Shown in pieces: positions 1-64,000 of a stretch of DNA of 64,000 nucleotides. The notes beneath the pieces were generated by a model. That model saw only the letters and a list, made by a program, of their open reading frames with translations, did not search any database and was not told where the DNA came from. The position numbers were made by a program, and so were the translations under genes. Positions within the stretch are counted from its first letter, which is position 1. The number at the start of each line of letters is the position of its first letter. Origin of the DNA: Pseudoalteromonas xiamenensis (lineage in GTDB: Bacteria; Pseudomonadota; Gammaproteobacteria; Enterobacterales; Alteromonadaceae); NCBI RefSeq assembly GCF_030994125.1, contig NZ_CP099917.1:3615589-3679588 (forward strand), written 5' to 3'.

Positions 1-2
1 AA

Positions 3-659
3 GATTGTGTCAGGATTGGCGAAGGAATTGTTGAAAAAATAAACCATAATTGGCGATGCGAACTTCAACAACGACACAGACTAGAGAGTCATTTAGAGCT
101 TGAGTTTGAAGTACATTATCAGCCTTTTTTTATGCCAACAATTCGGCACCTCGCGACGGGCAGTAAGAAACGTTACGTCGGAAAAGTCGCAGGAAGTAGT
201 GATAAAGGCTTGGTTTTCAAAGGTATGGAGACGGTACGAAGTGACTGGACAAAGTTAGCTCACTTATTCCAACAAGAACTCTTTGTTTCACTATTTGAAA
301 CAAAGATGCTTGCAGATATTTATTTACGTTACAAAAATAAATTAACAGCAGGGGAGTTTGATGAACTATTAATTTACAAAAAGAGGATGCAACAATCACT
401 AGAACTTTACACAAAAAATATACCTCCTCACATTAAAGCGCTTAAGCAAGCAATCGCAAATGGCGAAATCTCAATTCCAAAACCAGGGTTTATGGTCGAA
501 TATGTTCAAACTGTGCAAGGTCCTAGACTTTTTCCTTCATTAATATCAATAGATTACACTTACTACATAGAAAAGCAGCTGAACCCTATTTTTGACATGG
601 TTAAAGCGTTTGACCTTTCTTCGACCTCTGTGGAAGCCCAACAAGTACTCAGCTTTTAA
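3..659 (+). CDS. polB: DNA polymerase II, C-terminal part (5' end outside window)
   Basis: The frame is open from the first bases of the window, so this is the C-terminal fragment of a longer gene and not a gene starting at the ATG at 132. The translated tail carries LEFEVHYQPFFMPTIR, then GSKKRYVGK, KGLETVR-like KGMETVRSDW, and ends in QQVLSF. These match the thumb region of family B DNA polymerase II of E. coli, including the KKRY primer-template motif. The last residues resemble a beta-clamp binding motif, as in E. coli PolB (QLGLF). Pol II is an SOS-linked repair polymerase with proofreading; its exonuclease and palm domains would lie upstream of the window. Identification is from remembered family motifs and is firm. 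Confidence 0.93.
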   Translation, partial: DCVRIGEGIVEKINHNWRCELQQRHRLESHLELEFEVHYQPFFMPTIRHLATGSKKRYVGKVAGSSDKGLVFKGMETVRSDWTKLAHLFQQELFVSLFETKMLADIYLRYKNKLTAGEFDELLIYKKRMQQSLELYTKNIPPHIKALKQAIANGEISIPKPGFMVEYVQTVQGPRLFPSLISIDYTYYIEKQLNPIFDMVKAFDLSSTSVEAQQVLSF

Positions 660-757
660 TCGTTAATAACTTTCTGATTCATTGACAATATTTCTCATTT
701 GTTTCCAAAATGAAAACTGCCACTTTGTGCATGTTGCAAATATATAACTAAATAGTG

Positions 758-787
758 TTGACCTGATGTTGTTAATTTGTTTAGTAT
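758..787 (+). promoter_or_regulatory. Putative sigma-70 promoter of the first TonB receptor
   Basis: TTGACC (758-763) and TAGTAT (782-787) are separated by 18 bases, about 90 bases upstream of the receptor start. The -10 is preceded by GTT, giving GTTTAGTAT. The same arrangement occurs before the second receptor at 5324-5353, which supports function. Confidence 0.55.
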
Positions 788-879
788 TTCGTTTGTCTGG
801 TTTCTATTGTGTAAGCAATAGGTACTAACAAAGCTAAATATTATTAAAAAACCACAGCTAGTGGCCCAGGGAGAAATAA

Positions 880-3714
880 ATGTTAAACAATAAAATTACA
901 AAAGCAGTTCGCTTAGCGATCGCTTTTGGTGCGGCTTCTACCGCAATGGTATCTGCAAGTGCTGCAGCACAAGGTGCCGAAGAAGAAAAGGTAGAGCGTA
1001 TTGAAGTAACAGGTTCTGCAATCAAACGTACTGATTTAGAAGGTTCACTACCAGTTCAAGTTATCGGTGCAGCTGACATTGCAAAAACTGGTGTTACTAA
1101 CGTAACTGATCTAATCCAACAACTTCCTGCAATGCAAGGTTTCACTACATCTGCTGATTCAGTAGGTGGCGGTGGTGGTGGTATCTCTACTGCTTCAATC
1201 CACGATATCGGTGAATCTTACACGCTTGTACTACTAAACGGTCGCCGTATTGCACCTGCAACGTCAGGCGGTACTGTTAACCTTAACGTAATCCCTGTTT
1301 CTGCTATCAAGCAAGTTGAGGTTCTAACGGATGGTGCATCTGCACTTTACGGTTCTGACGCTATTGCTGGTGTTGTTAACTTCATTCTTAAAGACAACGT
1401 TGATGTAACGACTATCTCAGCTCGTTACGACCGTCCACAAGAAGACGGTGGTTCTACGTTAACTTTCAACGTGTCTACTGGTTTTGGTGATTTAGACCGT
1501 GACGGTTTCTCTTTAACTGCTGCATTCACTCATGAAGACCAAGAGCAATTAAAAGCAAAACAACGTAAATTTGGTCAAACTGGTATCCTAAGCTTTGAAC
1601 ACCCAGATTTTGCTGACCCACTTTATTTCTTCAACGGTTCAGGTAACGCTATTCCAGGTAACGCGCGTATCCGTTACCAAACACGTAACGCTGCTGGTGA
1701 GCTAGTTTCAACTCAAACTACTTACAACCCATATGCAAACAAAACGGGTGCTTGTGCACAAGACACATCTGCAATCGGTGCTGCATGTTGGTTTGACTAC
1801 ACGTCTACAATCGAACTAGTACCTGAAAACAAATTGGACAGCGTTGTACTAAACGGTTTGTTCAACGTTGCTGACGACGTAACTGGTTTTGCTACTGCAA
1901 TGTACACAAAAACAGCAATGACAGCGCGTATTGCTCCGTACCCAACAGGTTTCTTCAACCTTGATATGAGCTCTGATCTTGTTAAGAATGAAGTTCTTGC
2001 TAACCTACCATCAGGTATGACTGCAGAAGAAATCGCGTCTATTGACCGTGTTCAGGCTCAATGGCGTTCACTTCCTGCTGGTAACCGTACAACTGAGTAC
2101 GAAACAACTGCGACACATATCGTAGCAGGTCTTCGTGGTCTAACTGGCGAAATCGATTGGGAAGGTGCGTTCACGTACTCTGTGAGCGATCAAGATCAAA
2201 ACTACCCAACAGGTTGGTTATTACTTGACGAGTTCTTAGACGTTATCGGTACTGGTGCGGTTAACGTATTTGTTCCTAACGAAGAACTTGACGATGCAAG
2301 CCGTCAAGCGCTAGCTCCAGCTATCTACCACGGTAACTGGGAAAATACAAAGATCACGATGAAAGGCGCGGATTTCAAAGGTTCAATGCCAGTATTTGAT
2401 CTTCCAGGTGGTCTTGCTTACGTAGCTGCTGGTGTTGATTACCGTGATTACACGTATGAAAACTCACTATCTGAAGCAAACCAAGAAGCTAGACTACTAT
2501 TCTTAGAAGCTGGTACTTCATACGATCTGCAACGTTCACAAATGGGTATCTTCGCAGAACTTGATATGCCAGTTATCGATGACGTAACAGTGAACATCGC
2601 TGGTCGTTACGATGATTTCTCAGGCGTAGATGCTGCTCAAGTTGGTAACTACACTGGTGAAGTTGGTGAAATCAGTAAAGGTGACAGCGACTTCACATAC
2701 AAGTTGAGTGCTCGTTGGCAGGCAACTGAAGACCTATTACTACGTGCTTCATACGGTACAGGCTTCAAAGCACCTTCACTACTTGCAATCGCACGTCCAC
2801 AAGTTGATTTCGGTGTAACAAGTGGTAACTATGTATGTCCATTCAGCCCATCAGACGCGCTATATCAAGCATGTCCTGATAAGCAAGGTGGCCGCGTACA
2901 GTACGGTGTATACCAAAAAGGTAACACAAACCTGAAATTCGAAACGTCTAAGCAATCAACTGTTGGTATCGTTTTCGCGCCATCTACTGGCTTCGGTATC
3001 ACACTTGATTACTGGCAAGTAGAAATGGAAGATCGCGTTACTCAGTTAACTGAAGACCAAATCTTCGCAGATCCAGTTCGTTACCGCGAACTATTTACTA
3101 CACGTACAAATGCTGCAACGGGTGACCAAGAATTGGCTATCATCCAATCTTCAGCTAACGTAGGTAGTGCAAAATACTCAGGTGTTGACTGGAGTGTTGA
3201 TTTGACTAACGACCTATCGTTCGGTCAATTGAAGACTCGTTGGTCTGGTACTTACACAATCGAAAGTACATATACTCGTCCAGGTACAACTGACGACTGG
3301 ATCACTAGCTTAGGCCGTTTTGGTGACGACCAAGAAGTTACATTCCGTTTGACTCAACAAATTTCTTCTACGTTGAGCCACGGTGACTTCGCTCACACTG
3401 TACGTCTAAACTATAAGTCTGGCTACCAAGACCAATTCCAATCAGCTGATGACTGTGCGGTTTCATTGGTTGACGCGTTTGGTGACTGTGTAAGCGTACA
3501 ACTACGTGTACCTTCTTACACGCTAATGGATTATCAAACAGTTTATAACTTCGACGATAACACAACAGTTACGTTCGGTATTAACAACCTGTTAGATAAG
3601 CAACCGCCAATGTCACTACGTACAGGTGGTGCTGGTCACCAAGTTGGTTTCGACCCACGTTATGCTGATGTATACGGTCGTACATTCTACCTACAAGCTG
3701 ATTACAGATTCTAA
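880..3714 (+). CDS. TonB-dependent outer membrane receptor (first copy)
   Basis: A 944-residue outer membrane receptor that would import an unknown ligand using TonB energy. It has a cleavable signal peptide (about residues 1-30, ending SASAAAQG), then EKVERIEVTGS, which is the usual TonB-box and plug entry. A plug domain follows (about 50-170, with LLNGRR and GASALYGSDAIAGVVNFIL), then a long beta-barrel ending YLQADYRF with a terminal aromatic, typical of barrel insertion. The start is backed by AGGGAG at 868-873. Codon choice is strongly biased (Arg mostly CGT, Gly mostly GGT, Asn mostly AAC), which suggests high expression. It is paralogous to the receptor at 5469-8282, and each is followed by a small lipoprotein gene. 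The substrate cannot be read from sequence; peptides or siderophores are both possible. Confidence 0.93.
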   Translation: MLNNKITKAVRLAIAFGAASTAMVSASAAAQGAEEEKVERIEVTGSAIKRTDLEGSLPVQVIGAADIAKTGVTNVTDLIQQLPAMQGFTTSADSVGGGGGGISTASIHDIGESYTLVLLNGRRIAPATSGGTVNLNVIPVSAIKQVEVLTDGASALYGSDAIAGVVNFILKDNVDVTTISARYDRPQEDGGSTLTFNVSTGFGDLDRDGFSLTAAFTHEDQEQLKAKQRKFGQTGILSFEHPDFADPLYFFNGSGNAIPGNARIRYQTRNAAGELVSTQTTYNPYANKTGACAQDTSAIGAACWFDYTSTIELVPENKLDSVVLNGLFNVADDVTGFATAMYTKTAMTARIAPYPTGFFNLDMSSDLVKNEVLANLPSGMTAEEIASIDRVQAQWRSLPAGNRTTEYETTATHIVAGLRGLTGEIDWEGAFTYSVSDQDQNYPTGWLLLDEFLDVIGTGAVNVFVPNEELDDASRQALAPAIYHGNWENTKITMKGADFKGSMPVFDLPGGLAYVAAGVDYRDYTYENSLSEANQEARLLFLEAGTSYDLQRSQMGIFAELDMPVIDDVTVNIAGRYDDFSGVDAAQVGNYTGEVGEISKGDSDFTYKLSARWQATEDLLLRASYGTGFKAPSLLAIARPQVDFGVTSGNYVCPFSPSDALYQACPDKQGGRVQYGVYQKGNTNLKFETSKQSTVGIVFAPSTGFGITLDYWQVEMEDRVTQLTEDQIFADPVRYRELFTTRTNAATGDQELAIIQSSANVGSAKYSGVDWSVDLTNDLSFGQLKTRWSGTYTIESTYTRPGTTDDWITSLGRFGDDQEVTFRLTQQISSTLSHGDFAHTVRLNYKSGYQDQFQSADDCAVSLVDAFGDCVSVQLRVPSYTLMDYQTVYNFDDNTTVTFGINNLLDKQPPMSLRTGGAGHQVGFDPRYADVYGRTFYLQADYRF

Positions 3715-3742
3715 TCACTTGAGTTAGAAGTTTACCGAAAAG

Positions 3743-3766
3743 GGCCAGCAAAGCTGGCCTTTTTTA
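3743..3766 (+). terminator. Intrinsic terminator after first TonB receptor
   Basis: GGCCAGC (3743-3749), loop AAA, GCTGGCC (3753-3759), then a run of T. A perfect 7-bp GC-rich stem with a U-tract, 29 bases after the stop codon. Confidence 0.9.
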
Positions 3767-4212
3767 TTGTTTAGGCTTTATCGCTGAGTTGCATTTTACT
3801 TAGCTACCCCTCTTGAGGGAATCCCTGCCTGAAATACAACAATGACAACTTGTTTCAATTCGATAGCCTGAACTCTATGTAATAGAAGGGCTCTCTGTTG
3901 AGATAACTAAAGTGAATATTGAAGCAATAACAGTCAGTTTCTAGCCGAAATAGGCTGGTTGTTCAAATATAAATATCGTTAACGGTCTGCTCTTCTAAAA
4001 TGTTAAGCATAATCTCGTGATCGCGAAAATTTAGACGATTTTTGTACTAATTTTAGCGCGTACCTTTATTGGTTAACTTTTGTTGACTTTCTGTTTCACT
4101 GGCGTAGTATGAATTTGTTGCTAATTTTGGAATTGGTAATGTTTAGGGATTGCAAGGCCGACATTTTTAACTCAGGTCTTGAGTGAAATGAATACAAGTA
4201 AGGATAAAAATA
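3767..4212. other. Gene-free stretch between receptor and lipoprotein
   Basis: About 450 bases with no convincing reading frame. The only element I can support is the promoter at 4083-4110. The length contrasts with the 58-base gap in the second receptor-lipoprotein pair. Confidence 0.5.
4083..4110 (+). promoter_or_regulatory. Putative promoter of the first small lipoprotein
   Basis: TTGACT (4083-4088), 16-base spacer, TAGTAT (4105-4110). It has the same TAGTAT -10 as both receptor promoters, which points to a shared family of promoters across the locus. Confidence 0.45.
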
Positions 4213-4473
4213 ATGAAATTGAAAACTTTGTTCACTGCTCTAAGTTTGTGTGCTTTAGCGGGTTGTGCGTCCACAGAGTCGGCACAATCTGAAGTAGAAG
4301 GCAAAGAAGCCAATACGCAGATGGCTGATAACGATGTTGTTTGTGAGTCACGTGCCTCAGTCGGTTCTCACATGAAAAAGCGAGTTTGTAAGACACGAGC
4401 TCAGATGAAAAAGGACGAGGAGGAAGCTGCTCGTTATATGAAAAGTGAACGCCGGACAGTCAACGGTAATTAA
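4213..4473 (+). CDS. Small two-cysteine lipoprotein (first copy)
   Basis: An 86-residue predicted lipoprotein. The signal peptide ends in a lipobox, LAGC, giving Cys18 as the lipidation site. The mature part has a C-E-x(2)-A-S-V-G-S-x(3)-K-R-V-C-K-T-R-x-Q module with two cysteines, then a charged helix rich in K and E. The lipoprotein at 8341-8595 shares this module in the same order, and each follows a TonB-dependent receptor. Short proteins with a similar C...GS...(K/R)...C.T pattern are common in proteobacteria but I know no function. A role as partner of the receptor is inference from position only. It has its own promoter and terminator. Confidence 0.8.
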   Translation: MKLKTLFTALSLCALAGCASTESAQSEVEGKEANTQMADNDVVCESRASVGSHMKKRVCKTRAQMKKDEEEAARYMKSERRTVNGN

Positions 4474-4487
4474 TTTGCATTCAAAAG

Positions 4488-4511
4488 AGGGGGCTGAAGC
4501 CTCCTTTTTTT
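4488..4511 (+). terminator. Intrinsic terminator after first lipoprotein
   Basis: AGGGGGCT (4488-4495) pairs with AGCCTCCT (4498-4505) with one G-U pair and a two-base loop, followed by a T run. It sits 14 bases after the stop codon. Confidence 0.8.
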
Positions 4512-5468
4512 GTTGAGAATATTGTGTGGCGTGGTCCTTGTCACTTCATATTGTAAACGTTGGGTTTGCATCTAACCCCAAAACCTACTCAATCCTTCGT
4601 CAAATCAGTGATCTCATTTCTTTCCATTCAGCGATTGGATTCGTTTAGCACTTTACGTTTCTAGCTATGTGTAGGAAGACGACATCTAATAGAACAGTGT
4701 CAAATTGCTACACAAACGTCACTCTTGAATAAGCCACATTTGTTAATAAAAAGCTTAGCAGGTACATATTTCATTCTGCGAGATCATTGGTTCTTAAAAG
4801 AAGCGACTTTCAAGGTGTTACACCCACTCATTAAATCGAATTTTGCCTTGCACTCTTCCATTGGTAGGAATAGCGCTTGATCATAATGTATTAATTTTAT
4901 TGTCTTTATGGCTGGCTGTTGAGTTTGGTTCGCAAAATTTAATGTGATTGATGATTAGAGGTGTTAGTCCGTGATAAGTACTCTTTGCGTGTAATATTAA
5001 TGTAAATATAAGTCATTGGATATAAACAGAACGTGTTACTTCTGAGGGTTGTGTGTACTCAAATTGTTTATATAATAAATTACCTAAATAAGGGGTAAAC
5101 TAATTTTTTACAGTAAATAAACCTATGTTAAATTCATATTGTTGATGATTCTGCATGTATCTAAAAGTGGGTCATAATGATCTTGATATGTTAAATAATA
5201 TGGTTTGTTTCTTTTTTGTATCCTTGTTAATGGCGTGTGCTTGTTGTTCAAAAGCTGTATTTACAATGGGTTATAAATGAAAAGTTGTTGTGTGTGGGTG
5301 ATTAATTATATTTTTTATGGTTGTTGACTGTGGAGTGTGTTCGGGTTTAGTATCGGTTTCGCTCGTGAATAAATTAATAAAATTGTTTTTCTTCTAGCTG
5401 GGGTAAAACACTAAGCGGGTTTTAATAATATTTAATTACTATAACGTAATTATTCAGGGAGATAATTA
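4512..5468. other. Long AT-rich gene-free stretch upstream of second receptor
   Basis: About 950 bases without a credible reading frame on either strand. The right end holds the receptor promoter at 5324-5353 and a leader of roughly 110 bases. The rest is AT-rich and I recognise nothing in it. A small RNA or a decayed gene cannot be excluded. Confidence 0.5.
5324..5353 (+). promoter_or_regulatory. Putative promoter of second TonB receptor
   Basis: TTGACT (5324-5329), 18-base spacer, TAGTAT (5348-5353), preceded by GTT as in GTTTAGTAT. It matches the promoter at 758-787 in hexamers, spacing and the bases before the -10. The predicted untranslated leader is about 110 bases. Confidence 0.55.
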
Positions 5469-8282
5469 ATGTTAAACAACCAAGTATCTAAAGCGGTACG
5501 TTTGGCACTTATGTTTGGTGCAGCGTCTGCTTCAGTAGCTTCAATGTCAGCATTCGCTGCTGACGAAGCTGAAAAAGTTGAACGTATTGAAGTAACAGGT
5601 TCAAGTATCAAAGGTACGGACCTTGCAGGTGCGCTTCCAATCAGTGTTATCAGTTCAGACGACATCAAAAAAACAGGTGTAGTAAGCGTTCCTGAATTGA
5701 TTTCTCAAATTCCATCAATGCAAGGTTTTACTACGCCAGCTAACTCTGTTGGCGGCGGCGGTGCCGGTACTGCGACTGCGAACTTGCGTTCAATCGGTGA
5801 CGGTTACACGCTAGTGCTTTTAAATGGTCGTCGTCTAGCTCCATTAGGGTCTGGTAGTTCTGTTGACTTAAACAGTATTCCAATTGCGGCTGTAGAACGC
5901 GTTGAAGTATTAACTGATGGTGCATCAGCACTATATGGCTCAGATGCAATCGCTGGTGTTATTAACTTCATTCTTAAGAAAGAAGTAAGTGAAACAACAG
6001 TTTCAGTTCGCACGGATCAACCTCGCGGTGGCGCAGAGTCATATTCTGCAAGCCTTACGACAGGTTTTGGCGATTATGATGCAGATGGTTTTAGCCTTGT
6101 TGCATCACTTAGCTATGACGAGCGTTCTGCACTTAAATCAACAGCGCGTGAATTTGCTAAAACTGGTTTCCTTGAGTTTGAATATGATGGTCAAAACTAT
6201 TATGACATCAATGGTTCTTCAAACGCGATTCCAGCGAACGCGTTCGTTGACTACAAAACGACAGTTGATGGTAAAGAAGTATCTAAGCTAGCTCAGTTAA
6301 ACCCTTACTTACAAAAAAATGGTCAATGCGCTGAACACAATGCGACTTTGAACAGCCCGCTGTGTTCATACGACTTCACTAGTACATTAGAAATTTACCC
6401 AGAATATGACCGTAAGTCTTTCGTTTTACAAGGTGAATTCAAAGTAAACGACGATATTAAAGCGTTTGCATCAGCACTTTATACTGATTACACAACAACG
6501 CCACGTATTGCACCGAACCCGACTGGTTTTATCAACATTCCACTAGATAGCGTACTTTACACTAACTATGTAAAACCATACTTAACTGAAGAGCAAGCTG
6601 CAAACGCAACACGATTCCGTGCTACATGGCGCGCACTTCCAGGTGGTAATCGCTCAACTGAATACAATACAGAAACGTACAACACAATTCTTGGATTGGA
6701 CGGTGTGTTATTCGATACAATCGACTTTAATACAGCAGTTGTCTATTCAAAAGGAACTCGTACAGCAGACGTTAAAAACGGCTACTTCTACGCGGATAAG
6801 TTTGTTGACGCTATCAGCAGCGGTCGTGTAAATATCTTCCTTACACCAGAAGAATTTGCTCAAGATCAAGCGAGTATCGATGCATTAGAAGCAGCACAAT
6901 GGCGTCACAACGATAACGTAACAGTGACCGAAAACTTGTCTTTCGATATTCGTGCTTCTCAGCCTATCTTTGAATTACCAGCAGGTGATGCATACATTGG
7001 TTACGGTGTTGAATACCGCAATAATACTTATTCACTAACTCGTTCAGCAGAAAATGTTGCTGACACGCAGTTCGGTGATGGCGGCGGTGATTTCGATTAT
7101 GAATTAGAACGCTCAAGCTACGGCGCTTTCGCTGAACTTCAAATTCCAATTCTTGAGAATTTAAGCATGAATGCGGCACTACGTTATGACAGCATCGGTG
7201 GTGTTGAAGATAACTTGACTAGTGCTGGTAAAGTAAACGAAGACGAGTCAGACACGACATACAAAGTTAGCTTACGTTACGAAGCAACGGAAGATTTAGT
7301 ATTCCGTGCCTCTTATGGTACAGGCTTTAAAGCTGCAACAATGACTGAAATTGCTCGTCCATTATCAGCGTGGGGCGTAACATCAGATAATTACAATTGT
7401 CCTGTTCCATCAAGTGACCCTCGTGCTCAGTACTGTCCACCAGATAATATGCAATATGATGTATATTTACTTGGTAATAAAGATCTGAAGCCAGAGACGT
7501 CGAAGCAACACTCAATTGGTTTTGTCTACTCACCATCGACAGAGTTGTCTCTTGAATTAGACTACTGGAAAGTAGAGATTGAAGACATGGTACAGACGCC
7601 GGACGAAGCGTTTATGTTCCAAAATCGTGAACTGTTTGACAAGTTCTTTGTTGTTAAGCCGGACCGTTCTGACTCTACATCACAAACTCTTGCGCTTGTT
7701 CAAGGTTCAATCAACATCGGTAAGTCTATTACTGCTGGTTATGACTGGAAAGTAACCTACCGTAACGATTTCGATTTAGGTACTCTTAAAACAACGGTTC
7801 AAGGTACATACATCGATGAGCAAGAATACACCGTTGGTGGCGTACTTCCATTCGAGTGGGCAACGAGCTTAGGCCGTTACGGCGTTGATAATGCGGTTGT
7901 ATTCCGTAACATTATTAATATCCAAAACGTGTTCTCGCACGGTGATTTTTCTCACACACTACGTTGGAAGTATAAATCAGGTTGGACAGACGCTGAGAAA
8001 TCTGTTGGTGTTGGTTCTATTGCATTCCCATACTACAACAAAGATGGAAGCCTTGCGTCTACAACAATTCAACGTAGCGTCCCATCACATGCGACGGTTG
8101 ACTACAAGTTGGATTACACGGGTATTGAAAGCGCGACTATCTCTGTTGGTGTGAACAATATCTTTGATAAAGAGCCACCATTGTCACTTGGCGACCCTGC
8201 TGGTCACTTAGTTGGTTATGAAGGCCGTTACTATGACCAATTCTTAAGAACATTCTACGTAAACGCAGAATACACTTTCTAA
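5469..8282 (+). CDS. TonB-dependent outer membrane receptor (second copy)
   Basis: A 937-residue paralogue of the receptor at 880-3714. The N-terminal regions are closely alike: MLNN-x-V/I-x-KAVRLA, then EKVERIEVTGS and LLNGRR, and GASALYGSDAIAGV in the plug. The signal peptide ends near residue 30 (SAFAADEA). The barrel ends in NAEYTF with a C-terminal Phe. Both proteins share barrel blocks such as FRASYGTGFKA and LELDYWKVE-like segments. The start is backed by AGGGAG at 5456-5461, the same ribosome site as the first copy. This is a clear gene duplication; the divergence in barrel loops suggests different ligands or phage and antibody escape, but that is inference. Confidence 0.93.
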   Translation: MLNNQVSKAVRLALMFGAASASVASMSAFAADEAEKVERIEVTGSSIKGTDLAGALPISVISSDDIKKTGVVSVPELISQIPSMQGFTTPANSVGGGGAGTATANLRSIGDGYTLVLLNGRRLAPLGSGSSVDLNSIPIAAVERVEVLTDGASALYGSDAIAGVINFILKKEVSETTVSVRTDQPRGGAESYSASLTTGFGDYDADGFSLVASLSYDERSALKSTAREFAKTGFLEFEYDGQNYYDINGSSNAIPANAFVDYKTTVDGKEVSKLAQLNPYLQKNGQCAEHNATLNSPLCSYDFTSTLEIYPEYDRKSFVLQGEFKVNDDIKAFASALYTDYTTTPRIAPNPTGFINIPLDSVLYTNYVKPYLTEEQAANATRFRATWRALPGGNRSTEYNTETYNTILGLDGVLFDTIDFNTAVVYSKGTRTADVKNGYFYADKFVDAISSGRVNIFLTPEEFAQDQASIDALEAAQWRHNDNVTVTENLSFDIRASQPIFELPAGDAYIGYGVEYRNNTYSLTRSAENVADTQFGDGGGDFDYELERSSYGAFAELQIPILENLSMNAALRYDSIGGVEDNLTSAGKVNEDESDTTYKVSLRYEATEDLVFRASYGTGFKAATMTEIARPLSAWGVTSDNYNCPVPSSDPRAQYCPPDNMQYDVYLLGNKDLKPETSKQHSIGFVYSPSTELSLELDYWKVEIEDMVQTPDEAFMFQNRELFDKFFVVKPDRSDSTSQTLALVQGSINIGKSITAGYDWKVTYRNDFDLGTLKTTVQGTYIDEQEYTVGGVLPFEWATSLGRYGVDNAVVFRNIINIQNVFSHGDFSHTLRWKYKSGWTDAEKSVGVGSIAFPYYNKDGSLASTTIQRSVPSHATVDYKLDYTGIESATISVGVNNIFDKEPPLSLGDPAGHLVGYEGRYYDQFLRTFYVNAEYTF

Positions 8283-8295
8283 GAATTGATTTAAT

Positions 8296-8323
8296 AAATA
8301 GGCTGCATTGCAGCCTATTTTTT
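8296..8323 (+). terminator. Terminator between second receptor and its lipoprotein
   Basis: GGCTGC (8301-8306), loop ATT, GCAGCC (8310-8315), extended by AAATA/TATTT, then T run. It lies inside the 58-base gap before the lipoprotein gene, so lipoprotein mRNA from the receptor promoter would arise only by readthrough. Confidence 0.85.
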
Positions 8324-8340
8324 GAAAAGGAGATATTTCG

Positions 8341-8595
8341 ATGAAAAAAACGACAATTCTATTAGCTATGTTGAGTGTAAGCGTCTTAGCTAGCTGCGCT
8401 AACACAAAAAAAACAGCGTCAGTTAAATCGGATCAAGGATTTCGATGTGAAAAGCAATCAAGCCTTGGTACAACCATTCCTTCAAAATTATGTTCAACTA
8501 AGAAACAACGAGATGAAGCACGCGAAGCTTCTAAAGAAGCGCTCAGGCAGTCTCAAAGTACAATTCTAACCGAGCAAGTGTCCGGCAGTAATTAA
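8341..8595 (+). CDS. Small two-cysteine lipoprotein (second copy)
   Basis: An 84-residue predicted lipoprotein with lipobox LASC. After it comes C-E-x(2)-S-S-L-G-T-x(3)-S-K-L-C-S-T-K-x-Q, then a charged helix. This aligns position for position with the module of the lipoprotein at 4213-4473, so the two are paralogues and the duplication covered a two-gene unit. A strong ribosome site (AAGGAGA, 8327-8333) lies right after the upstream terminator. I see no separate promoter, so expression probably depends on readthrough from the receptor gene. The two cysteines could form a disulfide. Function unknown. Confidence 0.8.
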   Translation: MKKTTILLAMLSVSVLASCANTKKTASVKSDQGFRCEKQSSLGTTIPSKLCSTKKQRDEAREASKEALRQSQSTILTEQVSGSN

Positions 8596-8712
8596 GCGAA
8601 AATGATTCACCCTCACGGTTAACTCAATTTTGATTTAGTCTAGAAGTCTAAAATAAAAAAAGTAGATTTTTCAATTTGAAAATAACTAGTGTTGGGTAAA
8701 TTTGCCGCACAG

Positions 8713-8732
8713 AGAGAGCATCGCTCTCTTTT
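8713..8732 (+). terminator. Terminator after second lipoprotein
   Basis: AGAGAGC (8713-8719), loop ATC, GCTCTCT (8723-8729), followed by TTT. It lies about 120 bases after the lipoprotein stop and ends transcription before the convergent repressor gene. Confidence 0.6.
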
Positions 8733-8801
8733 AACGTTTCTACGCCGGTCGTATCTGCAATTTAATGATTTATTTTTTCGGCAACACACTCGTGCTTCAA
8801 C

Positions 8802-9392
8802 TTAACAAGGTGTTTGAAACACATAACCCACAAGCTGATCCGCAAGTTCTGACAAACATTCTACATTTGGATTGGTATACGCGTACGTTCTTAAACCGTG
8901 TATCCCCATCGTTAAAAAACGAGACTTGGCGGTAACATTTGTCGTCTCAGGCAATTCACCAAGTTCTACCGCTTTTTCGATGAGCGCCGTGATTGATTCT
9001 TCAAATTGGTGCATATTTTTTGAAAGAATGCTGCTGACCTCATCATCCTGACCGTCAAGTTCAGACAATGTTTTTGTCAATAAACACACTTTTGTACATT
9101 CTTCTTGAGTACAGTCAAACACGATAGTCGACAAAAACGCCTTCAAACCTTCTTTGATGGATGTAAACTGCTCGAAATGCAATTGCATTTTTTCACGTTT
9201 GTCTATCTGGTATTGCTCGATTGATGCGAGAAGTAGTCCTTTTTTATTCTTGAATGCACAATAAATGGAACCTGGGTGCAGACCGGTCGCTTCCGTTAAT
9301 TTCTGCATGCTGGTTTTGGCATAGCCAAATTGCATGAATGTCATCATTGCTTGACGCAGCACAAAAGTTCTGTCGAATTCCGCGGTTCTCAT
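8802..9392 (-). CDS. TetR-family repressor, NemR-like
   Basis: A 196-residue TetR-type regulator. The N-terminal helix-turn-helix (about residues 8-55) has the usual GYAKTSMQKL..ATGLHPGSIYCAFKNKKGLL pattern in shorter pieces. The ligand domain holds clustered cysteines at 94, 99 and 103, with KVCLLTKTL aligning to the region of the redox-sensing cysteine of E. coli NemR (CLLVNT type). It is transcribed divergently from an old-yellow-enzyme gene, as nemR is linked to nemA. The gap contains three copies of a 16-bp inverted repeat that are probably its operators. Expected role: repress itself and the reductase until electrophiles or quinones modify the cysteines. Sensing chemistry is inferred from the family. 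Confidence 0.82.
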   Translation of the reverse strand: MRTAEFDRTFVLRQAMMTFMQFGYAKTSMQKLTEATGLHPGSIYCAFKNKKGLLLASIEQYQIDKREKMQLHFEQFTSIKEGLKAFLSTIVFDCTQEECTKVCLLTKTLSELDGQDDEVSSILSKNMHQFEESITALIEKAVELGELPETTNVTAKSRFLTMGIHGLRTYAYTNPNVECLSELADQLVGYVFQTPC

Positions 9393-9439
9393 TTCTCAAT
9401 TGTGATTTGAAGTTTAACTTATGGACATCATAACCAAAG

Positions 9440-9455
9440 TTGATTGCTTATTCAA
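9440..9455. promoter_or_regulatory. Putative repressor operator, copy 1 (degenerate)
   Basis: TTGATTGCTTATTCAA: inverted repeat TTGAnT-N4-ATTCAA with one mismatch in the left arm. First of three tandem copies between the divergent genes. Confidence 0.5.
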
Positions 9456-9464
9456 AAAAAGAAC

Positions 9465-9480
9465 TTGAATGAGTATTCAA
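9465..9480. promoter_or_regulatory. Putative repressor operator, copy 2
   Basis: TTGAATGAGTATTCAA: a perfect 6-bp inverted repeat with a 4-base spacer. Its centre is 25 bases from copy 1 and 27 bases from copy 3. Confidence 0.7.
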
Positions 9481-9491
9481 AATAAAATATC

Positions 9492-9507
9492 TTGAACGTA
9501 CATTCAA
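9492..9507. promoter_or_regulatory. Putative repressor operator, copy 3
   Basis: TTGAACGTACATTCAA: inverted repeat with one arm mismatch, 19 bases before the reductase start codon. The position would block transcription start or early elongation of the reductase gene. Confidence 0.65.
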
Positions 9508-9525
9508 TAAAGAAGTCCGAGTATT

Positions 9526-10563
9526 ATGAATACACTGTTTCAAAAATTTAAATTAAACGAATCAATTGAACTACAAAACCATATTCTGATGGCTCCGCTT
9601 ACCCGATGTATGGCTGATGACAATCTAGTGCCAACGGAAGCAATGGCTGAATATTACGCAAGAAGAGCGGACGCTGGTCTTATTATCAGTGAAGCCATTA
9701 TCATTCGTCCAGATGGACAGGGCTATCCAAACACGCCAGGCTTGTTTTCAGCCGCTCAAGTCGAGGGTTGGAAAAAGGTTACAGCGGCTGTACATGAAAA
9801 GGGCGGAAAGATTTTCGCTCAACTTTGGCACGTTGGACGGGTAGCACATCCGTATTTCTTTGGTGGTGATGTCATTGCTCCATCTGCAATCGGTGTGGAA
9901 GGAACAGTTCCGCGTATGCGAGAGTTACAGTATGTCACACCAAAAGCTGCAACGGTTGAAGAAATTAAACAGTTAGTTGCTGATTATTCAACGGCCGCAA
10001 AAAACGCAATCGAAGCAGGGTTCGATGGGGTAGAGATTCACGGTGCGAATGGTTATTTAATTGATCAGTTCCTACATCATGCTTCCAACGTACGTGTTGA
10101 TCAGTATGGTGGTTCACCTGAAAATATGGCGCGATTCGCTTTAGAAGTCGTAGATGCAGTGACGTCTGCGATTGGGCATGATCGCGTCGCACTTAGATTG
10201 TCGCCTGGCGCGTACTTTAATATGCCGGCGGATAAGCAAGATAGAGAAGTATTTGATTATCTGATTGCGCAATTAAACAATGTGAAATTAGCTTACCTGC
10301 ATGTCGGTATCTTCGACGACGGTATGGAGTTTGATTACTTAGATGGCCGAGTTTCAGATTACATGCGTAAAGTTTATAACGGGACATTGGTTGGTGTTGG
10401 TGGATTCACCATTGAGTCTGGGGCGAAAGCGATTGAAGATAAACGTTTTGATCTTGTCGCAATCGGGCGTCCATTTATTGCAAACCCAGACCTAGTAGCA
10501 AAAGCAAAACGTGGCGATGAACTGGTTGCTTACTCTGATGAGATGCTCGCTTCATTGGTTTAA
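9526..10563 (+). CDS. Old yellow enzyme, NemA-like ene-reductase
   Basis: A 345-residue FMN-dependent NAD(P)H oxidoreductase of the old yellow enzyme family. It opens LFQKFKL..L.NHILMAPLTR, the usual FMN-contact start. The substrate-binding pair His172 and Asn175 is seen in EIHGANGYLIDQFL, and DQYGGS follows. The C-terminal part has GVGGFT and AIGRPFIANPDL, the phosphate-binding end of the barrel. Such enzymes reduce activated C=C bonds, N-ethylmaleimide, quinones and nitro compounds in the cytosol. It is divergent from the NemR-like repressor, which supports an electrophile-detoxification role. Slightly shorter than E. coli NemA (365). The ribosome site is weak (AAGAAG). Confidence 0.92.
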   Translation: MNTLFQKFKLNESIELQNHILMAPLTRCMADDNLVPTEAMAEYYARRADAGLIISEAIIIRPDGQGYPNTPGLFSAAQVEGWKKVTAAVHEKGGKIFAQLWHVGRVAHPYFFGGDVIAPSAIGVEGTVPRMRELQYVTPKAATVEEIKQLVADYSTAAKNAIEAGFDGVEIHGANGYLIDQFLHHASNVRVDQYGGSPENMARFALEVVDAVTSAIGHDRVALRLSPGAYFNMPADKQDREVFDYLIAQLNNVKLAYLHVGIFDDGMEFDYLDGRVSDYMRKVYNGTLVGVGGFTIESGAKAIEDKRFDLVAIGRPFIANPDLVAKAKRGDELVAYSDEMLASLV

Positions 10564-10740
10564 TAATAAAGTTGTAAATTTTTTGCTATAACGTTCTAGC
10601 AGTTATTATACTGAACACAAGCATGGATGATTTTTGAACACGGATGTATCGCTTGTAATTTAACTTAGCGATGTCTTTGCGTTGAATGGGGCGAAATTGT
10701 TTTTTTGCTATGACATTAAGTGTTCAGAGGTAATAGCTGT

Positions 10741-10758
10741 ATGAGCGTTGTCCATTGA
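10741..10758 (+). CDS. Possible 5-codon leader ORF coupled to the EAL gene
   Basis: ATG AGC GTT GTC CAT TGA, with a good Shine-Dalgarno AGAGGT (10726-10731) seven to nine bases upstream. Its TGA overlaps the TTG start of the next gene (TTGA at 10755-10758). The downstream TTG has no well-spaced ribosome site of its own, so translation is probably coupled. Suggested by arrangement only. Confidence 0.35.
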   Translation: MSVVH

Positions 10759-12800
10759 AAAAGTTCATCCGTTCAATTTTTAGTGCGGTAGACCAATTTC
10801 TTAAGAGCCGTTTTATACTCTCCGTCCGTGAAGCCTTCATAGCTTTACTTCCTTATTTCGTCAGTAGTGCGGTTGCCATTCTTCTCCTCAATACGGTTAC
10901 AGCATTTGGCTGGTATCAGAGCGACAGTGGATTCGTCTCACGGGTAAAGCAGGGGGCTGAGCTCATACTCGCTTTATTTCCCGTAATGGTGAGCTTTTCT
11001 CTTGGTTTTTTTCTGTCCAAGAACTATGGAACGAGTGGCATCGTTGGTGGGCTGTTAGCACTTTTGTGTTTCGCAATACATGGGCATTTTGTCACGGAAT
11101 TCGACGGGAATTTTATTGTCAACGATCAAGGTGCAAGCGCCTATTCAATTGTGATCCCTATTTTAAGCAGCTTGCAACTTAAAGCATTGTTAAAGTGGTC
11201 ACCGAAGTTTCCAATTTGGCTTGGTAGTGTTAGTCCATTTCTTAAAGAAAAGTTGTTGTTGCTTCTACCTTTCTCGCTCGTTTTCTTTAGTTTTTTCCTC
11301 TGGTTGCCACTACTTGATTTATTTGGCTCGTATATCGCAGCGGGATTGCAATCGTTAATGAAAGATTCAAGCGTCGTTGAATTGACCGCACAGCGTATGT
11401 TACTTTCTCATGCCTTCTGGTTTGTCGGTGTGCACGGCGACAATACGTATAATTTACTCTTTGACAGTCGTTTTTTAACGGAAGATTTGTTGCCAGGGAT
11501 AAGCGCAAAAACGTTCTATGATACCTTTGTGTTAATTGGAGGAACAGGGTGTTTTGTGGGGTTGGTCTTAGCCGCGATGTTATTGCCCAAAAGATCACAT
11601 GAAAGGCACATTGCCTTTTTATCAATTCCTTTCAGTGTGTTTAACTTCTGCGAAATTATTCTCTATGGACTGCCTATTTTTCTAAATCCAATTCTAATGA
11701 TTCCCTTTTTTCTGACACCCATCTGTAATTTCGTGGTCGCTTACTGGGTTTTGGAGGCTGGGTGGATCCCTTTTAATGACATCGAAATGAGTTGGATGAC
11801 ACCGACACTCGTAAACGGTTGGATTGTGGGAAATAGTTGGCACGCAGTTGCTTTGCAGGGCTTTTTAATACTGGTTAACACAGCCATTTATTACCCATTC
11901 CTGAGTTGGCATCATAATCGAGTGAATTACCAGCAGTCGTTGGAACAACTATCAGAGCAGCTCGCGTTAACGGATGCATTCAATATGCAACAGGAGTCAA
12001 AGTATATCGCAAGACAATCAGAGCAAGGGCACATTAATAAGGAGATTCGCGAGGTTATTACGGAACTTTCTCGTGGGACCTTAATGTTGTATTACCAGCC
12101 ACAAGTGTACAGTACAACAACCACTTGCTGTGGATTTGAAGCGTTATTACGGCTAAAAACCAAAGACGGTAAAGTAGTAGGGCCGTATTTTCTGGATGTT
12201 CTCGGTGCTCACCATCAGTCAGTGTTAATTGACTTATGGGTCATTGACACCGCAGCAAAAGATTTAGAACGTTTTCAACAGCTCGGCCTGCAACCTTGTA
12301 TTAGCATTAATCTGCACCCTGATAGTCTGCTAAAAGACGACATCGTAAATCGTATAATACGCCGCTTTAAACGTTACCCTAAACAGCTCATTATTGAAGT
12401 AGTCGAATCGAGTTATTTAAGTGATAGGGTTAATTTTATCCATCATATAGAGATGTTACGTGAACATTTTATAGAAACAGCACTGGATGATTTTGGTTCT
12501 GGTTATTCAAGTTTGTCTATGCTGGCTGATTTACCGGTGAGTCTAGTGAAATTGGACAAACAATTCCTCGATAGATGTGACTCAAGCTCAGGCTGTACCC
12601 TATATAGTAATGTTGTTAAATTACTCCATGATCAAGGACATCGGCTTGTTGCTGAAGGAGTTGAAAGTCACAAACAATACGAATACGTAAAAAGTCTCGG
12701 TATAGAAAAGATCCAAGGGTGGTATTTTGAGAAAGCGCTACCGCTAAATGAAGCGATTGATTTCATTAATCGGGATTCAGGGAGTATAGTTAGGGAATAA
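10755..12800 (+). CDS. EAL-domain phosphodiesterase with PTS EIIC-like membrane domain
   Basis: A 681-residue fusion. Residues about 25-385 are hydrophobic and resemble the lactose/cellobiose-type PTS EIIC channel, including SHAFWFVGVHGDN (218-230). Residues about 430-675 form an EAL domain: EALLRL at 462, SINLHP (518), IIEVVES (546), DDFGSGYSSL (578), VKLDKQFL (598), VAEGVES (632) and QGWYF (654). The catalytic E, N, D-D, K and Q positions all look intact, so it should hydrolyse c-di-GMP to pGpG. The membrane part probably works as a sugar or PTS sensor and not a transporter, since no EIIA or EIIB is linked. The start is TTG at 10755; no in-frame ATG is available upstream before a stop. The GGDEF gene follows on the same strand. 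Confidence 0.88.
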   Translation: MKKFIRSIFSAVDQFLKSRFILSVREAFIALLPYFVSSAVAILLLNTVTAFGWYQSDSGFVSRVKQGAELILALFPVMVSFSLGFFLSKNYGTSGIVGGLLALLCFAIHGHFVTEFDGNFIVNDQGASAYSIVIPILSSLQLKALLKWSPKFPIWLGSVSPFLKEKLLLLLPFSLVFFSFFLWLPLLDLFGSYIAAGLQSLMKDSSVVELTAQRMLLSHAFWFVGVHGDNTYNLLFDSRFLTEDLLPGISAKTFYDTFVLIGGTGCFVGLVLAAMLLPKRSHERHIAFLSIPFSVFNFCEIILYGLPIFLNPILMIPFFLTPICNFVVAYWVLEAGWIPFNDIEMSWMTPTLVNGWIVGNSWHAVALQGFLILVNTAIYYPFLSWHHNRVNYQQSLEQLSEQLALTDAFNMQQESKYIARQSEQGHINKEIREVITELSRGTLMLYYQPQVYSTTTTCCGFEALLRLKTKDGKVVGPYFLDVLGAHHQSVLIDLWVIDTAAKDLERFQQLGLQPCISINLHPDSLLKDDIVNRIIRRFKRYPKQLIIEVVESSYLSDRVNFIHHIEMLREHFIETALDDFGSGYSSLSMLADLPVSLVKLDKQFLDRCDSSSGCTLYSNVVKLLHDQGHRLVAEGVESHKQYEYVKSLGIEKIQGWYFEKALPLNEAIDFINRDSGSIVRE

Positions 12801-12979
12801 TGAAGAACATTAGCACGATGCTCTTATGCATGGTGTGAAGCTGTTGGCTTGTTCACCCGTCTTGAGCCATAGCATTGTTGCAACAATAATTCGTGGACGA
12901 ATGTCGTTTGTTATACACATAAATGATAAAGTCCTTGGCTATAAAGCTTATAAATCCGTGCCTTATGCGGTAGGTCACT

Positions 12980-14005
12980 ATGCAAGAAGAACTACTTAAC
13001 TCTGTTATTAAGATAACCAAAAATCGCGATATTGACTCGTTAGAATACAGCTTGATATCAACGATTCAGGAATTTATTGGCTGCGATGAAATTTCTGTTT
13101 TTAAAGACTTGCAGGTGCCAGGAGAGCTTACCGTCGAACTCAGTTTATCGTTAAAGTTGATTGGTAAAAGTGAGTTTGAGTGGGGTGAGCGTACGTTAAT
13201 TAAAAATCCGCCCCCTGAGCTTCTGAGTTGCTTACAAAGCGCCTGTATTATCACTGTACAATCTAATGATGGAGTCGAGCGTAGATGGGTACCCATCAAT
13301 CTACACGACAAGCCTGTTGGTGCGATTGCGATTGTCAGTTCAGGACTTAAAAGCAGTGATCAAGTGCTGCTCAATGCCTTTTGTCGTATTTTTGAAAACT
13401 ACCTTACGATTCTAAATGAAAACGAACGTGATAAATTAACCGGCTTACTTAATCGCCAAACGTTTGAAAGCAAACTTAAACAGTTGATCGAAAAACAAGT
13501 ACTTAAACAGCACCGTGGTGTTTGGAATGATGACAACCGCAAAAAGCAGCAGGCAGCCTGTTCTTGGCTTGCTATCATGGATATCGACCATTTCAAACGG
13601 GTGAACGATACTTATGGACATGTCTGTGGTGATGAAGTTTTGTTGTTACTTGCACAAAAAATGAAACAGTATTTCAGAGCAACCGATCTGTTGTTCCGTT
13701 TTGGTGGTGAGGAATTCGTCTTGGTTTTTGAGCCAACCAGTTATGAGGCGATTAAAGCCAAAATGGAAGGGTTTATGGAGCTTATCCGAACTACACATTT
13801 TCCTTTTGTTAAAGCGCTTACGGTAAGTGTTGGCATGTCACCAATCAGCCCTTACGATTTCCCAATTACCGTCCTTGAGAATGCGGACAAAGCGCTTTAT
13901 TACGCCAAAGATCACGGTCGTGATCAGTTAAGATTTTATGATGAATTAGTGGCTGAGGAATTAATACAATCGAATCAAGAGCAGTCTGACATCGACTTGT
14001 TTTAA
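12980..14005 (+). CDS. GGDEF diguanylate cyclase with N-terminal GAF-like sensor
   Basis: A 341-residue soluble protein. Residues about 1-145 look like a GAF-type sensor. The GGDEF domain follows: DKLTGLLNRQTF (151), MDIDHFKRVNDTYGH (200), and the active-site loop GGEEF at 242-246. The inhibitory I-site RxxD (RATD, 233-236) lies five residues before the loop, so product inhibition is expected. It should make c-di-GMP from two GTP. No transmembrane segment is seen. It lies 179 bases after the EIIC-EAL gene, pairing a synthase with a hydrolase, though I see no proof of co-transcription. Confidence 0.92.
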   Translation: MQEELLNSVIKITKNRDIDSLEYSLISTIQEFIGCDEISVFKDLQVPGELTVELSLSLKLIGKSEFEWGERTLIKNPPPELLSCLQSACIITVQSNDGVERRWVPINLHDKPVGAIAIVSSGLKSSDQVLLNAFCRIFENYLTILNENERDKLTGLLNRQTFESKLKQLIEKQVLKQHRGVWNDDNRKKQQAACSWLAIMDIDHFKRVNDTYGHVCGDEVLLLLAQKMKQYFRATDLLFRFGGEEFVLVFEPTSYEAIKAKMEGFMELIRTTHFPFVKALTVSVGMSPISPYDFPITVLENADKALYYAKDHGRDQLRFYDELVAEELIQSNQEQSDIDLF

Positions 14006-14041
14006 ACCGCTACCGTCTTAACCGTAAATTGCTTACACTAA

Positions 14042-14065
14042 TGCCAAGTATAAAAAAGCTTGGCA
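14042..14065 (+). other. Hairpin immediately before recC
   Basis: TGCCAAG (14042-14048) pairs with CTTGGCA (14059-14065) around an A-rich loop, ending 6 bases before the recC ATG. No Shine-Dalgarno is visible in front of that ATG. The stem could limit translation or stop transcripts from upstream. Confidence 0.45.
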
Positions 14066-14071
14066 CACAAC

Positions 14072-17000
14072 ATGTTGCGTATTATTCAGTCAAACCGAAT
14101 GGAGGCGTTGCAAACTCAGTTCAACGCCGTCATTAAGCATGCACCCTTAGATTCGTTATTTAAAAAAGAAATTGTGCTTGTTCAATCTCCGGGTATGTCG
14201 CAGTGGCTGAAAATAGGTCTGTGTGAAGACCTTGGTGTCGCAGCGCAAATTGATTTTCCGCTTCCTTCAAGCTTTATTTGGCGTCTTTATCAACAATTAC
14301 TGGAAAATATTCCTGCCGAATCGGCATTTAATAAACCGAACTTAGCTTGGAAAATTTGCGCTATTTTACCTGCATGTTTATCGGACCCCTTTATGAGCCG
14401 CTTGCGCGTTATTTAGAAGACGACCAAGATGGTTTGAAGTCGTTCATGTTAAGTGAAAAAATCGCGGACGTGTTTGACCAATACCTAATGTACCGTCCGA
14501 ATTGGTTAGAGAGCTGGGAAAGTGGTATTGATGAGTTAAATGATACCGATGTTGAAAGCGCGCCGTGGCAACCCGATCTATGGCGCAAATTGGTTTCCCA
14601 CACCGACAAACTTGGACAGAGCCCATGGCATCGAGCAAACATGCATAAGAGTTTACTCGATGCGATTGCATCAGCCCCGTTAGCGAAACTCCCAGAGCGG
14701 ATCAGTGTTTTCGGTATTTCAGCGTTGCCTCCAAGCCAACTGGAAATTATTAATCAACTCGCAAGTCGTATTGACGTTTTGCTGTATTTTTTTAATCCCT
14801 CAGATTCGTATTGGGGCGATTTGGTTGACGAAAAAACACAGGCGAAGATCAAAGCGAAGTACGCAAAGATGCCGAATCTCGCAGAGGGAATTGACGAGTA
14901 TTTTCAAGTCGGTAATCCGCTTTTAGGCTCTTGGGGTAAACTTGGCAAAGAGTATTTAGAACAACTTTTGACACTGGATGCGACCTGGCTAGATAGGTTT
15001 GTTGCTGATTTTGATAATGGACTATTAGGTCATGTACAACGGGAAATCTATGAATTGGCATTCAAAGGCCAATCGATAGGACAAGAGCCTGATTGGTATG
15101 TTTCAGATGTAGGTCGATTTGAAATAAAGAAAGGTGATAGTTCTATCCAAGTGCAAGACTGTCATACACCGCTTCGTGAAGTGGAAATACTTCACGATTA
15201 TTTGTTGTCCTGTTTAGAACAAGACTCTACGCTGACACCAAAAGACATCATAGTGATGATGCCAAACGTCGGGACTTACAGCCCTTACATTGAAGCGGTC
15301 TTTGGCGGAGCAGGTGGTAAACGCAGTATTCCATATGCAATTGCGGATCTTTCTTTGGAGCAAGAAAAACCAATTTTGCAGTCCTTTTTACAGCTAGTGA
15401 ATTTACCATTTAGTCGCTTTAAACGGTCCGAAATTATGGACCTTCTATCTGTAGAGCCAATTGCACAGCAATTTTGTATCGAGCAAGAAGAATTTGAACA
15501 GCTGAATGTGTGGCTAGACCGTGCGGCAGTTAAATGGGGTATTGATGGCCAACATAAACAAGAATTTGAGTTACCAGAGCTTGAGTTGAATACGTGGCAA
15601 TTGGGACTTAACAAACTACTCCTTGGTTATGCGATGGCAGACGAAACGGTTGAGTTTAATGGTGTCTTTGGCCTTGATGAAGTTGAAGGCATGTCAGTTA
15701 ACACGCTCAGCAAACTCATTGCATTCGTCGACGCACTTGTTGAGGCGAAAAATGGGCTGGCACTTGAAGCTTCTCTTGCCGAGAAAGCACAAGTCCTACT
15801 TGGGATCGTAAGTGTTTTTTATCATCCAGACTCGGAATCGAGTTGGGATATTCTACAAATTCAACAGGTAATTGATAGCCTAGAAGGGCACTACAGTAAT
15901 CGTGATTATGTCGATGCAATTTCGCCAAAAGTGTTAACTTATTTAGTACAGCAAGGCCTTAATGAAAAAGGAGTAGGCCAACGGTTTTTAATCGGCTCAG
16001 TGAACTTCTGTACGCTCATGCCTATGCGGGCAGTTCCCTTTAAAGTCGTGTGCTTGCTTGGTATGAATGATCAAGATTATCCTCGTCAAGTCCAACCCAT
16101 AGGCTTTGACTTGGTTGCGAAGTCCATTCGACAAAAAGGTGACCGATCACGAAAATTAGATGATCGATACTTATTCTTGGAAGCTTTGTTAAGTGCAAGA
16201 GACAAGTTTTATATTAGTTTTAACGGTCGTTCTTGTTTTAATAACGAGCCTCAAGTGCCTTCAGTGCTTGTCAGCGAGCTATTAGAATACATAGACAGAG
16301 CGTTCTATGTTGAGCTGGAGGCCAAATCTGTCAGTGAATGTATTTGGAAGCAAGCTCCGCTTCAACCTTTTAATGCGTTGCACTACCAACAAGGCGAATT
16401 TCATAGTTATAACCCAACATGGCTTGTAACTCATGATCAAAGTGAAAATGAAGCAGAGCAATTAAATCAAGTGTTATCGGACATTGTCTTGCCTCAACTA
16501 GAAGTTACCCAACTTATCCGTGGGGTGTTAAACCCTCAGGCGTTGTTTTATCAACAAACATTGGGTGTTCGCTTGCAACAAATTGAGGATTTAGAGGGTG
16601 ATGATGAGCCATTTTCGTTAGATGCATTGTCGCGGTACCAATACCTGAGCGAATACCTCGAATATATGCTTGAAGGAGAACACGTTGATGACGAACAATG
16701 GTTACAACGAGGTGCACTGCCACAGTCGAACGTTGGCAAGTTGCAACTCAACACAATGCATCAACGAGTTGAACGCCAAGCCAACTTTCTCAAACCTTTG
16801 CTCGCAGACCCTAAAGAACCAGTTGAAGTAACGTTATCTATAGAGGGCGTTGAATTGCAAGGGTGGCTGTCTTCACTTTACGAACGTCAGCAGGTGTTCT
16901 ATCGGAGTGCATCCATCAAAGCGAAAGACCTCATTGCTGGATTTATTTGGCATTGTGTTGCTTGTGGTCTAAATGAAGCCGTGACGACGAGTGTAGTGGG

Positions 17001-17337
17001 ATTGGATGAACGCGCTGAATTTAAACCATTGGCCGCAAAAGACGCCATGCTCGAATTAACCCGTTGGCTTACATTTTATTTGTCTGCGATGAAAACGCCG
17101 AAGCCGTTTTTTCCGACCTCGTCATTGATCTTCGCACAATCGGAAGACATGGGAAAAGCAATGCAGAAATATCAAGGTGGTCAATACATTGGTCGCGGAG
17201 ATTGCGAAGACCCCTATGTGAGGTTGTGTTTTGGTGAGGTGCTGCAAGCCTATGAAAGCGAGTTTATTGAACTTGCAAATGATCTATTGAAACCGATTCT
17301 TGCTGTCTGTGAGGTGATTGAACATGAGAGTGCTTAA
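14072..17337 (+). pseudogene. recC: Exonuclease V subunit RecC, disrupted by a one-base frameshift
   Basis: The reading frame from ATG 14072 encodes MLRIIQSNR..QSPGMSQWLKI..IDFPLPSSFIW..AWK, the RecC N-terminus. It runs into a stop at 14414-14416. RecC sequence (LYEPLARYLEDD, FDQYLMYRPNWL and onward) continues in the -1 frame from about 14389 to 17337. The switch falls in a CCCC-TTT run at 14386-14392 and is repaired by one extra base, so the genome or assembly lacks one base. Rebuilt length is about 1088 residues, near E. coli RecC (1122). RecC scaffolds RecBCD and reads Chi sites. recB overlaps its end by 14 bases. A TTG at 14060 could also start the frame, but the homologous start is the ATG. 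If real, recombination would be impaired; sequencing error is as likely. Confidence 0.88.
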
Positions 17338-20300
17338 TCCGTCTACTATGCCGCTTACCGGCCACGCGCTCATCGAAGCCAGTGCAGGCACCGGAAAGAC
17401 TTACACCATTACTGGGTTGTATCTGCGTTATTTACTGGGCATGTACGGCGTAACTGGAGAGAGTGCAGAGCCACTTCCGATTGATAAAATTTTAGTTGTG
17501 ACGTTTACCGATGCCGCAACCCAAGAGATTAAAGACCGAGTTAGAAAGCGTATTGTTGATGCACGAGACGCGCTCATCGGTGCGCCAGTTAAAGATGCGC
17601 TGATCCATGAGATTTTGTCGCGCATAGAGAATAAGCATACCGCCTTTGACTTACTGGATGCGGCTGCGAAAAGTATGGATGAAGCGGCCATCTTTACGAT
17701 TCATGGTTTCTGCCAAAGAATGTTGAAACAGCATGCTTTTGAGTCCAATCTTGCGTTTAATCAGCAATTTATCTTGGATCAACGAGAACTAATTGAGCAA
17801 GCGGTTCATGATTACTGGCGTCAGTTTGTGTACCCGTTAGATTTGGAAAAAACGAAAACCATTCTTGATGTTTTCGCAACCCCTGCCCAATTGTTAAAAG
17901 CGGTAGCACCTTTCATCAGTAACACTTCAGTTGTACTTGAGCCAGTAGTGACGTTGTCAGAAGTCCTCGCGGCGAAAACAACTTATCAAAATGACGTTAT
18001 TGATTTTAAAGAAGCCCTCGTTGAACAAGGCTTCATTGAAGCGATTGAAGCATCGGACATTAGCGGAAATAAACCGCCTAAACACAAAGCTAATCTGAGT
18101 GCTTTAAAGACATACATTACCAGCACTGATTGGTGGTTTGAGTTTGGCTCAAGCAACAAATCATTTGAAACGTGGTCAACGGAGAGTGTTTCTCAGCCAG
18201 AAATCTATAAGAAAAATGGGCAACCATTTCACCATCCACTGACTGCACAATTTGATCATTTAGCAAAGTTACACCATATCGTTAAATATCAGCTACCGAT
18301 TGCGATTATGCAAGAATCACTCGCGGCTATCCGCGAGAAGCTTATCAGCCACAAAGAAAAATTCGGGATCTTAACACCAGATGATTTGTTAACAAGATTG
18401 CATTCTGCACTTCATGGTATGCTTGGCGAGGCACTGGCAAAAAATATTGCTGGACAATACCCCGTTGCACTTATTGATGAGTTTCAAGATACCGACCCCA
18501 TTCAATATGGCATATTTAACACTATCTACAACTCAAGCGTGGAAATTAATGACTTGCCACAATTGACGATGATAGGCGACCCCAAACAAGCAATTTATGG
18601 TTTTCGCGGTGCGGATATTTTCACCTACATCACTGCGAAGCACACCGTTGATGTGGAAAGGCAATTTACACTTGCGAAAAATTTCCGGTCCGATAAAGCC
18701 GTTGTGGATGCCGTTAATGCAGTTTTTACACAGCATGAAAACAGCTTCATTTTTAACCGTGATATTCCTTTTCAAAAAGTAGATGCACAAGGAAAATCGG
18801 AGTCTGATACCTTGACCATCGAAGGACAAAAACCTTCGCCTTTGGCCTTTAATGTATTATGTGATGACCAGGATGTCACATCTAAGAGTTCAGCTATACC
18901 CCAATTAGCTGAAGCATTTTCGGCAGACATCGCTGCTTTGTTAAATAAAGCGAAGCATGGTCATGCTCGAATTGGTGACAAGGTTATTGAAGCAAGCGAC
19001 ATTTGTGTCTTGGTTCGCGATAGGCAGGAAGCCAGTGCAATGAAGCAGGCTCTGTCGGCGGTTGGCGTCAGTAGTGTCTTTCTCTCTAGAGACAGTGTAT
19101 TCAAGCAACCAATTGCTCGGGATTTGTATCACTTTGTTTCGGTACTACACGGTAAATATGACGAAGGACTGATCAGAGGTGTGTTAGCTGGCCCGTTATT
19201 TGGTCTAACTCATCAGGCACTTTACAATCTCCAACAAGACGAGCGTGCTTGGCAACATTACTTAGATAGATTCTTTTTGCTAAGAAAGTCGTGGGACAGG
19301 CAAGGGGCCATGGCGATGTTGGAATTATTATTGGTCGACAATGCGCTCCCTCGACTTTGGGCTACCCGAGGTTTCAATGTGGAACGAATACTGACGGATT
19401 ATAGACACCTAGCAGAACTCCTTCAGCAAAAACAGCTAGAACTGGAAGGAACACATCGAGTTATACGATGGCTTAATCAACAGCTTGCAGATACGGCTAA
19501 CGACGGCATGCAGTTACGCTTAGAAAGTGACGCGGACTTAGTTAAAATTATAACGATGCATGCATCGAAAGGGCTAGAATATCCAATTGTTTACTTACCT
19601 TTTGCAACAAGCTACCGCGAAACTGATGAAGCGAAGTTCCACAAAGATGGCAAGACTTTCGTTGACCTTCAGAAATCAGACGCGGCATTAGCCGCTGCAC
19701 AAAAAGAGCGTTTGGCAGAAGACATTCGACTTTTATACGTTGCGCTAACGCGAGCTGTGCACCATTGTTCAATCGGACTGTTTAACGTCGGTATGGGACG
19801 CAGTAAAAAATTAGCGATAACCTCTACAGCGCTTGGTTTTGTGTTGTTTGGAGCCAGAGAATTTTCTGCGGCAGATGAATGGCATCAGGCGTTAGGCACC
19901 ATCATCAAAGAGCAGGGCCTAACGCTGCGTTTGTTGAAGGGGGAAATCGACGCGGTCGCGTTACCGGCTGAAACGAGAAGCAAAATGCCTCTAACCGTAA
20001 GGGAATTTGTCGGTCAGGTTGAACGAAACTGGCGCTCAACCAGTTTCAGTCAACTGACGTATCACACCAGCTCGGATGAAAGGCCCATAGGAGCGATCGA
20101 TGAAAATCATCTGCTGGATTTACCCACTCAAGTTGACGACGCATTATCAAGTTACAACTTTCCTAAAGGTGCCAAAGCAGGTAGTTGCCTGCATGAAATT
20201 TTCGAGCTAATTGATTTTAACGCACCGAATACACCGAGTGGCGAAAAAATCACCTTAAGTGAAGCCGTAGAAAAGAGTCTTACTAAATATTCAATTGAGG

Positions 20301-20872
20301 ATAAATGGCAAGAAACGACCTGTAAATGGGTCACACAGTGCTTGAACGCCACATTGCTTGTTGACGGTGAGCAGTCGCTTTCGCTGCAAAAACTTACGAT
20401 GGCACAGTGTTTAGTTGAGATGGAGTTTCATCTGCCATTGAAGCCACTTACCGCGTTGAAACTCAATCAGCTTTTAACTCGGATCACAGGGCATTCGGCG
20501 TATCTTCATTTTGATGAGGTACAGGGTCTGCTAAAAGGGTTTATTGATTTGATTTTCGAATGGCAAGGGCGCTATTTTGTATTGGATTATAAATCAAATT
20601 ATTTGGGAGACAGCCCTGATGACTATGATTTTGAAAATCTTCAAACCGCGATGAATAGTCACCAATATCATCTGCAATACATCATTTATACAGTGGCTCT
20701 CCACCGCTTACTTAAATTTCGAGTGGCAAACTATGACCCTGACATTCATTTAGGGGGTTCACTCTACTTGTTTTTACGAGCGTTGCCGGATAACCAAGGA
20801 ATTTACTTCAATCGACTCACAAACTCAGATTTGGCCGAATTTGACGCATTATTTGTTGAGGGGGAAGATTAA
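17324..20872 (+). CDS. recB: Exonuclease V subunit RecB, helicase-nuclease
   Basis: A 1182-residue SF1 helicase with a C-terminal nuclease, about the length of E. coli RecB (1180). The Walker A motif ASAGTGKT is at residues 19-26. Motif II is seen as LIDEFQDTDP and motif III as GDPKQAIYGFRGAD. Motif VI appears as EDIRLLYVALTRA. The nuclease domain has GSCLHEIFE, then GFIDLIF and LDYKSNYLG, the D..DYK metal-binding set. I chose ATG 17324, which has GAGGTG at 17311-17316 seven bases away, over the TTG at 17318. The start overlaps the recC end by 14 bases, which implies coupling. It unwinds and degrades double-strand ends for recombination. Confidence 0.95.
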   Translation: MRVLNPSTMPLTGHALIEASAGTGKTYTITGLYLRYLLGMYGVTGESAEPLPIDKILVVTFTDAATQEIKDRVRKRIVDARDALIGAPVKDALIHEILSRIENKHTAFDLLDAAAKSMDEAAIFTIHGFCQRMLKQHAFESNLAFNQQFILDQRELIEQAVHDYWRQFVYPLDLEKTKTILDVFATPAQLLKAVAPFISNTSVVLEPVVTLSEVLAAKTTYQNDVIDFKEALVEQGFIEAIEASDISGNKPPKHKANLSALKTYITSTDWWFEFGSSNKSFETWSTESVSQPEIYKKNGQPFHHPLTAQFDHLAKLHHIVKYQLPIAIMQESLAAIREKLISHKEKFGILTPDDLLTRLHSALHGMLGEALAKNIAGQYPVALIDEFQDTDPIQYGIFNTIYNSSVEINDLPQLTMIGDPKQAIYGFRGADIFTYITAKHTVDVERQFTLAKNFRSDKAVVDAVNAVFTQHENSFIFNRDIPFQKVDAQGKSESDTLTIEGQKPSPLAFNVLCDDQDVTSKSSAIPQLAEAFSADIAALLNKAKHGHARIGDKVIEASDICVLVRDRQEASAMKQALSAVGVSSVFLSRDSVFKQPIARDLYHFVSVLHGKYDEGLIRGVLAGPLFGLTHQALYNLQQDERAWQHYLDRFFLLRKSWDRQGAMAMLELLLVDNALPRLWATRGFNVERILTDYRHLAELLQQKQLELEGTHRVIRWLNQQLADTANDGMQLRLESDADLVKIITMHASKGLEYPIVYLPFATSYRETDEAKFHKDGKTFVDLQKSDAALAAAQKERLAEDIRLLYVALTRAVHHCSIGLFNVGMGRSKKLAITSTALGFVLFGAREFSAADEWHQALGTIIKEQGLTLRLLKGEIDAVALPAETRSKMPLTVREFVGQVERNWRSTSFSQLTYHTSSDERPIGAIDENHLLDLPTQVDDALSSYNFPKGAKAGSCLHEIFELIDFNAPNTPSGEKITLSEAVEKSLTKYSIEDKWQETTCKWVTQCLNATLLVDGEQSLSLQKLTMAQCLVEMEFHLPLKPLTALKLNQLLTRITGHSAYLHFDEVQGLLKGFIDLIFEWQGRYFVLDYKSNYLGDSPDDYDFENLQTAMNSHQYHLQYIIYTVALHRLLKFRVANYDPDIHLGGSLYLFLRALPDNQGIYFNRLTNSDLAEFDALFVEGED

Positions 20873-20874
20873 AA

Positions 20875-22764
20875 ATGTCCATGCAAGTTGGTTTTGATTT
20901 CGAAGCACGTGAAGTGGATGTCGCTCAATTTACCAAGCACCTCTTGACGATCGGAAAAGTAAGGCACAGTGATGTAAAACTAGCAAAGATGGTCGCCTTT
21001 GATAACGACGCCGTCTATTTCTTAGTTTTGTTGCTGCTCATTGCTGAGCAACAACAGCATACCTGTTTAGACTTGCGCCTTATTGACTGGACGAACCCTT
21101 TCGGATTGAGAGATAGGGATCAGACCATTGATTTTCCGCTTGATGTTATTGCTATTAAGGGCGCGGATGACGCAGTCGATTTACTCGAAAAACACCCGGC
21201 GATAGGTGAGCATAAACCGCTTTCCCTCTTTGGTTCAAAGCTCTATCTCTCGAGGCAGGCTCGTTACGAATCAACGCTTAGTCAGCGCTTTCTTGAAATG
21301 GCGAATCGTCAAGTCAAAGTGGATACGGAACAACTGAAAAGGTTATTGGCTGAGTACTTTCCAAAACAAAGCGATGAAATAGATTGGCAAAAAGTCGCAT
21401 GTGCAAATGCGGTTTTAAATGGCTTCTCCATTATTACCGGAGGCCCAGGAACTGGAAAAACGACCACTGTTACAAAATTATTGGCGATTTTACAGTCTTT
21501 ATATCAAGGTGCACCACTTAGCATAAAGCTGGTGGCACCGACAGGTAAAGCGGCAGCTAGGTTAAGCGAGTCGATAAAATCGGCCAAACATAAATTAGCA
21601 CTGCCAGAGATGTTGTCTACGCAGATCCCAGAAGATGGGCAGACGCTTCATCGTTTACTGGGCGTCATTCCTTTTTCAAATAAATTTAGACACAATGAAT
21701 CCAACCCTTTGCACTTAGACGTGTTGATCGTCGATGAAGCGTCTATGGTTGATTTATCGTTGATGGCAAAATTGGTAAAGGCGTTGCCAAAAGGCGCGCG
21801 CTTAATTTTGTTGGGAGATAAAGACCAGCTTGCGTCGGTTGATACTGGCTGTGTGTTGGGTGATTTGTGTCAAAAGCTAACGTTAGGCGCAACACCCAGT
21901 TATTCGTCGCAACACCGACTCCAACTAGAGAACTTATGCGAAGCGGTATTTTCGACTGAAGTGAGTGAGCAAGATGACTTTAAGCTTCGAGATTCCTTGT
22001 CGTTCTTGCAAAAAAGTCACCGCTTCAATGAGCAAAGTGGCATTGGTCAGCTGGCACTTGCGGTTAACAGAAATGACTCTAGGCACCTAGATTGGGTCTT
22101 GGCACAAGGCTTTGAGGACATCCAACTAGAAAACTTGTCTCAGCAAAGTTACACAAATCTTATTCTTGGTTCAGCAAAGCGCTACGCACAGTATTTAACC
22201 GCGATAGCTCAGAGTGAAAAGCCCATCAAGGTTCACGAATTGTTTAACCAATATCGTTTGTTATGTGCAGTGCGAGAAGGCGCGTATGGTGCAAACGAGT
22301 TGAACTTTAAGATAGAACAGGCGCTAGTTCAACAAGGGTTGATATTGCGAACAGGGCGGTTTTATTTGGGTATGCCAATCATGATCACACACAACGATTA
22401 CCAACTTAAATTGTTTAATGGTGATATTGGTATACTGATGTTAGATGACGATGGCGAGCTTAAAGCAAGCTTTATCGACGACGCAGGTGAAACGCGTTTC
22501 TTCTATCCTGCACGGTTACCTCAATTTGAGTTGGCCTACGTGATGACGATACATAAGTCACAAGGTTCTGAGTTCCCACATACTGCAATACTGCTTCCTC
22601 CTATGCAAAAAGCGCAACAGGGGATCAACCGACAACTCGTCTACACAGGTATTACGCGAGCGAAGAATAAACTCGAATTAGTTGCCCAGCCTGAAGTATT
22701 AAAACTGGCAATGCGCAAATCGGTGCAGCGGAGTTCTGGACTCTATGAACGTTTGATTGGTTAA
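20875..22764 (+). CDS. recD: Exonuclease V subunit RecD, fast 5'-3' helicase
   Basis: A 629-residue SF1B helicase, close to E. coli RecD (608). Walker A GGPGTGKTTTVTKLL lies near residue 190, followed by VAPTGKAAARLSESI, Walker B LIVDEASMVD, and LLGDKDQLASVDTG. The C-terminal motif MTIHKSQGSEF and TGITRAK complete the helicase set. The start codon is two bases after the recB stop, with GAGGGGGAAG just upstream, so the three rec genes form one unit. Gene order recC-recB-recD, without ptrA between recC and recB, is as in many marine gammaproteobacteria. Confidence 0.95.
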   Translation: MSMQVGFDFEAREVDVAQFTKHLLTIGKVRHSDVKLAKMVAFDNDAVYFLVLLLLIAEQQQHTCLDLRLIDWTNPFGLRDRDQTIDFPLDVIAIKGADDAVDLLEKHPAIGEHKPLSLFGSKLYLSRQARYESTLSQRFLEMANRQVKVDTEQLKRLLAEYFPKQSDEIDWQKVACANAVLNGFSIITGGPGTGKTTTVTKLLAILQSLYQGAPLSIKLVAPTGKAAARLSESIKSAKHKLALPEMLSTQIPEDGQTLHRLLGVIPFSNKFRHNESNPLHLDVLIVDEASMVDLSLMAKLVKALPKGARLILLGDKDQLASVDTGCVLGDLCQKLTLGATPSYSSQHRLQLENLCEAVFSTEVSEQDDFKLRDSLSFLQKSHRFNEQSGIGQLALAVNRNDSRHLDWVLAQGFEDIQLENLSQQSYTNLILGSAKRYAQYLTAIAQSEKPIKVHELFNQYRLLCAVREGAYGANELNFKIEQALVQQGLILRTGRFYLGMPIMITHNDYQLKLFNGDIGILMLDDDGELKASFIDDAGETRFFYPARLPQFELAYVMTIHKSQGSEFPHTAILLPPMQKAQQGINRQLVYTGITRAKNKLELVAQPEVLKLAMRKSVQRSSGLYERLIG

Positions 22765-22780
22765 TTGATAAAGGATAGGC

Positions 22781-22811
22781 GGGCACAGGTGGCTATGTGC
22801 CCACTTTTTTA
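22781..22811 (+). terminator. Terminator after recD
   Basis: GGGCACA (22781-22787) pairs with TGTGCCC (22796-22802) with an 8-base loop, followed by AC and a six-T run. It closes the recCBD unit. Confidence 0.85.
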
Positions 22812-22826
22812 CTTGGGAATGGGTTG

Positions 22827-24113
22827 TTATTTTAGGTAATCCACTGCAATTTGTGTCAAAGTGCGTACGCCGACTTGAAGCGCTGGCTCATCAACATAAA
22901 AACGCGGTGAATGGTTGCTTGCTGATTTATCCAACGGTGTGTCTTTTGGCGTCACCCCGAGAAAGAAAAAAAGTCCTGGTGTCTCCAAGGCATAATAAGA
23001 AAAATCTTCAGCGCCAGTGACGAGAGGAACTTCCATGACGTTTTCATCACCGGCTACACGTTTTACCGATGGGATCATTTTTGCGGTCAGAGTAGGATCG
23101 TTTACTGTTACTGGATAGCCATGCTTAATTTTAACCTCTGCCGTTGCGCCTTGCGATTTAGCCACTGTTTCAGCCGTAAACACGAGCTTTTCTTTGATGT
23201 CGGCCCGCATATCTTGGTCGAAACTGCGGATAGTGCCAATTAGCGAGACGTCGTCAGGAATAATGTTCGATCGGATCCCGCCATTTATTGCCCCAAAGGA
23301 CACTACCGATGGAGCTTTGGTCACATCAACCTGTCGAGAGGCGATGGTTTGTGTTGCCATAATGACTTGTGCGGCGGTAACAATAGGATCTACACCATTC
23401 CATGGGCGTGAACCATGCGTTTGTTTTCCATGAATGGTCATCTCGAAAGAATCTTCACTCGCCATGAGAGGGCCACTCCGGTAACCGATTTGCCCAGAAT
23501 GTAGGCGGTTGGTGACGTGCAATCCAAAAACGGCTTCAGGCTTGATGTCCTTGAATAGACCTTGTTTGAGCATTAATGCTGCGCCACCTTCTTCACCTTC
23601 TGGTGCCCCTTCTTCAGCCGGTTGGAAAATAAACATTACATTCCCAGCGAGCTGATCTTTCATGGTGGTTAATTGATGCGCTACGCCAAGTAATATAGCG
23701 ACGTGGTTATCGTGTCCACAAGCATGCATAACACCCACTGTTTGACCTCGATATGTTGCGGTTTGTTTCGACGCAAAGGGTAGGTCGACTTGCTCTGTGA
23801 CGGGTAATGCATCCATATCGGCTCGAAAAGCGATAGTCGGGCCGGGTTTTGTCCCCTTTAATATTGCGACAACACCGGTATGTGCTATGCCAGTTTGAAC
23901 CTCTAAACCTAGCGCTTCGAGGTAATCTGAAATCGTTTGACTGGTTTTAAATTCACGGTTACTCAGCTCTGGAAACTCGTGAAAATGTCTCCGCCAGTCG
24001 ATCACTTTTTGCTGTAAATCGGCGGAAATGGAAACGGCTGAATTCTGTTGTGCCGAGACTGACAGTGTACTAAGAGCAAGAACTAGAGATAAAGAGAGTG
24101 TTGATAAGCGCAT
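22827..24113 (-). CDS. Exported M20-family amidohydrolase
   Basis: A 428-residue zinc amidohydrolase of the M20D type (hippurate, indole-acetyl amino acid and N-acyl amino acid hydrolases). A signal peptide covers about residues 1-21 (ending SVSAQ), so it acts in the periplasm or outside. The family signatures are RRHFHEFPELS, FRADMDALPV, MHACGHDNHVA and QPAEEGAPEGEEGGA, holding the metal-binding His, Asp, Glu and Cys. The dimerisation-domain segment THGSRPWNGVDP and the final NHSPRFYVDE are also present. A good ribosome site AAGGAAG precedes the ATG. It stands alone, so the substrate cannot be named. Confidence 0.9.
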   Translation of the reverse strand: MRLSTLSLSLVLALSTLSVSAQQNSAVSISADLQQKVIDWRRHFHEFPELSNREFKTSQTISDYLEALGLEVQTGIAHTGVVAILKGTKPGPTIAFRADMDALPVTEQVDLPFASKQTATYRGQTVGVMHACGHDNHVAILLGVAHQLTTMKDQLAGNVMFIFQPAEEGAPEGEEGGAALMLKQGLFKDIKPEAVFGLHVTNRLHSGQIGYRSGPLMASEDSFEMTIHGKQTHGSRPWNGVDPIVTAAQVIMATQTIASRQVDVTKAPSVVSFGAINGGIRSNIIPDDVSLIGTIRSFDQDMRADIKEKLVFTAETVAKSQGATAEVKIKHGYPVTVNDPTLTAKMIPSVKRVAGDENVMEVPLVTGAEDFSYYALETPGLFFFLGVTPKDTPLDKSASNHSPRFYVDEPALQVGVRTLTQIAVDYLK

Positions 24114-24908
24114 TGTGCTTCCTTTTTCTTTTTAGCCTATGGTGCAATCGAAAACCATGAAAGAAATTTGCGTTAAACCGTCGTAACTTTGAGTCAATCT
24201 AAGCGAATTCATTTAGAAAACGCCAAAATACAAGTTTGGTTTGTGTCGATTTCAAATAGTGTCGCCAATATTTACACTGTCTAATTCCTGCGGGTCGATG
24301 CGACAAGGGGGCTGGTAAACGATAGACAAACGCGACTGATTCCCCGACAAAGGACTCGCGCGTATTTAGAGGTAAGATACTTGCGACACTGTATGCAAGA
24401 ACAAGGACATTGTGTAAATCATCACGCGGAAAGAGTGGTGCATGTATAGCAATGCATGCTAGTAGTATAGTCCTTAGCTGCTGAGCAATTTAGCGCGGTA
24501 TGCACGAGTCCAACCCACGTCCCAAAGCGAAGTGAAACCGTCAGCTTTACCGAATTGGACCTGTAAGGTCTGTGGATACGTGGGATTGAGTTTGAAATTG
24601 ATGTTCACCGCACAAAGGCACAATCAAAAGGACGCAATGGCAGATATCCGACAGAGTTAGCCGCGTAAACGAGACTGGCGCGTAAATGGCTATTAACTAT
24701 TCACTCGAAATCGGCATACTACTTATCCGAAACAAGTAACGGAATTACTATTGGGAACGAAAATTTAGCTTTTTTATTTACCGAAATTGACGAAATGCTT
24801 AGTACATTTGAAGAACTCGAAAAGTTAAAGTGGGATTGATAAAACGTGACAAGACCATAATGATGGCGCGTTGGGCAGTAAAAGCTTGGATGTGGTTAAA
24901 TATCAGAA
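24114..24908. other. Gene-poor degenerate stretch
   Basis: About 800 bases without an intact gene. Short open pieces interrupted by stops are seen on both strands, but none can be assigned firmly. The neighbouring transposase remnant at 24909-25079 makes decayed mobile DNA the best explanation. Confidence 0.4.
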
Positions 24909-25079
24909 TCAAGAAATCAAAGTAGAAGAAATTAGTCGGCCGATGTGTGAAGCGACTTTAGCGGAGGAAATTCGCCCTAAATGAACGGGTTTAGCATCTC
25001 GTTGTTCTTCACAATAAGCGACTACAACGAACGCTTTATGAGTATCTAAGGCGATAAAAAGTATGCTATGTTTATTCAG
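24909..25079 (-). pseudogene. IS110-family transposase remnant (5' part only)
   Basis: Reading the minus strand from about 25079 gives LNKHSILFIALDTHKAF, VVVAYCEEQRDAKPVHLG and RISSAKVA before a stop at 24909-24911. This resembles the N-terminus of IS110/IS116-type transposases (IALDTHK..., ...GRISS.KVA), with the first catalytic Asp in ALDTHK. No usable ATG is present (CTG takes its place) and the remaining roughly 280 residues, including the YEAGP motif, are missing. It is therefore a truncated, dead copy. Assignment is from memory of the family. Confidence 0.55.
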
Positions 25080-25197
25080 ACTAGCCCCTGCTGTTTAGTT
25101 ATTTGACAAACTAATTATGGCCTTGGCTTTTTAGCTATCCCACGAAAATGCGGAGTCTGGCACCGTCTGGGAGTCATTATATCTAAAGGAAAATCCG

Positions 25198-25797
25198 ATG
25201 CCCGAACAAGAAATCACGCGATTTACAGACTCTCTGTCTTTGGCTATTGAGAAATTATATAAAACTGGCGGTTTCGCATTAGCTTTTGGATTTTCGGGTA
25301 TAGTCCTAATTCTCGGGGCAAATATATTTGGGCACGATCACGCGATATGGATAATTGCACTAGGTGCTATTCTTACATTTATATGTCTAGGCTTTTTTCT
25401 TTATACAACTTTAAGAGGTAATAAAGAGATCACAAAATCGATTAAAGACAATAAAGAAGCTGTGGATGCTGTTCAAGATATATCTCTTCAGTTAACAAAG
25501 CTCACAAATACTGCCCAAGCCTACAGCTTCAAAAATATAGAAAAGATAAATAAAACTCTTGAAATTGCCATACCTCAACTTAAGCCAGTTCCATTTTTGG
25601 GCGATAAAATAGAAGAATACGGCTTAAATAAAGTAGGCTCAATTTCTAAACTCATCGTAGAGAACTCAGAAAAAGTTGAGAATATTGTTTCTGATATTGA
25701 ACAGGCACTTATAAATGCAGATCATAGGAAATTAAAGACTTACTCTAAAGACTTGGCCGACCTAGTTTCTTCAATGAAACAACAACTAAAACAATAA
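25198..25797 (+). CDS. Orphan two-helix membrane protein with coiled coil
   Basis: A 199-residue protein that I do not recognise. Residues about 24-44 (GGFALAFGFSGIVLILGANIF) and 50-70 form two close transmembrane helices. From about residue 75 it is a charged, helical, coiled-coil-like cytoplasmic tail with repeated K, E and I/L spacing. A fair ribosome site AAAGGAA lies eight bases before the ATG. It is AT-rich, flanked on the left by transposase debris and on the right by a hairpin cluster, so it is probably horizontally acquired cargo. Two short helices with a long coiled coil recur in many unnamed accessory proteins; I do not assign a function. Confidence 0.65.
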   Translation: MPEQEITRFTDSLSLAIEKLYKTGGFALAFGFSGIVLILGANIFGHDHAIWIIALGAILTFICLGFFLYTTLRGNKEITKSIKDNKEAVDAVQDISLQLTKLTNTAQAYSFKNIEKINKTLEIAIPQLKPVPFLGDKIEEYGLNKVGSISKLIVENSEKVENIVSDIEQALINADHRKLKTYSKDLADLVSSMKQQLKQ

Positions 25798-25820
25798 AAC
25801 ATAATTGGATAGCCGGAGTC

Positions 25821-25887
25821 GGAGGTATCTAGCCTCCAGTCCCCACATCACCCATCATGTGAGTCCGTAATGGGCGGCTCATCGCCC
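25821..25887. repeat. Cluster of GC-rich hairpins
   Basis: Three inverted repeats lie in 67 bases: GGAGG (25821-25825)/CCTCC (25833-25837); CCCAT (25851-25855)/ATGGG (25870-25874); GGGCG (25872-25876)/CGCCC (25883-25887). The last two overlap and are mutually exclusive. The block is GC-rich in an AT-rich context, just after the orphan gene. It may be the end of a mobile element or a structured RNA. Nothing recognisable follows up to 26163. Confidence 0.45.
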
Positions 25888-26163
25888 GTCATAAATATTG
25901 ATCCAGATATCCCTGAACGACACTAAATCTTGTGAAGCCAAATAGTCATTTCTTTGCACAATGTTAATTCCTTTTGTTTATTTTATGTTTAAGAACAAAA
26001 CGGTATTCGATGATGAACGTTTTTTAAAAAAAAGATTGTATCCAACGTTATTCTGATTTCACAGTATGTGTAACGAGCGTCTTGATTAGATTTACGACGA
26101 TTGACTTTTAAGGTTGGACGTGTTTTAACCTTATTTTAAAGTAACTACTCTAAGAACAAAAAT

Positions 26164-26676
26164 ATGAAAACGTTGGTTGAACAGCTCAGTCAGTACGCAC
26201 GGTATCATCGTGATAAAAGAAACATCGCGACCCATTTTATCGGTATTCCGCTTATTGTGATTGCCGTGATGTATTTGCTTTATTTCCCCGTGTTGGCGGT
26301 TGATTCAGTCACCATCACCGCAACGTTAGTCGTGATAGCCTTATCACTTGCTTACTATATATTGCTCAGTCTATCACTTGGTTTCGCGATGGCCATTGCA
26401 TTTGCTGCGATGTATGCGATTGTTTGTTATTCAGCACCTTATCTCGTTTCTTTTACAGATTATGGTATGTCGATTACAGGCGTTGTGTTGTTCGTGGTGG
26501 GTTGGATATTTCAATTTGTGGGTCATTATTACGAGGGGAAAAAGCCTGCATTTGTTGATGACTTGATTGGGCTTGCTATTGGTCCACTTTTTGTGATGGC
26601 TGAATTCTTGTTTGTCTTAGGATTACACAAAGCACTGGAAGAAGACATTATTCGCGAAGCAGGTGAATACCGTTAG
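26164..26676 (+). CDS. Mpo1-like (YGL010w/DUF962) membrane protein
   Basis: A 170-residue membrane protein with four hydrophobic helices. The start YARYHRDKRNIATHFIGIPL and the later QFVGHYYEGKKPAFVDD are the signature histidine-containing motifs of the DUF962/Mpo1 family. Yeast Mpo1 is an iron-dependent dioxygenase that shortens 2-hydroxy fatty acids. The bacterial role is unknown; the conserved His residues suggest metal binding here too. It stands alone, convergent with the FHA gene. Confidence 0.85.
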   Translation: MKTLVEQLSQYARYHRDKRNIATHFIGIPLIVIAVMYLLYFPVLAVDSVTITATLVVIALSLAYYILLSLSLGFAMAIAFAAMYAIVCYSAPYLVSFTDYGMSITGVVLFVVGWIFQFVGHYYEGKKPAFVDDLIGLAIGPLFVMAEFLFVLGLHKALEEDIIREAGEYR

Positions 26677-26705
26677 ATTCAGTCAAGCTAAGCAAGGTTT
26701 GAAAA

Positions 26706-26737
26706 TGACGCATTCTTGAACGACCAAGAATGCGTCA
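26706..26737. terminator. Bidirectional terminator-like hairpin
   Basis: TGACGCATTCTTG (26706-26718) and CAAGAATGCGTCA (26725-26737) form a perfect 13-bp stem with a 6-base loop, between two convergent genes. There is no strong T run on either side. Confidence 0.6.
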
Positions 26738-26747
26738 AATGAGGGAG

Positions 26748-27704
26748 CTAAAAAGTAACGCGGGTTTCTAAATGTGCACCTTTAATGATGCTTAAGTCTT
26801 GACAATTTAATCGAATTTTACCGAAATAGGTTTCTAACAAAAAGCTTAAGTCTGGTGCACCTTGTTCCGCTAAATCGGAAAGTTGCTTACGAGCACGATG
26901 CAACATGATATTCATGTGATTCATTTGAATGCCTAAATCTTTTGCCATATGTTCACGATATTGCCAACCTTGATGCGATAGCTCAACGCCATTTTCTTTA
27001 TCTTCTATTCTGTGTCTTGCGAGCAGTAAAAGTAGGTAATGATGGCTGCGAGTACCTAGATCATATTCTTTGTTATCGACGTTGATTGAAAGCTGAGTGT
27101 TCTCTTCGTCTTGGCTTACATTAAACATCAGCGAACAAGGTGCAATATTGTGTTCATTGTTCATGATCTCAGTCGATTGGTGCTCAGTCGCACAAATATA
27201 TTGCCACTGAGTGCCTAACGCTTTGACGATTCCACCATCAAAAAGGGCTTGTCGGTCATTGGTGTTGAGGTCTTCGATAAACCAATAATTGATGATTTTG
27301 TCGTGGTAAATAATAAAAGAGGGTTCGTCGTCATTTGGTATAACGAGTTGATCCGTCACTTCGATAACTTGGCGAGGAATGGACTGTGAAATAAGATAAC
27401 GGCAGTTGGTATCCAAATCACCAACTACATAGGAGTTCTCTCCGGCAACAGCGAAATCGATTTTGTCATTTACCGCTAAGGAATAACTTAAGTTTTTGTC
27501 TAACTTTTTGTCGTTTAACCACACACCGTTTGTGCTTACATCACGAATTTGCCACTTACCATCAGCCAATTCGATAATTGCATGATGTCGAGAAATCGTC
27601 GGTTTATCAATGATGGTATCAACGCTCAATTTCTGTCTGCCAACGGTATGGTAGCTCTTTAGATATACCTTTTCTAATTTCTGTTCATCAATTAAGTAAG
27701 CCAT
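26748..27704 (-). CDS. FHA-domain protein
   Basis: A 318-residue protein with an N-terminal forkhead-associated phosphothreonine-binding domain. The key residues are GR (22-23), SRHH (38-41) and STNG (57-60), spaced as in functional FHA domains. The rest is not clearly assignable. The C-terminal third (about 210-318) is helical, with LLLLARHRIEDKE and LGIQMNHMNIMLHRARKQL, which could be a winged-helix DNA-binding region. That would make it a phospho-dependent regulator, but this is inference. No kinase gene lies nearby. AAGGAA precedes the ATG. Confidence 0.75.
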   Translation of the reverse strand: MAYLIDEQKLEKVYLKSYHTVGRQKLSVDTIIDKPTISRHHAIIELADGKWQIRDVSTNGVWLNDKKLDKNLSYSLAVNDKIDFAVAGENSYVVGDLDTNCRYLISQSIPRQVIEVTDQLVIPNDDEPSFIIYHDKIINYWFIEDLNTNDRQALFDGGIVKALGTQWQYICATEHQSTEIMNNEHNIAPCSLMFNVSQDEENTQLSINVDNKEYDLGTRSHHYLLLLLARHRIEDKENGVELSHQGWQYREHMAKDLGIQMNHMNIMLHRARKQLSDLAEQGAPDLSFLLETYFGKIRLNCQDLSIIKGAHLETRVTF

Positions 27705-28021
27705 TGAAATTCCTTCTATCTAAAAATAGCGCCTTATTTGTATACGCCGAGTAGTCGACATTGTTATTCGAGGCTACCATATCGTTAATGGAGAGTATCA
27801 ATCAAATTGATTCTTGGTGTCTTAGAGAGATGATACCGTAATTTTATTGAATATACGATTACAGCGGATTACACCATGATTGTTTCAAATTAGCGCTTTT
27901 TTTACTTGCGACCAAAAAAAGGATGGACCATATTTTAGTCAGAAGGACCACGAAATTTTCCTTTCCCTTCTTTTTTTGCAGTGATTTGAAAGGCACTGCA
28001 CTGCCGCTAAGGAGTACCGTT
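27705..28021. other. Divergent intergenic region
   Basis: About 315 bases between the FHA gene and the CBS gene, which are divergent. It contains a pyrimidine-rich tract on the plus strand near 27957-27978. I see no convincing gene. An in-frame ATG at 27923 exists but the CBS gene more likely starts at 28022. Confidence 0.4.
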
Positions 28022-28612
28022 ATGGGTGAATACCGCGCAATTAAAACCATAAAACTAGACGAGGTTTTCCAGTTTTGCGACCACTATGATTCTGAACCGC
28101 TTTCACTATCGAGTTCAGCACTTAAAGTCGTTACAGATTTCACTCGTAGACAACCTCAAGTTATCATGAAAGATGTGGATGTAGACCATGCACTGTATAT
28201 GATGATAAACGGGCATGTAAGATCAAAGTTGGTTATTGATCACGATGATACGTTTCTTGGCGTGATCACCGCGAAAGATTTAACGGGTCGAAAAGTGTTA
28301 GCAACAGCACAAAAGAAAAGCTTAGGTCGTGCTGATTTAACGGTAGAAGACATGATGACTAAGCGATTTGAGCTTCAAGCAATGCCATATCGTCTTGTTG
28401 AATCAGCAAAAATTGGTGATGTCGTTGAAACACTTCAAGACATTGGTCAACAACACGTTCTATTAGTTGACGACAAAGGCGCATTGCGAGGTATGATTTC
28501 GGCAAGTGACATTGCAAGAGCACTGCACATGCCGGTGAATATCTTAGAAAAAGCTCGGTCATTTAAATCGATTTTCGAAATTATCCACGATAGAGAAGAA
28601 TTAGACGCCTAG
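28022..28612 (+). CDS. CBS-domain pair protein
   Basis: A 196-residue cytosolic protein with two CBS domains (about 50-105 and 120-180), the usual adenine-nucleotide sensing module. The pattern is seen in SKLVIDHDDTFLGVITAKDL and HVLLVDDKGALRGMISASDIARAL. ATG 28022 is chosen because AAGGAG (28009-28014) sits seven bases before it; the frame is open further up to 27923 but that extension has unlikely composition. No partner domain is fused, so it probably regulates another protein. Confidence 0.82.
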   Translation: MGEYRAIKTIKLDEVFQFCDHYDSEPLSLSSSALKVVTDFTRRQPQVIMKDVDVDHALYMMINGHVRSKLVIDHDDTFLGVITAKDLTGRKVLATAQKKSLGRADLTVEDMMTKRFELQAMPYRLVESAKIGDVVETLQDIGQQHVLLVDDKGALRGMISASDIARALHMPVNILEKARSFKSIFEIIHDREELDA

Positions 28613-28624
28613 CTCAATCTATTT

Positions 28625-28656
28625 CAGTACAGGTTGGTGACCTCCAACCTGTACTG
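28625..28656. terminator. Bidirectional terminator-like hairpin
   Basis: CAGTACAGGTTGG (28625-28637) and CCAACCTGTACTG (28644-28656) form a perfect 13-bp stem with a 6-base loop, between convergent genes. No T run follows. Confidence 0.6.
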
Positions 28657-28687
28657 TTCAGCCAAATCCACGTTTACGCCATGACAC

Positions 28688-29602
28688 TTATAGATTCAAT
28701 TTAGCCACGTAGTTTAATGCACCAACAATTGCTGCAACTTGCCCCGCAATACAGTTTTCTGGGGTGGAAAGTTCGCCATCTGGGTAAACTTCTGTTGTTG
28801 TGACATAAGGAGCATTAGTTACACCCATACAAAGACCTAGCTTTGTACCGTCATAATTGATGACGCCAAACTGATCAAGTGGTACTCCAATGAGTTCATT
28901 ATTGCTATCAGCTGGCGCAATCGCAGTAACCGTTTGGACTTCCTCAATGATCGCTTTTTGGAATTCAGGTTGTGGTTTTTGGGTATGGCCGACCAAATAA
29001 AACCCATCTGGGATATTCCAGTTGTGGTTGACTTTACCGTCTCTGGCTGCCAATGCAGGACGAAATTCCGAGTTATCGGTGTCTGTCGTTTCATGCAAAT
29101 CAATATGCATTAGAAAGGTGAGTTCATTATCTTCTAGGTATTTGATAAATGACGCTGCTTCAGGCGCTGGGCTGTTGTTGTAAAAAGAACGGTTCGGATC
29201 TATGGCACTTGGATTCCAGCGATTTATTGTTTCATAACCCCAAGGGCTAATGCAAGGCGCAACGATGAGATTAAATTGAGCTTCGTACTCTTTGCCAAAA
29301 CGCGCTAAGAAAGCAAGTGCACCATGCACACCGCTCGTTTCATAGCCATGCACACCACCGGTAATAAGTGCATTTGGTTTTGTACTATCCCAAACTTTAC
29401 TTTTAAGGATAAAAAGAGGAAAACACTGAGCGTAATTTAATGTTCCATATTGGACTTTGTCAAAGTGCTCGGTTAAATCATCAATTTTAGACACAACTTC
29501 GTCAAAATAACTGCGGTGAGAGACTTGTGAAGAAAGCCACATTTCTTTGTGATGTTGTTGCCATGGTTCACCGGGGGTACCGATTGGGTAAACGATATTC
29601 AT
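28688..29602 (-). CDS. M14-type zinc carboxypeptidase / succinylglutamate desuccinylase-like protein
   Basis: A 304-residue cytosolic protein of the M14 metallopeptidase clan. GGVHGYETSG supplies the HxxE zinc ligands, HIDLHETTD the third ligand, and TTEVYPDG the likely catalytic Glu. DPNRSF holds the substrate-carboxylate-binding Arg. Members cleave C-terminal residues or small acylated amino acids. There is no signal peptide. It lies alone, so neither the substrate nor the pathway is given by context. Confidence 0.82.
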   Translation of the reverse strand: MNIVYPIGTPGEPWQQHHKEMWLSSQVSHRSYFDEVVSKIDDLTEHFDKVQYGTLNYAQCFPLFILKSKVWDSTKPNALITGGVHGYETSGVHGALAFLARFGKEYEAQFNLIVAPCISPWGYETINRWNPSAIDPNRSFYNNSPAPEAASFIKYLEDNELTFLMHIDLHETTDTDNSEFRPALAARDGKVNHNWNIPDGFYLVGHTQKPQPEFQKAIIEEVQTVTAIAPADSNNELIGVPLDQFGVINYDGTKLGLCMGVTNAPYVTTTEVYPDGELSTPENCIAGQVAAIVGALNYVAKLNL

Positions 29603-29683
29603 TTAAGCTGTTATTACTGAGAACGGGTAACCAATATGCTAAGAAAGCGGCGCCTTCTTAGCAAGTAAAATAGGGTAGATTGA

Positions 29684-30094
29684 CTAAATTGAATATCCCT
29701 GCATGCGAAGTTGCGCAAGTTGCTTTTCACATGGATTGAAGGCGACGAAAAGTAATGTTGAATCAACAAGTGATATTTTAGTCACTTTTAAACCAATGAC
29801 AGAAAGCACTTTTACCCCAGTGATCTGTTCAGCCAAAACATAACGGCGATTACCTAGCGCATTAATATAATAAAGTCCTTGGGAACAAAATACCGCTTTA
29901 CGCTGACCAGTAAGAGACAGTGATAAATGGAAAGCGCAAAATAAAACGATCACCAGTGCTAGAAATAGTTCTAAATGATTGAACGACGACTTCCCAAAAT
30001 CATTCAATAACGCGCCAAAGCCCCAGATAGCTGCAGCGAATACGCACAATAGCACGTAAAAAGATTTATTAATGTTTAGTTGTAATTCTCTCAT
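29684..30094 (-). CDS. Unknown two-helix membrane protein
   Basis: A 136-residue protein that I do not recognise. Two hydrophobic helices (about 13-30 and 40-58) are followed by a compact, mixed domain of about 75 residues with short beta-like stretches. The layout, two N-terminal helices plus a small cytoplasmic domain, resembles several unrelated small inner-membrane families. It shares orientation with the M14-like gene at 28688-29602 and precedes it by about 80 bases, so the two may be cotranscribed. Confidence 0.65.
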   Translation of the reverse strand: MRELQLNINKSFYVLLCVFAAAIWGFGALLNDFGKSSFNHLELFLALVIVLFCAFHLSLSLTGQRKAVFCSQGLYYINALGNRRYVLAEQITGVKVLSVIGLKVTKISLVDSTLLFVAFNPCEKQLAQLRMQGYSI

Positions 30095-30307
30095 GTCATC
30101 AACTCACTACTTTTTTGATTGTGTTTAGCTTAATGGAACAAAATGGATGAAATGTGGAGGTAGTACAAAATGACTATATTTTGAGAGTGTTTTTTTGATA
30201 TAAATTATAACGTATTGAAATATAATAAATTAGAAGTGCATGGGAAAGAACAGATGGCGACGAAAACTTAGCGGTGGCGATGAGTAATTGTGTTCGAATG
30301 TGCAATG

Positions 30308-31171
30308 TTACTTGCGCGGGTCCAACGTTTTCCAATGGCTCACGTCTCTATTGAGAAATCCGCACTCTTGATATGCGCGCTCTATAAAGCCCGTCTTACG
30401 AAGAATGGATAATCCTGTTTGCAACGCTTGAAAAGTGTTTGATCCTAAAGGATGCTTTTTTGATACAACAAAATGTCGACTGTCTAAGAGTGCTACTTTT
30501 AAATGTGGTATCGCCTCAATTTTATAGCCTGTCCCTTGATATTCATATGGGGGATGATTCGTAAACGGTACTAGCATTACGTCGACCCAGCCGCGACTAA
30601 CCATTTTAGCCATGACTATCCAATCTGATTCATCGACAAGTGTGTTTGGCTTGAGTGCGTTAATTGTCTTCCAATCAACATACCACGCTTGGCTAGATAC
30701 GATTGAAACCCGGCTTAAGTCGGATGTTATTTTTTGACTTAATTCATCTATTCGAGCAGGGGAGGTAAAGATACCTGCAAAGTATTCACCTTTACGAATT
30801 ATGGGATCTGAAATGTAAACTTCGTCTTCATATTGTGCTGCGTCACTGTACCAAACTGTGTCGAAACTGATTAATAACAAACCATCTTTTAAAAGTCTTA
30901 AATTGCGCGCGTCGTAATTACCAAGTTCAAATTCAAACTGTAATTTTAGCCCCCCCAATTCAATTGCTCTTTGTACCAGAATAAAGTCAACAACATCACG
31001 TTGACATACTTCGTGTTGAAAATGCTCGATGGTAAGTGGTGATTGACTACCTAAAAGTGTCTGGGCGTATTCGTAAATATCTTTTTCAATAGTTATAGGC
31101 ACTTCCAACCCATCAGAAGCGGATGAGCTTAACGAAATAAGCATTAAAAAGGTTAAGTAGGTTTTTTGCAT
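30308..31171 (-). CDS. Periplasmic solute-binding-like protein
   Basis: A 287-residue protein with a signal peptide (about 1-18, ending SSSAS). The body looks like a family 3 solute-binding fold as found in many Alteromonadales: RAIELGGLKLQFEFE, then PIIRKGEYFAGIFTS and DVMLVPFTNHPP, with HFVVSKKHPLGSN near the end. Two cysteines are present. There is no permease or ATPase nearby, so it may be a sensor-like orphan. It contains a seven-G run (minus strand) within ELGGLK that keeps the frame open. Confidence 0.65.
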   Translation of the reverse strand: MQKTYLTFLMLISLSSSASDGLEVPITIEKDIYEYAQTLLGSQSPLTIEHFQHEVCQRDVVDFILVQRAIELGGLKLQFEFELGNYDARNLRLLKDGLLLISFDTVWYSDAAQYEDEVYISDPIIRKGEYFAGIFTSPARIDELSQKITSDLSRVSIVSSQAWYVDWKTINALKPNTLVDESDWIVMAKMVSRGWVDVMLVPFTNHPPYEYQGTGYKIEAIPHLKVALLDSRHFVVSKKHPLGSNTFQALQTGLSILRKTGFIERAYQECGFLNRDVSHWKTLDPRK

Positions 31172-31398
31172 GAAAGAGTACCGTCTATTCCCTTATGAGT
31201 GTAGCGTAAATGGTTATTTTTGGTTAAAAAATGAACTTGCTAGACCAGTTTTCGTTTATTGCAAAATGAAAAAAAATCATATGCTGATACTATTTTTGAG
31301 CGCGGCAAAAGCTGCTATAAAAATAAACTTGCAACGAAAAGCATTCATCAAAGAGAGAATAGTCTGGTGCGGCTTTTCAAATTTAAAAGGAATAAAAA

Positions 31399-31794
31399 AT
31401 GAAATTTGAACAGCTACTTACACACTTTGATATGGGCATTAGCATAGAGCAATTACAAAAAGAATCACTGTTAGACATTGCGATTTTGTTCATGGGGCTG
31501 GATGGTGCAATTGACGACAAAGAAAAGCTTGTTGTTAAATCGTTTGCCCGCAACTTAAACTGGCATTCAGTCATTCCACTCGATGATTACATTACGGATA
31601 TGCAAGGGAAGTGTATTCTTGCCATCCAAAGCAACGAAGTTGAATCCTTTATTCAGCACCGTTTGAAGCATATTGTGGATGCACCAATGCGAGAATTAGC
31701 GTTGAAACTGGCCAATGAGGTGTCCAAAGCGGATGGCACAATTGACGATAAAGAACGTAGAGCTTTATCATTGCTTGAAGCCGAAATTATTTAG
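31399..31794 (+). CDS. TerB-like protein
   Basis: A 131-residue all-helical protein of the TerB (tellurite resistance B) fold. Two copies of an acidic motif are clear: DGAIDDKEK and ADGTIDDKER, the metal-binding loops of TerB. Despite the name, single TerB-domain genes without the ter operon are common in proteobacteria and their role is not known. AAAAGGAAT lies before the ATG. Confidence 0.75.
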   Translation: MKFEQLLTHFDMGISIEQLQKESLLDIAILFMGLDGAIDDKEKLVVKSFARNLNWHSVIPLDDYITDMQGKCILAIQSNEVESFIQHRLKHIVDAPMRELALKLANEVSKADGTIDDKERRALSLLEAEII

Positions 31795-31803
31795 TCCTTA
31801 CAA

Positions 31804-31834
31804 GAACGGTGAGACCTAATGATTTTCACCGTTC
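31804..31834. terminator. Terminator-like hairpin after TerB gene
   Basis: GAACGGTGA (31804-31812) pairs with TCACCGTTC (31826-31834), loop of 13 bases, between convergent genes. No T run. Confidence 0.45.
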
Positions 31835-31867
31835 GTTGAAACGATGTATTTGAGACGCTTTTTCCTT

Positions 31868-32754
31868 TCACAATAAATTCTTTAATGCCTTAGCAAGTGT
31901 AGGGTAGTCAAAATAGAAACCCGCTTCAAGCAAACGAGTAGGGTAGACTTGTTGTCCATAAATGAGTAAATCGGCCATTTCACCAAAAAGCAATTTCATT
32001 GCCCAAGCGGGCATAGTAAGCAAGCAAGGCCGATGAAGTTGGACGGCGAGAGTTTTTGAAAATTCATGGTTATTAACTGCGTTTGGTGCGGTCATATTGA
32101 AAATGCCTTGTGCAGTTGAATGTTCAAGCAAGAACATAATTCCTTTGACCATGTCTTGGATGTGGATCCAAGACATCATTTGCTGGCCATCTGCAACGAC
32201 ACTGCCTAGGCCTAGTTTGAACGATGGCAGCAGTTTTTTTAACGCCCCCCGTTTGCGCTTAAAACAATGCCAGTTCTAAGTATGCAGACGCGAGTATTCT
32301 GGTTGACCTTAAGTGCTTCATGTTCCCATTTTGAGCATAGCTCATGCGAAAACTCGATATAGGCTTCTTCAAATGTTTCATCTATCAGCTTATTTGGCGA
32401 CTGCCTGCCGTAGTAGCCAATCGCACTACCAGAGATAAAAACAGTTGGGGGGGTCTCACAGCTATTTATTTTCGAAACAAGTGACTTTGTTATTCCAAGT
32501 CGGCTTTGCACGATTAACTTTTTTTGCTTTTCACGCCAACGCTTTTCAGCGATAGGTTCACCAGCCAAATTAATGACTGCATCAATAGTATTAAAATCAA
32601 CATCTTCAATGTGCGTGATTGCAGTGATATGATTTGAGTCGTTGATTTGCTGATTGTCAACGTTTCGAGTTAACACAAAAAGCGTGTGTGCGTGTAATTG
32701 AGCACAAAGCATGCTACCGATTAACCCAGTTCCACCCGTTATCAATATATTCAT
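31868..32754 (-). pseudogene. YfcH-type NAD(P)-dependent epimerase, frameshifted at a G6 run
   Basis: The N-terminal half runs from 32754: MNILITGGTGLIGSMLC (the GxxGxxG Rossmann motif), INLAGEPIAEKRW, FISGSAIGYYG and CILRTGIVLSANGG. It then meets a stop near 32239. The second half continues in another frame from about 32245 to 31868 with MMSWIHIQDMVKG and FNMTAPNAVNN. Joining them needs one extra base at the six-C run at 32245-32250 (G on the coding strand), giving ...NGGALKKLLPSF.... Rebuilt length is about 295 residues, equal to E. coli YfcH (297). The family is a short-chain epimerase of unknown substrate. It is either a real one-base loss, phase variation, or an assembly error. Confidence 0.85.
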
Positions 32755-32812
32755 AGAAGTTTATGCGACTGAAATATACTCTATATACGGTATAGTGGAT
32801 GGTTTAGATTAG

Positions 32813-32825
32813 CGCGAGCCTCGCG
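32813..32825. promoter_or_regulatory. 13-bp palindrome before the TqsA-like gene
   Basis: CGCGAG-C-CTCGCG, a perfect palindrome with a one-base centre, 58 bases before the start codon. TATAGT (32791-32796) upstream could be a -10. An operator is possible. Confidence 0.35.
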
Positions 32826-32883
32826 AATTCATTTGAAACACGTTGTGTTCTTCGCGTGTCACAACCGTTTGAAAGGGAAATAG

Positions 32884-33921
32884 ATGCCTCAAGTTTCACC
32901 TGCACATCGCACATTAGTAATACTCGCTTGTCTGGTTATCGTTTTTGCCGGAATTAAGCTTGCTAGTAGCATAGTTATTCCATTTATATTGGCAGCATTT
33001 ATCGCCATTATTTGTAGCCCAATGCTTCATTTCTTTGCCCGGTTTCATATTCCTAAAGGCATTTCTATTTTGCTTATTATCGCCATAGTGGTTGGTATCG
33101 GTGTGAGTTTAGCTGGATTGGTTGGGCAATCTGTAACGGATTTTTCTAAACAGCTTCCAAGTTACAAGGCTCAGTTGCAAGACAAGTTTGTCTGGTTGAT
33201 TAATATCGCGGCTACCTATGGCGTACCTGTTGATAAGCAGCAACTAATCAAGCTCTTTGATCCAGGCCAAGTATTTGATGTTGCGACGAATACGTTGTCG
33301 AGTTTAGGCGGGGTGATGGCGAACATATTTCTTATTATGTTAACTGTCATTTTTATGCTTTTCGAGGCACCTACACTAAGTCAAAAAGTGCATCTCGCAT
33401 TAGATGACCCAGAAATGAAAATGAAAGCAATTGACCGATTCTTAGAGTCTATCAACAGTTATCTTGCCATAAAAACGCTTGTTTCGCTTGCCACTGGTGT
33501 GTTGGTGAGTGTTTTCCTCTGGATCCTAGGGTTGGATTATTTTCTGTTATGGGGCGTGATAGCTTTCTTTTTGAATTACATTCCAAACATTGGTTCAATC
33601 ATCGCCGCCGTACCGGCAGTATTACTCGCACTTGTTACACTCGGACCATTGGAATCTGGAATTGTAGCAATTGGTTATGTCGTCATTAATACAGTGATGG
33701 GTAATATCATCGAACCGAAATTTATGGGAAAGGGGCTTGGGCTATCAACGCTGGTTGTTTTCCTATCACTCATTTTTTGGGGATGGCTACTTGGTACGGT
33801 CGGTATGTTGCTATCTGTGCCTCTCACTATGGTTGTTAAGATAGGATTAGAGAATACAGAGAAAGGAAAGTGGCTTGCTGTGCTGCTCGGGAACGTTGAT
33901 GAAAACAAAGATGCCCATTAA
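32884..33921 (+). CDS. AI-2E family exporter, TqsA-like
   Basis: A 345-residue inner-membrane protein of the AI-2E/PerM family with eight or so hydrophobic segments. Family patterns include IPFILAAFIAIICSP in the first helices, then the long central soluble stretch (about 95-150), and NYIPNIGSIIAAVPAVLLAL plus GNIIEPKFMGKGLGLS near the C-terminus. The length equals E. coli TqsA (344), which affects autoinducer-2 release. The actual substrate is not shown by sequence. AAGGGAAA lies before the ATG. Its stop codon overlaps the convergent gene's stop. Confidence 0.85.
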   Translation: MPQVSPAHRTLVILACLVIVFAGIKLASSIVIPFILAAFIAIICSPMLHFFARFHIPKGISILLIIAIVVGIGVSLAGLVGQSVTDFSKQLPSYKAQLQDKFVWLINIAATYGVPVDKQQLIKLFDPGQVFDVATNTLSSLGGVMANIFLIMLTVIFMLFEAPTLSQKVHLALDDPEMKMKAIDRFLESINSYLAIKTLVSLATGVLVSVFLWILGLDYFLLWGVIAFFLNYIPNIGSIIAAVPAVLLALVTLGPLESGIVAIGYVVINTVMGNIIEPKFMGKGLGLSTLVVFLSLIFWGWLLGTVGMLLSVPLTMVVKIGLENTEKGKWLAVLLGNVDENKDAH

Positions 33922-34322
33922 TAGGGCATCTTGAGCGTTTCTAAATTTTGTTTGCGTAAATTAATTTCGCAGGTTTTATAGGCAATAGCCGCTTTTGTTG
34001 GATTGGGCATTTTATGCAAATAACGCCATCGACAAGTGTCTTCCATATAATTAACTTGATTATTGGCAGCTCGTTTAATGATAGGCAGCAGTTGAGTATT
34101 GCCTGTATCTTCCTGTATTTTTTCAATGTCTAACTTAAGCTTTTGGAACCAAGTCTGTTCCGACGACTTTAGAAGCTCGATATTTTGATCTAAACATTGG
34201 ATATACTTTTTGGCTTTCTCAGGATGATCACTTTCGAGAGTACTGCAATCGCGCAAGTTGTCTAAAGCATGTACAGAAGGCGCTAAAAGTAAACTCAATG
34301 CTATTAAATTAGTTCTTTTCAT
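33918..34322 (-). CDS. Small exported cysteine-containing protein (LprI-like architecture)
   Basis: A 134-residue protein with a signal peptide (about 1-19, VHALDN). The mature part has four cysteines (CSTL, CLDQN, CRWRY, CEINL), consistent with two disulfides, and helical charged segments. The layout resembles DUF1311/LprI lysozyme-inhibitor-like proteins, but I am not sure. It begins inside the end of the histidine kinase gene (14-base overlap), so it is the last gene of the PepSY-regulator-kinase unit. Confidence 0.65.
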   Translation of the reverse strand: MKRTNLIALSLLLAPSVHALDNLRDCSTLESDHPEKAKKYIQCLDQNIELLKSSEQTWFQKLKLDIEKIQEDTGNTQLLPIIKRAANNQVNYMEDTCRWRYLHKMPNPTKAAIAYKTCEINLRKQNLETLKMPY

Positions 34323-35649
34323 TTTTAAATTCTACCACAAATTCCGCGCCGCCGAGCCCAGATTGATCAATCACTAAATTACCGTGATAGGAGTTGACCA
34401 AGTCAGACACAATCGCCATACCTACGCCATGTCCTGCTTCATATGTGTCTAGCCGTTTGCCTCGGGTCAAAAGATCTTCTCGTTTGTCTTCTGGGACACC
34501 GGGCCCATCATCACTAACGGATAAGCGTACACCTTTGTTTTGCAAACGAGTCACTGTTATATCGACTTTGGACGCACAAGCTTTACAGGCGTTATCAATT
34601 AAATTGCCAAATATTTCCATTAAGTCTGTTTTGTCACCAAGAAATGCGGCTTTCTCTTCACATGAAAACGTAAATTCAATGTCTTTCTGGTGATAAACCT
34701 TTCTCATTGCATTAAGTATAGACTGTACAATAGGTTCAATTTCAGTTTGCTTTTTCCAAGCATCTGAAGCACCTGTTGCTGCTCGTTTTAATTGATGTTC
34801 AATCATCGCGTTTATACGGTCGAGCTGCTCTTGAGCGTCTACATCGTTTGCTAAAGGGCTCGATTTTAAAACCGCTAACGGTGTTTTTAACGCATGAGCG
34901 AGGTCACTTAAAGAGGCTCGATAGCGCTCTTTCTGGCGTTGTTGAGATTCCAGGAGAAGGTTCAAGTCGAGTTTGATATTACGAAGTTCGACAGGGTAAA
35001 GTCCAGACACGCGTTCTCGATTACCGGCCTCAATTTCTTTGATCTCTTTATCGAGCCGTTGTAGTGGTCGCGCATTCCAGATAAAGCCAAGCGCCATAAG
35101 TCCTGCAATCACAATTCCCATTATCAGCATCCACGTGACGAGTGTATCCCTAAAGCGACCCATTTGAGCAAGTAGAGCAGAGTTTTGTTTTAGTAAGATA
35201 AAGCGGGCTTGCTGTGAATGCTCTGCATTGCCAAGGATAACGGTCAAGCTGAGTTGCCAATAGGCGACACCTTGATATTCAACGCGCCTAAAATCCGAAT
35301 TTCCAGCCTGTGCGTCACTAAATTCGGGGGAGACGGAAAGATTTACAGCTGATTCGGAATACCAAATAAGTTCATTACCTTGATAAATAAGCGCGTAAGT
35401 ATCTGAGTTGAGGCGATTGAGTTCGGGTGCCAAGATGCTTCTGGGCATGCCTATTCCTTCATCCAAAAATTCAACTTCCGAGATGAGCGAATATAAGTGT
35501 GCTTCAAGTGTATTGCGCGTGGCTTCGACCAGAGAATCGTAATAAGCACGACCAATCGAAAAGAAAAGCGAAGGTAAAGCAACAACTAAAACAAAGACAA
35601 GGATAAATCCTTGTCTTATTTTTAGGGATATTTGCGGTCCAATTACCAC
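34309..35649 (-). CDS. PhoQ-like sensor histidine kinase
   Basis: A 446-residue inner-membrane histidine kinase. The first helix (about 14-33) and second (about 172-192) flank a periplasmic sensor of roughly 135 residues. A HAMP-like linker follows. The phosphorylation site is SDLAHALKTPLAVL with His252, which closely follows the PhoQ H-box (HSLKTPLAVL). The ATPase part has FGNLIDNACKA (N box), DDGPGVP and GHGVGMAIV (G boxes). It overlaps the response-regulator gene by 7 bases. The sensor region has no acidic patch that I can identify as in E. coli PhoQ, so the signal may differ. Confidence 0.88.
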   Translation of the reverse strand: MVIGPQISLKIRQGFILVFVLVVALPSLFFSIGRAYYDSLVEATRNTLEAHLYSLISEVEFLDEGIGMPRSILAPELNRLNSDTYALIYQGNELIWYSESAVNLSVSPEFSDAQAGNSDFRRVEYQGVAYWQLSLTVILGNAEHSQQARFILLKQNSALLAQMGRFRDTLVTWMLIMGIVIAGLMALGFIWNARPLQRLDKEIKEIEAGNRERVSGLYPVELRNIKLDLNLLLESQQRQKERYRASLSDLAHALKTPLAVLKSSPLANDVDAQEQLDRINAMIEHQLKRAATGASDAWKKQTEIEPIVQSILNAMRKVYHQKDIEFTFSCEEKAAFLGDKTDLMEIFGNLIDNACKACASKVDITVTRLQNKGVRLSVSDDGPGVPEDKREDLLTRGKRLDTYEAGHGVGMAIVSDLVNSYHGNLVIDQSGLGGAEFVVEFKNEKN

Positions 35650-36317
35650 TGTGTTTTTAACCTATATCCTCTACCGCGAAGCGTCTCAACCGGGTTAAGT
35701 TCGCCTGATGGGTCAAGTTTCTTACGAAGGCGTAGGACGAAAACTTCGATAACATTAGAATCTAAATCGAAGTCTTGATCATAGATATGTTCAGTGAGCT
35801 CAGCCTTAGAAATAACCTTTTGTGGGTTTACCATCATGTATTCAAGTACTTTGTACTCGTATGCCGTTAAGCTCATTTCTTCTTCGTTCACCCAAACTTG
35901 TTGTGAACGGGTATTGAGTTTAATTGGGCCGATTATGATTTCAGGGTTTGCTTGGCCTGCGCTGCGACGAATAAGCGCATTACAGCGGGCAATCAATTCT
36001 TCTACATGGAATGGTTTCGTTAAGTAATCGTCAGCGCCAGCGTCGAGACCTTCTACTTTGTCTTGCCATCTGTCACGAGCCGTTAAAATCAGGATTGGGA
36101 TATCAACTTCTGCCGCTCGTGCTTTTTTTATAAGTTCAATACCATCCAGTTTAGGTAAACCTAAATCGATAACCGCCATGTCGAGCGGGTATTCTTTAAT
36201 ATGGAATAAGCCAGACTCACCATCATGGCAAACATCAACACTGTATTTTTCTTTTTCTAGAGCATTTCGCAGGTTGTCTGCCAAATGCAAATCGTCTTCA
36301 ATTACCAAAATTCGCAT
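35643..36317 (-). CDS. PhoP-like OmpR-family response regulator
   Basis: A 224-residue regulator. The receiver domain (1-120) has the acidic pair EDD (7-9), phospho-acceptor Asp51 in VIDLGLPKLDG, Thr in LTARD and Lys in TKPF. The C-terminal winged helix (about 130-222) has the OmpR/PhoB-type SLTAYEYKVLEYMM, DSNVIEVFVLRLRKKL and RGRGYRL. It matches PhoP throughout. It sits between a PepSY gene and the PhoQ-like kinase; all are probably cotranscribed. Confidence 0.92.
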   Translation of the reverse strand: MRILVIEDDLHLADNLRNALEKEKYSVDVCHDGESGLFHIKEYPLDMAVIDLGLPKLDGIELIKKARAAEVDIPILILTARDRWQDKVEGLDAGADDYLTKPFHVEELIARCNALIRRSAGQANPEIIIGPIKLNTRSQQVWVNEEEMSLTAYEYKVLEYMMVNPQKVISKAELTEHIYDQDFDLDSNVIEVFVLRLRKKLDPSGELNPVETLRGRGYRLKTQW

Positions 36318-36320
36318 GGT

Positions 36321-36572
36321 TTAGTCCTTACGCACAGCGCCTGTCTTCTTGTCTACTTGTACATCAAGTACCCGGCCATTTGAACCGAGAATTCGAATGA
36401 TGTAGTACGAGCCTTGATCTGTAATTTTTAGTGTTTTACCGCTGTATTCCTTAAGTGCTAATTCAACGGCTTCCTTTTTAGTCAATGTGTCAGAGTCTGT
36501 TTTCCCAAAGGCTGGTGGCAAAGACCAAATACTCAGTCCAATCACCGCAACTAAAGTGAACAATCTCATCAT
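36321..36572 (-). CDS. Exported PepSY-domain protein
   Basis: An 83-residue protein with a signal peptide (about 1-23) and a single PepSY domain: TKKEAVELALKEYSGK, then YYIIRILGSNGRVLDVQVDKKTGAV. PepSY domains often inhibit proteases or modulate sensors in the periplasm. It ends 3 bases before the regulator gene, so it is the first gene of the operon, and could modulate the PhoQ-like sensor; that is inference. The first two codons are both ATG, so the start may be 36569. Confidence 0.85.
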   Translation of the reverse strand: MMRLFTLVAVIGLSIWSLPPAFGKTDSDTLTKKEAVELALKEYSGKTLKITDQGSYYIIRILGSNGRVLDVQVDKKTGAVRKD

Positions 36573-36688
36573 CTAACTCCAATTTTCTGGGTTACGACAT
36601 CGTAGGCTTTTTCACAGACTACAAATGCAAGGCATAGTATAAGCCTAGTCGTGACGCTCTGAACTCTTCCTGAATTAAAATGAATACG

Positions 36689-36985
36689 TTAAAACACGCG
36701 TTTGAACGGTTTTACTATACTTTCTTTGTAGACACCAGCATCTAGATAAGGGTCTGCAGCAGCCCATGTTTTCGCGTCTTCAAGGGAGTCAAATTCGGCG
36801 ACAACCAAGGAACCTGAGAAACCAGCCGAGCCGGGATCATTGCTATCAATCGCTGGAAGAGGACCTGCAGTAAATAATCGTCCTTCTTCTTTCAGCGCGT
36901 CTAAACGTGCAAGATGAAGTGGGCGAGTTGCTAAGCGTTTGTCGAGCGAATTTTCAACATCGATAGAGTAAATCATGTACAACAT
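36689..36985 (-). CDS. yciI: YciI family protein
   Basis: A 98-residue protein nearly colinear with E. coli YciI (98): [53 protein letters not shown] and DPYLDAGVY. The conserved His and Asp pair of the ferredoxin-like dimer is present. YciI is a putative enzyme or accessory protein of unknown role. I chose ATG 36985, with AAGGAT five bases before it, over GTG at 37000. Confidence 0.92.
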
Positions 36986-37162
36986 ACTAATCCTTGGCAC
37001 TTTTTATGTGATTCTAAGCCGTATCTTAGACTGTCTCATGGGTATGTGTAAACGTAATGCGCCAGTAATTAGTCGGGTTTAGCGGCATAATACTTGAAAT
37101 CGTTGAGCTAAGACTGGTAGAGTCGGCCGGATATTGGAAAAAATAATAATAAGGTAGTTCGC

Positions 37163-38587
37163 ATGAGTAGCAATCGAGAGCATTTTAGCTCGCGACTAGG
37201 GTTTATTTTAGCGGCAGCAGGATCTGCAGTAGGCATCGGAAACCTAGTTGGCTTCCCAGTCTCTGCAACTAAAAATGGTGGAGGCGCATTTCTTCTTGTC
37301 TACGCGTTGTTTGTCGCGTTCATTTGTTTACCTGTCATGATGGCTGAAATGGCAATGGGTCGTAAGGCTCAAAAAGACCCATATGGAGCCTACAAGAAAT
37401 TGTCAGACCGATCATCTAAATGGTCAATAGCAGGAATGCTAGGTGTGATCACACCCTTTATGATCGCGGTATTTTATATGGTCATCACCGTGTGGATTTT
37501 TGGTTATCTCGCTCAAACCGCACTGGGTAATTTAGACATGTTAGCGCAGCCTGAACACTTTGGGTCATTCATTAATAACACAAATGTGTTCTGGTACATG
37601 ATAGTGGTGGCTGTGATTGTAAACATGATCTTAGTCGGCGGTGTTAAAGAAGGAATTGAAAAAGCCTCTAAAGTATTAATGCCAGCGTTATTTGTGTTGT
37701 TGATAGGTTTAGTGGCCTATGTGCTTACGCTTGATAACGCAATGGCCGGTGTGAAGTTTTATGTCGTCCCAGACATTTCAAAACTCAATGCGAGTGTGTT
37801 GAACGGCGCACTTTCGCAAGCCTTTTTCTCACTGTCATTAGGCATGGGGATTCTAATGACCTATGCGTCTTATATTTCTAAAAAAGACGACATAGTAGGT
37901 GGTGCGCGCATGGTTGCTATTACCGATTCGCTGGTCGCGTTTATCGCGGGATTAATGGTACTGCCTGCCATTTTTAGTTTTAACCCAAATACCAACCCTG
38001 AAGAACTCTCTGATTCGTCGGTATCTATGATTTTTGTCTATTTGCCTAAACTGTTACTCGCTTTGCAATCTGACATTGGCTATGTTGGCGCATCCTTAGT
38101 AGCGGGTGTGTTTTTCTTGCTTGTCTTCTTTGCTGCTATTACGTCGCTTGTGTCAATTGTTGAAGTACCTACCGCTACATTGATTGAAGAAGCTCGCTTG
38201 AGTCGTAAGAAGGCCTTAATGGTGCTTGCAGCCTCTATCGGCATTCTTACTGTGATGTGTACGATGTCATTTGGCATGGTGGAATGGTTAACTAAGTTTA
38301 CTTGGTATGGTGGTGCTGACAAGAGCATGTTTGATTTGGTTTACGATATTTTCTACGACACTATCTTGCCTCTCAACGGGTTAATCGTGTGTATTTTTGT
38401 TATGTACAAATGGAAAAAAGCGAAACTTTCTGAAGAACTCGCACAAGGTTGTGAGGGCTATGAGGGTAGTTGGATGGAGAAGTACGTTAACTTCTCATTA
38501 TCGACCTTTATTCCTGTGATTTTACTCTCTATTTTTATTAATACTGTTGCAACGAAATTTTTCGGTACGAGTCTATTCGGTTTTTAA
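37163..38587 (+). CDS. Sodium-dependent neurotransmitter:sodium symporter family transporter
   Basis: A 474-residue inner-membrane protein of the NSS/LeuT family with eleven or twelve helices. The start FSSRLGFILAAAGSAVGIGNLVGFP is the classic first helix with its unwound G-x-G-N sodium site. KNGGGAFLLVYALFVAFI and MGRKAQKDPYGAYKKL follow. Helix 6 shows LSQAFFSLSLGMGILMTYASYI. It imports an amino acid or amine with sodium; the substrate cannot be read. AAGGTAG lies before the ATG. Confidence 0.92.
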   Translation: MSSNREHFSSRLGFILAAAGSAVGIGNLVGFPVSATKNGGGAFLLVYALFVAFICLPVMMAEMAMGRKAQKDPYGAYKKLSDRSSKWSIAGMLGVITPFMIAVFYMVITVWIFGYLAQTALGNLDMLAQPEHFGSFINNTNVFWYMIVVAVIVNMILVGGVKEGIEKASKVLMPALFVLLIGLVAYVLTLDNAMAGVKFYVVPDISKLNASVLNGALSQAFFSLSLGMGILMTYASYISKKDDIVGGARMVAITDSLVAFIAGLMVLPAIFSFNPNTNPEELSDSSVSMIFVYLPKLLLALQSDIGYVGASLVAGVFFLLVFFAAITSLVSIVEVPTATLIEEARLSRKKALMVLAASIGILTVMCTMSFGMVEWLTKFTWYGGADKSMFDLVYDIFYDTILPLNGLIVCIFVMYKWKKAKLSEELAQGCEGYEGSWMEKYVNFSLSTFIPVILLSIFINTVATKFFGTSLFGF

Positions 38588-38592
38588 AAACT

Positions 38593-38626
38593 TAATTGGT
38601 AGGGTGTATTTACACCTTACCAATTA
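38593..38626. terminator. Bidirectional hairpin between convergent genes
   Basis: Arms 38593-38608 and 38611-38626 form a 16-bp stem with one G-U pair (key GGTGTA/TACACC top). It contains the stop codon of the CPBP gene. Confidence 0.7.
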
Positions 38627-39258
38627 GCCCCTGAGTCCAGATATCCACCCAATCCCAAGGTAAATATCCAAAGCCCCCACAAACTATGTTCTAATACACA
38701 CACCAAAAGCGAACGGCTTTGGGCGTATGTGTATGCGAACAACAGGCCGCCACAAAACGATAGCAATATAGCCATCACGTTATCGTAAACACAATGAGCC
38801 AAAGCAAACGTTAATGCACTGAGGATCACGCGATGTGACTTTTTTGGGATAATTCGCTTGTAACGATGGAAGAAATAGCTTCTAAAAATAAGTTCCTGCG
38901 GCAACACAGAAAGCAACGGATAGACAATCAGTAATCTAAGCCAATCTAATGGGGATTGCCGAGGTAGGGCAAACCAGTTGTCTTGATTGATAAGCCCATA
39001 AAGCATTCCAGAGAAAAGCGCACCGATTAGGAAAAAGGTGAAAAGACGTTTTTTGACTGCGGAGAATGTACCTAACGTAGTTAGTCGAAAGCGCTTAAAA
39101 TGTGGATCGGTCAGCAACAGAAAAGCACAAATTGCCATTAGAATAATTAAAGCTGGAAGAAGCCAATTAGAGAGTTGTGCTCTAAATTGATAGGCCATTA
39201 AAGGCAAACCAAAAAACACAAAAATCAGTTCACACCACCGATATTGAGAAGAGTTCAA
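38617..39258 (-). CDS. CPBP-family intramembrane protease homologue
   Basis: A 213-residue membrane protein with six or more helices. The CPBP/Abi motifs are seen as LPQELIFRSYFFHRY (motif 1), FALAHCVYDN (motif 2, F-x(3)-H) and VCVLEHSLWG (motif 3). Motif 1 is normally EExxxR; here it reads QELIFR, so one Glu is replaced by Gln. A QE subfamily exists, so activity is not ruled out. Family members are Rce1-like glutamyl proteases. No immunity or bacteriocin genes lie nearby. Confidence 0.85.
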   Translation of the reverse strand: MNSSQYRWCELIFVFFGLPLMAYQFRAQLSNWLLPALIILMAICAFLLLTDPHFKRFRLTTLGTFSAVKKRLFTFFLIGALFSGMLYGLINQDNWFALPRQSPLDWLRLLIVYPLLSVLPQELIFRSYFFHRYKRIIPKKSHRVILSALTFALAHCVYDNVMAILLSFCGGLLFAYTYAQSRSLLVCVLEHSLWGLWIFTLGLGGYLDSGANW

Positions 39259-39391
39259 GGTCTTGTTCGATTTATGGACTGTATGTTCAGACTATAGACT
39301 AAGAAAGGCAAGTTTGTGACGAAATTCACTGACTTGAGAAAATTTAGAATGCCGCACCTAAAATAAATTAGTTAAGTGCGGCAGAGAGTGG

Positions 39392-39958
39392 TTACTGTTC
39401 GTCTGGTAGAAACTTATATACTTTAAATACCGTAAATACGATAGCGATAAACGTCATACCCATCAATCCAAACACTTTGAATTTCACCCAGGTATCAAGT
39501 GAATAGTTAAACGCCACGTATAGATTTAGGACTGCAATACTTAAAAACAGGCACGCCCAAAGTACCAGAAGCTGATTGAAAATTGAGTTAGGAATATTAA
39601 TTTCAACTTTTTGTTCTTTCTGTACCGAAGAGAATAGCCCCATTAACGCTTTTTCCACTAAGTTAGTTTTAAAGAGTAACTTACCAAATATGATGGACAA
39701 ACCGAGTAGTGCGTAAATGATGGAGACTTTCCATTGAATGAACTTTTCGTCGTGAAATGCGAGGGTCATCCCTCCAAGTACGACGGCGATTCCTGCAAAA
39801 ATCCAGTGACGGGTTTCTATTTTTCCAGTAGAAACTTTGTAATATCCTAATTGAATAAGAGCTGCGATGATTAACACACCTGTTGCCCAAAAGATGTCGA
39901 CGATTTTATAAACGATAAAAAATAAAATAAGTGGCAAATACTCGAATAACAGTGCCAT
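39392..39958 (-). CDS. yciB: Inner membrane septation protein YciB/IspZ
   Basis: A 188-residue protein with five or six transmembrane helices, matching YciB (E. coli 179): MALLFEYLPLILFFIVYK, GVLIIAALIQLGYYK and LLFKTNLVEKALMG, then LPDEQ-type end. In enterobacteria it affects cell division and envelope synthesis. The gene lies close to trp genes and YciI, as in E. coli. Confidence 0.92.
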   Translation of the reverse strand: MALLFEYLPLILFFIVYKIVDIFWATGVLIIAALIQLGYYKVSTGKIETRHWIFAGIAVVLGGMTLAFHDEKFIQWKVSIIYALLGLSIIFGKLLFKTNLVEKALMGLFSSVQKEQKVEINIPNSIFNQLLVLWACLFLSIAVLNLYVAFNYSLDTWVKFKVFGLMGMTFIAIVFTVFKVYKFLPDEQ

Positions 39959-40092
39959 AAGATAAGTCTCTCCTACTAAGGTAACGTGGTTTTACCAAGT
40001 TGTTCAAAGAAGTTCAAGATTGACTTTAGTCATTAATTCCCATAGCCTCCCGAGCTTTTCGAGACTCGTTGCGAAAAACATAAGGAAAACGG

Positions 40093-40368
40093 ATGAACAA
40101 AAAGTCGCTTGTTGAGATTATGTCAGCACAAGCTGAATTACCGAAAACTCACGTAAACGCTGCATTAAATAGCCTACTTGCAATCATCACAAAACGTCTA
40201 TCTGAAGGTGACCAAATCCAACTTCATCATTTGGGGACGTTTGCACTGAGTTACCATCCGGCCAAAGAGGGTCGTAATCCGCAGACGGGTGAGAAAATTT
40301 TAATAGAGGGTGCAAACAAAGTGTTGTTTAAGCCAGCCAAAGCGTTGAAAGAGGCACTTTCCAATTAA
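40093..40368 (+). CDS. HU-family DNA-binding protein
   Basis: A 91-residue nucleoid protein. The HU/IHF fold is clear: MNKKSLVEIMSAQAEL, LGTFALSYHPAKEGRNPQTGEKI holding the R-N-P-x-T-G arm tip, and the C-terminal helix FKPAKALKEALS. It diverges from typical HupA/HupB in the N-terminal half, so it is likely a secondary HU. AAGGAAAA precedes the ATG. Confidence 0.88.
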   Translation: MNKKSLVEIMSAQAELPKTHVNAALNSLLAIITKRLSEGDQIQLHHLGTFALSYHPAKEGRNPQTGEKILIEGANKVLFKPAKALKEALSN

Positions 40369-40378
40369 AGAAAGTGCC
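40353..40378. other. Hairpin over the HU stop codon
   Basis: GGCACTTTC (40353-40361) and GAAAGTGCC (40370-40378) make a 9-bp stem; the HU stop codon is in the loop. No T run follows on either strand, so a terminator is only possible. Confidence 0.4.
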
Positions 40379-40393
40379 AAAAACGAGGAGGAA

Positions 40394-41200
40394 TTATCGA
40401 CTTGTTGCAGCTTTCATGTCACGGACGAATTGAGTCAACGTAGTGAGCATGTTCGGAAAATCACTTAGATTTTGCTCAATGATTTTGACGACGGCCGAAC
40501 CACTGATTGCACCTGCCGCGCCAGCATTTAACGCAGCCTTTACATGCTCCGGTGTGGAGATACCAAAACCAAGAAGCGCAGGAGCCGCTCGGTAGCTCAT
40601 TAATTTATCAACAATATCCCCTGCAGGCATTTCAGCAACGGTGTCTGTTCCTGTTACGCCAGCACGAGAAAGAAGGTAAGTATAACCTCTACCATAAGAA
40701 GCGCATTGGCGAAGAGTATCGTCGTCTGCGTTCGGTGTTGCGATAAAAATGGGGGCTATTTCATTTGCCATCGCCGCATGTCTAAAGCGTTTAGACTCAT
40801 GCAGAGGAACATCTGCAACAAGCACGGAATCGACGCCTGCAGCGCGAGCTTGTTCGTAAAATGAGTCGATGCCTTTGGCAAAAACCAAATTTGAATACAA
40901 CAGCAAGCCAATTGGAATGTTGGTGTTGTATTCTCGTATGGCTTTAATAATGTCAAAACTATCTTGAGTATTAATATTGGCCTCGAGAGCACGGATATTG
41001 GCGGACTGAATAACGGGACCATCTGCGATCGGGTCAGAAAATGGAATACCCAGTTCCAACGCGTCTGCACCCCCATCGATCAAGGCTTTGATAATTTCAA
41101 TACTCTGCTCTTTAGAAGGATCACCGAGTGTAACAAACGGAACAAATGCGCCTTCATTTTTCTGTTTTAACTGCTCGAACAGTTCGTCATAGCGTCTCAT
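40394..41200 (-). CDS. trpA: Tryptophan synthase alpha subunit
   Basis: A 268-residue TIM-barrel enzyme that cleaves indole-3-glycerol phosphate to indole and passes indole to Trp[29 protein letters not shown] with the catalytic Glu and Asp, [11 protein letters not shown] and LGFGIS(T)PEHV are present. Its ATG overlaps the trpB stop (ATGA). Length equals E. coli (268). Last gene of the trp operon. Confidence 0.97.
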
Positions 41201-42381
41201 AATGAACCTCTTTTCGCTAATACTTGGTGAACATGGGTTAGGTCTTTATCACCTCGGCCACTCAGATTCACAACGAGGATGGTATCTTCGGTCTGCGTTT
41301 CTGCGTACTTCAATGCGTAAGCAAGAGCGTGGCTTGACTCAAGTGCTGGAATGATCCCCTCATTTTTTGCTAAGGCTTGGAACGCATCCAACGCCTCATC
41401 ATCGGTGATGCCAACGTATTGCGCACGACCAGTTTCTGCCAAATAAGCGTGTTGAGGGCCGACAGCAGGATAATCTAAGCCCGCTGAAACAGAATACGAT
41501 TCTTCAATCTGGCCGTCTTGGTTTTGCATGATAAACGTGTAAGCACCGTGCAAAATACCCTTTGAACCTTTACAGATAGCAGCACCATGTTCATCAGTAT
41601 CTAAACCTTTTCCAGCAGGTTCAACGCCAATTAATTTTACACTTGATTCACCAATGAAATCGGCGAACATACCGATCGCATTTGAACCGCCGCCCACACA
41701 GGCAATGACAGCATCAGGTAAACGGCCTTCCGCATTCAGCACTTGCTCTTTTGCCTCTATCCCAATCATTTTTTGGAATTCACGGACTATCGTTGGGAAT
41801 GGGTGGGGACCTGCAGCCGTACCAAGTAAATAATGTGCTGTTTTATAGTTCGCGGACCAATCACGCAGCGCTTCATTTACCGCATCTTTCAGCGTTCCAG
41901 AACCCGCAGTAACAGGTATTACTTCAGCACCCATTAAACGCATACGGAATACGTTTGGTTGTTGGCGTTCGACGTCTTTTGCCCCCATATAAATTCGGCA
42001 TTTTAAGCCAAGGAGCGCGCATGCTAACGCTGTTGCTACGCCATGTTGACCTGCACCAGTTTCAGCAATGACTTCATTCTTGCCCATTCTTTTAGTCAAC
42101 AATGCTTGACCTAACACCTGATTGGTTTTGTGCGCGCCACCATGAAGTAAATCCTCACGTTTTAAATAGAGTTTTACTTTTGGATTTTTTACTAAATTGC
42201 GCGTTAGGGTGAGAGGTGTTGGTCTTCCTGCATATTCAGTAAGGAGTTGATTAAACTCCGTCAAAAACGCTGGATCGCTTTGCGCTTTTTCAAATTCAGC
42301 ATCTAGTTGTTTTAATGCTGGCACTAATAATTCTGGGACAAACATGCCACCAAAATCGCCAAAATAACCTTTGTTACTCAT
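41197..42381 (-). CDS. trpB: Tryptophan synthase beta subunit
   Basis: A 394-residue PLP enzyme joining indole and serine into tryptophan. The PLP lysine is Lys85 in [24 protein letters not shown] binds the phosphate, and the substrate loop [13 protein letters not shown] is intact. I start it at ATG 42381 ([12 protein letters not shown]), with GAGGTGG just before it; the frame is open further up to 42417 but that part lies in trpCF. It begins 7 bases after the trpCF stop. Confidence 0.97.
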
Positions 42382-42388
42382 GTCCACC

Positions 42389-43753
42389 TCAATAATTTCT
42401 AATTTGCGAAAAAGCATCGTTGATTTTATCTACACACTTTTTGCCTGGAGTAAGTTCCACTCCTGAATTTAAATCAAAACCGAGTGCACCGACTTTATGT
42501 GCGTCTGGAATATTTGCTGCACTTAGTCCGCCAGCTAAAATAAATGGGGTTTTAAGGTCTTTGATGAGTTCCCAGTTAAATTGCTTGCCGGTTCCACCTG
42601 ATTGCCCGTTCGCTTTGGTATCAAAAATATGTCTATCGACTAGCTCAAAGAGATCTGGCTGGGCATCCGAAACACCTAGTGCTTTCCAAATCTGACAATT
42701 TACAGGCAAGAGATTTCGAAGCAGCGAGATGTAATCTGCGTCTTCGTCGCCATGGAGTTGGACGGCCGCTAACTTTAATGTATTGGCGTACTCAGCTACT
42801 TCTTCTATCGATGAGTTGACGAATACACCTACATACTTAAGAGGTGCACTGTCGACCACTTCTCTTGCACAGTCTAAATCCACGTAGCGAGGTGATTTGC
42901 TATAGAAAATCAGTCCACCAAAAACAGCACCCGCATTATACGCGTTTAAAGCGTCCTGTGACCGTGTTAGTCCACAGACTTTGTTTTCACCTAAAATCAA
43001 TTGTCTACATGCACTGTCGAGACTTTGCTGTGCCATCAATGAACTGCCAACTAGAAAACCATCAACAATTGGCGATAGACGTTTTACATCTTGATGGGTG
43101 TAGATGCCGGATTCGGATATTACTACTGCGCCATTGGTAATAAGTGGGCGAAGTTGCTCCGTGGTCGCGAGATCGGTAGATAGATCACGTAGGTTGCGGT
43201 TGTTAATACCGATAAGAGTCGCACCAAGCGCTTGTGCCCGAGCCGTTTCCTCTTCATTACTCACTTCGGTCAAAATTGACATGTTCAGAGACTTCGCCAC
43301 ATTGGCAAGAGCCGAGTATTGCTCATCGTCAAGAACGGATAGCATTAACAATACGGCATCGCCACCGTAAAAACGAGCCAAATATATTTGGTACTCGTCA
43401 ATAAAGAAATCTTTACAGATAAGTGGTTGTGAGACCTTAGAGCGGACGTACTCAAGGTATTTATAACTACCTTGGAAATACTTTTCATCGGTAAGTACAC
43501 TAATGCAGGTCGCGTAGCGCGAATAGACTGACGTTATCTCATCTAAGTCGAAGTGAGCGCGAATAAGCCCTTTCGAAGGAGATGCTTTTTTACATTCAAG
43601 AATAAATTGTGTCCCTTGTTGAGCAAGTGCAGCGGTAAAATTGCGCTCAGTCGGTTGTACTTTGTCTTTAAACTCGCTGAGTGGGAACTCCATTTTGCGC
43701 TGTTCAAGCTCTAACTCTTTATCTGCGACAATGCGCTCGAGTACATTAGCCAT
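42389..43753 (-). CDS. trpCF: Bifunctional indole-3-glycerol phosphate synthase / PRA isomerase
   Basis: A 454-residue fusion like E. coli TrpC (452). Residues 1-255 are [36 protein letters not shown] and ISESGI. Residues 256-454 are PRA isomerase: [18 protein letters not shown] and GFDLNSGVE. It overlaps trpD by 8 bases. The fusion of C and F is typical of gammaproteobacteria. Confidence 0.96.
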
Positions 43754-44750
43754 GACTTACCTCTTTAATTAATTCTAATGTTTTTATCGCTTGACCACTT
43801 TCTAACGTTGAAAGAACAAAGTCACAGGCTACATTGAGCGAATCGAATCGACCTTGCATGTAGAGAAGGGCGGCTACATTAGCAGCAATAGCTGCATTGT
43901 GTGCAGGTAACCCTTGCCCAGAAAGAATGGCGACGCTGGCTTGAGCATTGTAGTCTGGCGTATCTCCGGCAATGGATTCAAGTGAATAGTTTGCAAGTCC
44001 AAAATCGTCTGGTGCAAGTTCATACTCACTAATTACGCCATTTTTTAATTCGGCAACAACAGTTTTACCATGCAGTGCGATTTCATCCGTCCCAGCACCA
44101 TGCACGACCATTGCACGTTTTGTTCCTAACTTTTGAAGGGTTTGAGCCATAGGTAAACATAACTTAGCGTCGTATACACCTAGGAGCTGTATGTCTGGCT
44201 GAGCAGGGTTAGCAAGTGGCCCTAAAATATTGAAAATCGTACGAGTTTTGAGTGCCGTTCTGACGGGCATTGCATGCTTTACACCTTGGTGATAGAGCGG
44301 AGCAAATAAAAACGTAAACCCGGTTTCTTGTAAGCATGTTTCTGCCTGAGATGGCGACATATCAATATTGATGCCCAACGATTTAAGCAGGTCTGCCGAC
44401 CCTGATTTACTGGACACGCTTCGGTTGCCATGTTTAACCATTGGAATACCACACGCGGCACCGACAATCGCGGCGGTAGTACTTACGTTTATGGTGTTTG
44501 AACCATCGCCGCCTGTGCCGCAACTATCTGCGGTTGCAAGCCCTTGTGCGTTAAAAGGAATGGCATGCTTACGCATTGATGCGGCAGCGCCTGCGATTTC
44601 ATCTACCGTTTCGCCTTTCAACTTAAGTGCAACAAGTGCCGCGGTAAGTTCAATGTCACTCACGGAGCCTTGCATGATCTGATCAAATAATGTTTGGCTT
44701 TGTTCAAAGTTCAAAGACTCGTTTTTCAATAGATTATTAAGTATGTCCAT
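43746..44750 (-). CDS. trpD: Anthranilate phosphoribosyltransferase
   Basis: A 334-residue enzyme transferring phosphoribose to anthranilate. The glycine-rich DSCGTGGDGSNTINVST, KHGNRSVSSKSGSADLLK with the KHG motif, and GPLANPAQ are present. It is separate from trpG, unlike the E. coli fusion. It starts directly after the trpG stop with no gap. Confidence 0.97.
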   Translation of the reverse strand: MDILNNLLKNESLNFEQSQTLFDQIMQGSVSDIELTAALVALKLKGETVDEIAGAAASMRKHAIPFNAQGLATADSCGTGGDGSNTINVSTTAAIVGAACGIPMVKHGNRSVSSKSGSADLLKSLGINIDMSPSQAETCLQETGFTFLFAPLYHQGVKHAMPVRTALKTRTIFNILGPLANPAQPDIQLLGVYDAKLCLPMAQTLQKLGTKRAMVVHGAGTDEIALHGKTVVAELKNGVISEYELAPDDFGLANYSLESIAGDTPDYNAQASVAILSGQGLPAHNAAIAANVAALLYMQGRFDSLNVACDFVLSTLESGQAIKTLELIKEVSHG

Positions 44751-45356
44751 TTAAGCCACTCCTTTTGCTAAAAAGTCTACGCTTTGCTTAAGTAATTGAG
44801 CTCCATTTGGCGTGAGTATTGATTCAGGATGAAACTGAAATCCAAGCGCGTTGTCCTTTTCATGGTAAATCGCCATCGGAATATCTTCGTATTTCGCAAT
44901 GATGCTTAGGCACTCAGGCACCGAGGTTGCCATTAACGAATGATAGCGAGCGACGGGCATGTTGCTGCCCATTCCTTCAAATACGGGGTGTGTGGCAATG
45001 TCGATAATCGATGACTTACCATGCACAGTTTGTCCGGCGTGCCCAACAGTGCCCCCATAACTTTGCGTCAGAGCTTGGTGCCCAAGACAAATTCCAAGCA
45101 TTGGGAAATGACCTCGACATTTTTCTATGAGTTCAAGTAGACACCCTGCGTCGGATGGCGCACCAGGGCCAGGTGAAAGAACGAGAATGACAGGGGCGGT
45201 TTCTTCTTTCATTTTATTAAACAAGTAGTCTGCATCGATGTTGTTACGATAAACCACAAGGTCATGGCCGAGTAATAGCAATTCGTCTACAAGGTTGTAG
45301 CTAAACGAATCAAAGTTATCTAAAAAGTAAATCTTACATGGAGTCGATGTGGTCAT
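44751..45356 (-). CDS. trpG: Anthranilate synthase glutaminase component
   Basis: A 201-residue class I glutamine amidotransferase. The triad is Cys90 in LGICLGHQAL and His-Glu in FQFHPESIL. The start has LDNFDSFSYNLVDEL. It supplies ammonia to TrpE. It overlaps trpE by four bases (ATGA). A related role in p-aminobenzoate synthesis (PabA) is possible for such proteins, but the operon position fixes it as TrpG. Confidence 0.95.
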   Translation of the reverse strand: MTTSTPCKIYFLDNFDSFSYNLVDELLLLGHDLVVYRNNIDADYLFNKMKEETAPVILVLSPGPGAPSDAGCLLELIEKCRGHFPMLGICLGHQALTQSYGGTVGHAGQTVHGKSSIIDIATHPVFEGMGSNMPVARYHSLMATSVPECLSIIAKYEDIPMAIYHEKDNALGFQFHPESILTPNGAQLLKQSVDFLAKGVA

Positions 45357-46933
45357 TTCGCATCCCCTTGATAGGTCGACTGAATTGCTCTTAACACGGC
45401 CTGAGCTTTAGCTCGAGTTTCATTGGCTTCAGATTGAGGATCAGAATCAAATACGACACCTGCACCGGCTTGCACATACGCAATATCGTCTTTCACGAAC
45501 GCAGATCGAATGACAATACACGTATCCATGTCACCAGAACCAGTCAGATAACCAACCGCACCGCCATAACTGCCACGACGAGTTTGTTCAACGTGACGAA
45601 TGAGTTCAGCGGCTTTCACTTTAGGTGCGCCGACCAATGTGCCCATATTCATGCAAGCTTGGTAAGCGTGCAGAGCATCTAAGTCACTTCTTAACTGGCC
45701 AACAACACGAGAAACCAAGTGCATTACTTGAGAATATCGGTCGACTTTCAGTAATTCTTTCGCATGACGAGTACCTGGGCTGCTTATTCGCGCAACATCA
45801 TTACGCGCTAGATCCACAAGCATTAAATGTTCAGCTCGTTCTTTTTGGTCATTGCGCAGTTCAAGCTCGATTCGGCTATCTAAATCCGGATTAATACGTC
45901 CATCGACAAATTTACCACGAGGGCGAGTGCCTGCAATGGGGTAGACCTCGACTTGATTCGACGTCGAACAGTACTTTAATGCAGATTCTGGCGAAGCACC
46001 AAATAACGTAAATGATTCATCCTGCATGTAGAACATATATGGACTAGGGTTCTGTAGCTTTAATTGTTGGTAAGCATACAGTGGATTTTTACACTCAATC
46101 GAGAAGGTACGTGAAGGGACGACTTGGAAAATGTCGCCATCGACAATGTGTTTCTTGAGTTGATTTACTTGTTCGCAGAACATTGCATCATCGATGCTCA
46201 CGTGTATGTTTGAATCGCCATTCAGTTTCTCCGCATTGAACATGCCAAGCGTATTACACTGGACATTCAATGCTTCAAGCTGCTTGCCGACTTCAAAACA
46301 ATTGGCATGTACTTCGGGACCATTGAATACATTACCAATGAGTTCGGTAGATTGAGCTTGGTGATCGATGACGATTAACGTTTCTGCTAAGTAAAATACA
46401 TAGTCAGGACACGTATTCAGCCCGTTAGGCACGTTAGGTAGTGTTTCGAAATTAGCGACCATGTCATACGCAAAGACTCCCCCTAAGAAAATACCGAAAG
46501 GCGTGTCACCATTGTTTTTAATGGAATTTAGTGTTGTGCGAAGGGCTGAAAAGGCATTGTTTGCTTTAAGCTTCTCATTTTCGTCAAACACCCCGACTGT
46601 TTGATGGTAATTAATCGTAAGTACATCGTCGCTCAGAGAGCTGTCGCAGCCTTCCAGTTGAGTTGCGAGAAAAGGTAAAACTTGTTTGCCGTTATTGGAC
46701 AAAGCTTTTGCATATACTGTGTGTCCCTGGCATTCAAAGCGAATGGCACTGTCGACTAATATTAAACTCTTAACACTGTCTTTCGAGTCTATCTCTGCCG
46801 ATTCCAATAACAATGAATTTGGTTTGTTGAGCGCAGCATACAGCGACAATGGACTGGCAATGTAGTCCCGTCGCTGTCGTATACTGGTCACTTCACCTGG
46901 CTGTGTTGTGATATGACTAAAAATCACCCTCAT
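45353..46933 (-). CDS. trpE: Anthranilate synthase component I
   Basis: A 526-residue chorismate-using enzyme, first step of tryptophan synthesis. The feedback-binding LLLES (41-45) and NPSPYMFYM are intact, so Trp inhibition is expected. Catalytic blocks include GDIFQVVPSR, PIAGTRPRG, ELRNDQKERAEHLMLVDLARND and SYGGAVGYL. The ATG at 46933 has AAAGGGGA almost touching it; a GTG at 46927 with GAGG upstream is an alternative start. The gene follows the second attenuator's T run. Confidence 0.96.
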   Translation of the reverse strand: MRVIFSHITTQPGEVTSIRQRRDYIASPLSLYAALNKPNSLLLESAEIDSKDSVKSLILVDSAIRFECQGHTVYAKALSNNGKQVLPFLATQLEGCDSSLSDDVLTINYHQTVGVFDENEKLKANNAFSALRTTLNSIKNNGDTPFGIFLGGVFAYDMVANFETLPNVPNGLNTCPDYVFYLAETLIVIDHQAQSTELIGNVFNGPEVHANCFEVGKQLEALNVQCNTLGMFNAEKLNGDSNIHVSIDDAMFCEQVNQLKKHIVDGDIFQVVPSRTFSIECKNPLYAYQQLKLQNPSPYMFYMQDESFTLFGASPESALKYCSTSNQVEVYPIAGTRPRGKFVDGRINPDLDSRIELELRNDQKERAEHLMLVDLARNDVARISSPGTRHAKELLKVDRYSQVMHLVSRVVGQLRSDLDALHAYQACMNMGTLVGAPKVKAAELIRHVEQTRRGSYGGAVGYLTGSGDMDTCIVIRSAFVKDDIAYVQAGAGVVFDSDPQSEANETRAKAQAVLRAIQSTYQGDAK

Positions 46934-46941
46934 TCCCCTTT

Positions 46942-46980
46942 AAAAAAAGCCCCCGCAAGCTGTGCTATGCGGGGGCTGTT
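46942..46980 (-). terminator. Second trp attenuator terminator (proximal to trpE)
   Basis: On the minus strand a 10-bp stem AGCCCCCGCA (46977-46968) / TGCGGGGGCT (46957-46948) with a 10-base loop is followed by seven T (46948-46942). Its 5' arm can instead pair with GCGGG (47006-47002), which lies just after the leader-2 stop codon. This is the classic terminator/antiterminator switch. Confidence 0.88.
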
Positions 46981-46987
46981 AAATACG

Positions 46988-47049
46988 TACAACAATGCCG
47001 TCCCGCGTTATGGGCACCACCACCATGAATGTGTAGTTGCATTGTTGTA
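46988..47049 (-). promoter_or_regulatory. Pairing arms 1 and 2 of the second attenuator
   Basis: TACAACAATGC (47049-47039, leader codons 3-6) is perfectly complementary over 11 bases to GCATTGTTGTA (46998-46988) after the leader stop. This stem would form when no ribosome covers the leader, as the 1:2 hairpin of attenuation. Confidence 0.7.
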
Positions 47050-47055
47050 AGCCAT
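47008..47055 (-). CDS. trpL: trp leader peptide 2
   Basis: A 15-residue leader peptide, MAYNNATTHSWWWCP, with three adjacent Trp codons (47025-47017). A strong Shine-Dalgarno GAGGTG (47065-47060) sits 4 bases before the ATG. It is followed by pairing arms and the terminator at 46942-46980. Ribosome stalling at Trp codons under Trp shortage would favour the antiterminator. Confidence 0.85.
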   Translation of the reverse strand: MAYNNATTHSWWWCP

Positions 47056-47072
47056 TTTTCACCTCAAAATCT

Positions 47073-47101
47073 AAAAAAAACCCGCATCATGTGCGGGTTT
47101 A
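47073..47101 (-). terminator. First trp attenuator terminator (promoter-proximal)
   Basis: On the minus strand AAACCCGCA (47100-47092), 5-base loop, TGCGGGTTT (47086-47078), then T to 47073. The 5' arm can pair alternatively with TGCGGGT (47137-47131), right after the leader-1 stop, over seven bases. Confidence 0.88.
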
Positions 47102-47139
47102 TTAAAAATCGTTAGACACGACCTATCGTCACCCGCAAT

Positions 47140-47190
47140 TTACGAGTACCACCACCAACCTTTGTTGTTTATTTTTGTCGTCATAGTCAT
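47140..47190 (-). CDS. trpL: trp leader peptide 1
   Basis: A 16-residue leader peptide, MTMTTKINNKGWWWYS, with three adjacent Trp codons (47157-47149). Starts at ATG 47190 or the second ATG at 47184. No clear Shine-Dalgarno is visible, unlike leader 2. The pattern TGG-TGG-TGG, T, two variable codons, TAA, then GCGGG is shared with leader 2, so one leader probably arose by duplication of the other. Confidence 0.82.
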   Translation of the reverse strand: MTMTTKINNKGWWWYS

Positions 47191-47204
47191 GATGTTAATA
47201 GTAC
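47185..47204. promoter_or_regulatory. Possible TrpR operator-like site
   Basis: The minus strand reads CGTACTATTAACATCATG, which shares GTACTA and TTAAC with the E. coli TrpR operator core (ACTAGTTAACTAGT) but lacks one base and is imperfect on the other side. It overlaps the start of leader 1. Confidence 0.25.
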
Positions 47205-47225
47205 GTTGTGTCTTTTGTTGGGTAC

Positions 47226-47254
47226 AGTAAATAGTATGGTGTAATGAATGTCAA
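47226..47254 (-). promoter_or_regulatory. Putative trp operon promoter
   Basis: On the minus strand TTGACA (47254-47249), 17-base spacer, TTTACT (47231-47226). An overlapping alternative is TTGACC-N18-TACTAT. The start would be near 47219, about 29 bases before leader 1. Confidence 0.6.
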
Positions 47255-47307
47255 GGTCAAATTGGACGTTCAGATGGAAATTTGGCGAGGTAGGAGCAGT
47301 AAAAGAC

Positions 47308-47316
47308 TGTTATACT
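47308..47316 (+). promoter_or_regulatory. Extended -10 promoter of rnm operon
   Basis: TGTTATACT: an extended -10 (TGnTATACT) about 30 bases before the rnm start. No good -35 is seen at standard spacing. It is divergent from the trp promoter. Confidence 0.45.
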
Positions 47317-47347
47317 CGGTTTAAATCAATTAAGTAGTAGACTATTC

Positions 47348-48196
47348 GTGATCACAAAATACGATTTGCACAGCCACACCCATTATTCGGATGGACGATT
47401 AACCGTTTCTGAACTGCTTGACAGGGCTGTAGAAAGAAACGTTGATGTGTTGGCGATAACAGATCACGATTCAGTGCAGGCTATCTCAGAAGCGAACCGT
47501 TTAATTGATGAGAAAAAGTTACCGCTTTCCTTAATAAGTGGTGTCGAAATCTCGACCAAATGGCACAGTTTTGAAATACATGTCGTTGGCTTAAACATTA
47601 ATATCGCGTCGACATCATTAGTTGATTTACTTGATTCGCAAACTCAAAAAAGAGAGGCTCGCGCTATTGAAATTGGCAACCGACTGGCCAAAGCGGGCTA
47701 CCTCGATGTTTATTCTGATGCCAAGGCGCTAGCCGAGCAGGGCCAAATCACGCGTGCTCATTTCGCACAAGTGTTAGTTAATCGTGGTGTTGCAAAGAAT
47801 TTACAAGGTGTGTTTAACAAATTTCTCACTCGAGGCAACACTGGGTATGTGCCATCCGAATGGTGCACGATTGCTGACGCGGTGAGTGCTATCACGTCCT
47901 CAGGTGGTATCGCTGTATTGGCCCACCCAGGGCGCTACAAAATGTCAAACAAGTGGTTACGAAAGTTGTTAGACGAGTTTTCCTATACGGGAGGTAAGGC
48001 AATTGAAGTTGCGTTGCCACAACAAGCGCCTTGTGAAAGACAATTTTTGGGTCAGCTTTGTCAAGAATATGGTCTACTGGGAAGCCAAGGCTCCGATTTC
48101 CATTATCCGACGCCTTGGTCAGACTTAGGAAAAAATTTATATTTGCCCAAAGATTGTCAGGGCGTTTGGCAATTTTGGGAAGAAAAAGGAGCGTAA
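47348..48196 (+). CDS. rnm: RNase AM, PHP-domain 5'-3' exoribonuclease
   Basis: A 282-residue PHP phosphoesterase (formerly YciV/TrpH; E. coli 293). Metal-binding HSHTHYSDGRLT and ITDHDSV are at the N-terminus, GVEIST and AHPGRY follow, and GSDFHYP near the end. In E. coli it trims 5' ends of rRNAs and degrades small RNA fragments. The start is GTG at 47348. It heads an operon with yciO (1-base gap), scpA, scpB and rluB, and is divergent from trp as in many gammaproteobacteria. Confidence 0.93.
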   Translation: MITKYDLHSHTHYSDGRLTVSELLDRAVERNVDVLAITDHDSVQAISEANRLIDEKKLPLSLISGVEISTKWHSFEIHVVGLNINIASTSLVDLLDSQTQKREARAIEIGNRLAKAGYLDVYSDAKALAEQGQITRAHFAQVLVNRGVAKNLQGVFNKFLTRGNTGYVPSEWCTIADAVSAITSSGGIAVLAHPGRYKMSNKWLRKLLDEFSYTGGKAIEVALPQQAPCERQFLGQLCQEYGLLGSQGSDFHYPTPWSDLGKNLYLPKDCQGVWQFWEEKGA

Positions 48197-48197
48197 A

Positions 48198-48818
48198 ATG
48201 AGCCAGTTTTTTCATGTTCATCCTGAAAATCCACAAACGAGACTTATTCGTCAAGCAGCTGACATCATCAAAAACGGGGGGGTTGTGGTTTACCCAACGG
48301 ATTCGGGTTATGCAATTGGATGTAATCTTGGCAACAAGCAAGCTAAAGAACGTATCGAACGAATTCGAGGCATTGAACAGCACCACAACTTTACGTTAGT
48401 GTGCCGTGATTTGAGCGAACTATCAACGTATGCCCGTGTCGACAACCAGATGTTTCGGTTAATTAAAAATAATACGCCGGGGCCATATACATTTATTTTC
48501 AAAGGAACCAAAGAGGTTCCTCGTCGTTTATTAAACGAAAAGAAAAAGACGATAGGGATCCGCGTTACAGATAACCCCATTACGGTGGCATTACTCGAAG
48601 AGTTGGGTGAGCCTATGATGTCGTGTTCGCTTATTTTGCCTGGCGAAAGTTTTACCGAGTCTGACCCTGAAGAAATCAGAGATAGACTCGAAAAAGTAGT
48701 CGACTTAATTATCCACGGCGGATACTTGGCGGAGCAAGCAACAACGGTAGTGGACTTATCGGAAGATGAGCCGCAAATACTGCGTGTTGGCTGCGGTGAT
48801 CCAACACCGTTTCAATAG
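48198..48818 (+). CDS. yciO: YciO, Sua5/YrdC-family protein
   Basis: A 206-residue YrdC-fold protein: NGGVVVYPTDSGYAIGC, then RIRGIEQHHNFTLVCRDL and the ATP/threonyl site TIGIRVTDNPI, ending with TVVDLSEDEPQILRVG. The relative TsaC makes threonylcarbamoyl-AMP; YciO does so only weakly and its role is not settled. It contains a G7 run at about 48277 that is in frame. It starts one base after the rnm stop and ends two bases before scpA. Confidence 0.92.
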   Translation: MSQFFHVHPENPQTRLIRQAADIIKNGGVVVYPTDSGYAIGCNLGNKQAKERIERIRGIEQHHNFTLVCRDLSELSTYARVDNQMFRLIKNNTPGPYTFIFKGTKEVPRRLLNEKKKTIGIRVTDNPITVALLEELGEPMMSCSLILPGESFTESDPEEIRDRLEKVVDLIIHGGYLAEQATTVVDLSEDEPQILRVGCGDPTPFQ

Positions 48819-48820
48819 CC

Positions 48821-49624
48821 ATGGCAGAAGTCATCCAACAAAAGCTGCCTTTAGCTTTTCTGAATGGCGAAGCCGTTGTAGAAAAGCCTGAAGACCTTTA
48901 CATTCCGCCCGATGCGCTGGAGGTGATCCTAGACACTTTTGAAGGGCCTTTAGATCTTCTGCTTTACCTTATTAAACGACATAAGTTAGATATTGTTGAG
49001 TTGCCGATTTTAAAAATAACGGAGCAGTACGTCACTTACGTTGACATGATGAAGGAACTCAAGCTTGAATTGGCAGCGGAATATCTGGTTATGGCTGCGT
49101 TACTGGCGCAAATTAAATCTCGAATGTTGTTACCGGTGCATGAAGAGCTTCAAGAAGAAGAAGACCCCAGAGCAGAATTGGTCAGACGATTACAGGAATA
49201 CGAACTGTTTAAATCGGCCGCGGAAAAACTAGATGAAATCCCACGCTTGGAACGAGATATTTTCGTCGCGACTGCCAAAATGGATGCATCGTTTGAGCAA
49301 GATATTTTGCTTCCCGACGCGTCATTGAAAGAGCTTCTCGTTGCGCTCAGTGATGTCATGTCTCGAGCTAAAGTGTTTGAACATCACCATATTTCAAAAG
49401 AAGTATTGTCAACACGAGAGAGAATGAGCCACATATTAGCTTTGCTGTCAGAGACCGACACCTCACTCGCGTTTAGCCATTTTTTCGATGTAGACGAAGG
49501 ACGAAGTGGGGTCGTTGTTACTTTTATTGCCATGCTTGAACTCGTCAAAGAATCGCTAATATCGATTGTTCAGGCAAATGTTGGCGGACAGGTTTATTTA
49601 TCTCTTTATCAAGATTCGCAATAA
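48821..49624 (+). CDS. scpA: Segregation and condensation protein A
   Basis: A 267-residue kleisin: LDTFEGPLDLLLYLIKRHKLDIVELPILKITEQY split over the start, then AAEYLVMAALLAQIKSRMLLP, the typical ScpA N-terminal. The C-terminal winged-helix part is also seen. It bridges SMC heads with ScpB in chromosome organisation. No smc gene is in the window. It is linked to scpB, 58 bases downstream. Confidence 0.94.
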   Translation: MAEVIQQKLPLAFLNGEAVVEKPEDLYIPPDALEVILDTFEGPLDLLLYLIKRHKLDIVELPILKITEQYVTYVDMMKELKLELAAEYLVMAALLAQIKSRMLLPVHEELQEEEDPRAELVRRLQEYELFKSAAEKLDEIPRLERDIFVATAKMDASFEQDILLPDASLKELLVALSDVMSRAKVFEHHHISKEVLSTRERMSHILALLSETDTSLAFSHFFDVDEGRSGVVVTFIAMLELVKESLISIVQANVGGQVYLSLYQDSQ

Positions 49625-49682
49625 ATCGCTGCTAAAAGGCGTTTCATCTGTCATAATACACTTCTTATCAACGAGGTAGTGC

Positions 49683-50270
49683 ATGGCAGGAAAACGAGTT
49701 AGCGACGAACAACTGCAAGAGTTGATCGAGGCCGCGATATTCGTCGCGGAAAAACCAGTTTCTAAACAGCTGTTGAAAGAAACAGTGTTATCCGATATTG
49801 CAGCATCCAGTGAGCGAATCACAAGCGCAATTAAAGCCTTAGAAATTCATTACCAAACTCGCGGCATCCGACTGGTAGAAGTTGGGAGTGGGTATCGTTT
49901 TCAAGCGTGCCCAAGTTTGAGCCCTTGGCTTGCAAAACTTTGGCAAGAGCGTGCACCTAAATTTTCCAGAGCTACACTTGAAACATTAGCCCTGATTGCT
50001 TATCGCCAACCTATTACTCGAGGTGAGATTGAGCAGGTAAGAGGCGTGGCTGTAAGTAGCCATATAATGAAGAGTTTGTTGGAACGCGATTGGGTCAAAA
50101 TTGTTGGTTACAAAGAAGTGCCAGGGAAGCCCGCGCTGTATGCGACAACAAAACAATTTTTAGATTACTTTTCGTTAACTGGGTTAGAAGCACTACCTAA
50201 ATTACCAGAAAAGCAAATGATTACTTTGGATAATCTTATCCAAGATCCTTCTGTGAGAGAACTATCGTAA
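49683..50270 (+). CDS. scpB: Segregation and condensation protein B
   Basis: A 195-residue protein of two winged helices: [17 protein letters not shown], then [27 protein letters not shown], and [11 protein letters not shown] near the end. It binds ScpA. Its TAA overlaps the rluB start by one base (TAATG), so translation is coupled. Confidence 0.94.
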
Positions 50271-51130
50271 TGAGTGAAAAATTACAAAAAGTATTGGCAC
50301 GAGCAGGTGTTGGTTCACGTCGAGAGATGGAAGCCTATATTGAAGCGGGTCGTGTAAGTGTAGATGGCAAAGTCGCCACACTGGGCGACCGAGTTGAAGA
50401 AACGGCGCTTGTGCGTGTAGATGGTCATGTCGTTAAGCTTGCCGCGAAAGAATCACGTGTATGTCGTGTCTTGATGTACCATAAACCAGAAGGTGAACTG
50501 TGTACTCGTAAGGATCCTGAAGGGCGTCGCACCGTTTTTGATCGTCTTCCTCGTCTAGATGGGGATCGTTGGATAGCAATAGGCCGCCTTGATATTAACA
50601 CCTCGGGTCTATTGTTGTTTACAAACGATGGTGAACTTGCAAACCGTTTGATGCACCCAAAATTCGAAATTGAGCGAGAGTATTCAGCGCGTGTGTTTGG
50701 TGAAGTAAATAATCAAATGCTGAAAACGCTTACTACGGGTGTTGAACTTGAAGATGGCGAAGCTAAATTTCTGAAAATTAAGCCAATGGGTGGTGAAGGT
50801 TTAAATACTTGGTATAACGTAACGTTGACCGAAGGCCGTAATCGCGAGGTTCGTCGTTTGTGGCAGTCTCAAGGGGTCGAAGTATCGCGTTTGATCCGTA
50901 TCCGATATGGCCAATTGCACTTGGATAAGCGTTTACCGCAAGGTGGTTGGGCAGAGTTAAAACTGGAAGAAGTGAATTATCTTCGTGATTCAGTTGGATT
51001 AAAGCCAGAAACACAAACAAAACTGTCGGTAATGCCAGAACGTCGTAATGAGAAACGTGCTCAAGTTAATCGTATCCGTAAAGCTGTGAAAAAGCACAAT
51101 CAGAGATTGCAACAGAGCAAACGTCGCTAA
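50270..51130 (+). CDS. rluB: 23S rRNA pseudouridine 2605 synthase RluB
   Basis: A 286-residue synthase with an N-terminal S4 domain (1-60: [18 protein letters not shown]). The catalytic Asp108 is in [25 protein letters not shown] and [15 protein letters not shown] motifs follow. The C-terminal tail is basic, as in RluB. It modifies U2605 of 23S rRNA. Last gene of the rnm operon. Confidence 0.93.
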
Positions 51131-51157
51131 GAAACCGCGCAGTTGTAAGATGCTTAG

Positions 51158-51193
51158 AAAAAGAAAAGCCTCCATTTGGAGGCTTTTCTTTTT
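51158..51193. terminator. Bidirectional terminator between rluB and yciK
   Basis: A 17-bp perfect stem (51158-51174 / 51177-51193) with core GCCTCCA/TGGAGGC. A-rich on one side and T-rich on the other, so it works on both strands. Confidence 0.92.
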
Positions 51194-51218
51194 AAAAAAT
51201 CAATAATGAGCCGAAACC

Positions 51219-51962
51219 TTACTTTTGCTGGGCATCGATTGATTGGCCGTTTACGCCAATAGATTCATCGCTCATTAAATATAAGTAAGTTGGCATCAAA
51301 TCTTCAGGTTTCGCAAGTTGGTCCTTGTCTTCACCAGGAAAAGCGGCATTTCGCATTGCCGTGTTTGTTGCACCAGGGTTAATACAGTTGATACGAATGT
51401 TTGTTTTGCCTACTTCTTGTGACCACGTTTGCATCATACCTTCAGTGGCAAATTTAGAAATAGCGTAAGGTCCCCAGAATTCTCGGCCTACGCGTCCAAC
51501 GCCTGAGGATGTAAAGATCACAGAAGCATTTGGCGCTTTGCGCAGTAAGGGGAACATGTACTTGGTGATCATAGCTTGTGCTGTTACATTTACTTTCATG
51601 ATGTTTTCGAAAGTCGAAACACAAAAATGCTCAAGTGGCCCAAGAGTGCCTAAAATAGAGGCGTTGTTAAGTAATCCATCAAGATGCCCAAATTGCATTT
51701 CAATTGTTGCCGCTAAGTCTCTATAATGTTGCTTTGTTGCACCTTTCATGTCTAAAGGTACAATTGCAGGTTCTGGGTAGCCCGCAGCGACGATTTCGTC
51801 GTACACGCATTCAAGCTTTTTAGTGGTTTTGCCCAATAAAATGACCGTTGCGCCGTATTGAGCGAAGGTTTTAGCTGCAATGCGTCCTATGCCGTCGCCT
51901 GCACCTGTGATTAAGATTGTTTTATTTTGTAAGGCATTTTCAGCCGCTTGGAAGGTGTGCAT
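51219..51962 (-). CDS. yciK: YciK, short-chain dehydrogenase
   Basis: A 247-residue SDR enzyme matching E. coli YciK. ITGAGDGIGR binds the cofactor, LLNNASILG is the NNAG-like motif, and FTSSGVG with YAISKFATEGMMQ gives the Ser, Tyr and Lys of the active site. CINPGATNTAMR follows. I start at ATG 51962 with GAGG six bases upstream, not the TTG at 51974. Substrate unknown. Confidence 0.9.
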   Translation of the reverse strand: MHTFQAAENALQNKTILITGAGDGIGRIAAKTFAQYGATVILLGKTTKKLECVYDEIVAAGYPEPAIVPLDMKGATKQHYRDLAATIEMQFGHLDGLLNNASILGTLGPLEHFCVSTFENIMKVNVTAQAMITKYMFPLLRKAPNASVIFTSSGVGRVGREFWGPYAISKFATEGMMQTWSQEVGKTNIRINCINPGATNTAMRNAAFPGEDKDQLAKPEDLMPTYLYLMSDESIGVNGQSIDAQQK

Positions 51963-52157
51963 CGTAGACCTCAAACGAATAAATTTGCGCTATATTATCA
52001 CAGGTCTAAAGTAAGTTATCGAATTTGTTGTAATAAAGAGTGGCGAAACGCTACACTTTACGTTAAGTTTAACTGGTCTAATGTCTTATTAAAATGGATA
52101 TTACATCATTTTAACGAAATGAAAGAAGAATAATAAGATCCGTCGGAGCCAAAAAAC

Positions 52158-54593
52158 ATGAAAAAAATGTTACTCTCACTTGCAGTCACAGCAGCCCTCT
52201 CAGGATGTGGAGGCGGTGAAACCCTAGAAGAAATTAAAAATGAAACCCCGGTTATAAAGCCGTCTATAGCTGTAAAATTTGACCCTTCGGCGAGTGTTGT
52301 ATCCGTTCCAAATGATTTATTAATGAGTGGTACTAAAGATGGTACGCTCAATATGCCAGGTGAATTTAATTCCGCAGGTGAGGCCGTTGCGCGAGCCGCT
52401 TATGCAGACCCTCAAACTGCGTTAGGCGCGTTGGATGGTTGGTCTACACAATTACCTTATGTGATTGACCTCGCCGTCCCACAAGGTATGAGCTTGGATA
52501 CCACATCAGTTTCAATGCCTGGTTCAGTACGTATTTTTGAAATGACGATGGGTGCAAGCCAAACAGACGCGGATTGTTCTGCTGTCCCTGCTGGCATCGC
52601 GTGTAAGGTGGTTGGTGAATTAACCTTTGGTCAGGACTTCGTTACCAAAGCAAATAGCACCAATAATGGTGTGATGATCGTACCAATTAAGCCATTCAAA
52701 ACAAGCACGACTTATATAACGGTGCTGACAAATCAAATTAAAGATTCAGAAGGTCGCGGTATTTCTGCTTCTTCTACCTATACACTAGTGCGCCAAGATG
52801 CAGATCTTGTAACGCCTGCGCAAAAAAGTTTGCAAGCGGTTATTCGCAGTTACGAAAACGCACTTGAATCACAAGCTGGTGTGAGCAAATCTGAGGTGAT
52901 TTATACTGCCGCGATGACAACTCAATCCGCGGGCAATGTACTTGGTACCGTTAAAAAGTTATTAGCAGCAGGTCTGCAGCAAGGAAAAATGCCTACAATC
53001 TCCGTTCCAGAACAACCAACCCTATCGGTAGCAAATGTGTTTGCAGCTGGCGGTATGACGGATATTCCGGTGCCTTTTAGTGGTGTTCAATACATTAAAG
53101 GTAGCATGATGTTACCTATGTACAGCAGCAAGCCTCAGGCAACAGGTATTGATGCGTTAGCGGATACATACTGGCAAGGCATGTGTGACAGTGCTGTCAC
53201 TGTACTTGGTTTCAAAAACCAAGCACCAGAGTCTTTCCCTGAAGCTCCAATATCAGAATCAGATGCAATGTGCTCAGCGTTGAGCGGTGGTGCGTTGCGT
53301 GACTTGGGTATTGACCCAACGCGTCATTTGACTAAGTACAACAGTATTCCTAAAACTCAATGGATTGCCAATGTACCTGTTCAGATCACTAAACCAATGT
53401 CTGACTTACAAGTGCTAAATGCTGTTCGTGCTTCACTTGGTCTTCCTGCGATGTCAATGCCTGCAACGGGCTGGCCTGTTGTGATTTTACAACATGGTAT
53501 TACGTCAAAGAAAGAAGACATGCTTGCATTAACAGCTGCGCTGTCACTTCAAGGTTTTGCGACAGTAGCGATTGATCATCCAATGCATGGCGAGCGTGGC
53601 ATAGACGTTGATGGTGATGGTGTTGATGATTTTAATGCGAGTACAAAATCCGTATTGGCGTATATGAATTTGAGCAGTTTATTGGTAGCACGTGACAATC
53701 TACGTCAATCAGTCGCTGATTTGTTATCGCTTCGCTTAGGTGTGCATTCAATCGCACCAGTGCTTGGATTTAATACGCAAGATGTGAGTTTTGTCGGTCA
53801 CTCTTTAGGTTCAATCGTTGGTCCAAGTTTCCTTGCAAATGCAAATACACCATTAAACCCAGCAATCGATCCTTTATTTAAAATTAACACTGCGGCGCTT
53901 GCAAGCGGTGGTAGTGGAATCGCGGGCTTCTTATTGGAATCAGGTTCATTTGGTCCATTCATTCAAGCATCAGTGCTAACATCTGCGGGTAACTTAATTT
54001 CAAAAGACTTTAATGCTTATCTTCAAGAAGGAGCAGTAGCAAACTGTGCTGCTACACTACCAAATCAAGAAGCTTATTTAACGTGTGGCTATAAGTCTTA
54101 CGTAGCTGAAAAAACAGCGGCAGGCGATACTGCGACTTTATCTGGTATTAACTCATTGATGACGACATTTGTGTTTGCTGCTCAAACAGCACTAGATAGC
54201 GCGGATCCGATGAACTATGCAACAGCGTTAAAAGCGACGGGTACGCCAGTTTATATGAGCGTTGTGGTTGGTAATAGTGACGGCAATAAACCAGACACGG
54301 TTATCCCACCTACAACAGCAAATCCGTTAGCGGGTAGTTTACCACTTGCTGCGACGATGGGTTTACAAGACGTAACGACATCTCAGCCGTTAGGGGCTGC
54401 AGCAAGTTATGTTGTTCGTTTTTCTCAAGGACATCACAGTTCGATTCTAACGCCTGCATTTAATGCTGCGGCGGGTGGCACTGAGCTGGGTCATGCGAAA
54501 GCGAATCAAGAAATGCAATATCAAGTGTCAGCATATCTCGCATCGCGAGGACATATGTTGCCTATCCTTGATTCGTCGGTTATTGCAAACTAA
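52158..54593 (+). CDS. VolA/Pla-1/cef-family surface lipase lipoprotein
   Basis: An 811-residue predicted lipoprotein (lipobox LSGC with GGG after it). It has the alpha/beta hydrolase elbow GHSLG with nucleophile Ser549, preceded by QHGITSKKEDM and DHPMHGERG. VDGDGVDDF is a Ca-binding-like loop. The layout matches the Pla-1/cef extracellular lipases of marine bacteria, including Vibrio VolA, a surface lysophospholipase. It probably frees fatty acids for uptake. GGAG is the likely ribosome site. The gene is single, with its own terminator. Confidence 0.88.
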   Translation: MKKMLLSLAVTAALSGCGGGETLEEIKNETPVIKPSIAVKFDPSASVVSVPNDLLMSGTKDGTLNMPGEFNSAGEAVARAAYADPQTALGALDGWSTQLPYVIDLAVPQGMSLDTTSVSMPGSVRIFEMTMGASQTDADCSAVPAGIACKVVGELTFGQDFVTKANSTNNGVMIVPIKPFKTSTTYITVLTNQIKDSEGRGISASSTYTLVRQDADLVTPAQKSLQAVIRSYENALESQAGVSKSEVIYTAAMTTQSAGNVLGTVKKLLAAGLQQGKMPTISVPEQPTLSVANVFAAGGMTDIPVPFSGVQYIKGSMMLPMYSSKPQATGIDALADTYWQGMCDSAVTVLGFKNQAPESFPEAPISESDAMCSALSGGALRDLGIDPTRHLTKYNSIPKTQWIANVPVQITKPMSDLQVLNAVRASLGLPAMSMPATGWPVVILQHGITSKKEDMLALTAALSLQGFATVAIDHPMHGERGIDVDGDGVDDFNASTKSVLAYMNLSSLLVARDNLRQSVADLLSLRLGVHSIAPVLGFNTQDVSFVGHSLGSIVGPSFLANANTPLNPAIDPLFKINTAALASGGSGIAGFLLESGSFGPFIQASVLTSAGNLISKDFNAYLQEGAVANCAATLPNQEAYLTCGYKSYVAEKTAAGDTATLSGINSLMTTFVFAAQTALDSADPMNYATALKATGTPVYMSVVVGNSDGNKPDTVIPPTTANPLAGSLPLAATMGLQDVTTSQPLGAAASYVVRFSQGHHSSILTPAFNAAAGGTELGHAKANQEMQYQVSAYLASRGHMLPILDSSVIAN

Positions 54594-54610
54594 TCGACTT
54601 CTAAATTAAG

Positions 54611-54637
54611 AAAGCCACTTCCGAGTGGCTTTTTTTT
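54611..54637 (+). terminator. Terminator after the lipase gene
   Basis: AAAGCCACT (54611-54619), loop TCCG, AGTGGCTTT (54624-54632) and T run. Confidence 0.9.
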
Positions 54638-54678
54638 ATGGTCCAATAAAAGAAAATTGAAGTACGGAGAAGTGCAAA

Positions 54679-55674
54679 TTGGAATTTTTATTTGAATATG
54701 GATTATTTTTAGCCAAGGCGGTGACTGTGGTAGTCGCTGTCGGCGCGATTGTAGCGTTAATTGTTTCCGCAGGGGCAAAACCAACGAAGAAAGGTGTAAT
54801 CGAAATTACGGATCTTTCTCAGCAGGTTAAAGAAACTAAAGCGGACTTTCAGGCTCAAATCCTAGACAAAAAAGAGTTTAAAAAATGGCATAAAGAAAAC
54901 AAAAAAGAAGATACTAAAAAGCCTGAAAACACAACCTTCGTAATCGACTTTAAAGGCTCTCTGGATGCAAATGAGGTTCAGTCACTACGTGAAGAAGTCA
55001 CTGCGATATTGCACTTTGCCGATTCAACGAAGGACAAAGTACTACTTAATCTGGAAAGTGGTGGCGGTGTTGTGCATGGTTACGGACTCGCTGCATCACA
55101 GCTACAACGTATTAAAAGCGCAGGAATTCCGCTTACGATCGCAATAGACAAAGTTGCAGCGAGTGGTGGATATATGATGGCTTGTTTAGCTGATAAAATC
55201 GTTGCAGCTCCATTTGCCATTGTTGGTTCAATTGGGGTAATTGCACAAATTCCTAATTTTAATAAGTTATTGAAAAAGCATGATATAGACTATGAGCAAA
55301 TAACTGCAGGGGAATATAAACGCACGCTAACGCTGTTCGGCGAAAATACGGATAAAGGGCGTGAGAAATTTAAAGAAGAAATTGAACAAACTCATGGTTT
55401 GTTTAAGCAGTTTGTCACAGAAGCAAGGCCTAAAGTTGACATCGATAGAGTGGCAACAGGCGAACACTGGTTTGCTCGACAAGCCATTGAGTTAAATCTA
55501 GTTGATGAGCTTAAAACGAGTGATGAGCTAATTATACAGGCGACAAATGATAGTAAAGTACTTAAGGTTCAATTCAAGACGAGAAAGTCACTGCCTGAGC
55601 GCTTAGGAATGAGCATCGCAGTTACGCTTGATAAACTGTTTCAATCTGCGATGAGCCGATTTAAATATCAGTAA
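54679..55674 (+). CDS. sohB: Signal peptide peptidase-like serine protease SohB
   Basis: A 331-residue S49 protease with an N-terminal membrane helix (about 8-30: LAKAVTVVVAVGAIVALIV). Catalytic Ser162 lies in VAASGGYMMA and Lys214 in GEYKRTLT, the Ser-Lys dyad. It is colinear with E. coli SohB (349), whose first residues MELLSEYGLFLAK match MEFLFEYGLFLAK here, so the TTG at 54679 is the true start; GGAGA lies eight bases upstream. It acts at the inner membrane. Confidence 0.93.
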   Translation: MEFLFEYGLFLAKAVTVVVAVGAIVALIVSAGAKPTKKGVIEITDLSQQVKETKADFQAQILDKKEFKKWHKENKKEDTKKPENTTFVIDFKGSLDANEVQSLREEVTAILHFADSTKDKVLLNLESGGGVVHGYGLAASQLQRIKSAGIPLTIAIDKVAASGGYMMACLADKIVAAPFAIVGSIGVIAQIPNFNKLLKKHDIDYEQITAGEYKRTLTLFGENTDKGREKFKEEIEQTHGLFKQFVTEARPKVDIDRVATGEHWFARQAIELNLVDELKTSDELIIQATNDSKVLKVQFKTRKSLPERLGMSIAVTLDKLFQSAMSRFKYQ

Positions 55675-55697
55675 ATTTTTTGTTACTGATTAAATAT

Positions 55698-55726
55698 AAA
55701 AAGGCCGTCATGAACGGCCTTTTTTA
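55698..55726. terminator. Terminator between sohB and symporter
   Basis: GGCCGT (55703-55708), loop CATGA, ACGGCC (55714-55719), with A-rich and T-rich flanks. It probably serves both convergent genes. Confidence 0.9.
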
Positions 55727-55745
55727 TTTAATCTTTTGGTGAAAC

Positions 55746-57074
55746 CTAAAATTTTGGTGGGTAGTCTTCCAATTGCTTTGCCGCTTCGGGATCGTTAAAT
55801 GTATCAACGTTAAGTTCACCTTCGGACTTCGCAACGACACACGTAACCATACAGTCTCCGGTAATGTTTACCGCAGTACGTGTCATATCAAGCAATCGGT
55901 CAACACCGATGATAATGGCAATGCCTTCAACAGGAAGACCTACTTGGTTGAGCACCATCGCAAGCATTATAAGGCCAACACCCGGTACGCCAGCGGTACC
56001 AACTGATGCCAGAGTCGCGGTCACGATTACCATTAAGTAATCTTGAATAGTAAGATCAATTCCGTAGACCTGTGCAATGAATACCGTTGCAACACCCTGC
56101 ATGATTGCCGTGCCATCCATATTAATGGTCGCACCAAGTGGAATAGTAAAAGAAGCGACAGAGTTCTTCGCACCTAGTTTCTTTGTTGCCGTTTCAAGCG
56201 TAACGGGCATAGTTGCACTTGAGCTTGATGTACTAAATGCAAACATACAAGCGTCTTCCATTTTCTTTAGGAATATTAAAGGATTGAGACCTGTAAGTAT
56301 TTTTAGAATTAAAGAGTAATTTACAAATGCATGGAAAAGAAGGGCTGCAACAACGACGCAAAAGTATTTAGCTAAGCTTTTAATAATTGATATTTCGATA
56401 GTCGTAAATAACTTAGCCATTAAACAGAAGACGCCATAAGGCGCCAAATTCATCAAAATTGTAACTAGCTTGAGAACGACGTTATTCAAATCATCGAAGA
56501 GCACCGCGACACGCTTTCCTGATTCACCACTCAACGCCATTGCGATGCCGAAAAGTAACGCAAATACGATTACTTGCAGCATATTACCAGATGCCATTGC
56601 ATCAATAGGGTTGGTCGGAAACATACCAATAATAACATCAACTAGACTTGGCGCTTGTTTTGCTTCATAGCTCGCATCAGTCGGAATAGTGACGCCTTCA
56701 CCTGGCGCAACAATCAGCGCAAAACTGATGGCAACAGTGATAGCAATAGCGGTAGTGACCAGATAGAGGAACAGTGATTTTCCGCCCAGTCGTCCTAGTT
56801 TTTTAGGATCACTTAAACTACATGTACCGCACACTAGAGAGATAAAAACGAGTGGCACGACGAGCATTTTTAAGCTGGCAATAAAAATTTGACCACCAAT
56901 ATTAAATAAACCATCAACAAAAAAGTTTTTAACGGGAAAATCAAAAAGGCCAAGGGGGATAACAATATCTTGTTGATCTCCAAGAATAAATTGGAGGCTA
57001 AGACCGATAAGTATACCGAGTAGCATACCTATTAGAATTTTTGTCGTTAAACTTATTGTTTTCAAATTGGACAT
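55746..57074 (-). CDS. Dicarboxylate/amino acid:cation symporter (SDF family)
   Basis: A 442-residue inner-membrane transporter of the GltP/DctA type. It has the substrate-binding hairpin FSTSSSSATMPVTLE and TINMDGTAIMQGVATVFIAQ, plus GVPGVGLIMLAMVL and NITGD in helix 8. It couples cations to uptake of glutamate, aspartate, serine or C4 dicarboxylates; NITGD with Asp suggests amino acids or dicarboxylates but does not settle it. Confidence 0.92.
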   Translation of the reverse strand: MSNLKTISLTTKILIGMLLGILIGLSLQFILGDQQDIVIPLGLFDFPVKNFFVDGLFNIGGQIFIASLKMLVVPLVFISLVCGTCSLSDPKKLGRLGGKSLFLYLVTTAIAITVAISFALIVAPGEGVTIPTDASYEAKQAPSLVDVIIGMFPTNPIDAMASGNMLQVIVFALLFGIAMALSGESGKRVAVLFDDLNNVVLKLVTILMNLAPYGVFCLMAKLFTTIEISIIKSLAKYFCVVVAALLFHAFVNYSLILKILTGLNPLIFLKKMEDACMFAFSTSSSSATMPVTLETATKKLGAKNSVASFTIPLGATINMDGTAIMQGVATVFIAQVYGIDLTIQDYLMVIVTATLASVGTAGVPGVGLIMLAMVLNQVGLPVEGIAIIIGVDRLLDMTRTAVNITGDCMVTCVVAKSEGELNVDTFNDPEAAKQLEDYPPKF

Positions 57075-57238
57075 AATTCGTACTAGTTATTCTTTAAAAT
57101 CCGTATAGCCTACCAGTCTCGACAAATTTATACAGAAAAAAACGACAATTTCTTAATAAAAAATTGTGATTTTCGAATCCGTTATAGGTTAACATTGGTT
57201 AATTAAAATAACACGATTGACACTAGGGAGAGGGTTGA

Positions 57239-60070
57239 ATGCCTTTAATTCGCTGGTTTTTATTACTAACTCTGAGTTTGCTGTTAACGGCGTGTGGTGG
57301 TGGTGGAACCATTACCAAAGACACCGGAACGGATACATTAAACCAATATACATTGACACTTTCTCTTGTGGATAAAAGTGGTCTTCCTTTTAGTGACACA
57401 AACCCGGTCAGTTCGACTAATCCCGGTACTATCCAAGCAACGCTCAAACGAAACGGGTCACCTCTTGGGAAGCAACTTGTTTCATTTAGCACTGAGTTTG
57501 CAGGTGAAATTAGACCTGTTTCTGGTATTGCGGAAACAAATGACTCAGGAATTGCCACTGCAACTCTCGCAAGTGGTGCCGTAAAAGGTGCCGGTAAATT
57601 AATAGCGACTTACACTCCTGTTGGTGACAATGAGGTTTCAGCGAACCTCACATTTACGACAATTGGCGACGATGCGCCAACCCAATCAAATGCTTATCAA
57701 CTAACATTAAGACTACTTCAAAATTGTAATGATGGATGGGATGCAAATCGCAGCGCGTTCAAACTAGATCCTACTGATCCGTCAACGGGCTGTAGGATTG
57801 TTAACAATCTAGACTCTACGGTTTTGACTGATGTTTATATTGACCTTGTTTCAAGCCAATCTCAGGTTGGACTTGCAAACCAAATCGTTACTCTAGAAAC
57901 CGATTTAGGGAGCATTTTACCGCAAAGTGGCCGCGTGTTAACGGATGCTTTTGGTGTTGGCCTAGTTAAGTTACAACCAGACAACAGTGGCGGGGCGGGT
58001 ACCATTTCTGCCAAGTATGACACGGCTGAAGGTATCGTAAACTTTTCGTTCGGTACGGCAGACTTGGTTCTTACTATCGACAATGGTTTGAAAACGAATT
58101 CAAATGGCACCGTAGTGCCATTGAAAGCAGGTGGAAGTACAATTGTATCCGTAACGCTTAAAAACAAATCGGGTGATTTGTATACCCTGCCAACAGACGT
58201 ACAGTTTGCATCTACCTGTGCGGCGCAAGACAAAGCTGTGCTAGATGCAACAGTTAAATCTTCGGCCGGTATAGCCACGGCAACTTACCGTGCGTCGGGT
58301 TGTGACATCGTCGATCCCGTTGTTGTGTCCGTTGAAACGGGTGGAAGAAACTTCAGTGGTGTGACCCAAATTCCAGTTGAAAATGCCGCAGTACAGTCAA
58401 TCCGATTTGTAAAAGCTGATCCTGAATTCATCGCTTTACCACCAGGTGAGGGAGGCGTGCCGACTCAGTCTCAGGTGAGTTTCAAACTTATTGATGAAGA
58501 TGGAAATCCAGTTCGTCAAGAGAGAATTGATTTTAAATTTGCAGACAGCACAGGCAAAGCAGGTTTAACTCAAACTTCGGCGAGTACAGACAATAATGGC
58601 TTGGTTCAGACAGTCGTAACGTCTGGGGTAGTTCCTGGGCCACTTGTTGTGGAAGCTTGCCACATTCCAAAATCGATTCTTTCGCAACTCGGTGAGAATG
58701 ACGATGCAACGTGTTGGCAAGAGTTTTTTGATCGCTGTACCGATTCAGATACATCTAATAATGCAGGTTGCCCTTCGGGTGAAATCAAGTTAGTGCCAGT
58801 GGCTGAGCAAGTCTCGTCAGTTTCGTCAAAATTGACGCTTAGCTCAGGCGTTACGGATCAAAATAGTTTTGATGCGAGTCCAACTACATTCAATACGAAC
58901 TCTCTGAATTACAACGGTGTAACCACAAATATTTCAATTTACTTTGGCGACCAATTTAATCATTTAAGTGGTGATGGAGTAGTAGCAACCGTATACGCAG
59001 AAGCTGGCGTAGTAGGTAAAATTGATGGTGAACAAGGAACCCCGACCTTTGAGTGTCAGACAACGGACGCTGTTTGTAATTTAACTTGGCGTAGCCAAGG
59101 TGAACGCCCATTCAGTGCATCGAAGTGGAAAAATAAAATCTCTGACGTTTGTGATCCATACTTTGGCATAGCTGCACCGTGCATAGGTGGTTTGCCGCAA
59201 ACGATTGTCGAAGCTGGTGTAACGCGCAAAGTTATTCCCGCAGGTCGAGTGTCAGTGCTTGTGACCGCGAAAGGTCAAGAAACGTTCGTTGATAAACCAT
59301 CGAGTGGCGGGGTCACACGAACAAATGGCCTATTTGATGAGGGTGAATATTTCCCTGCATTTGACCTTCCAGAGGCATTTAACGACTATAACGAAGATGG
59401 CAAGTTTAGCAGTCAGGACTGCGGAGGAAGTGAAACGACAGGTCCATGTTCACCAGCGGGTAGTGATGGTGGTCATGACGAAATTTTTATAGATAGAAAT
59501 AGTAATGGCGCGCACGATCCAGCCGATGGAAAATACAATGGCCTTCTTTGCAGTGCTGAAGCTTTGGCGAAAGGCGCATGTACTCGTGAACTCATTGATG
59601 TTCGTAGACAATTTGAACTGGTGATGTCGGGAGATATTCCTTACGTACGTTTCGCGGTGAGTTCTAGTGGTAATTCTTCCTGTTCGAGTGTTGCAGGTTT
59701 GGTACTAGAAAGTTCAAATGATGCTGCGTATTGTGACGTGAAAAGTATCGATTTGTCTTTAACTGGTGGTACGACCGGTGCTACTGTGTATATTTTCTTC
59801 TCAGATATTAATAACAATCCGCTGCCAGCAGGTACAGAAGTATCATTGTCTGCAAGCAATGGCGATTTTGAAGTGACGACCTTGAGTGATCTTGTACCAA
59901 ATACGAATAGTCGGACAACACAGTATGCGGTTGCAACAATTACTCGAGAAAGTGAGGGCAATTCGGACTTCTCAGGAGCGCTTAGTATTCGATTCGAGAT
60001 CCCTTCACCTGTTGAAGGTGGTGAATCAACAACAGTTAGCTTCGGTATTCCAGTACTGGATGATAGATAA
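57239..60070 (+). CDS. Large lipoprotein with Ig-like (Big_1) repeats
   Basis: A 943-residue surface lipoprotein. Lipobox LTAC is followed by GGGG. Several bacterial Ig-like domains are suggested by recurring patterns G-x-A-x-A-T-L/Y-x-S-G and D-x-x-G (for example ETNDSGIATATLASG, ATVKSSAGIATATYRASG and STDNNGLVQTVVTSG). Many cysteines occur in the middle part. Between about residues 690 and 770, DYNEDGKFSSQD and DRNSNGAHDPADG look like Ca-binding loops. It may be an adhesin or invasin-like protein. AGGGAGAGG precedes the ATG. Position before topA gives no function. Confidence 0.75.
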   Translation: MPLIRWFLLLTLSLLLTACGGGGTITKDTGTDTLNQYTLTLSLVDKSGLPFSDTNPVSSTNPGTIQATLKRNGSPLGKQLVSFSTEFAGEIRPVSGIAETNDSGIATATLASGAVKGAGKLIATYTPVGDNEVSANLTFTTIGDDAPTQSNAYQLTLRLLQNCNDGWDANRSAFKLDPTDPSTGCRIVNNLDSTVLTDVYIDLVSSQSQVGLANQIVTLETDLGSILPQSGRVLTDAFGVGLVKLQPDNSGGAGTISAKYDTAEGIVNFSFGTADLVLTIDNGLKTNSNGTVVPLKAGGSTIVSVTLKNKSGDLYTLPTDVQFASTCAAQDKAVLDATVKSSAGIATATYRASGCDIVDPVVVSVETGGRNFSGVTQIPVENAAVQSIRFVKADPEFIALPPGEGGVPTQSQVSFKLIDEDGNPVRQERIDFKFADSTGKAGLTQTSASTDNNGLVQTVVTSGVVPGPLVVEACHIPKSILSQLGENDDATCWQEFFDRCTDSDTSNNAGCPSGEIKLVPVAEQVSSVSSKLTLSSGVTDQNSFDASPTTFNTNSLNYNGVTTNISIYFGDQFNHLSGDGVVATVYAEAGVVGKIDGEQGTPTFECQTTDAVCNLTWRSQGERPFSASKWKNKISDVCDPYFGIAAPCIGGLPQTIVEAGVTRKVIPAGRVSVLVTAKGQETFVDKPSSGGVTRTNGLFDEGEYFPAFDLPEAFNDYNEDGKFSSQDCGGSETTGPCSPAGSDGGHDEIFIDRNSNGAHDPADGKYNGLLCSAEALAKGACTRELIDVRRQFELVMSGDIPYVRFAVSSSGNSSCSSVAGLVLESSNDAAYCDVKSIDLSLTGGTTGATVYIFFSDINNNPLPAGTEVSLSASNGDFEVTTLSDLVPNTNSRTTQYAVATITRESEGNSDFSGALSIRFEIPSPVEGGESTTVSFGIPVLDDR

Positions 60071-60092
60071 TCAAAACTGTTGCTTATGTTAG

Positions 60093-60120
60093 AAAGCCAA
60101 CTGTCGAGGTTGGCTTTTTT
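60093..60120 (+). terminator. Terminator after the Ig-like lipoprotein
   Basis: AAAGCCAAC (60093-60101), 7-base loop, GTTGGCTTT (60109-60117), then T to 60120. Confidence 0.9.
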
Positions 60121-60325
60121 GTTTCAATTTCGCTATAGTCCCGCGCTTTCACTTGAATGTCACTGAATTGCACAAATATAAAACAAAAGTTGTGCATTAA
60201 TTCGGTTATCGTCTAAAAGATTGTATTTAAAGCTTGTAACAATAGGTGATTGTAGATATACCTATAAATATTAACCGCTCGGACTCGAGCGCAACTACAT
60301 GAATTGGGATATAAAATAAGCAACC

Positions 60326-62974
60326 ATGGGCAGATCGCTAGTAATCGTAGAGTCACCAGCAAAGGCTAAAACCATCAATAAATATCTAGGCAAAGACTTT
60401 ATTGTGAAGTCCAGTGTTGGGCATATTCGCGACTTGCCAACGTCAGGCTCAGGTAAGTCAAAAGGTGGTAGTGCAACAAAAAGCGCAGCTGAAGTGCGCA
60501 AGATGTCACCTGAAGAAAAAGCGGAATATAAAAAGAAAAAAGATTACGTGAATCTTGTTGCGCGCATGGGCATCGACCCTGAGAAAGGGTGGGAACCCCA
60601 TTACGAAGTGCTGCCAGGCAAAGAGAAAGTCGTTCAAGAACTGAAAAAACTGGCTGAAGATGCAGACCAAGTTTATCTCGCAACCGATTTGGACCGCGAG
60701 GGGGAAGCAATTGCGTGGCATTTACAGCAAATCATTGGCGGGGAAGATACCAAATACCGTCGAGTGGTATTCAACGAGATTACCAAAAATGCAATTACGC
60801 AGGCCTTCGAACACCCAGGCGATGTCAATACCGATATGGTTAATGCCCAGCAGGCTCGTCGGTTCTTAGATCGTGTTGTTGGTTTTATGGTATCGCCTCT
60901 TTTGTGGCAAAAAGTCGCGCGAGGACTGTCAGCCGGCCGCGTTCAATCGGTAGCCGTTAAATTATTGGTCGAGCGAGAGCGTGAAATTAAGGCGTTCATA
61001 CCTGAAGAGTTTTGGGATGTTCACGCAAACGTTCAATCGAGTTCCGATGATATCCGACTAGAAGTAACAAAATACCAAAGTAAAGCGTTCAAGCCAGTAA
61101 ATGAAGCGCAAGCAATGGAAGCGGTCAACCGTCTGAAAGGTTCAGCGTTTACTGTAGCGGAAGTGGAAGAAAAGCCAAGTAAGAGTAAACCTTCAGCGCC
61201 GTTTATTACATCAACGATGCAGCAGGCTGCGAGTACGCGTTTAGGATATGGCGTTAAGAAGACCATGATGCTAGCGCAGCGTCTTTACGAAGCAGGTTTC
61301 ATCACGTACATGCGTACAGACTCAACCAACTTGTCTGGAGAGGCGGTAAGCATGTGCCGCGATTATATTGCCAATGAATTTGGTGATAAATATTTGCCAA
61401 ACGAACCTGTTCGCTATAGTTCCAAAGATGGCGCACAAGAGGCTCACGAAGCTATTCGACCATCTAACGTTGCGATTTTGTCAGGGCATCTTGATGGCGT
61501 TGAAGCAGATGCGAAGAAGTTATATGAGCTGATTTGGCGTCAGTTTGTTGCGTGTCAAATGATGCCTGCTGAATACGATTTAACCACATTGACCGTTGCA
61601 GCAGCCGATTACACGTTGAAAGCAAAAGGTCGCGTGCTTCGATTTGATGGTTGGACTCGTGTTCAACCGGCTCTTCGAAAGAAAAATGATGAAGAACAAG
61701 CTCTGCCCGCGGTTTCCGTTGGTCAAACACTCAACCTGATTGAACTTGAACCGAAGCAACATTTTACGAAACCGCCTGCACGCTTCAGTGAAGCGAGTTT
61801 GGTAAAAGAATTAGAGAAGCGTGGGATTGGGCGTCCATCGACGTATGCATCGATTATTTCAACCATTCAAGAGCGTGGCTACGTTCGTGTCGAAAACCGC
61901 CGTTTTTATGCTGAAAAGATGGGCGAAATCGTAACAGACCGTCTAATCGAAAATTTTGATGAACTGATGGACTACGATTTCACCGCAAAAATGGAAGGTC
62001 GCCTTGATGATATCGCAGAAGGTGAGCTGGTTTGGACAAATGTTTTAGACAGCTTCTACGCTGATTTTTCTACACAATTGAACAAAGCTCAATTGGAAGA
62101 AGACGAAGGTGGTATGCGTCAAAATGTCATGGTTGAAACCGACATCGATTGTCCTACCTGTGGTAGGAAAATGGGTATTCGTACGGCATCAACGGGAGTG
62201 TTTTTAGGATGTACAGGCTATAATTTACCTCCAAAAGAACGTTGTACGACCACAATGAACTTAGTGCCAGGTACGGAAGCTGTTGTTGCGTCATCCGAGG
62301 AGGAATCAGAAGAGCAGGAAACGTTGTCATTAATGCAAATGAAACGTTGTCCTATATGCGAAACAGCGATGGATTCTTACCTAATTGACGAAAACCGTAA
62401 ACTACATGTTTGTGGTAATAACCCAGGCTGTAAAGGTTATTTAGTCGAAGAGGGTAGCTTTAGAATTAAAGGCTACGACGGCCCAACAATCGAGTGCGAC
62501 AAATGTAGTTCTGAAATGCAGTTGAAGTCGGGGCGATTTGGTAAGTACTTTGGGTGTACAAATGCGGAGTGTAAAAATACGCGTAAGCTTCTGAAAAATG
62601 GTGAAGCAGCACCACCGAAGGAAGATCCGGTACATTTACCCGAGTTGCCTTGTGAAAAATCAGATGCCTATTTTGTTTTAAGAGATGGTGCCTCTGGTAT
62701 CTTCTTAGCGGCTCATAATTTCCCTAAGTCACGGGAAACTCGAGCGCCAAAAGTATCAGAATTGGTTCGCTTCAAAGAGCGTTTATCGCCAAAGTTTGTT
62801 TACCTGACTGAAGCGCCTGTGACGGATGATGATGGTAATGAAAGTATTGTTCGTTATTCACGTAAATCAAAGACTCAGTATGTGATGACCGAAGTTGATG
62901 GCAAAGCGACTGGTTGGAAGGCGACTTACGAAAATGGTAAATGGGTTGAAGATAAACCCGCCAAGAAGAAATAA
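60326..62974 (+). CDS. topA: DNA topoisomerase I
   Basis: An 882-residue type IA topoisomerase (E. coli 865). The Toprim domain has [10 protein letters not shown] and [12 protein letters not shown] (121-132). The active-site tyrosine is Tyr328 in [10 protein letters not shown]. Three C-terminal zinc-ribbon modules are seen: [22 protein letters not shown] and [11 protein letters not shown]. It relaxes negative supercoils. The ribosome site is weak. Single gene with its own terminator. Confidence 0.96.
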
Positions 62975-62980
62975 AAAAGA

Positions 62981-63006
62981 AAGGCCACAGTTGTGGCCTT
63001 TTTTTT
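62981..63006 (+). terminator. Terminator after topA
   Basis: AAGGCCACA (62981-62989), loop GT, TGTGGCCTT (62992-63000), then T run to 63006. Confidence 0.92.
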
Positions 63007-63045
63007 ATTGTCTTTTTAATTAGGTTTTTTGCAAAGCTAACTCGA

Positions 63046-63792
63046 CTAGGCAATTAGACTTTTCGTAATAACGCCAATCGCTAACGTTACCGCGGTACTG
63101 AGTAATGTACCAAGCATCACGTATTCTGTAAGTCTCTTGTCTTTTGCCTGAGTTAAATCCCCAAAGCGGAATACAGATTTTGCCGCGAGAATGAAACCAA
63201 CAGCTGCATAACTGTCCACTAATATAAACGTGAGTATTAAGAACCGCTCAAGAAATCCAATGTACTGCCCAGCATTTGGCAGGCCATCGTCTAACGTATT
63301 TATCCAAGGCCATTTAGACAGACTTATCGAAATAAATACGGATGCAGGAGACGTAATAAGGTGATAGGCGATTAGGATGAGTAACGCGTTGGAAAGAGGT
63401 GTATGAGTCCAATTAGGTAGGCTAAACCAGTCACTTTCGCAGCTTATCCATGTACACACAATGAGGATGGCTAGATGCGCAGTCTGATCAAGTAGAAATG
63501 CAGAAGTCGTTCCTTTGGAAAACGATTTTGCCACGTCGATGAAATAGTGTGAAATTGTGATTAATGCTGCACATATTAAAGCGTTTGACCAATCTTCCCA
63601 ACCTAGCGTGTATTCCCAACTTAATATAGCAATGAAGCTAAACAAGCCGTGCAGGCAGGCATGGACCCTCAACTTTTTCGATTGAAAATGATATCGATTT
63701 CTATCGAGAACCCAAGAAAAAGGTTGTAGGTTGAAATCGACCACAAGGTGAGTGAATATTAAAGGCAATAGCAAAAGATAGAATTCATTCAT
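63046..63792 (-). CDS. DUF3307 membrane protein
   Basis: A 248-residue membrane protein with about six helices. THLVVDFNLQP, then K..RVHACLHGL and HYFIDVAKS and DQTAHLAI are the conserved His/Asp motifs of DUF3307. Function unknown. Its ATG overlaps by four bases (ATGA) the stop of the upstream gene at the window edge, so the pair is coupled. DUF3307 genes are often next to SatD-type genes. Confidence 0.85.
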   Translation of the reverse strand: MNEFYLLLLPLIFTHLVVDFNLQPFSWVLDRNRYHFQSKKLRVHACLHGLFSFIAILSWEYTLGWEDWSNALICAALITISHYFIDVAKSFSKGTTSAFLLDQTAHLAILIVCTWISCESDWFSLPNWTHTPLSNALLILIAYHLITSPASVFISISLSKWPWINTLDDGLPNAGQYIGFLERFLILTFILVDSYAAVGFILAAKSVFRFGDLTQAKDKRLTEYVMLGTLLSTAVTLAIGVITKSLIA

Positions 63793-63998
63793 TTTAAGTG
63801 CGTTTCCTTACTTAACTCTAGAAACCGTTCAATGAATTGATAGTTTCCTAAATTCAATAATTTTGTTGCGTTTACTCGGCTGGTTCCCAGCAGTTCCGCG
63901 AGTTGATAATGATCATCAGCCTGTCGAGAAACATAATAATAGAGCGCTTTTGCTTGCTTTACGGTGGTTTCCCCAACAAGGTGATCAATGAGTTGTAT
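63789..63998 (-). CDS. C-terminal part of a SatD-like helix-turn-helix protein (runs off window)
   Basis: An open frame of 69 codons on the minus strand enters from the window edge and ends with TGA at 63791-63789, overlapping the DUF3307 start. The translated tail contains KQAKALYYYVSRQADDHY, QLAELLGTSRVNATKLLN and then IERFLEL, which reads as a helix-turn-helix. The SatD identity comes from the usual neighbour of DUF3307 and from this HTH-like end, so it is moderately uncertain. Confidence 0.5.
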   Translation of the reverse strand: MQLIDHLVGETTVKQAKALYYYVSRQADDHYQLAELLGTSRVNATKLLNLGNYQFIERFLELSKETHLK

Positions 63999-64000
63999 AT

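Follow-up and report, generated by a model that had tools for sequence, protein, structure and literature searches.

In the textbook account of the Escherichia coli trp operon, transcription is controlled by a single attenuator together with a repressor protein. The modelling study PMC1183508, in the part of the paper available, likewise describes one attenuator unit plus TrpR, and gives the attenuator a leak of 10-15% and the repressor a range of about 70-fold. In that account so leaky an attenuator is tolerated because TrpR performs most of the repression, while the his operon, which is controlled by attenuation only, requires a lower leak than that of E. coli trp. A survey of Shewanella (PMC2659441) places trpE under the Rfam Trp_leader, and the word tandem is absent from the accessible part of its text.

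Analysis of the window (i.e. the whole 64,000 nt stretch of Pseudoalteromonas xiamenensis DNA under study) confirms at the level of sequence that two complete attenuator units lie in series upstream of trpE, each comprising a leader peptide with three successive tryptophan codons (WWW), a GCGGG segment and an intrinsic terminator. The order on the minus strand is promoter, leader peptide 1 (LP1), terminator T1, leader peptide 2 (LP2), terminator T2 and trpE; the ORFs after trpE (41197-45356) look by eye, from their translations, like trpG, trpD, trpCF and trpB. TrpE, the first gene of the regulated operon, is encoded at 45353-46933 with its ATG at 46933, and was named by eye and from the matches of its relatives. 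The promoter (47226-47254) is predicted from its match to the consensus and its conservation in the genus, with a -35 element TTGACA at 47254-47249, a 17 nt spacer and a -10 element TTTACT at 47231-47226.

LP1 (MTMTTKINNKGWWWYS) occupies 47140-47190, with its WWW codons at 47157-47149 and another possible start at 47184. Sequence and folding identify GCGGGT at 47131-47136 as segment 2 of unit 1, i.e. the putative 5' strand of an antiterminator. T1 (47073-47100) consists of a hairpin at 47100-47078 (-12.4 kcal/mol) and a U-tract ending at 47073. The second unit begins with a Shine-Dalgarno sequence GAGGTG at 47060-47065, followed by LP2 (MAYNNATTHSWWWCP) at 47008-47055 with WWW codons at 47025-47017. 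Its segment 2, GCGGG at 47002-47006, was assigned in the same way, and T2 (46942-46977) has a hairpin at 46977-46948 (-23.3 kcal/mol) and a U-tract ending at 46942. Compensatory changes support both terminators. Both leader stop codons are thus followed by GCGGG, at 47136-47132 in unit 1 and at 47006-47002 in unit 2, for which CCCGC in the 5' arm of the terminator is a potential partner. The sequence-only reading from which we began had proposed this order and this pairing; its coordinates were right to within about 3 nt, and the CCCGC partner is present in both units.

Besides LP1 and LP2, neither strand of the 64 kb window has an ATG-started mini-ORF of 45 or fewer amino acids with WWW. When the 300 nt leader was shuffled with preservation of dinucleotides (n = 20,000) at least one WWW mini-ORF appeared in 15 sequences and two appeared in none. 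Folding indicates that the 286 nt leader RNA is more stable than its shuffles (z = -4.15). A simple terminator scan reported T1 alone, T2 being missed because its loop has 10 nt where the scan is limited to 8; the count it returned was not above that of shuffles (1 found, against a mean of 0.9). In Rfam, unit 1 matches Trp_leader (RF00513) with 34.6 bits, below the gathering score of 41, and no match to this family was found for unit 2 on the coding strand. The T-box riboswitch is absent from the 14 Rfam matches obtained with E up to 5 for positions 45000-49000.

Both units are most likely carried on one transcript. In an alignment of 56 distinct sequences from the genus the conserved block upstream of LP1 is TTGACA-N17/18-TTTACTGT. 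The -35 element is TTGACT in three genomes (L004, L057, L058) and a fourth (L059) has a different -10. The best promoter scores between the units are 6.7-8.2 in 14 of 15 representatives, and those upstream of LP1 are 8.7-10; in the remaining representative (L039) the values are 9.5 between the units and 9.7 upstream of LP1. It is from the conserved promoter and the weak scores between the units that we deduce a single transcript starting upstream of LP1. A start between the units, which the sequence-only reading had named as a finding that would undo its proposal, receives little support from this scoring.

The tandem arrangement is kept across Pseudoalteromonas. In a sample of 60 genomes, including that of the window, all 60 have a leader 1 with WWW and 57 have a leader 2. 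The latter carries WWW in 54 genomes, and in the other three WGW (L030) or WW (L051 and L053). Leader 2 begins with GTG in L021, L025 and L026, and is absent from L055, L056 and L060. The comparison of trpE leaders among relatives that had been suggested at the outset came out, within the genus, in favour of the tandem. Our two-unit finder does not recognise the two WW leaders and so accepts 55 genomes rather than 57; all counts out of 55 refer to the accepted set. All 115 units handled by the finder (55 genomes with two units and five with one) have a hairpin with a U-rich stretch after it, the U-tract of T2 being interrupted in some species. The intrinsic terminator of unit 2 lies 27-45 nt past the LP2 stop codon in the 55 genomes, and the end of LP2 is at least 69 nt from trpE (54 genomes). 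The terminator stems of both units contain compensatory changes, which in T1 affect the pair just inside CCCGC/GCGGG. The five core pairs of T1 are invariant in all 43 distinct sequences. Three of the five core pairs of T2 are invariant in 43 of 43, while in some sequences the outer two differ or do not pair. We note that in L006 the distance between leader 2 and trpE is 265 nt longer than in L008, in the stretch between T2 and trpE.

The expected switching of each unit was examined by folding with part of the RNA masked by a ribosome, whose A site held either a Trp codon or the stop codon and whose edge was fixed 12 nt from the A-site codon. The calculation is an equilibrium one, and the readout is how often the GC portion of the 5' arm of the terminator pairs upstream before the 3' arm has been made. 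The antiterminator probability in unit 1 is 0.86 with the ribosome stalled at Trp and 0.06 with it at the stop codon; the corresponding values in unit 2 are 0.78 and 0.12. The difference between stalled and stop states exceeds 0.3 in 54 of the 55 genomes, for each unit. Taken by itself, the stalled value is little higher for real spacers than for shuffled ones (0.85 against 0.61 in unit 1 and 0.80 against 0.70 in unit 2) and was dropped as a test; the stalled-minus-stop difference was adopted after this weak result. For unit 1 this is 0.78, compared with 0.035 for shuffled spacers, with 38 of 43 distinct sequences at or below the 5% level. For unit 2 it is 0.67 compared with 0.22, and 31 of 45 distinct sequences reach that level. 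In the window the differences are 0.91 (unit 1) and 0.48 (unit 2), and none of 60 shuffles was as high for either unit. An antiterminator is part of the predicted structure of unit 2 in 43 of 43 distinct sequences. The model therefore predicts for both units a mutually exclusive antiterminator, available while the ribosome is stalled on the Trp codons and masked once the stop codon has been reached. Folding for alternative structures had been proposed as a check on the original reading, and it bears that reading out beyond what shuffled spacers give.

In these calculations the antiterminator is still predicted on average when the ribosome is removed (0.75 in unit 1 and 0.65 in unit 2), so that termination in Trp excess should depend upon a ribosome at the stop codon. 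An antiterminator that prevails in ribosome-free RNA would be unlike the textbook picture. The spacing of the elements is similar in the two units. Located by motif, and counted from the first base of the final Trp codon, segment 2 starts at 14-17 nt in 50 of 55 unit 1 sequences, the motif being absent from the other five, and at 12-17 nt in all 55 unit 2 sequences (15 nt in 48). Located by predicted pairing, the distances are 13-18 nt (unit 1) and 8-17 nt (unit 2). The number of codons from Trp to the stop differs, being two in 49 of 55 LP1 and three in 48 of 55 LP2 sequences.

The units differ in other respects. The median hairpin energy over the 55 genomes is -19.4 kcal/mol for T2 compared with -13.0 kcal/mol for T1. 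A Shine-Dalgarno sequence containing GG precedes LP1 in 5 of 60 genomes and LP2 in 46 of 54, taking the nearest ATG as the start, and translation of LP1 is less certain because its Shine-Dalgarno sequence is mostly missing. Three Trp codons are present in both leaders in most genomes. Unit 2 of the window contains a pause-like (1:2) stem (46988-47049), in which 47049-47039 pairs with 46998-46988 in 11 consecutive pairs (duplex energy -17.5 kcal/mol). This stem, joining the start of LP2 to the stretch after its stop codon, is a candidate pause hairpin; it is stronger than in all 100 shuffles, and 14 of 31 distinct genus sequences give p<=0.05. The equivalent stem of unit 1 passes in 6 of 38 distinct sequences, with p = 0.29 in the window.

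We conclude, with a probability of roughly 0.8, that the trpE leader contains two ribosome-mediated attenuators in series that each respond to charged tRNA-Trp, that the pair arose by duplication, and that the second unit supplies the low basal expression for which E. coli has TrpR. One promoter upstream of LP1 would generate one transcript carrying both units. A ribosome stalled at WWW would leave the GCGGG beyond the stop codon free to pair with CCCGC in the terminator 5' arm, so that the terminator could not form and RNA polymerase would continue; a ribosome at the stop codon would cover GCGGG and the terminator would form. The polymerase would have to pass both gates before reaching trpE. 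Because there are two terminators in series, the anatomy implies that termination probabilities are multiplied: in Trp excess the overall leak should be the product of the leaks of gates one and two, while in Trp starvation both gates should open.

The locus can be read in other ways. Leaders rich in A and T often hold mini-ORFs, and the simple terminator scan did no better on the real leader than on shuffles, so one might suppose that these are chance mini-ORFs next to ordinary terminators; against this, two WWW mini-ORFs occurred in 0 of 20,000 shuffles and both leaders are kept in 57 of 60 genomes. We consider this barely credible, and conservation of the leaders rules it out. Alternatively unit 1 alone might regulate, unit 2 being a copy in decay or in reserve, with a leader of little effect. 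The variant forms of leader 2 (WW in two genomes, WGW in one, GTG starts in three) and its loss from three others are as might be expected of such a copy. They have to be set against the fact that 57 of 60 genomes retain leader 2, the antiterminator predicted in every distinct unit 2 sequence, the generally better Shine-Dalgarno sequence of LP2 and the stronger hairpin of T2, and we regard sole regulation by unit 1 as improbable. Slightly less probable still is control by unit 2 of trpE translation or mRNA stability instead of transcription, for instance through ribosomes that reinitiate. Such reinitiation downstream of leader genes is a published proposal (PMC4833913, in the part of the paper available), and other genomes lacking TrpR have a second W-containing mini-ORF near trpE with no clear second terminator. 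In Pseudoalteromonas, however, an intrinsic terminator follows 27-45 nt past the LP2 stop codon, and LP2 ends at least 69 nt from trpE.

A further possibility is that the two units provide two thresholds or time scales, i.e. a graded response, rather than deeper repression. Unit 1 would then be weakly translated and terminating and unit 2 strongly translated and terminating. The difference in Shine-Dalgarno sequence between LP1 and LP2, the unequal stability of T1 and T2, and the strong 1:2 stem that the window has in unit 2 only are all in keeping with such a scheme. Yet both leaders have three Trp codons in most genomes and segment 2 lies at a similar distance in each, so that equal sensitivity is the simplest expectation. 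This scheme is compatible with multiplication of leaks in series, and we think it rather unlikely, if clearly less so than the other alternatives.

Under the preferred reading of two attenuators in series, a tandem duplication in the last common ancestor of Pseudoalteromonas, or earlier, is the simplest account of their origin and most likely the correct one. The similarity scores of unit 1 with unit 2 are 65, 41 and 60 in L058, L059 and L061, where the null maxima are 23, 24 and 22 respectively. The null maximum is exceeded in 8 of 14 genomes tested and not in the other six. The two units of the window resemble each other no more than shuffles do (21, with a null maximum of 25), and the common WWW codons alone contribute 18 points to a score. 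In a tree of TrpE, L058, L059 and L061 branch off first within the genus, with support of 90/97 for the remaining genus; this is below the starred level, and the outgroup branches are long. Gene conversion within the L058/L059/L061 clade is an alternative explanation for the likeness of their units.

The duplication would have supplied, through the second attenuator, the low basal expression for which E. coli uses TrpR. With the Pfam model Trp_repressor, TrpR was found above the cut-off in none of 40 genomes of the genus. Partial matches below the cut-off occur in four of the 40, the best with 24.8 bits, and the genome of the window has none. The control search was positive in E. coli and, by this model, in B. 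subtilis. In a sample of the order 56 of 158 genomes have TrpR above the cut-off. The region upstream of trpE was read in 79 genomes of the order, out of 127 with a TrpE match (that of the window included). A second Trp-rich mini-ORF follows the first in 11 of 48 genomes lacking TrpR, compared with 0 of 31 that have it. Counted by family these become 4 of 13 and 0 of 9, which is not significant (p = 0.115). One of the four families (f11) includes a genome with TrpR (G095), which is outside the 79. These sequence comparisons are suggestive of a link across the order between loss of TrpR and a second Trp leader, and we suggest that in Pseudoalteromonas a doubled RNA switch does the job of the repressor.

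Several genomes lacking TrpR have a second mini-ORF with WRW between the attenuator and trpE, and no clear second terminator (loci of this type are L190, L218, L219, L220, L221, L222, L245, L246, L252 and L255). As plain second attenuators, the WRW mini-ORFs of these other families are rejected for now for want of a clear second terminator. Mini-ORFs ending KVKSWFIWWLQPLYAG are nearly identical in two genera (L188 and L191), and such conservation of the peptide would fit an arrest peptide better than a plain counter of codons. In L195, L196 and L253 there is no Trp leader, and trpE comes directly after another reading frame that by eye is like DAHP synthase.

The tandem plan was also sought outside the genus. 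A pattern scan of named genomes gave at least 116 loci, and a class-wide scan of 369 genomes gave matches in six, i.e. that of the window and five others. Of 124 pattern loci examined (the at least 116 from named genomes plus 8 from the class-wide scan) 18 precede a TrpE-like gene; among the matches listed, 12 of these are titled Pseudoalteromonas and six are from Bacteroidota. None of the 8 loci from the five other class-wide genomes had a TrpE-like match. The six Bacteroidota loci come from three Marivirga records, Fulvivirga marina, an Ichthyobacteriaceae MAG and a Prolixibacteraceae MAG, and in each of them the TrpE-like gene is preceded by two WWW leaders together with a pair of terminator-like hairpins. 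When averaged over the Trp codons, and calculated for the real sequences only, the stalled-minus-stop difference is above 0.3 in both units in five (L107, L110, L113, L155 and L162); on folding it is absent from both units of the sixth, L104. A scan of 295 Bacteroidia genomes centred on that of Fulvivirga matched this genome and five others, and Fulvivirga alone has the match before a TrpE-like gene. The lack of a true case among the 294 others indicates that the tandem form is rare at the stringency of the pattern.

In two records of Bacteroidales/Rikenella (L088 and L131) a gene that by eye resembles trpB is preceded by two W-rich leaders. In both, the first unit has a terminator and a weak stalled-minus-stop difference, and no terminator was found in the second. 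TrpR above the cut-off was found in none of the eight genomes of these two records and the six Bacteroidota loci. The phyla are distant, and because of this it is likely that the tandem plan arose independently in Pseudoalteromonas and in Bacteroidota.

The three Pseudoalteromonas genomes lacking leader 2 (L055, L056 and L060) form a single clade in the TrpE tree, and in each of them a single WWW leader precedes two terminators separated by 9 nt. Folding of the real sequences only, with the ribosome stalled, pairs the T2 5' arm upstream with probabilities of 0.97, 0.96 and 0.95 respectively. The partner is mostly the freed T1 3' arm (0.83, 0.82 and 0.78). The T1 5' arm is taken by segment 2 with a probability of 0.66 in each stalled RNA, and of 0.14, 0.00 and 0.56 with the ribosome at the stop codon; the relay is less clean in L060 because the first step is still at 0.56 in that state. 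These leaders are candidates for a relay attenuator, in which the terminators are linked by a hand-over between hairpins. A stalled ribosome would free segment 2 to pair with the T1 5' arm, and the T1 3' arm so released would pair with the T2 5' arm, both terminators being lost like dominoes. If this is true, a single sensor would command both terminators, and the relay would amount to an RNA logic element. Taken more broadly, attenuators in series for the same signal could be a recurrent form of repressor-free control of amino acid operons, reached independently in Pseudoalteromonas and Bacteroidota and converted to a relay in one clade; we offer this tentatively, at a little short of even odds.

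If each gate had the 10-15% leak of the E. coli attenuator, two in series would by arithmetic leak about 1-2%, with full induction kept. A genus in which TrpR is undetected and two attenuators lie in series thus provides a natural test of the leak theory set out in the available part of PMC1183508, and deletion of single units would test directly whether basal leak or sensitivity was selected.

In the open literature, for which the best matches were listed, we found no pair of attenuators responding to the same signal with two intrinsic terminators before trpE; earlier mention in subscription papers on comparative attenuation is possible. The caution of the sequence-only reading about the novelty of this form was fair: tandem attenuators as such are known from mgtCBR of Salmonella, where two different signals are read (PMC3641672, in the part available).

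Among the closest known systems is the E. coli trp attenuator itself, with which each unit shares a leader with Trp codons, a segment beyond the stop codon and a switch between antiterminator and terminator ahead of trpE. The difference is that E. coli has one unit plus TrpR, whereas here there are two units, and TrpR is above the Pfam cut-off in 0 of 40 genomes of the genus. The mgtCBR leader also has two short ORFs (mgtM and mgtP), each gating elongation, but as described in the available part of PMC3641672 their signals are ATP and proline and their hairpins are unlike intrinsic terminators; the leader studied here has intrinsic terminators in both units, and Trp codons in both from which the signal is deduced. 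The metE leader of Bacillus clausii, according to the same portion of that paper, resembles it in having two sensors and two expected intrinsic terminators in one leader, and differs in that the sensors are metabolite-binding RNAs for two different signals. The Salmonella his attenuator, from what is given in the accessible part of PMC1183508, answers the same need for a low basal leak with no repressor. It does so with more regulatory codons and an extra hairpin inside one unit, in contrast to the second unit of Pseudoalteromonas.
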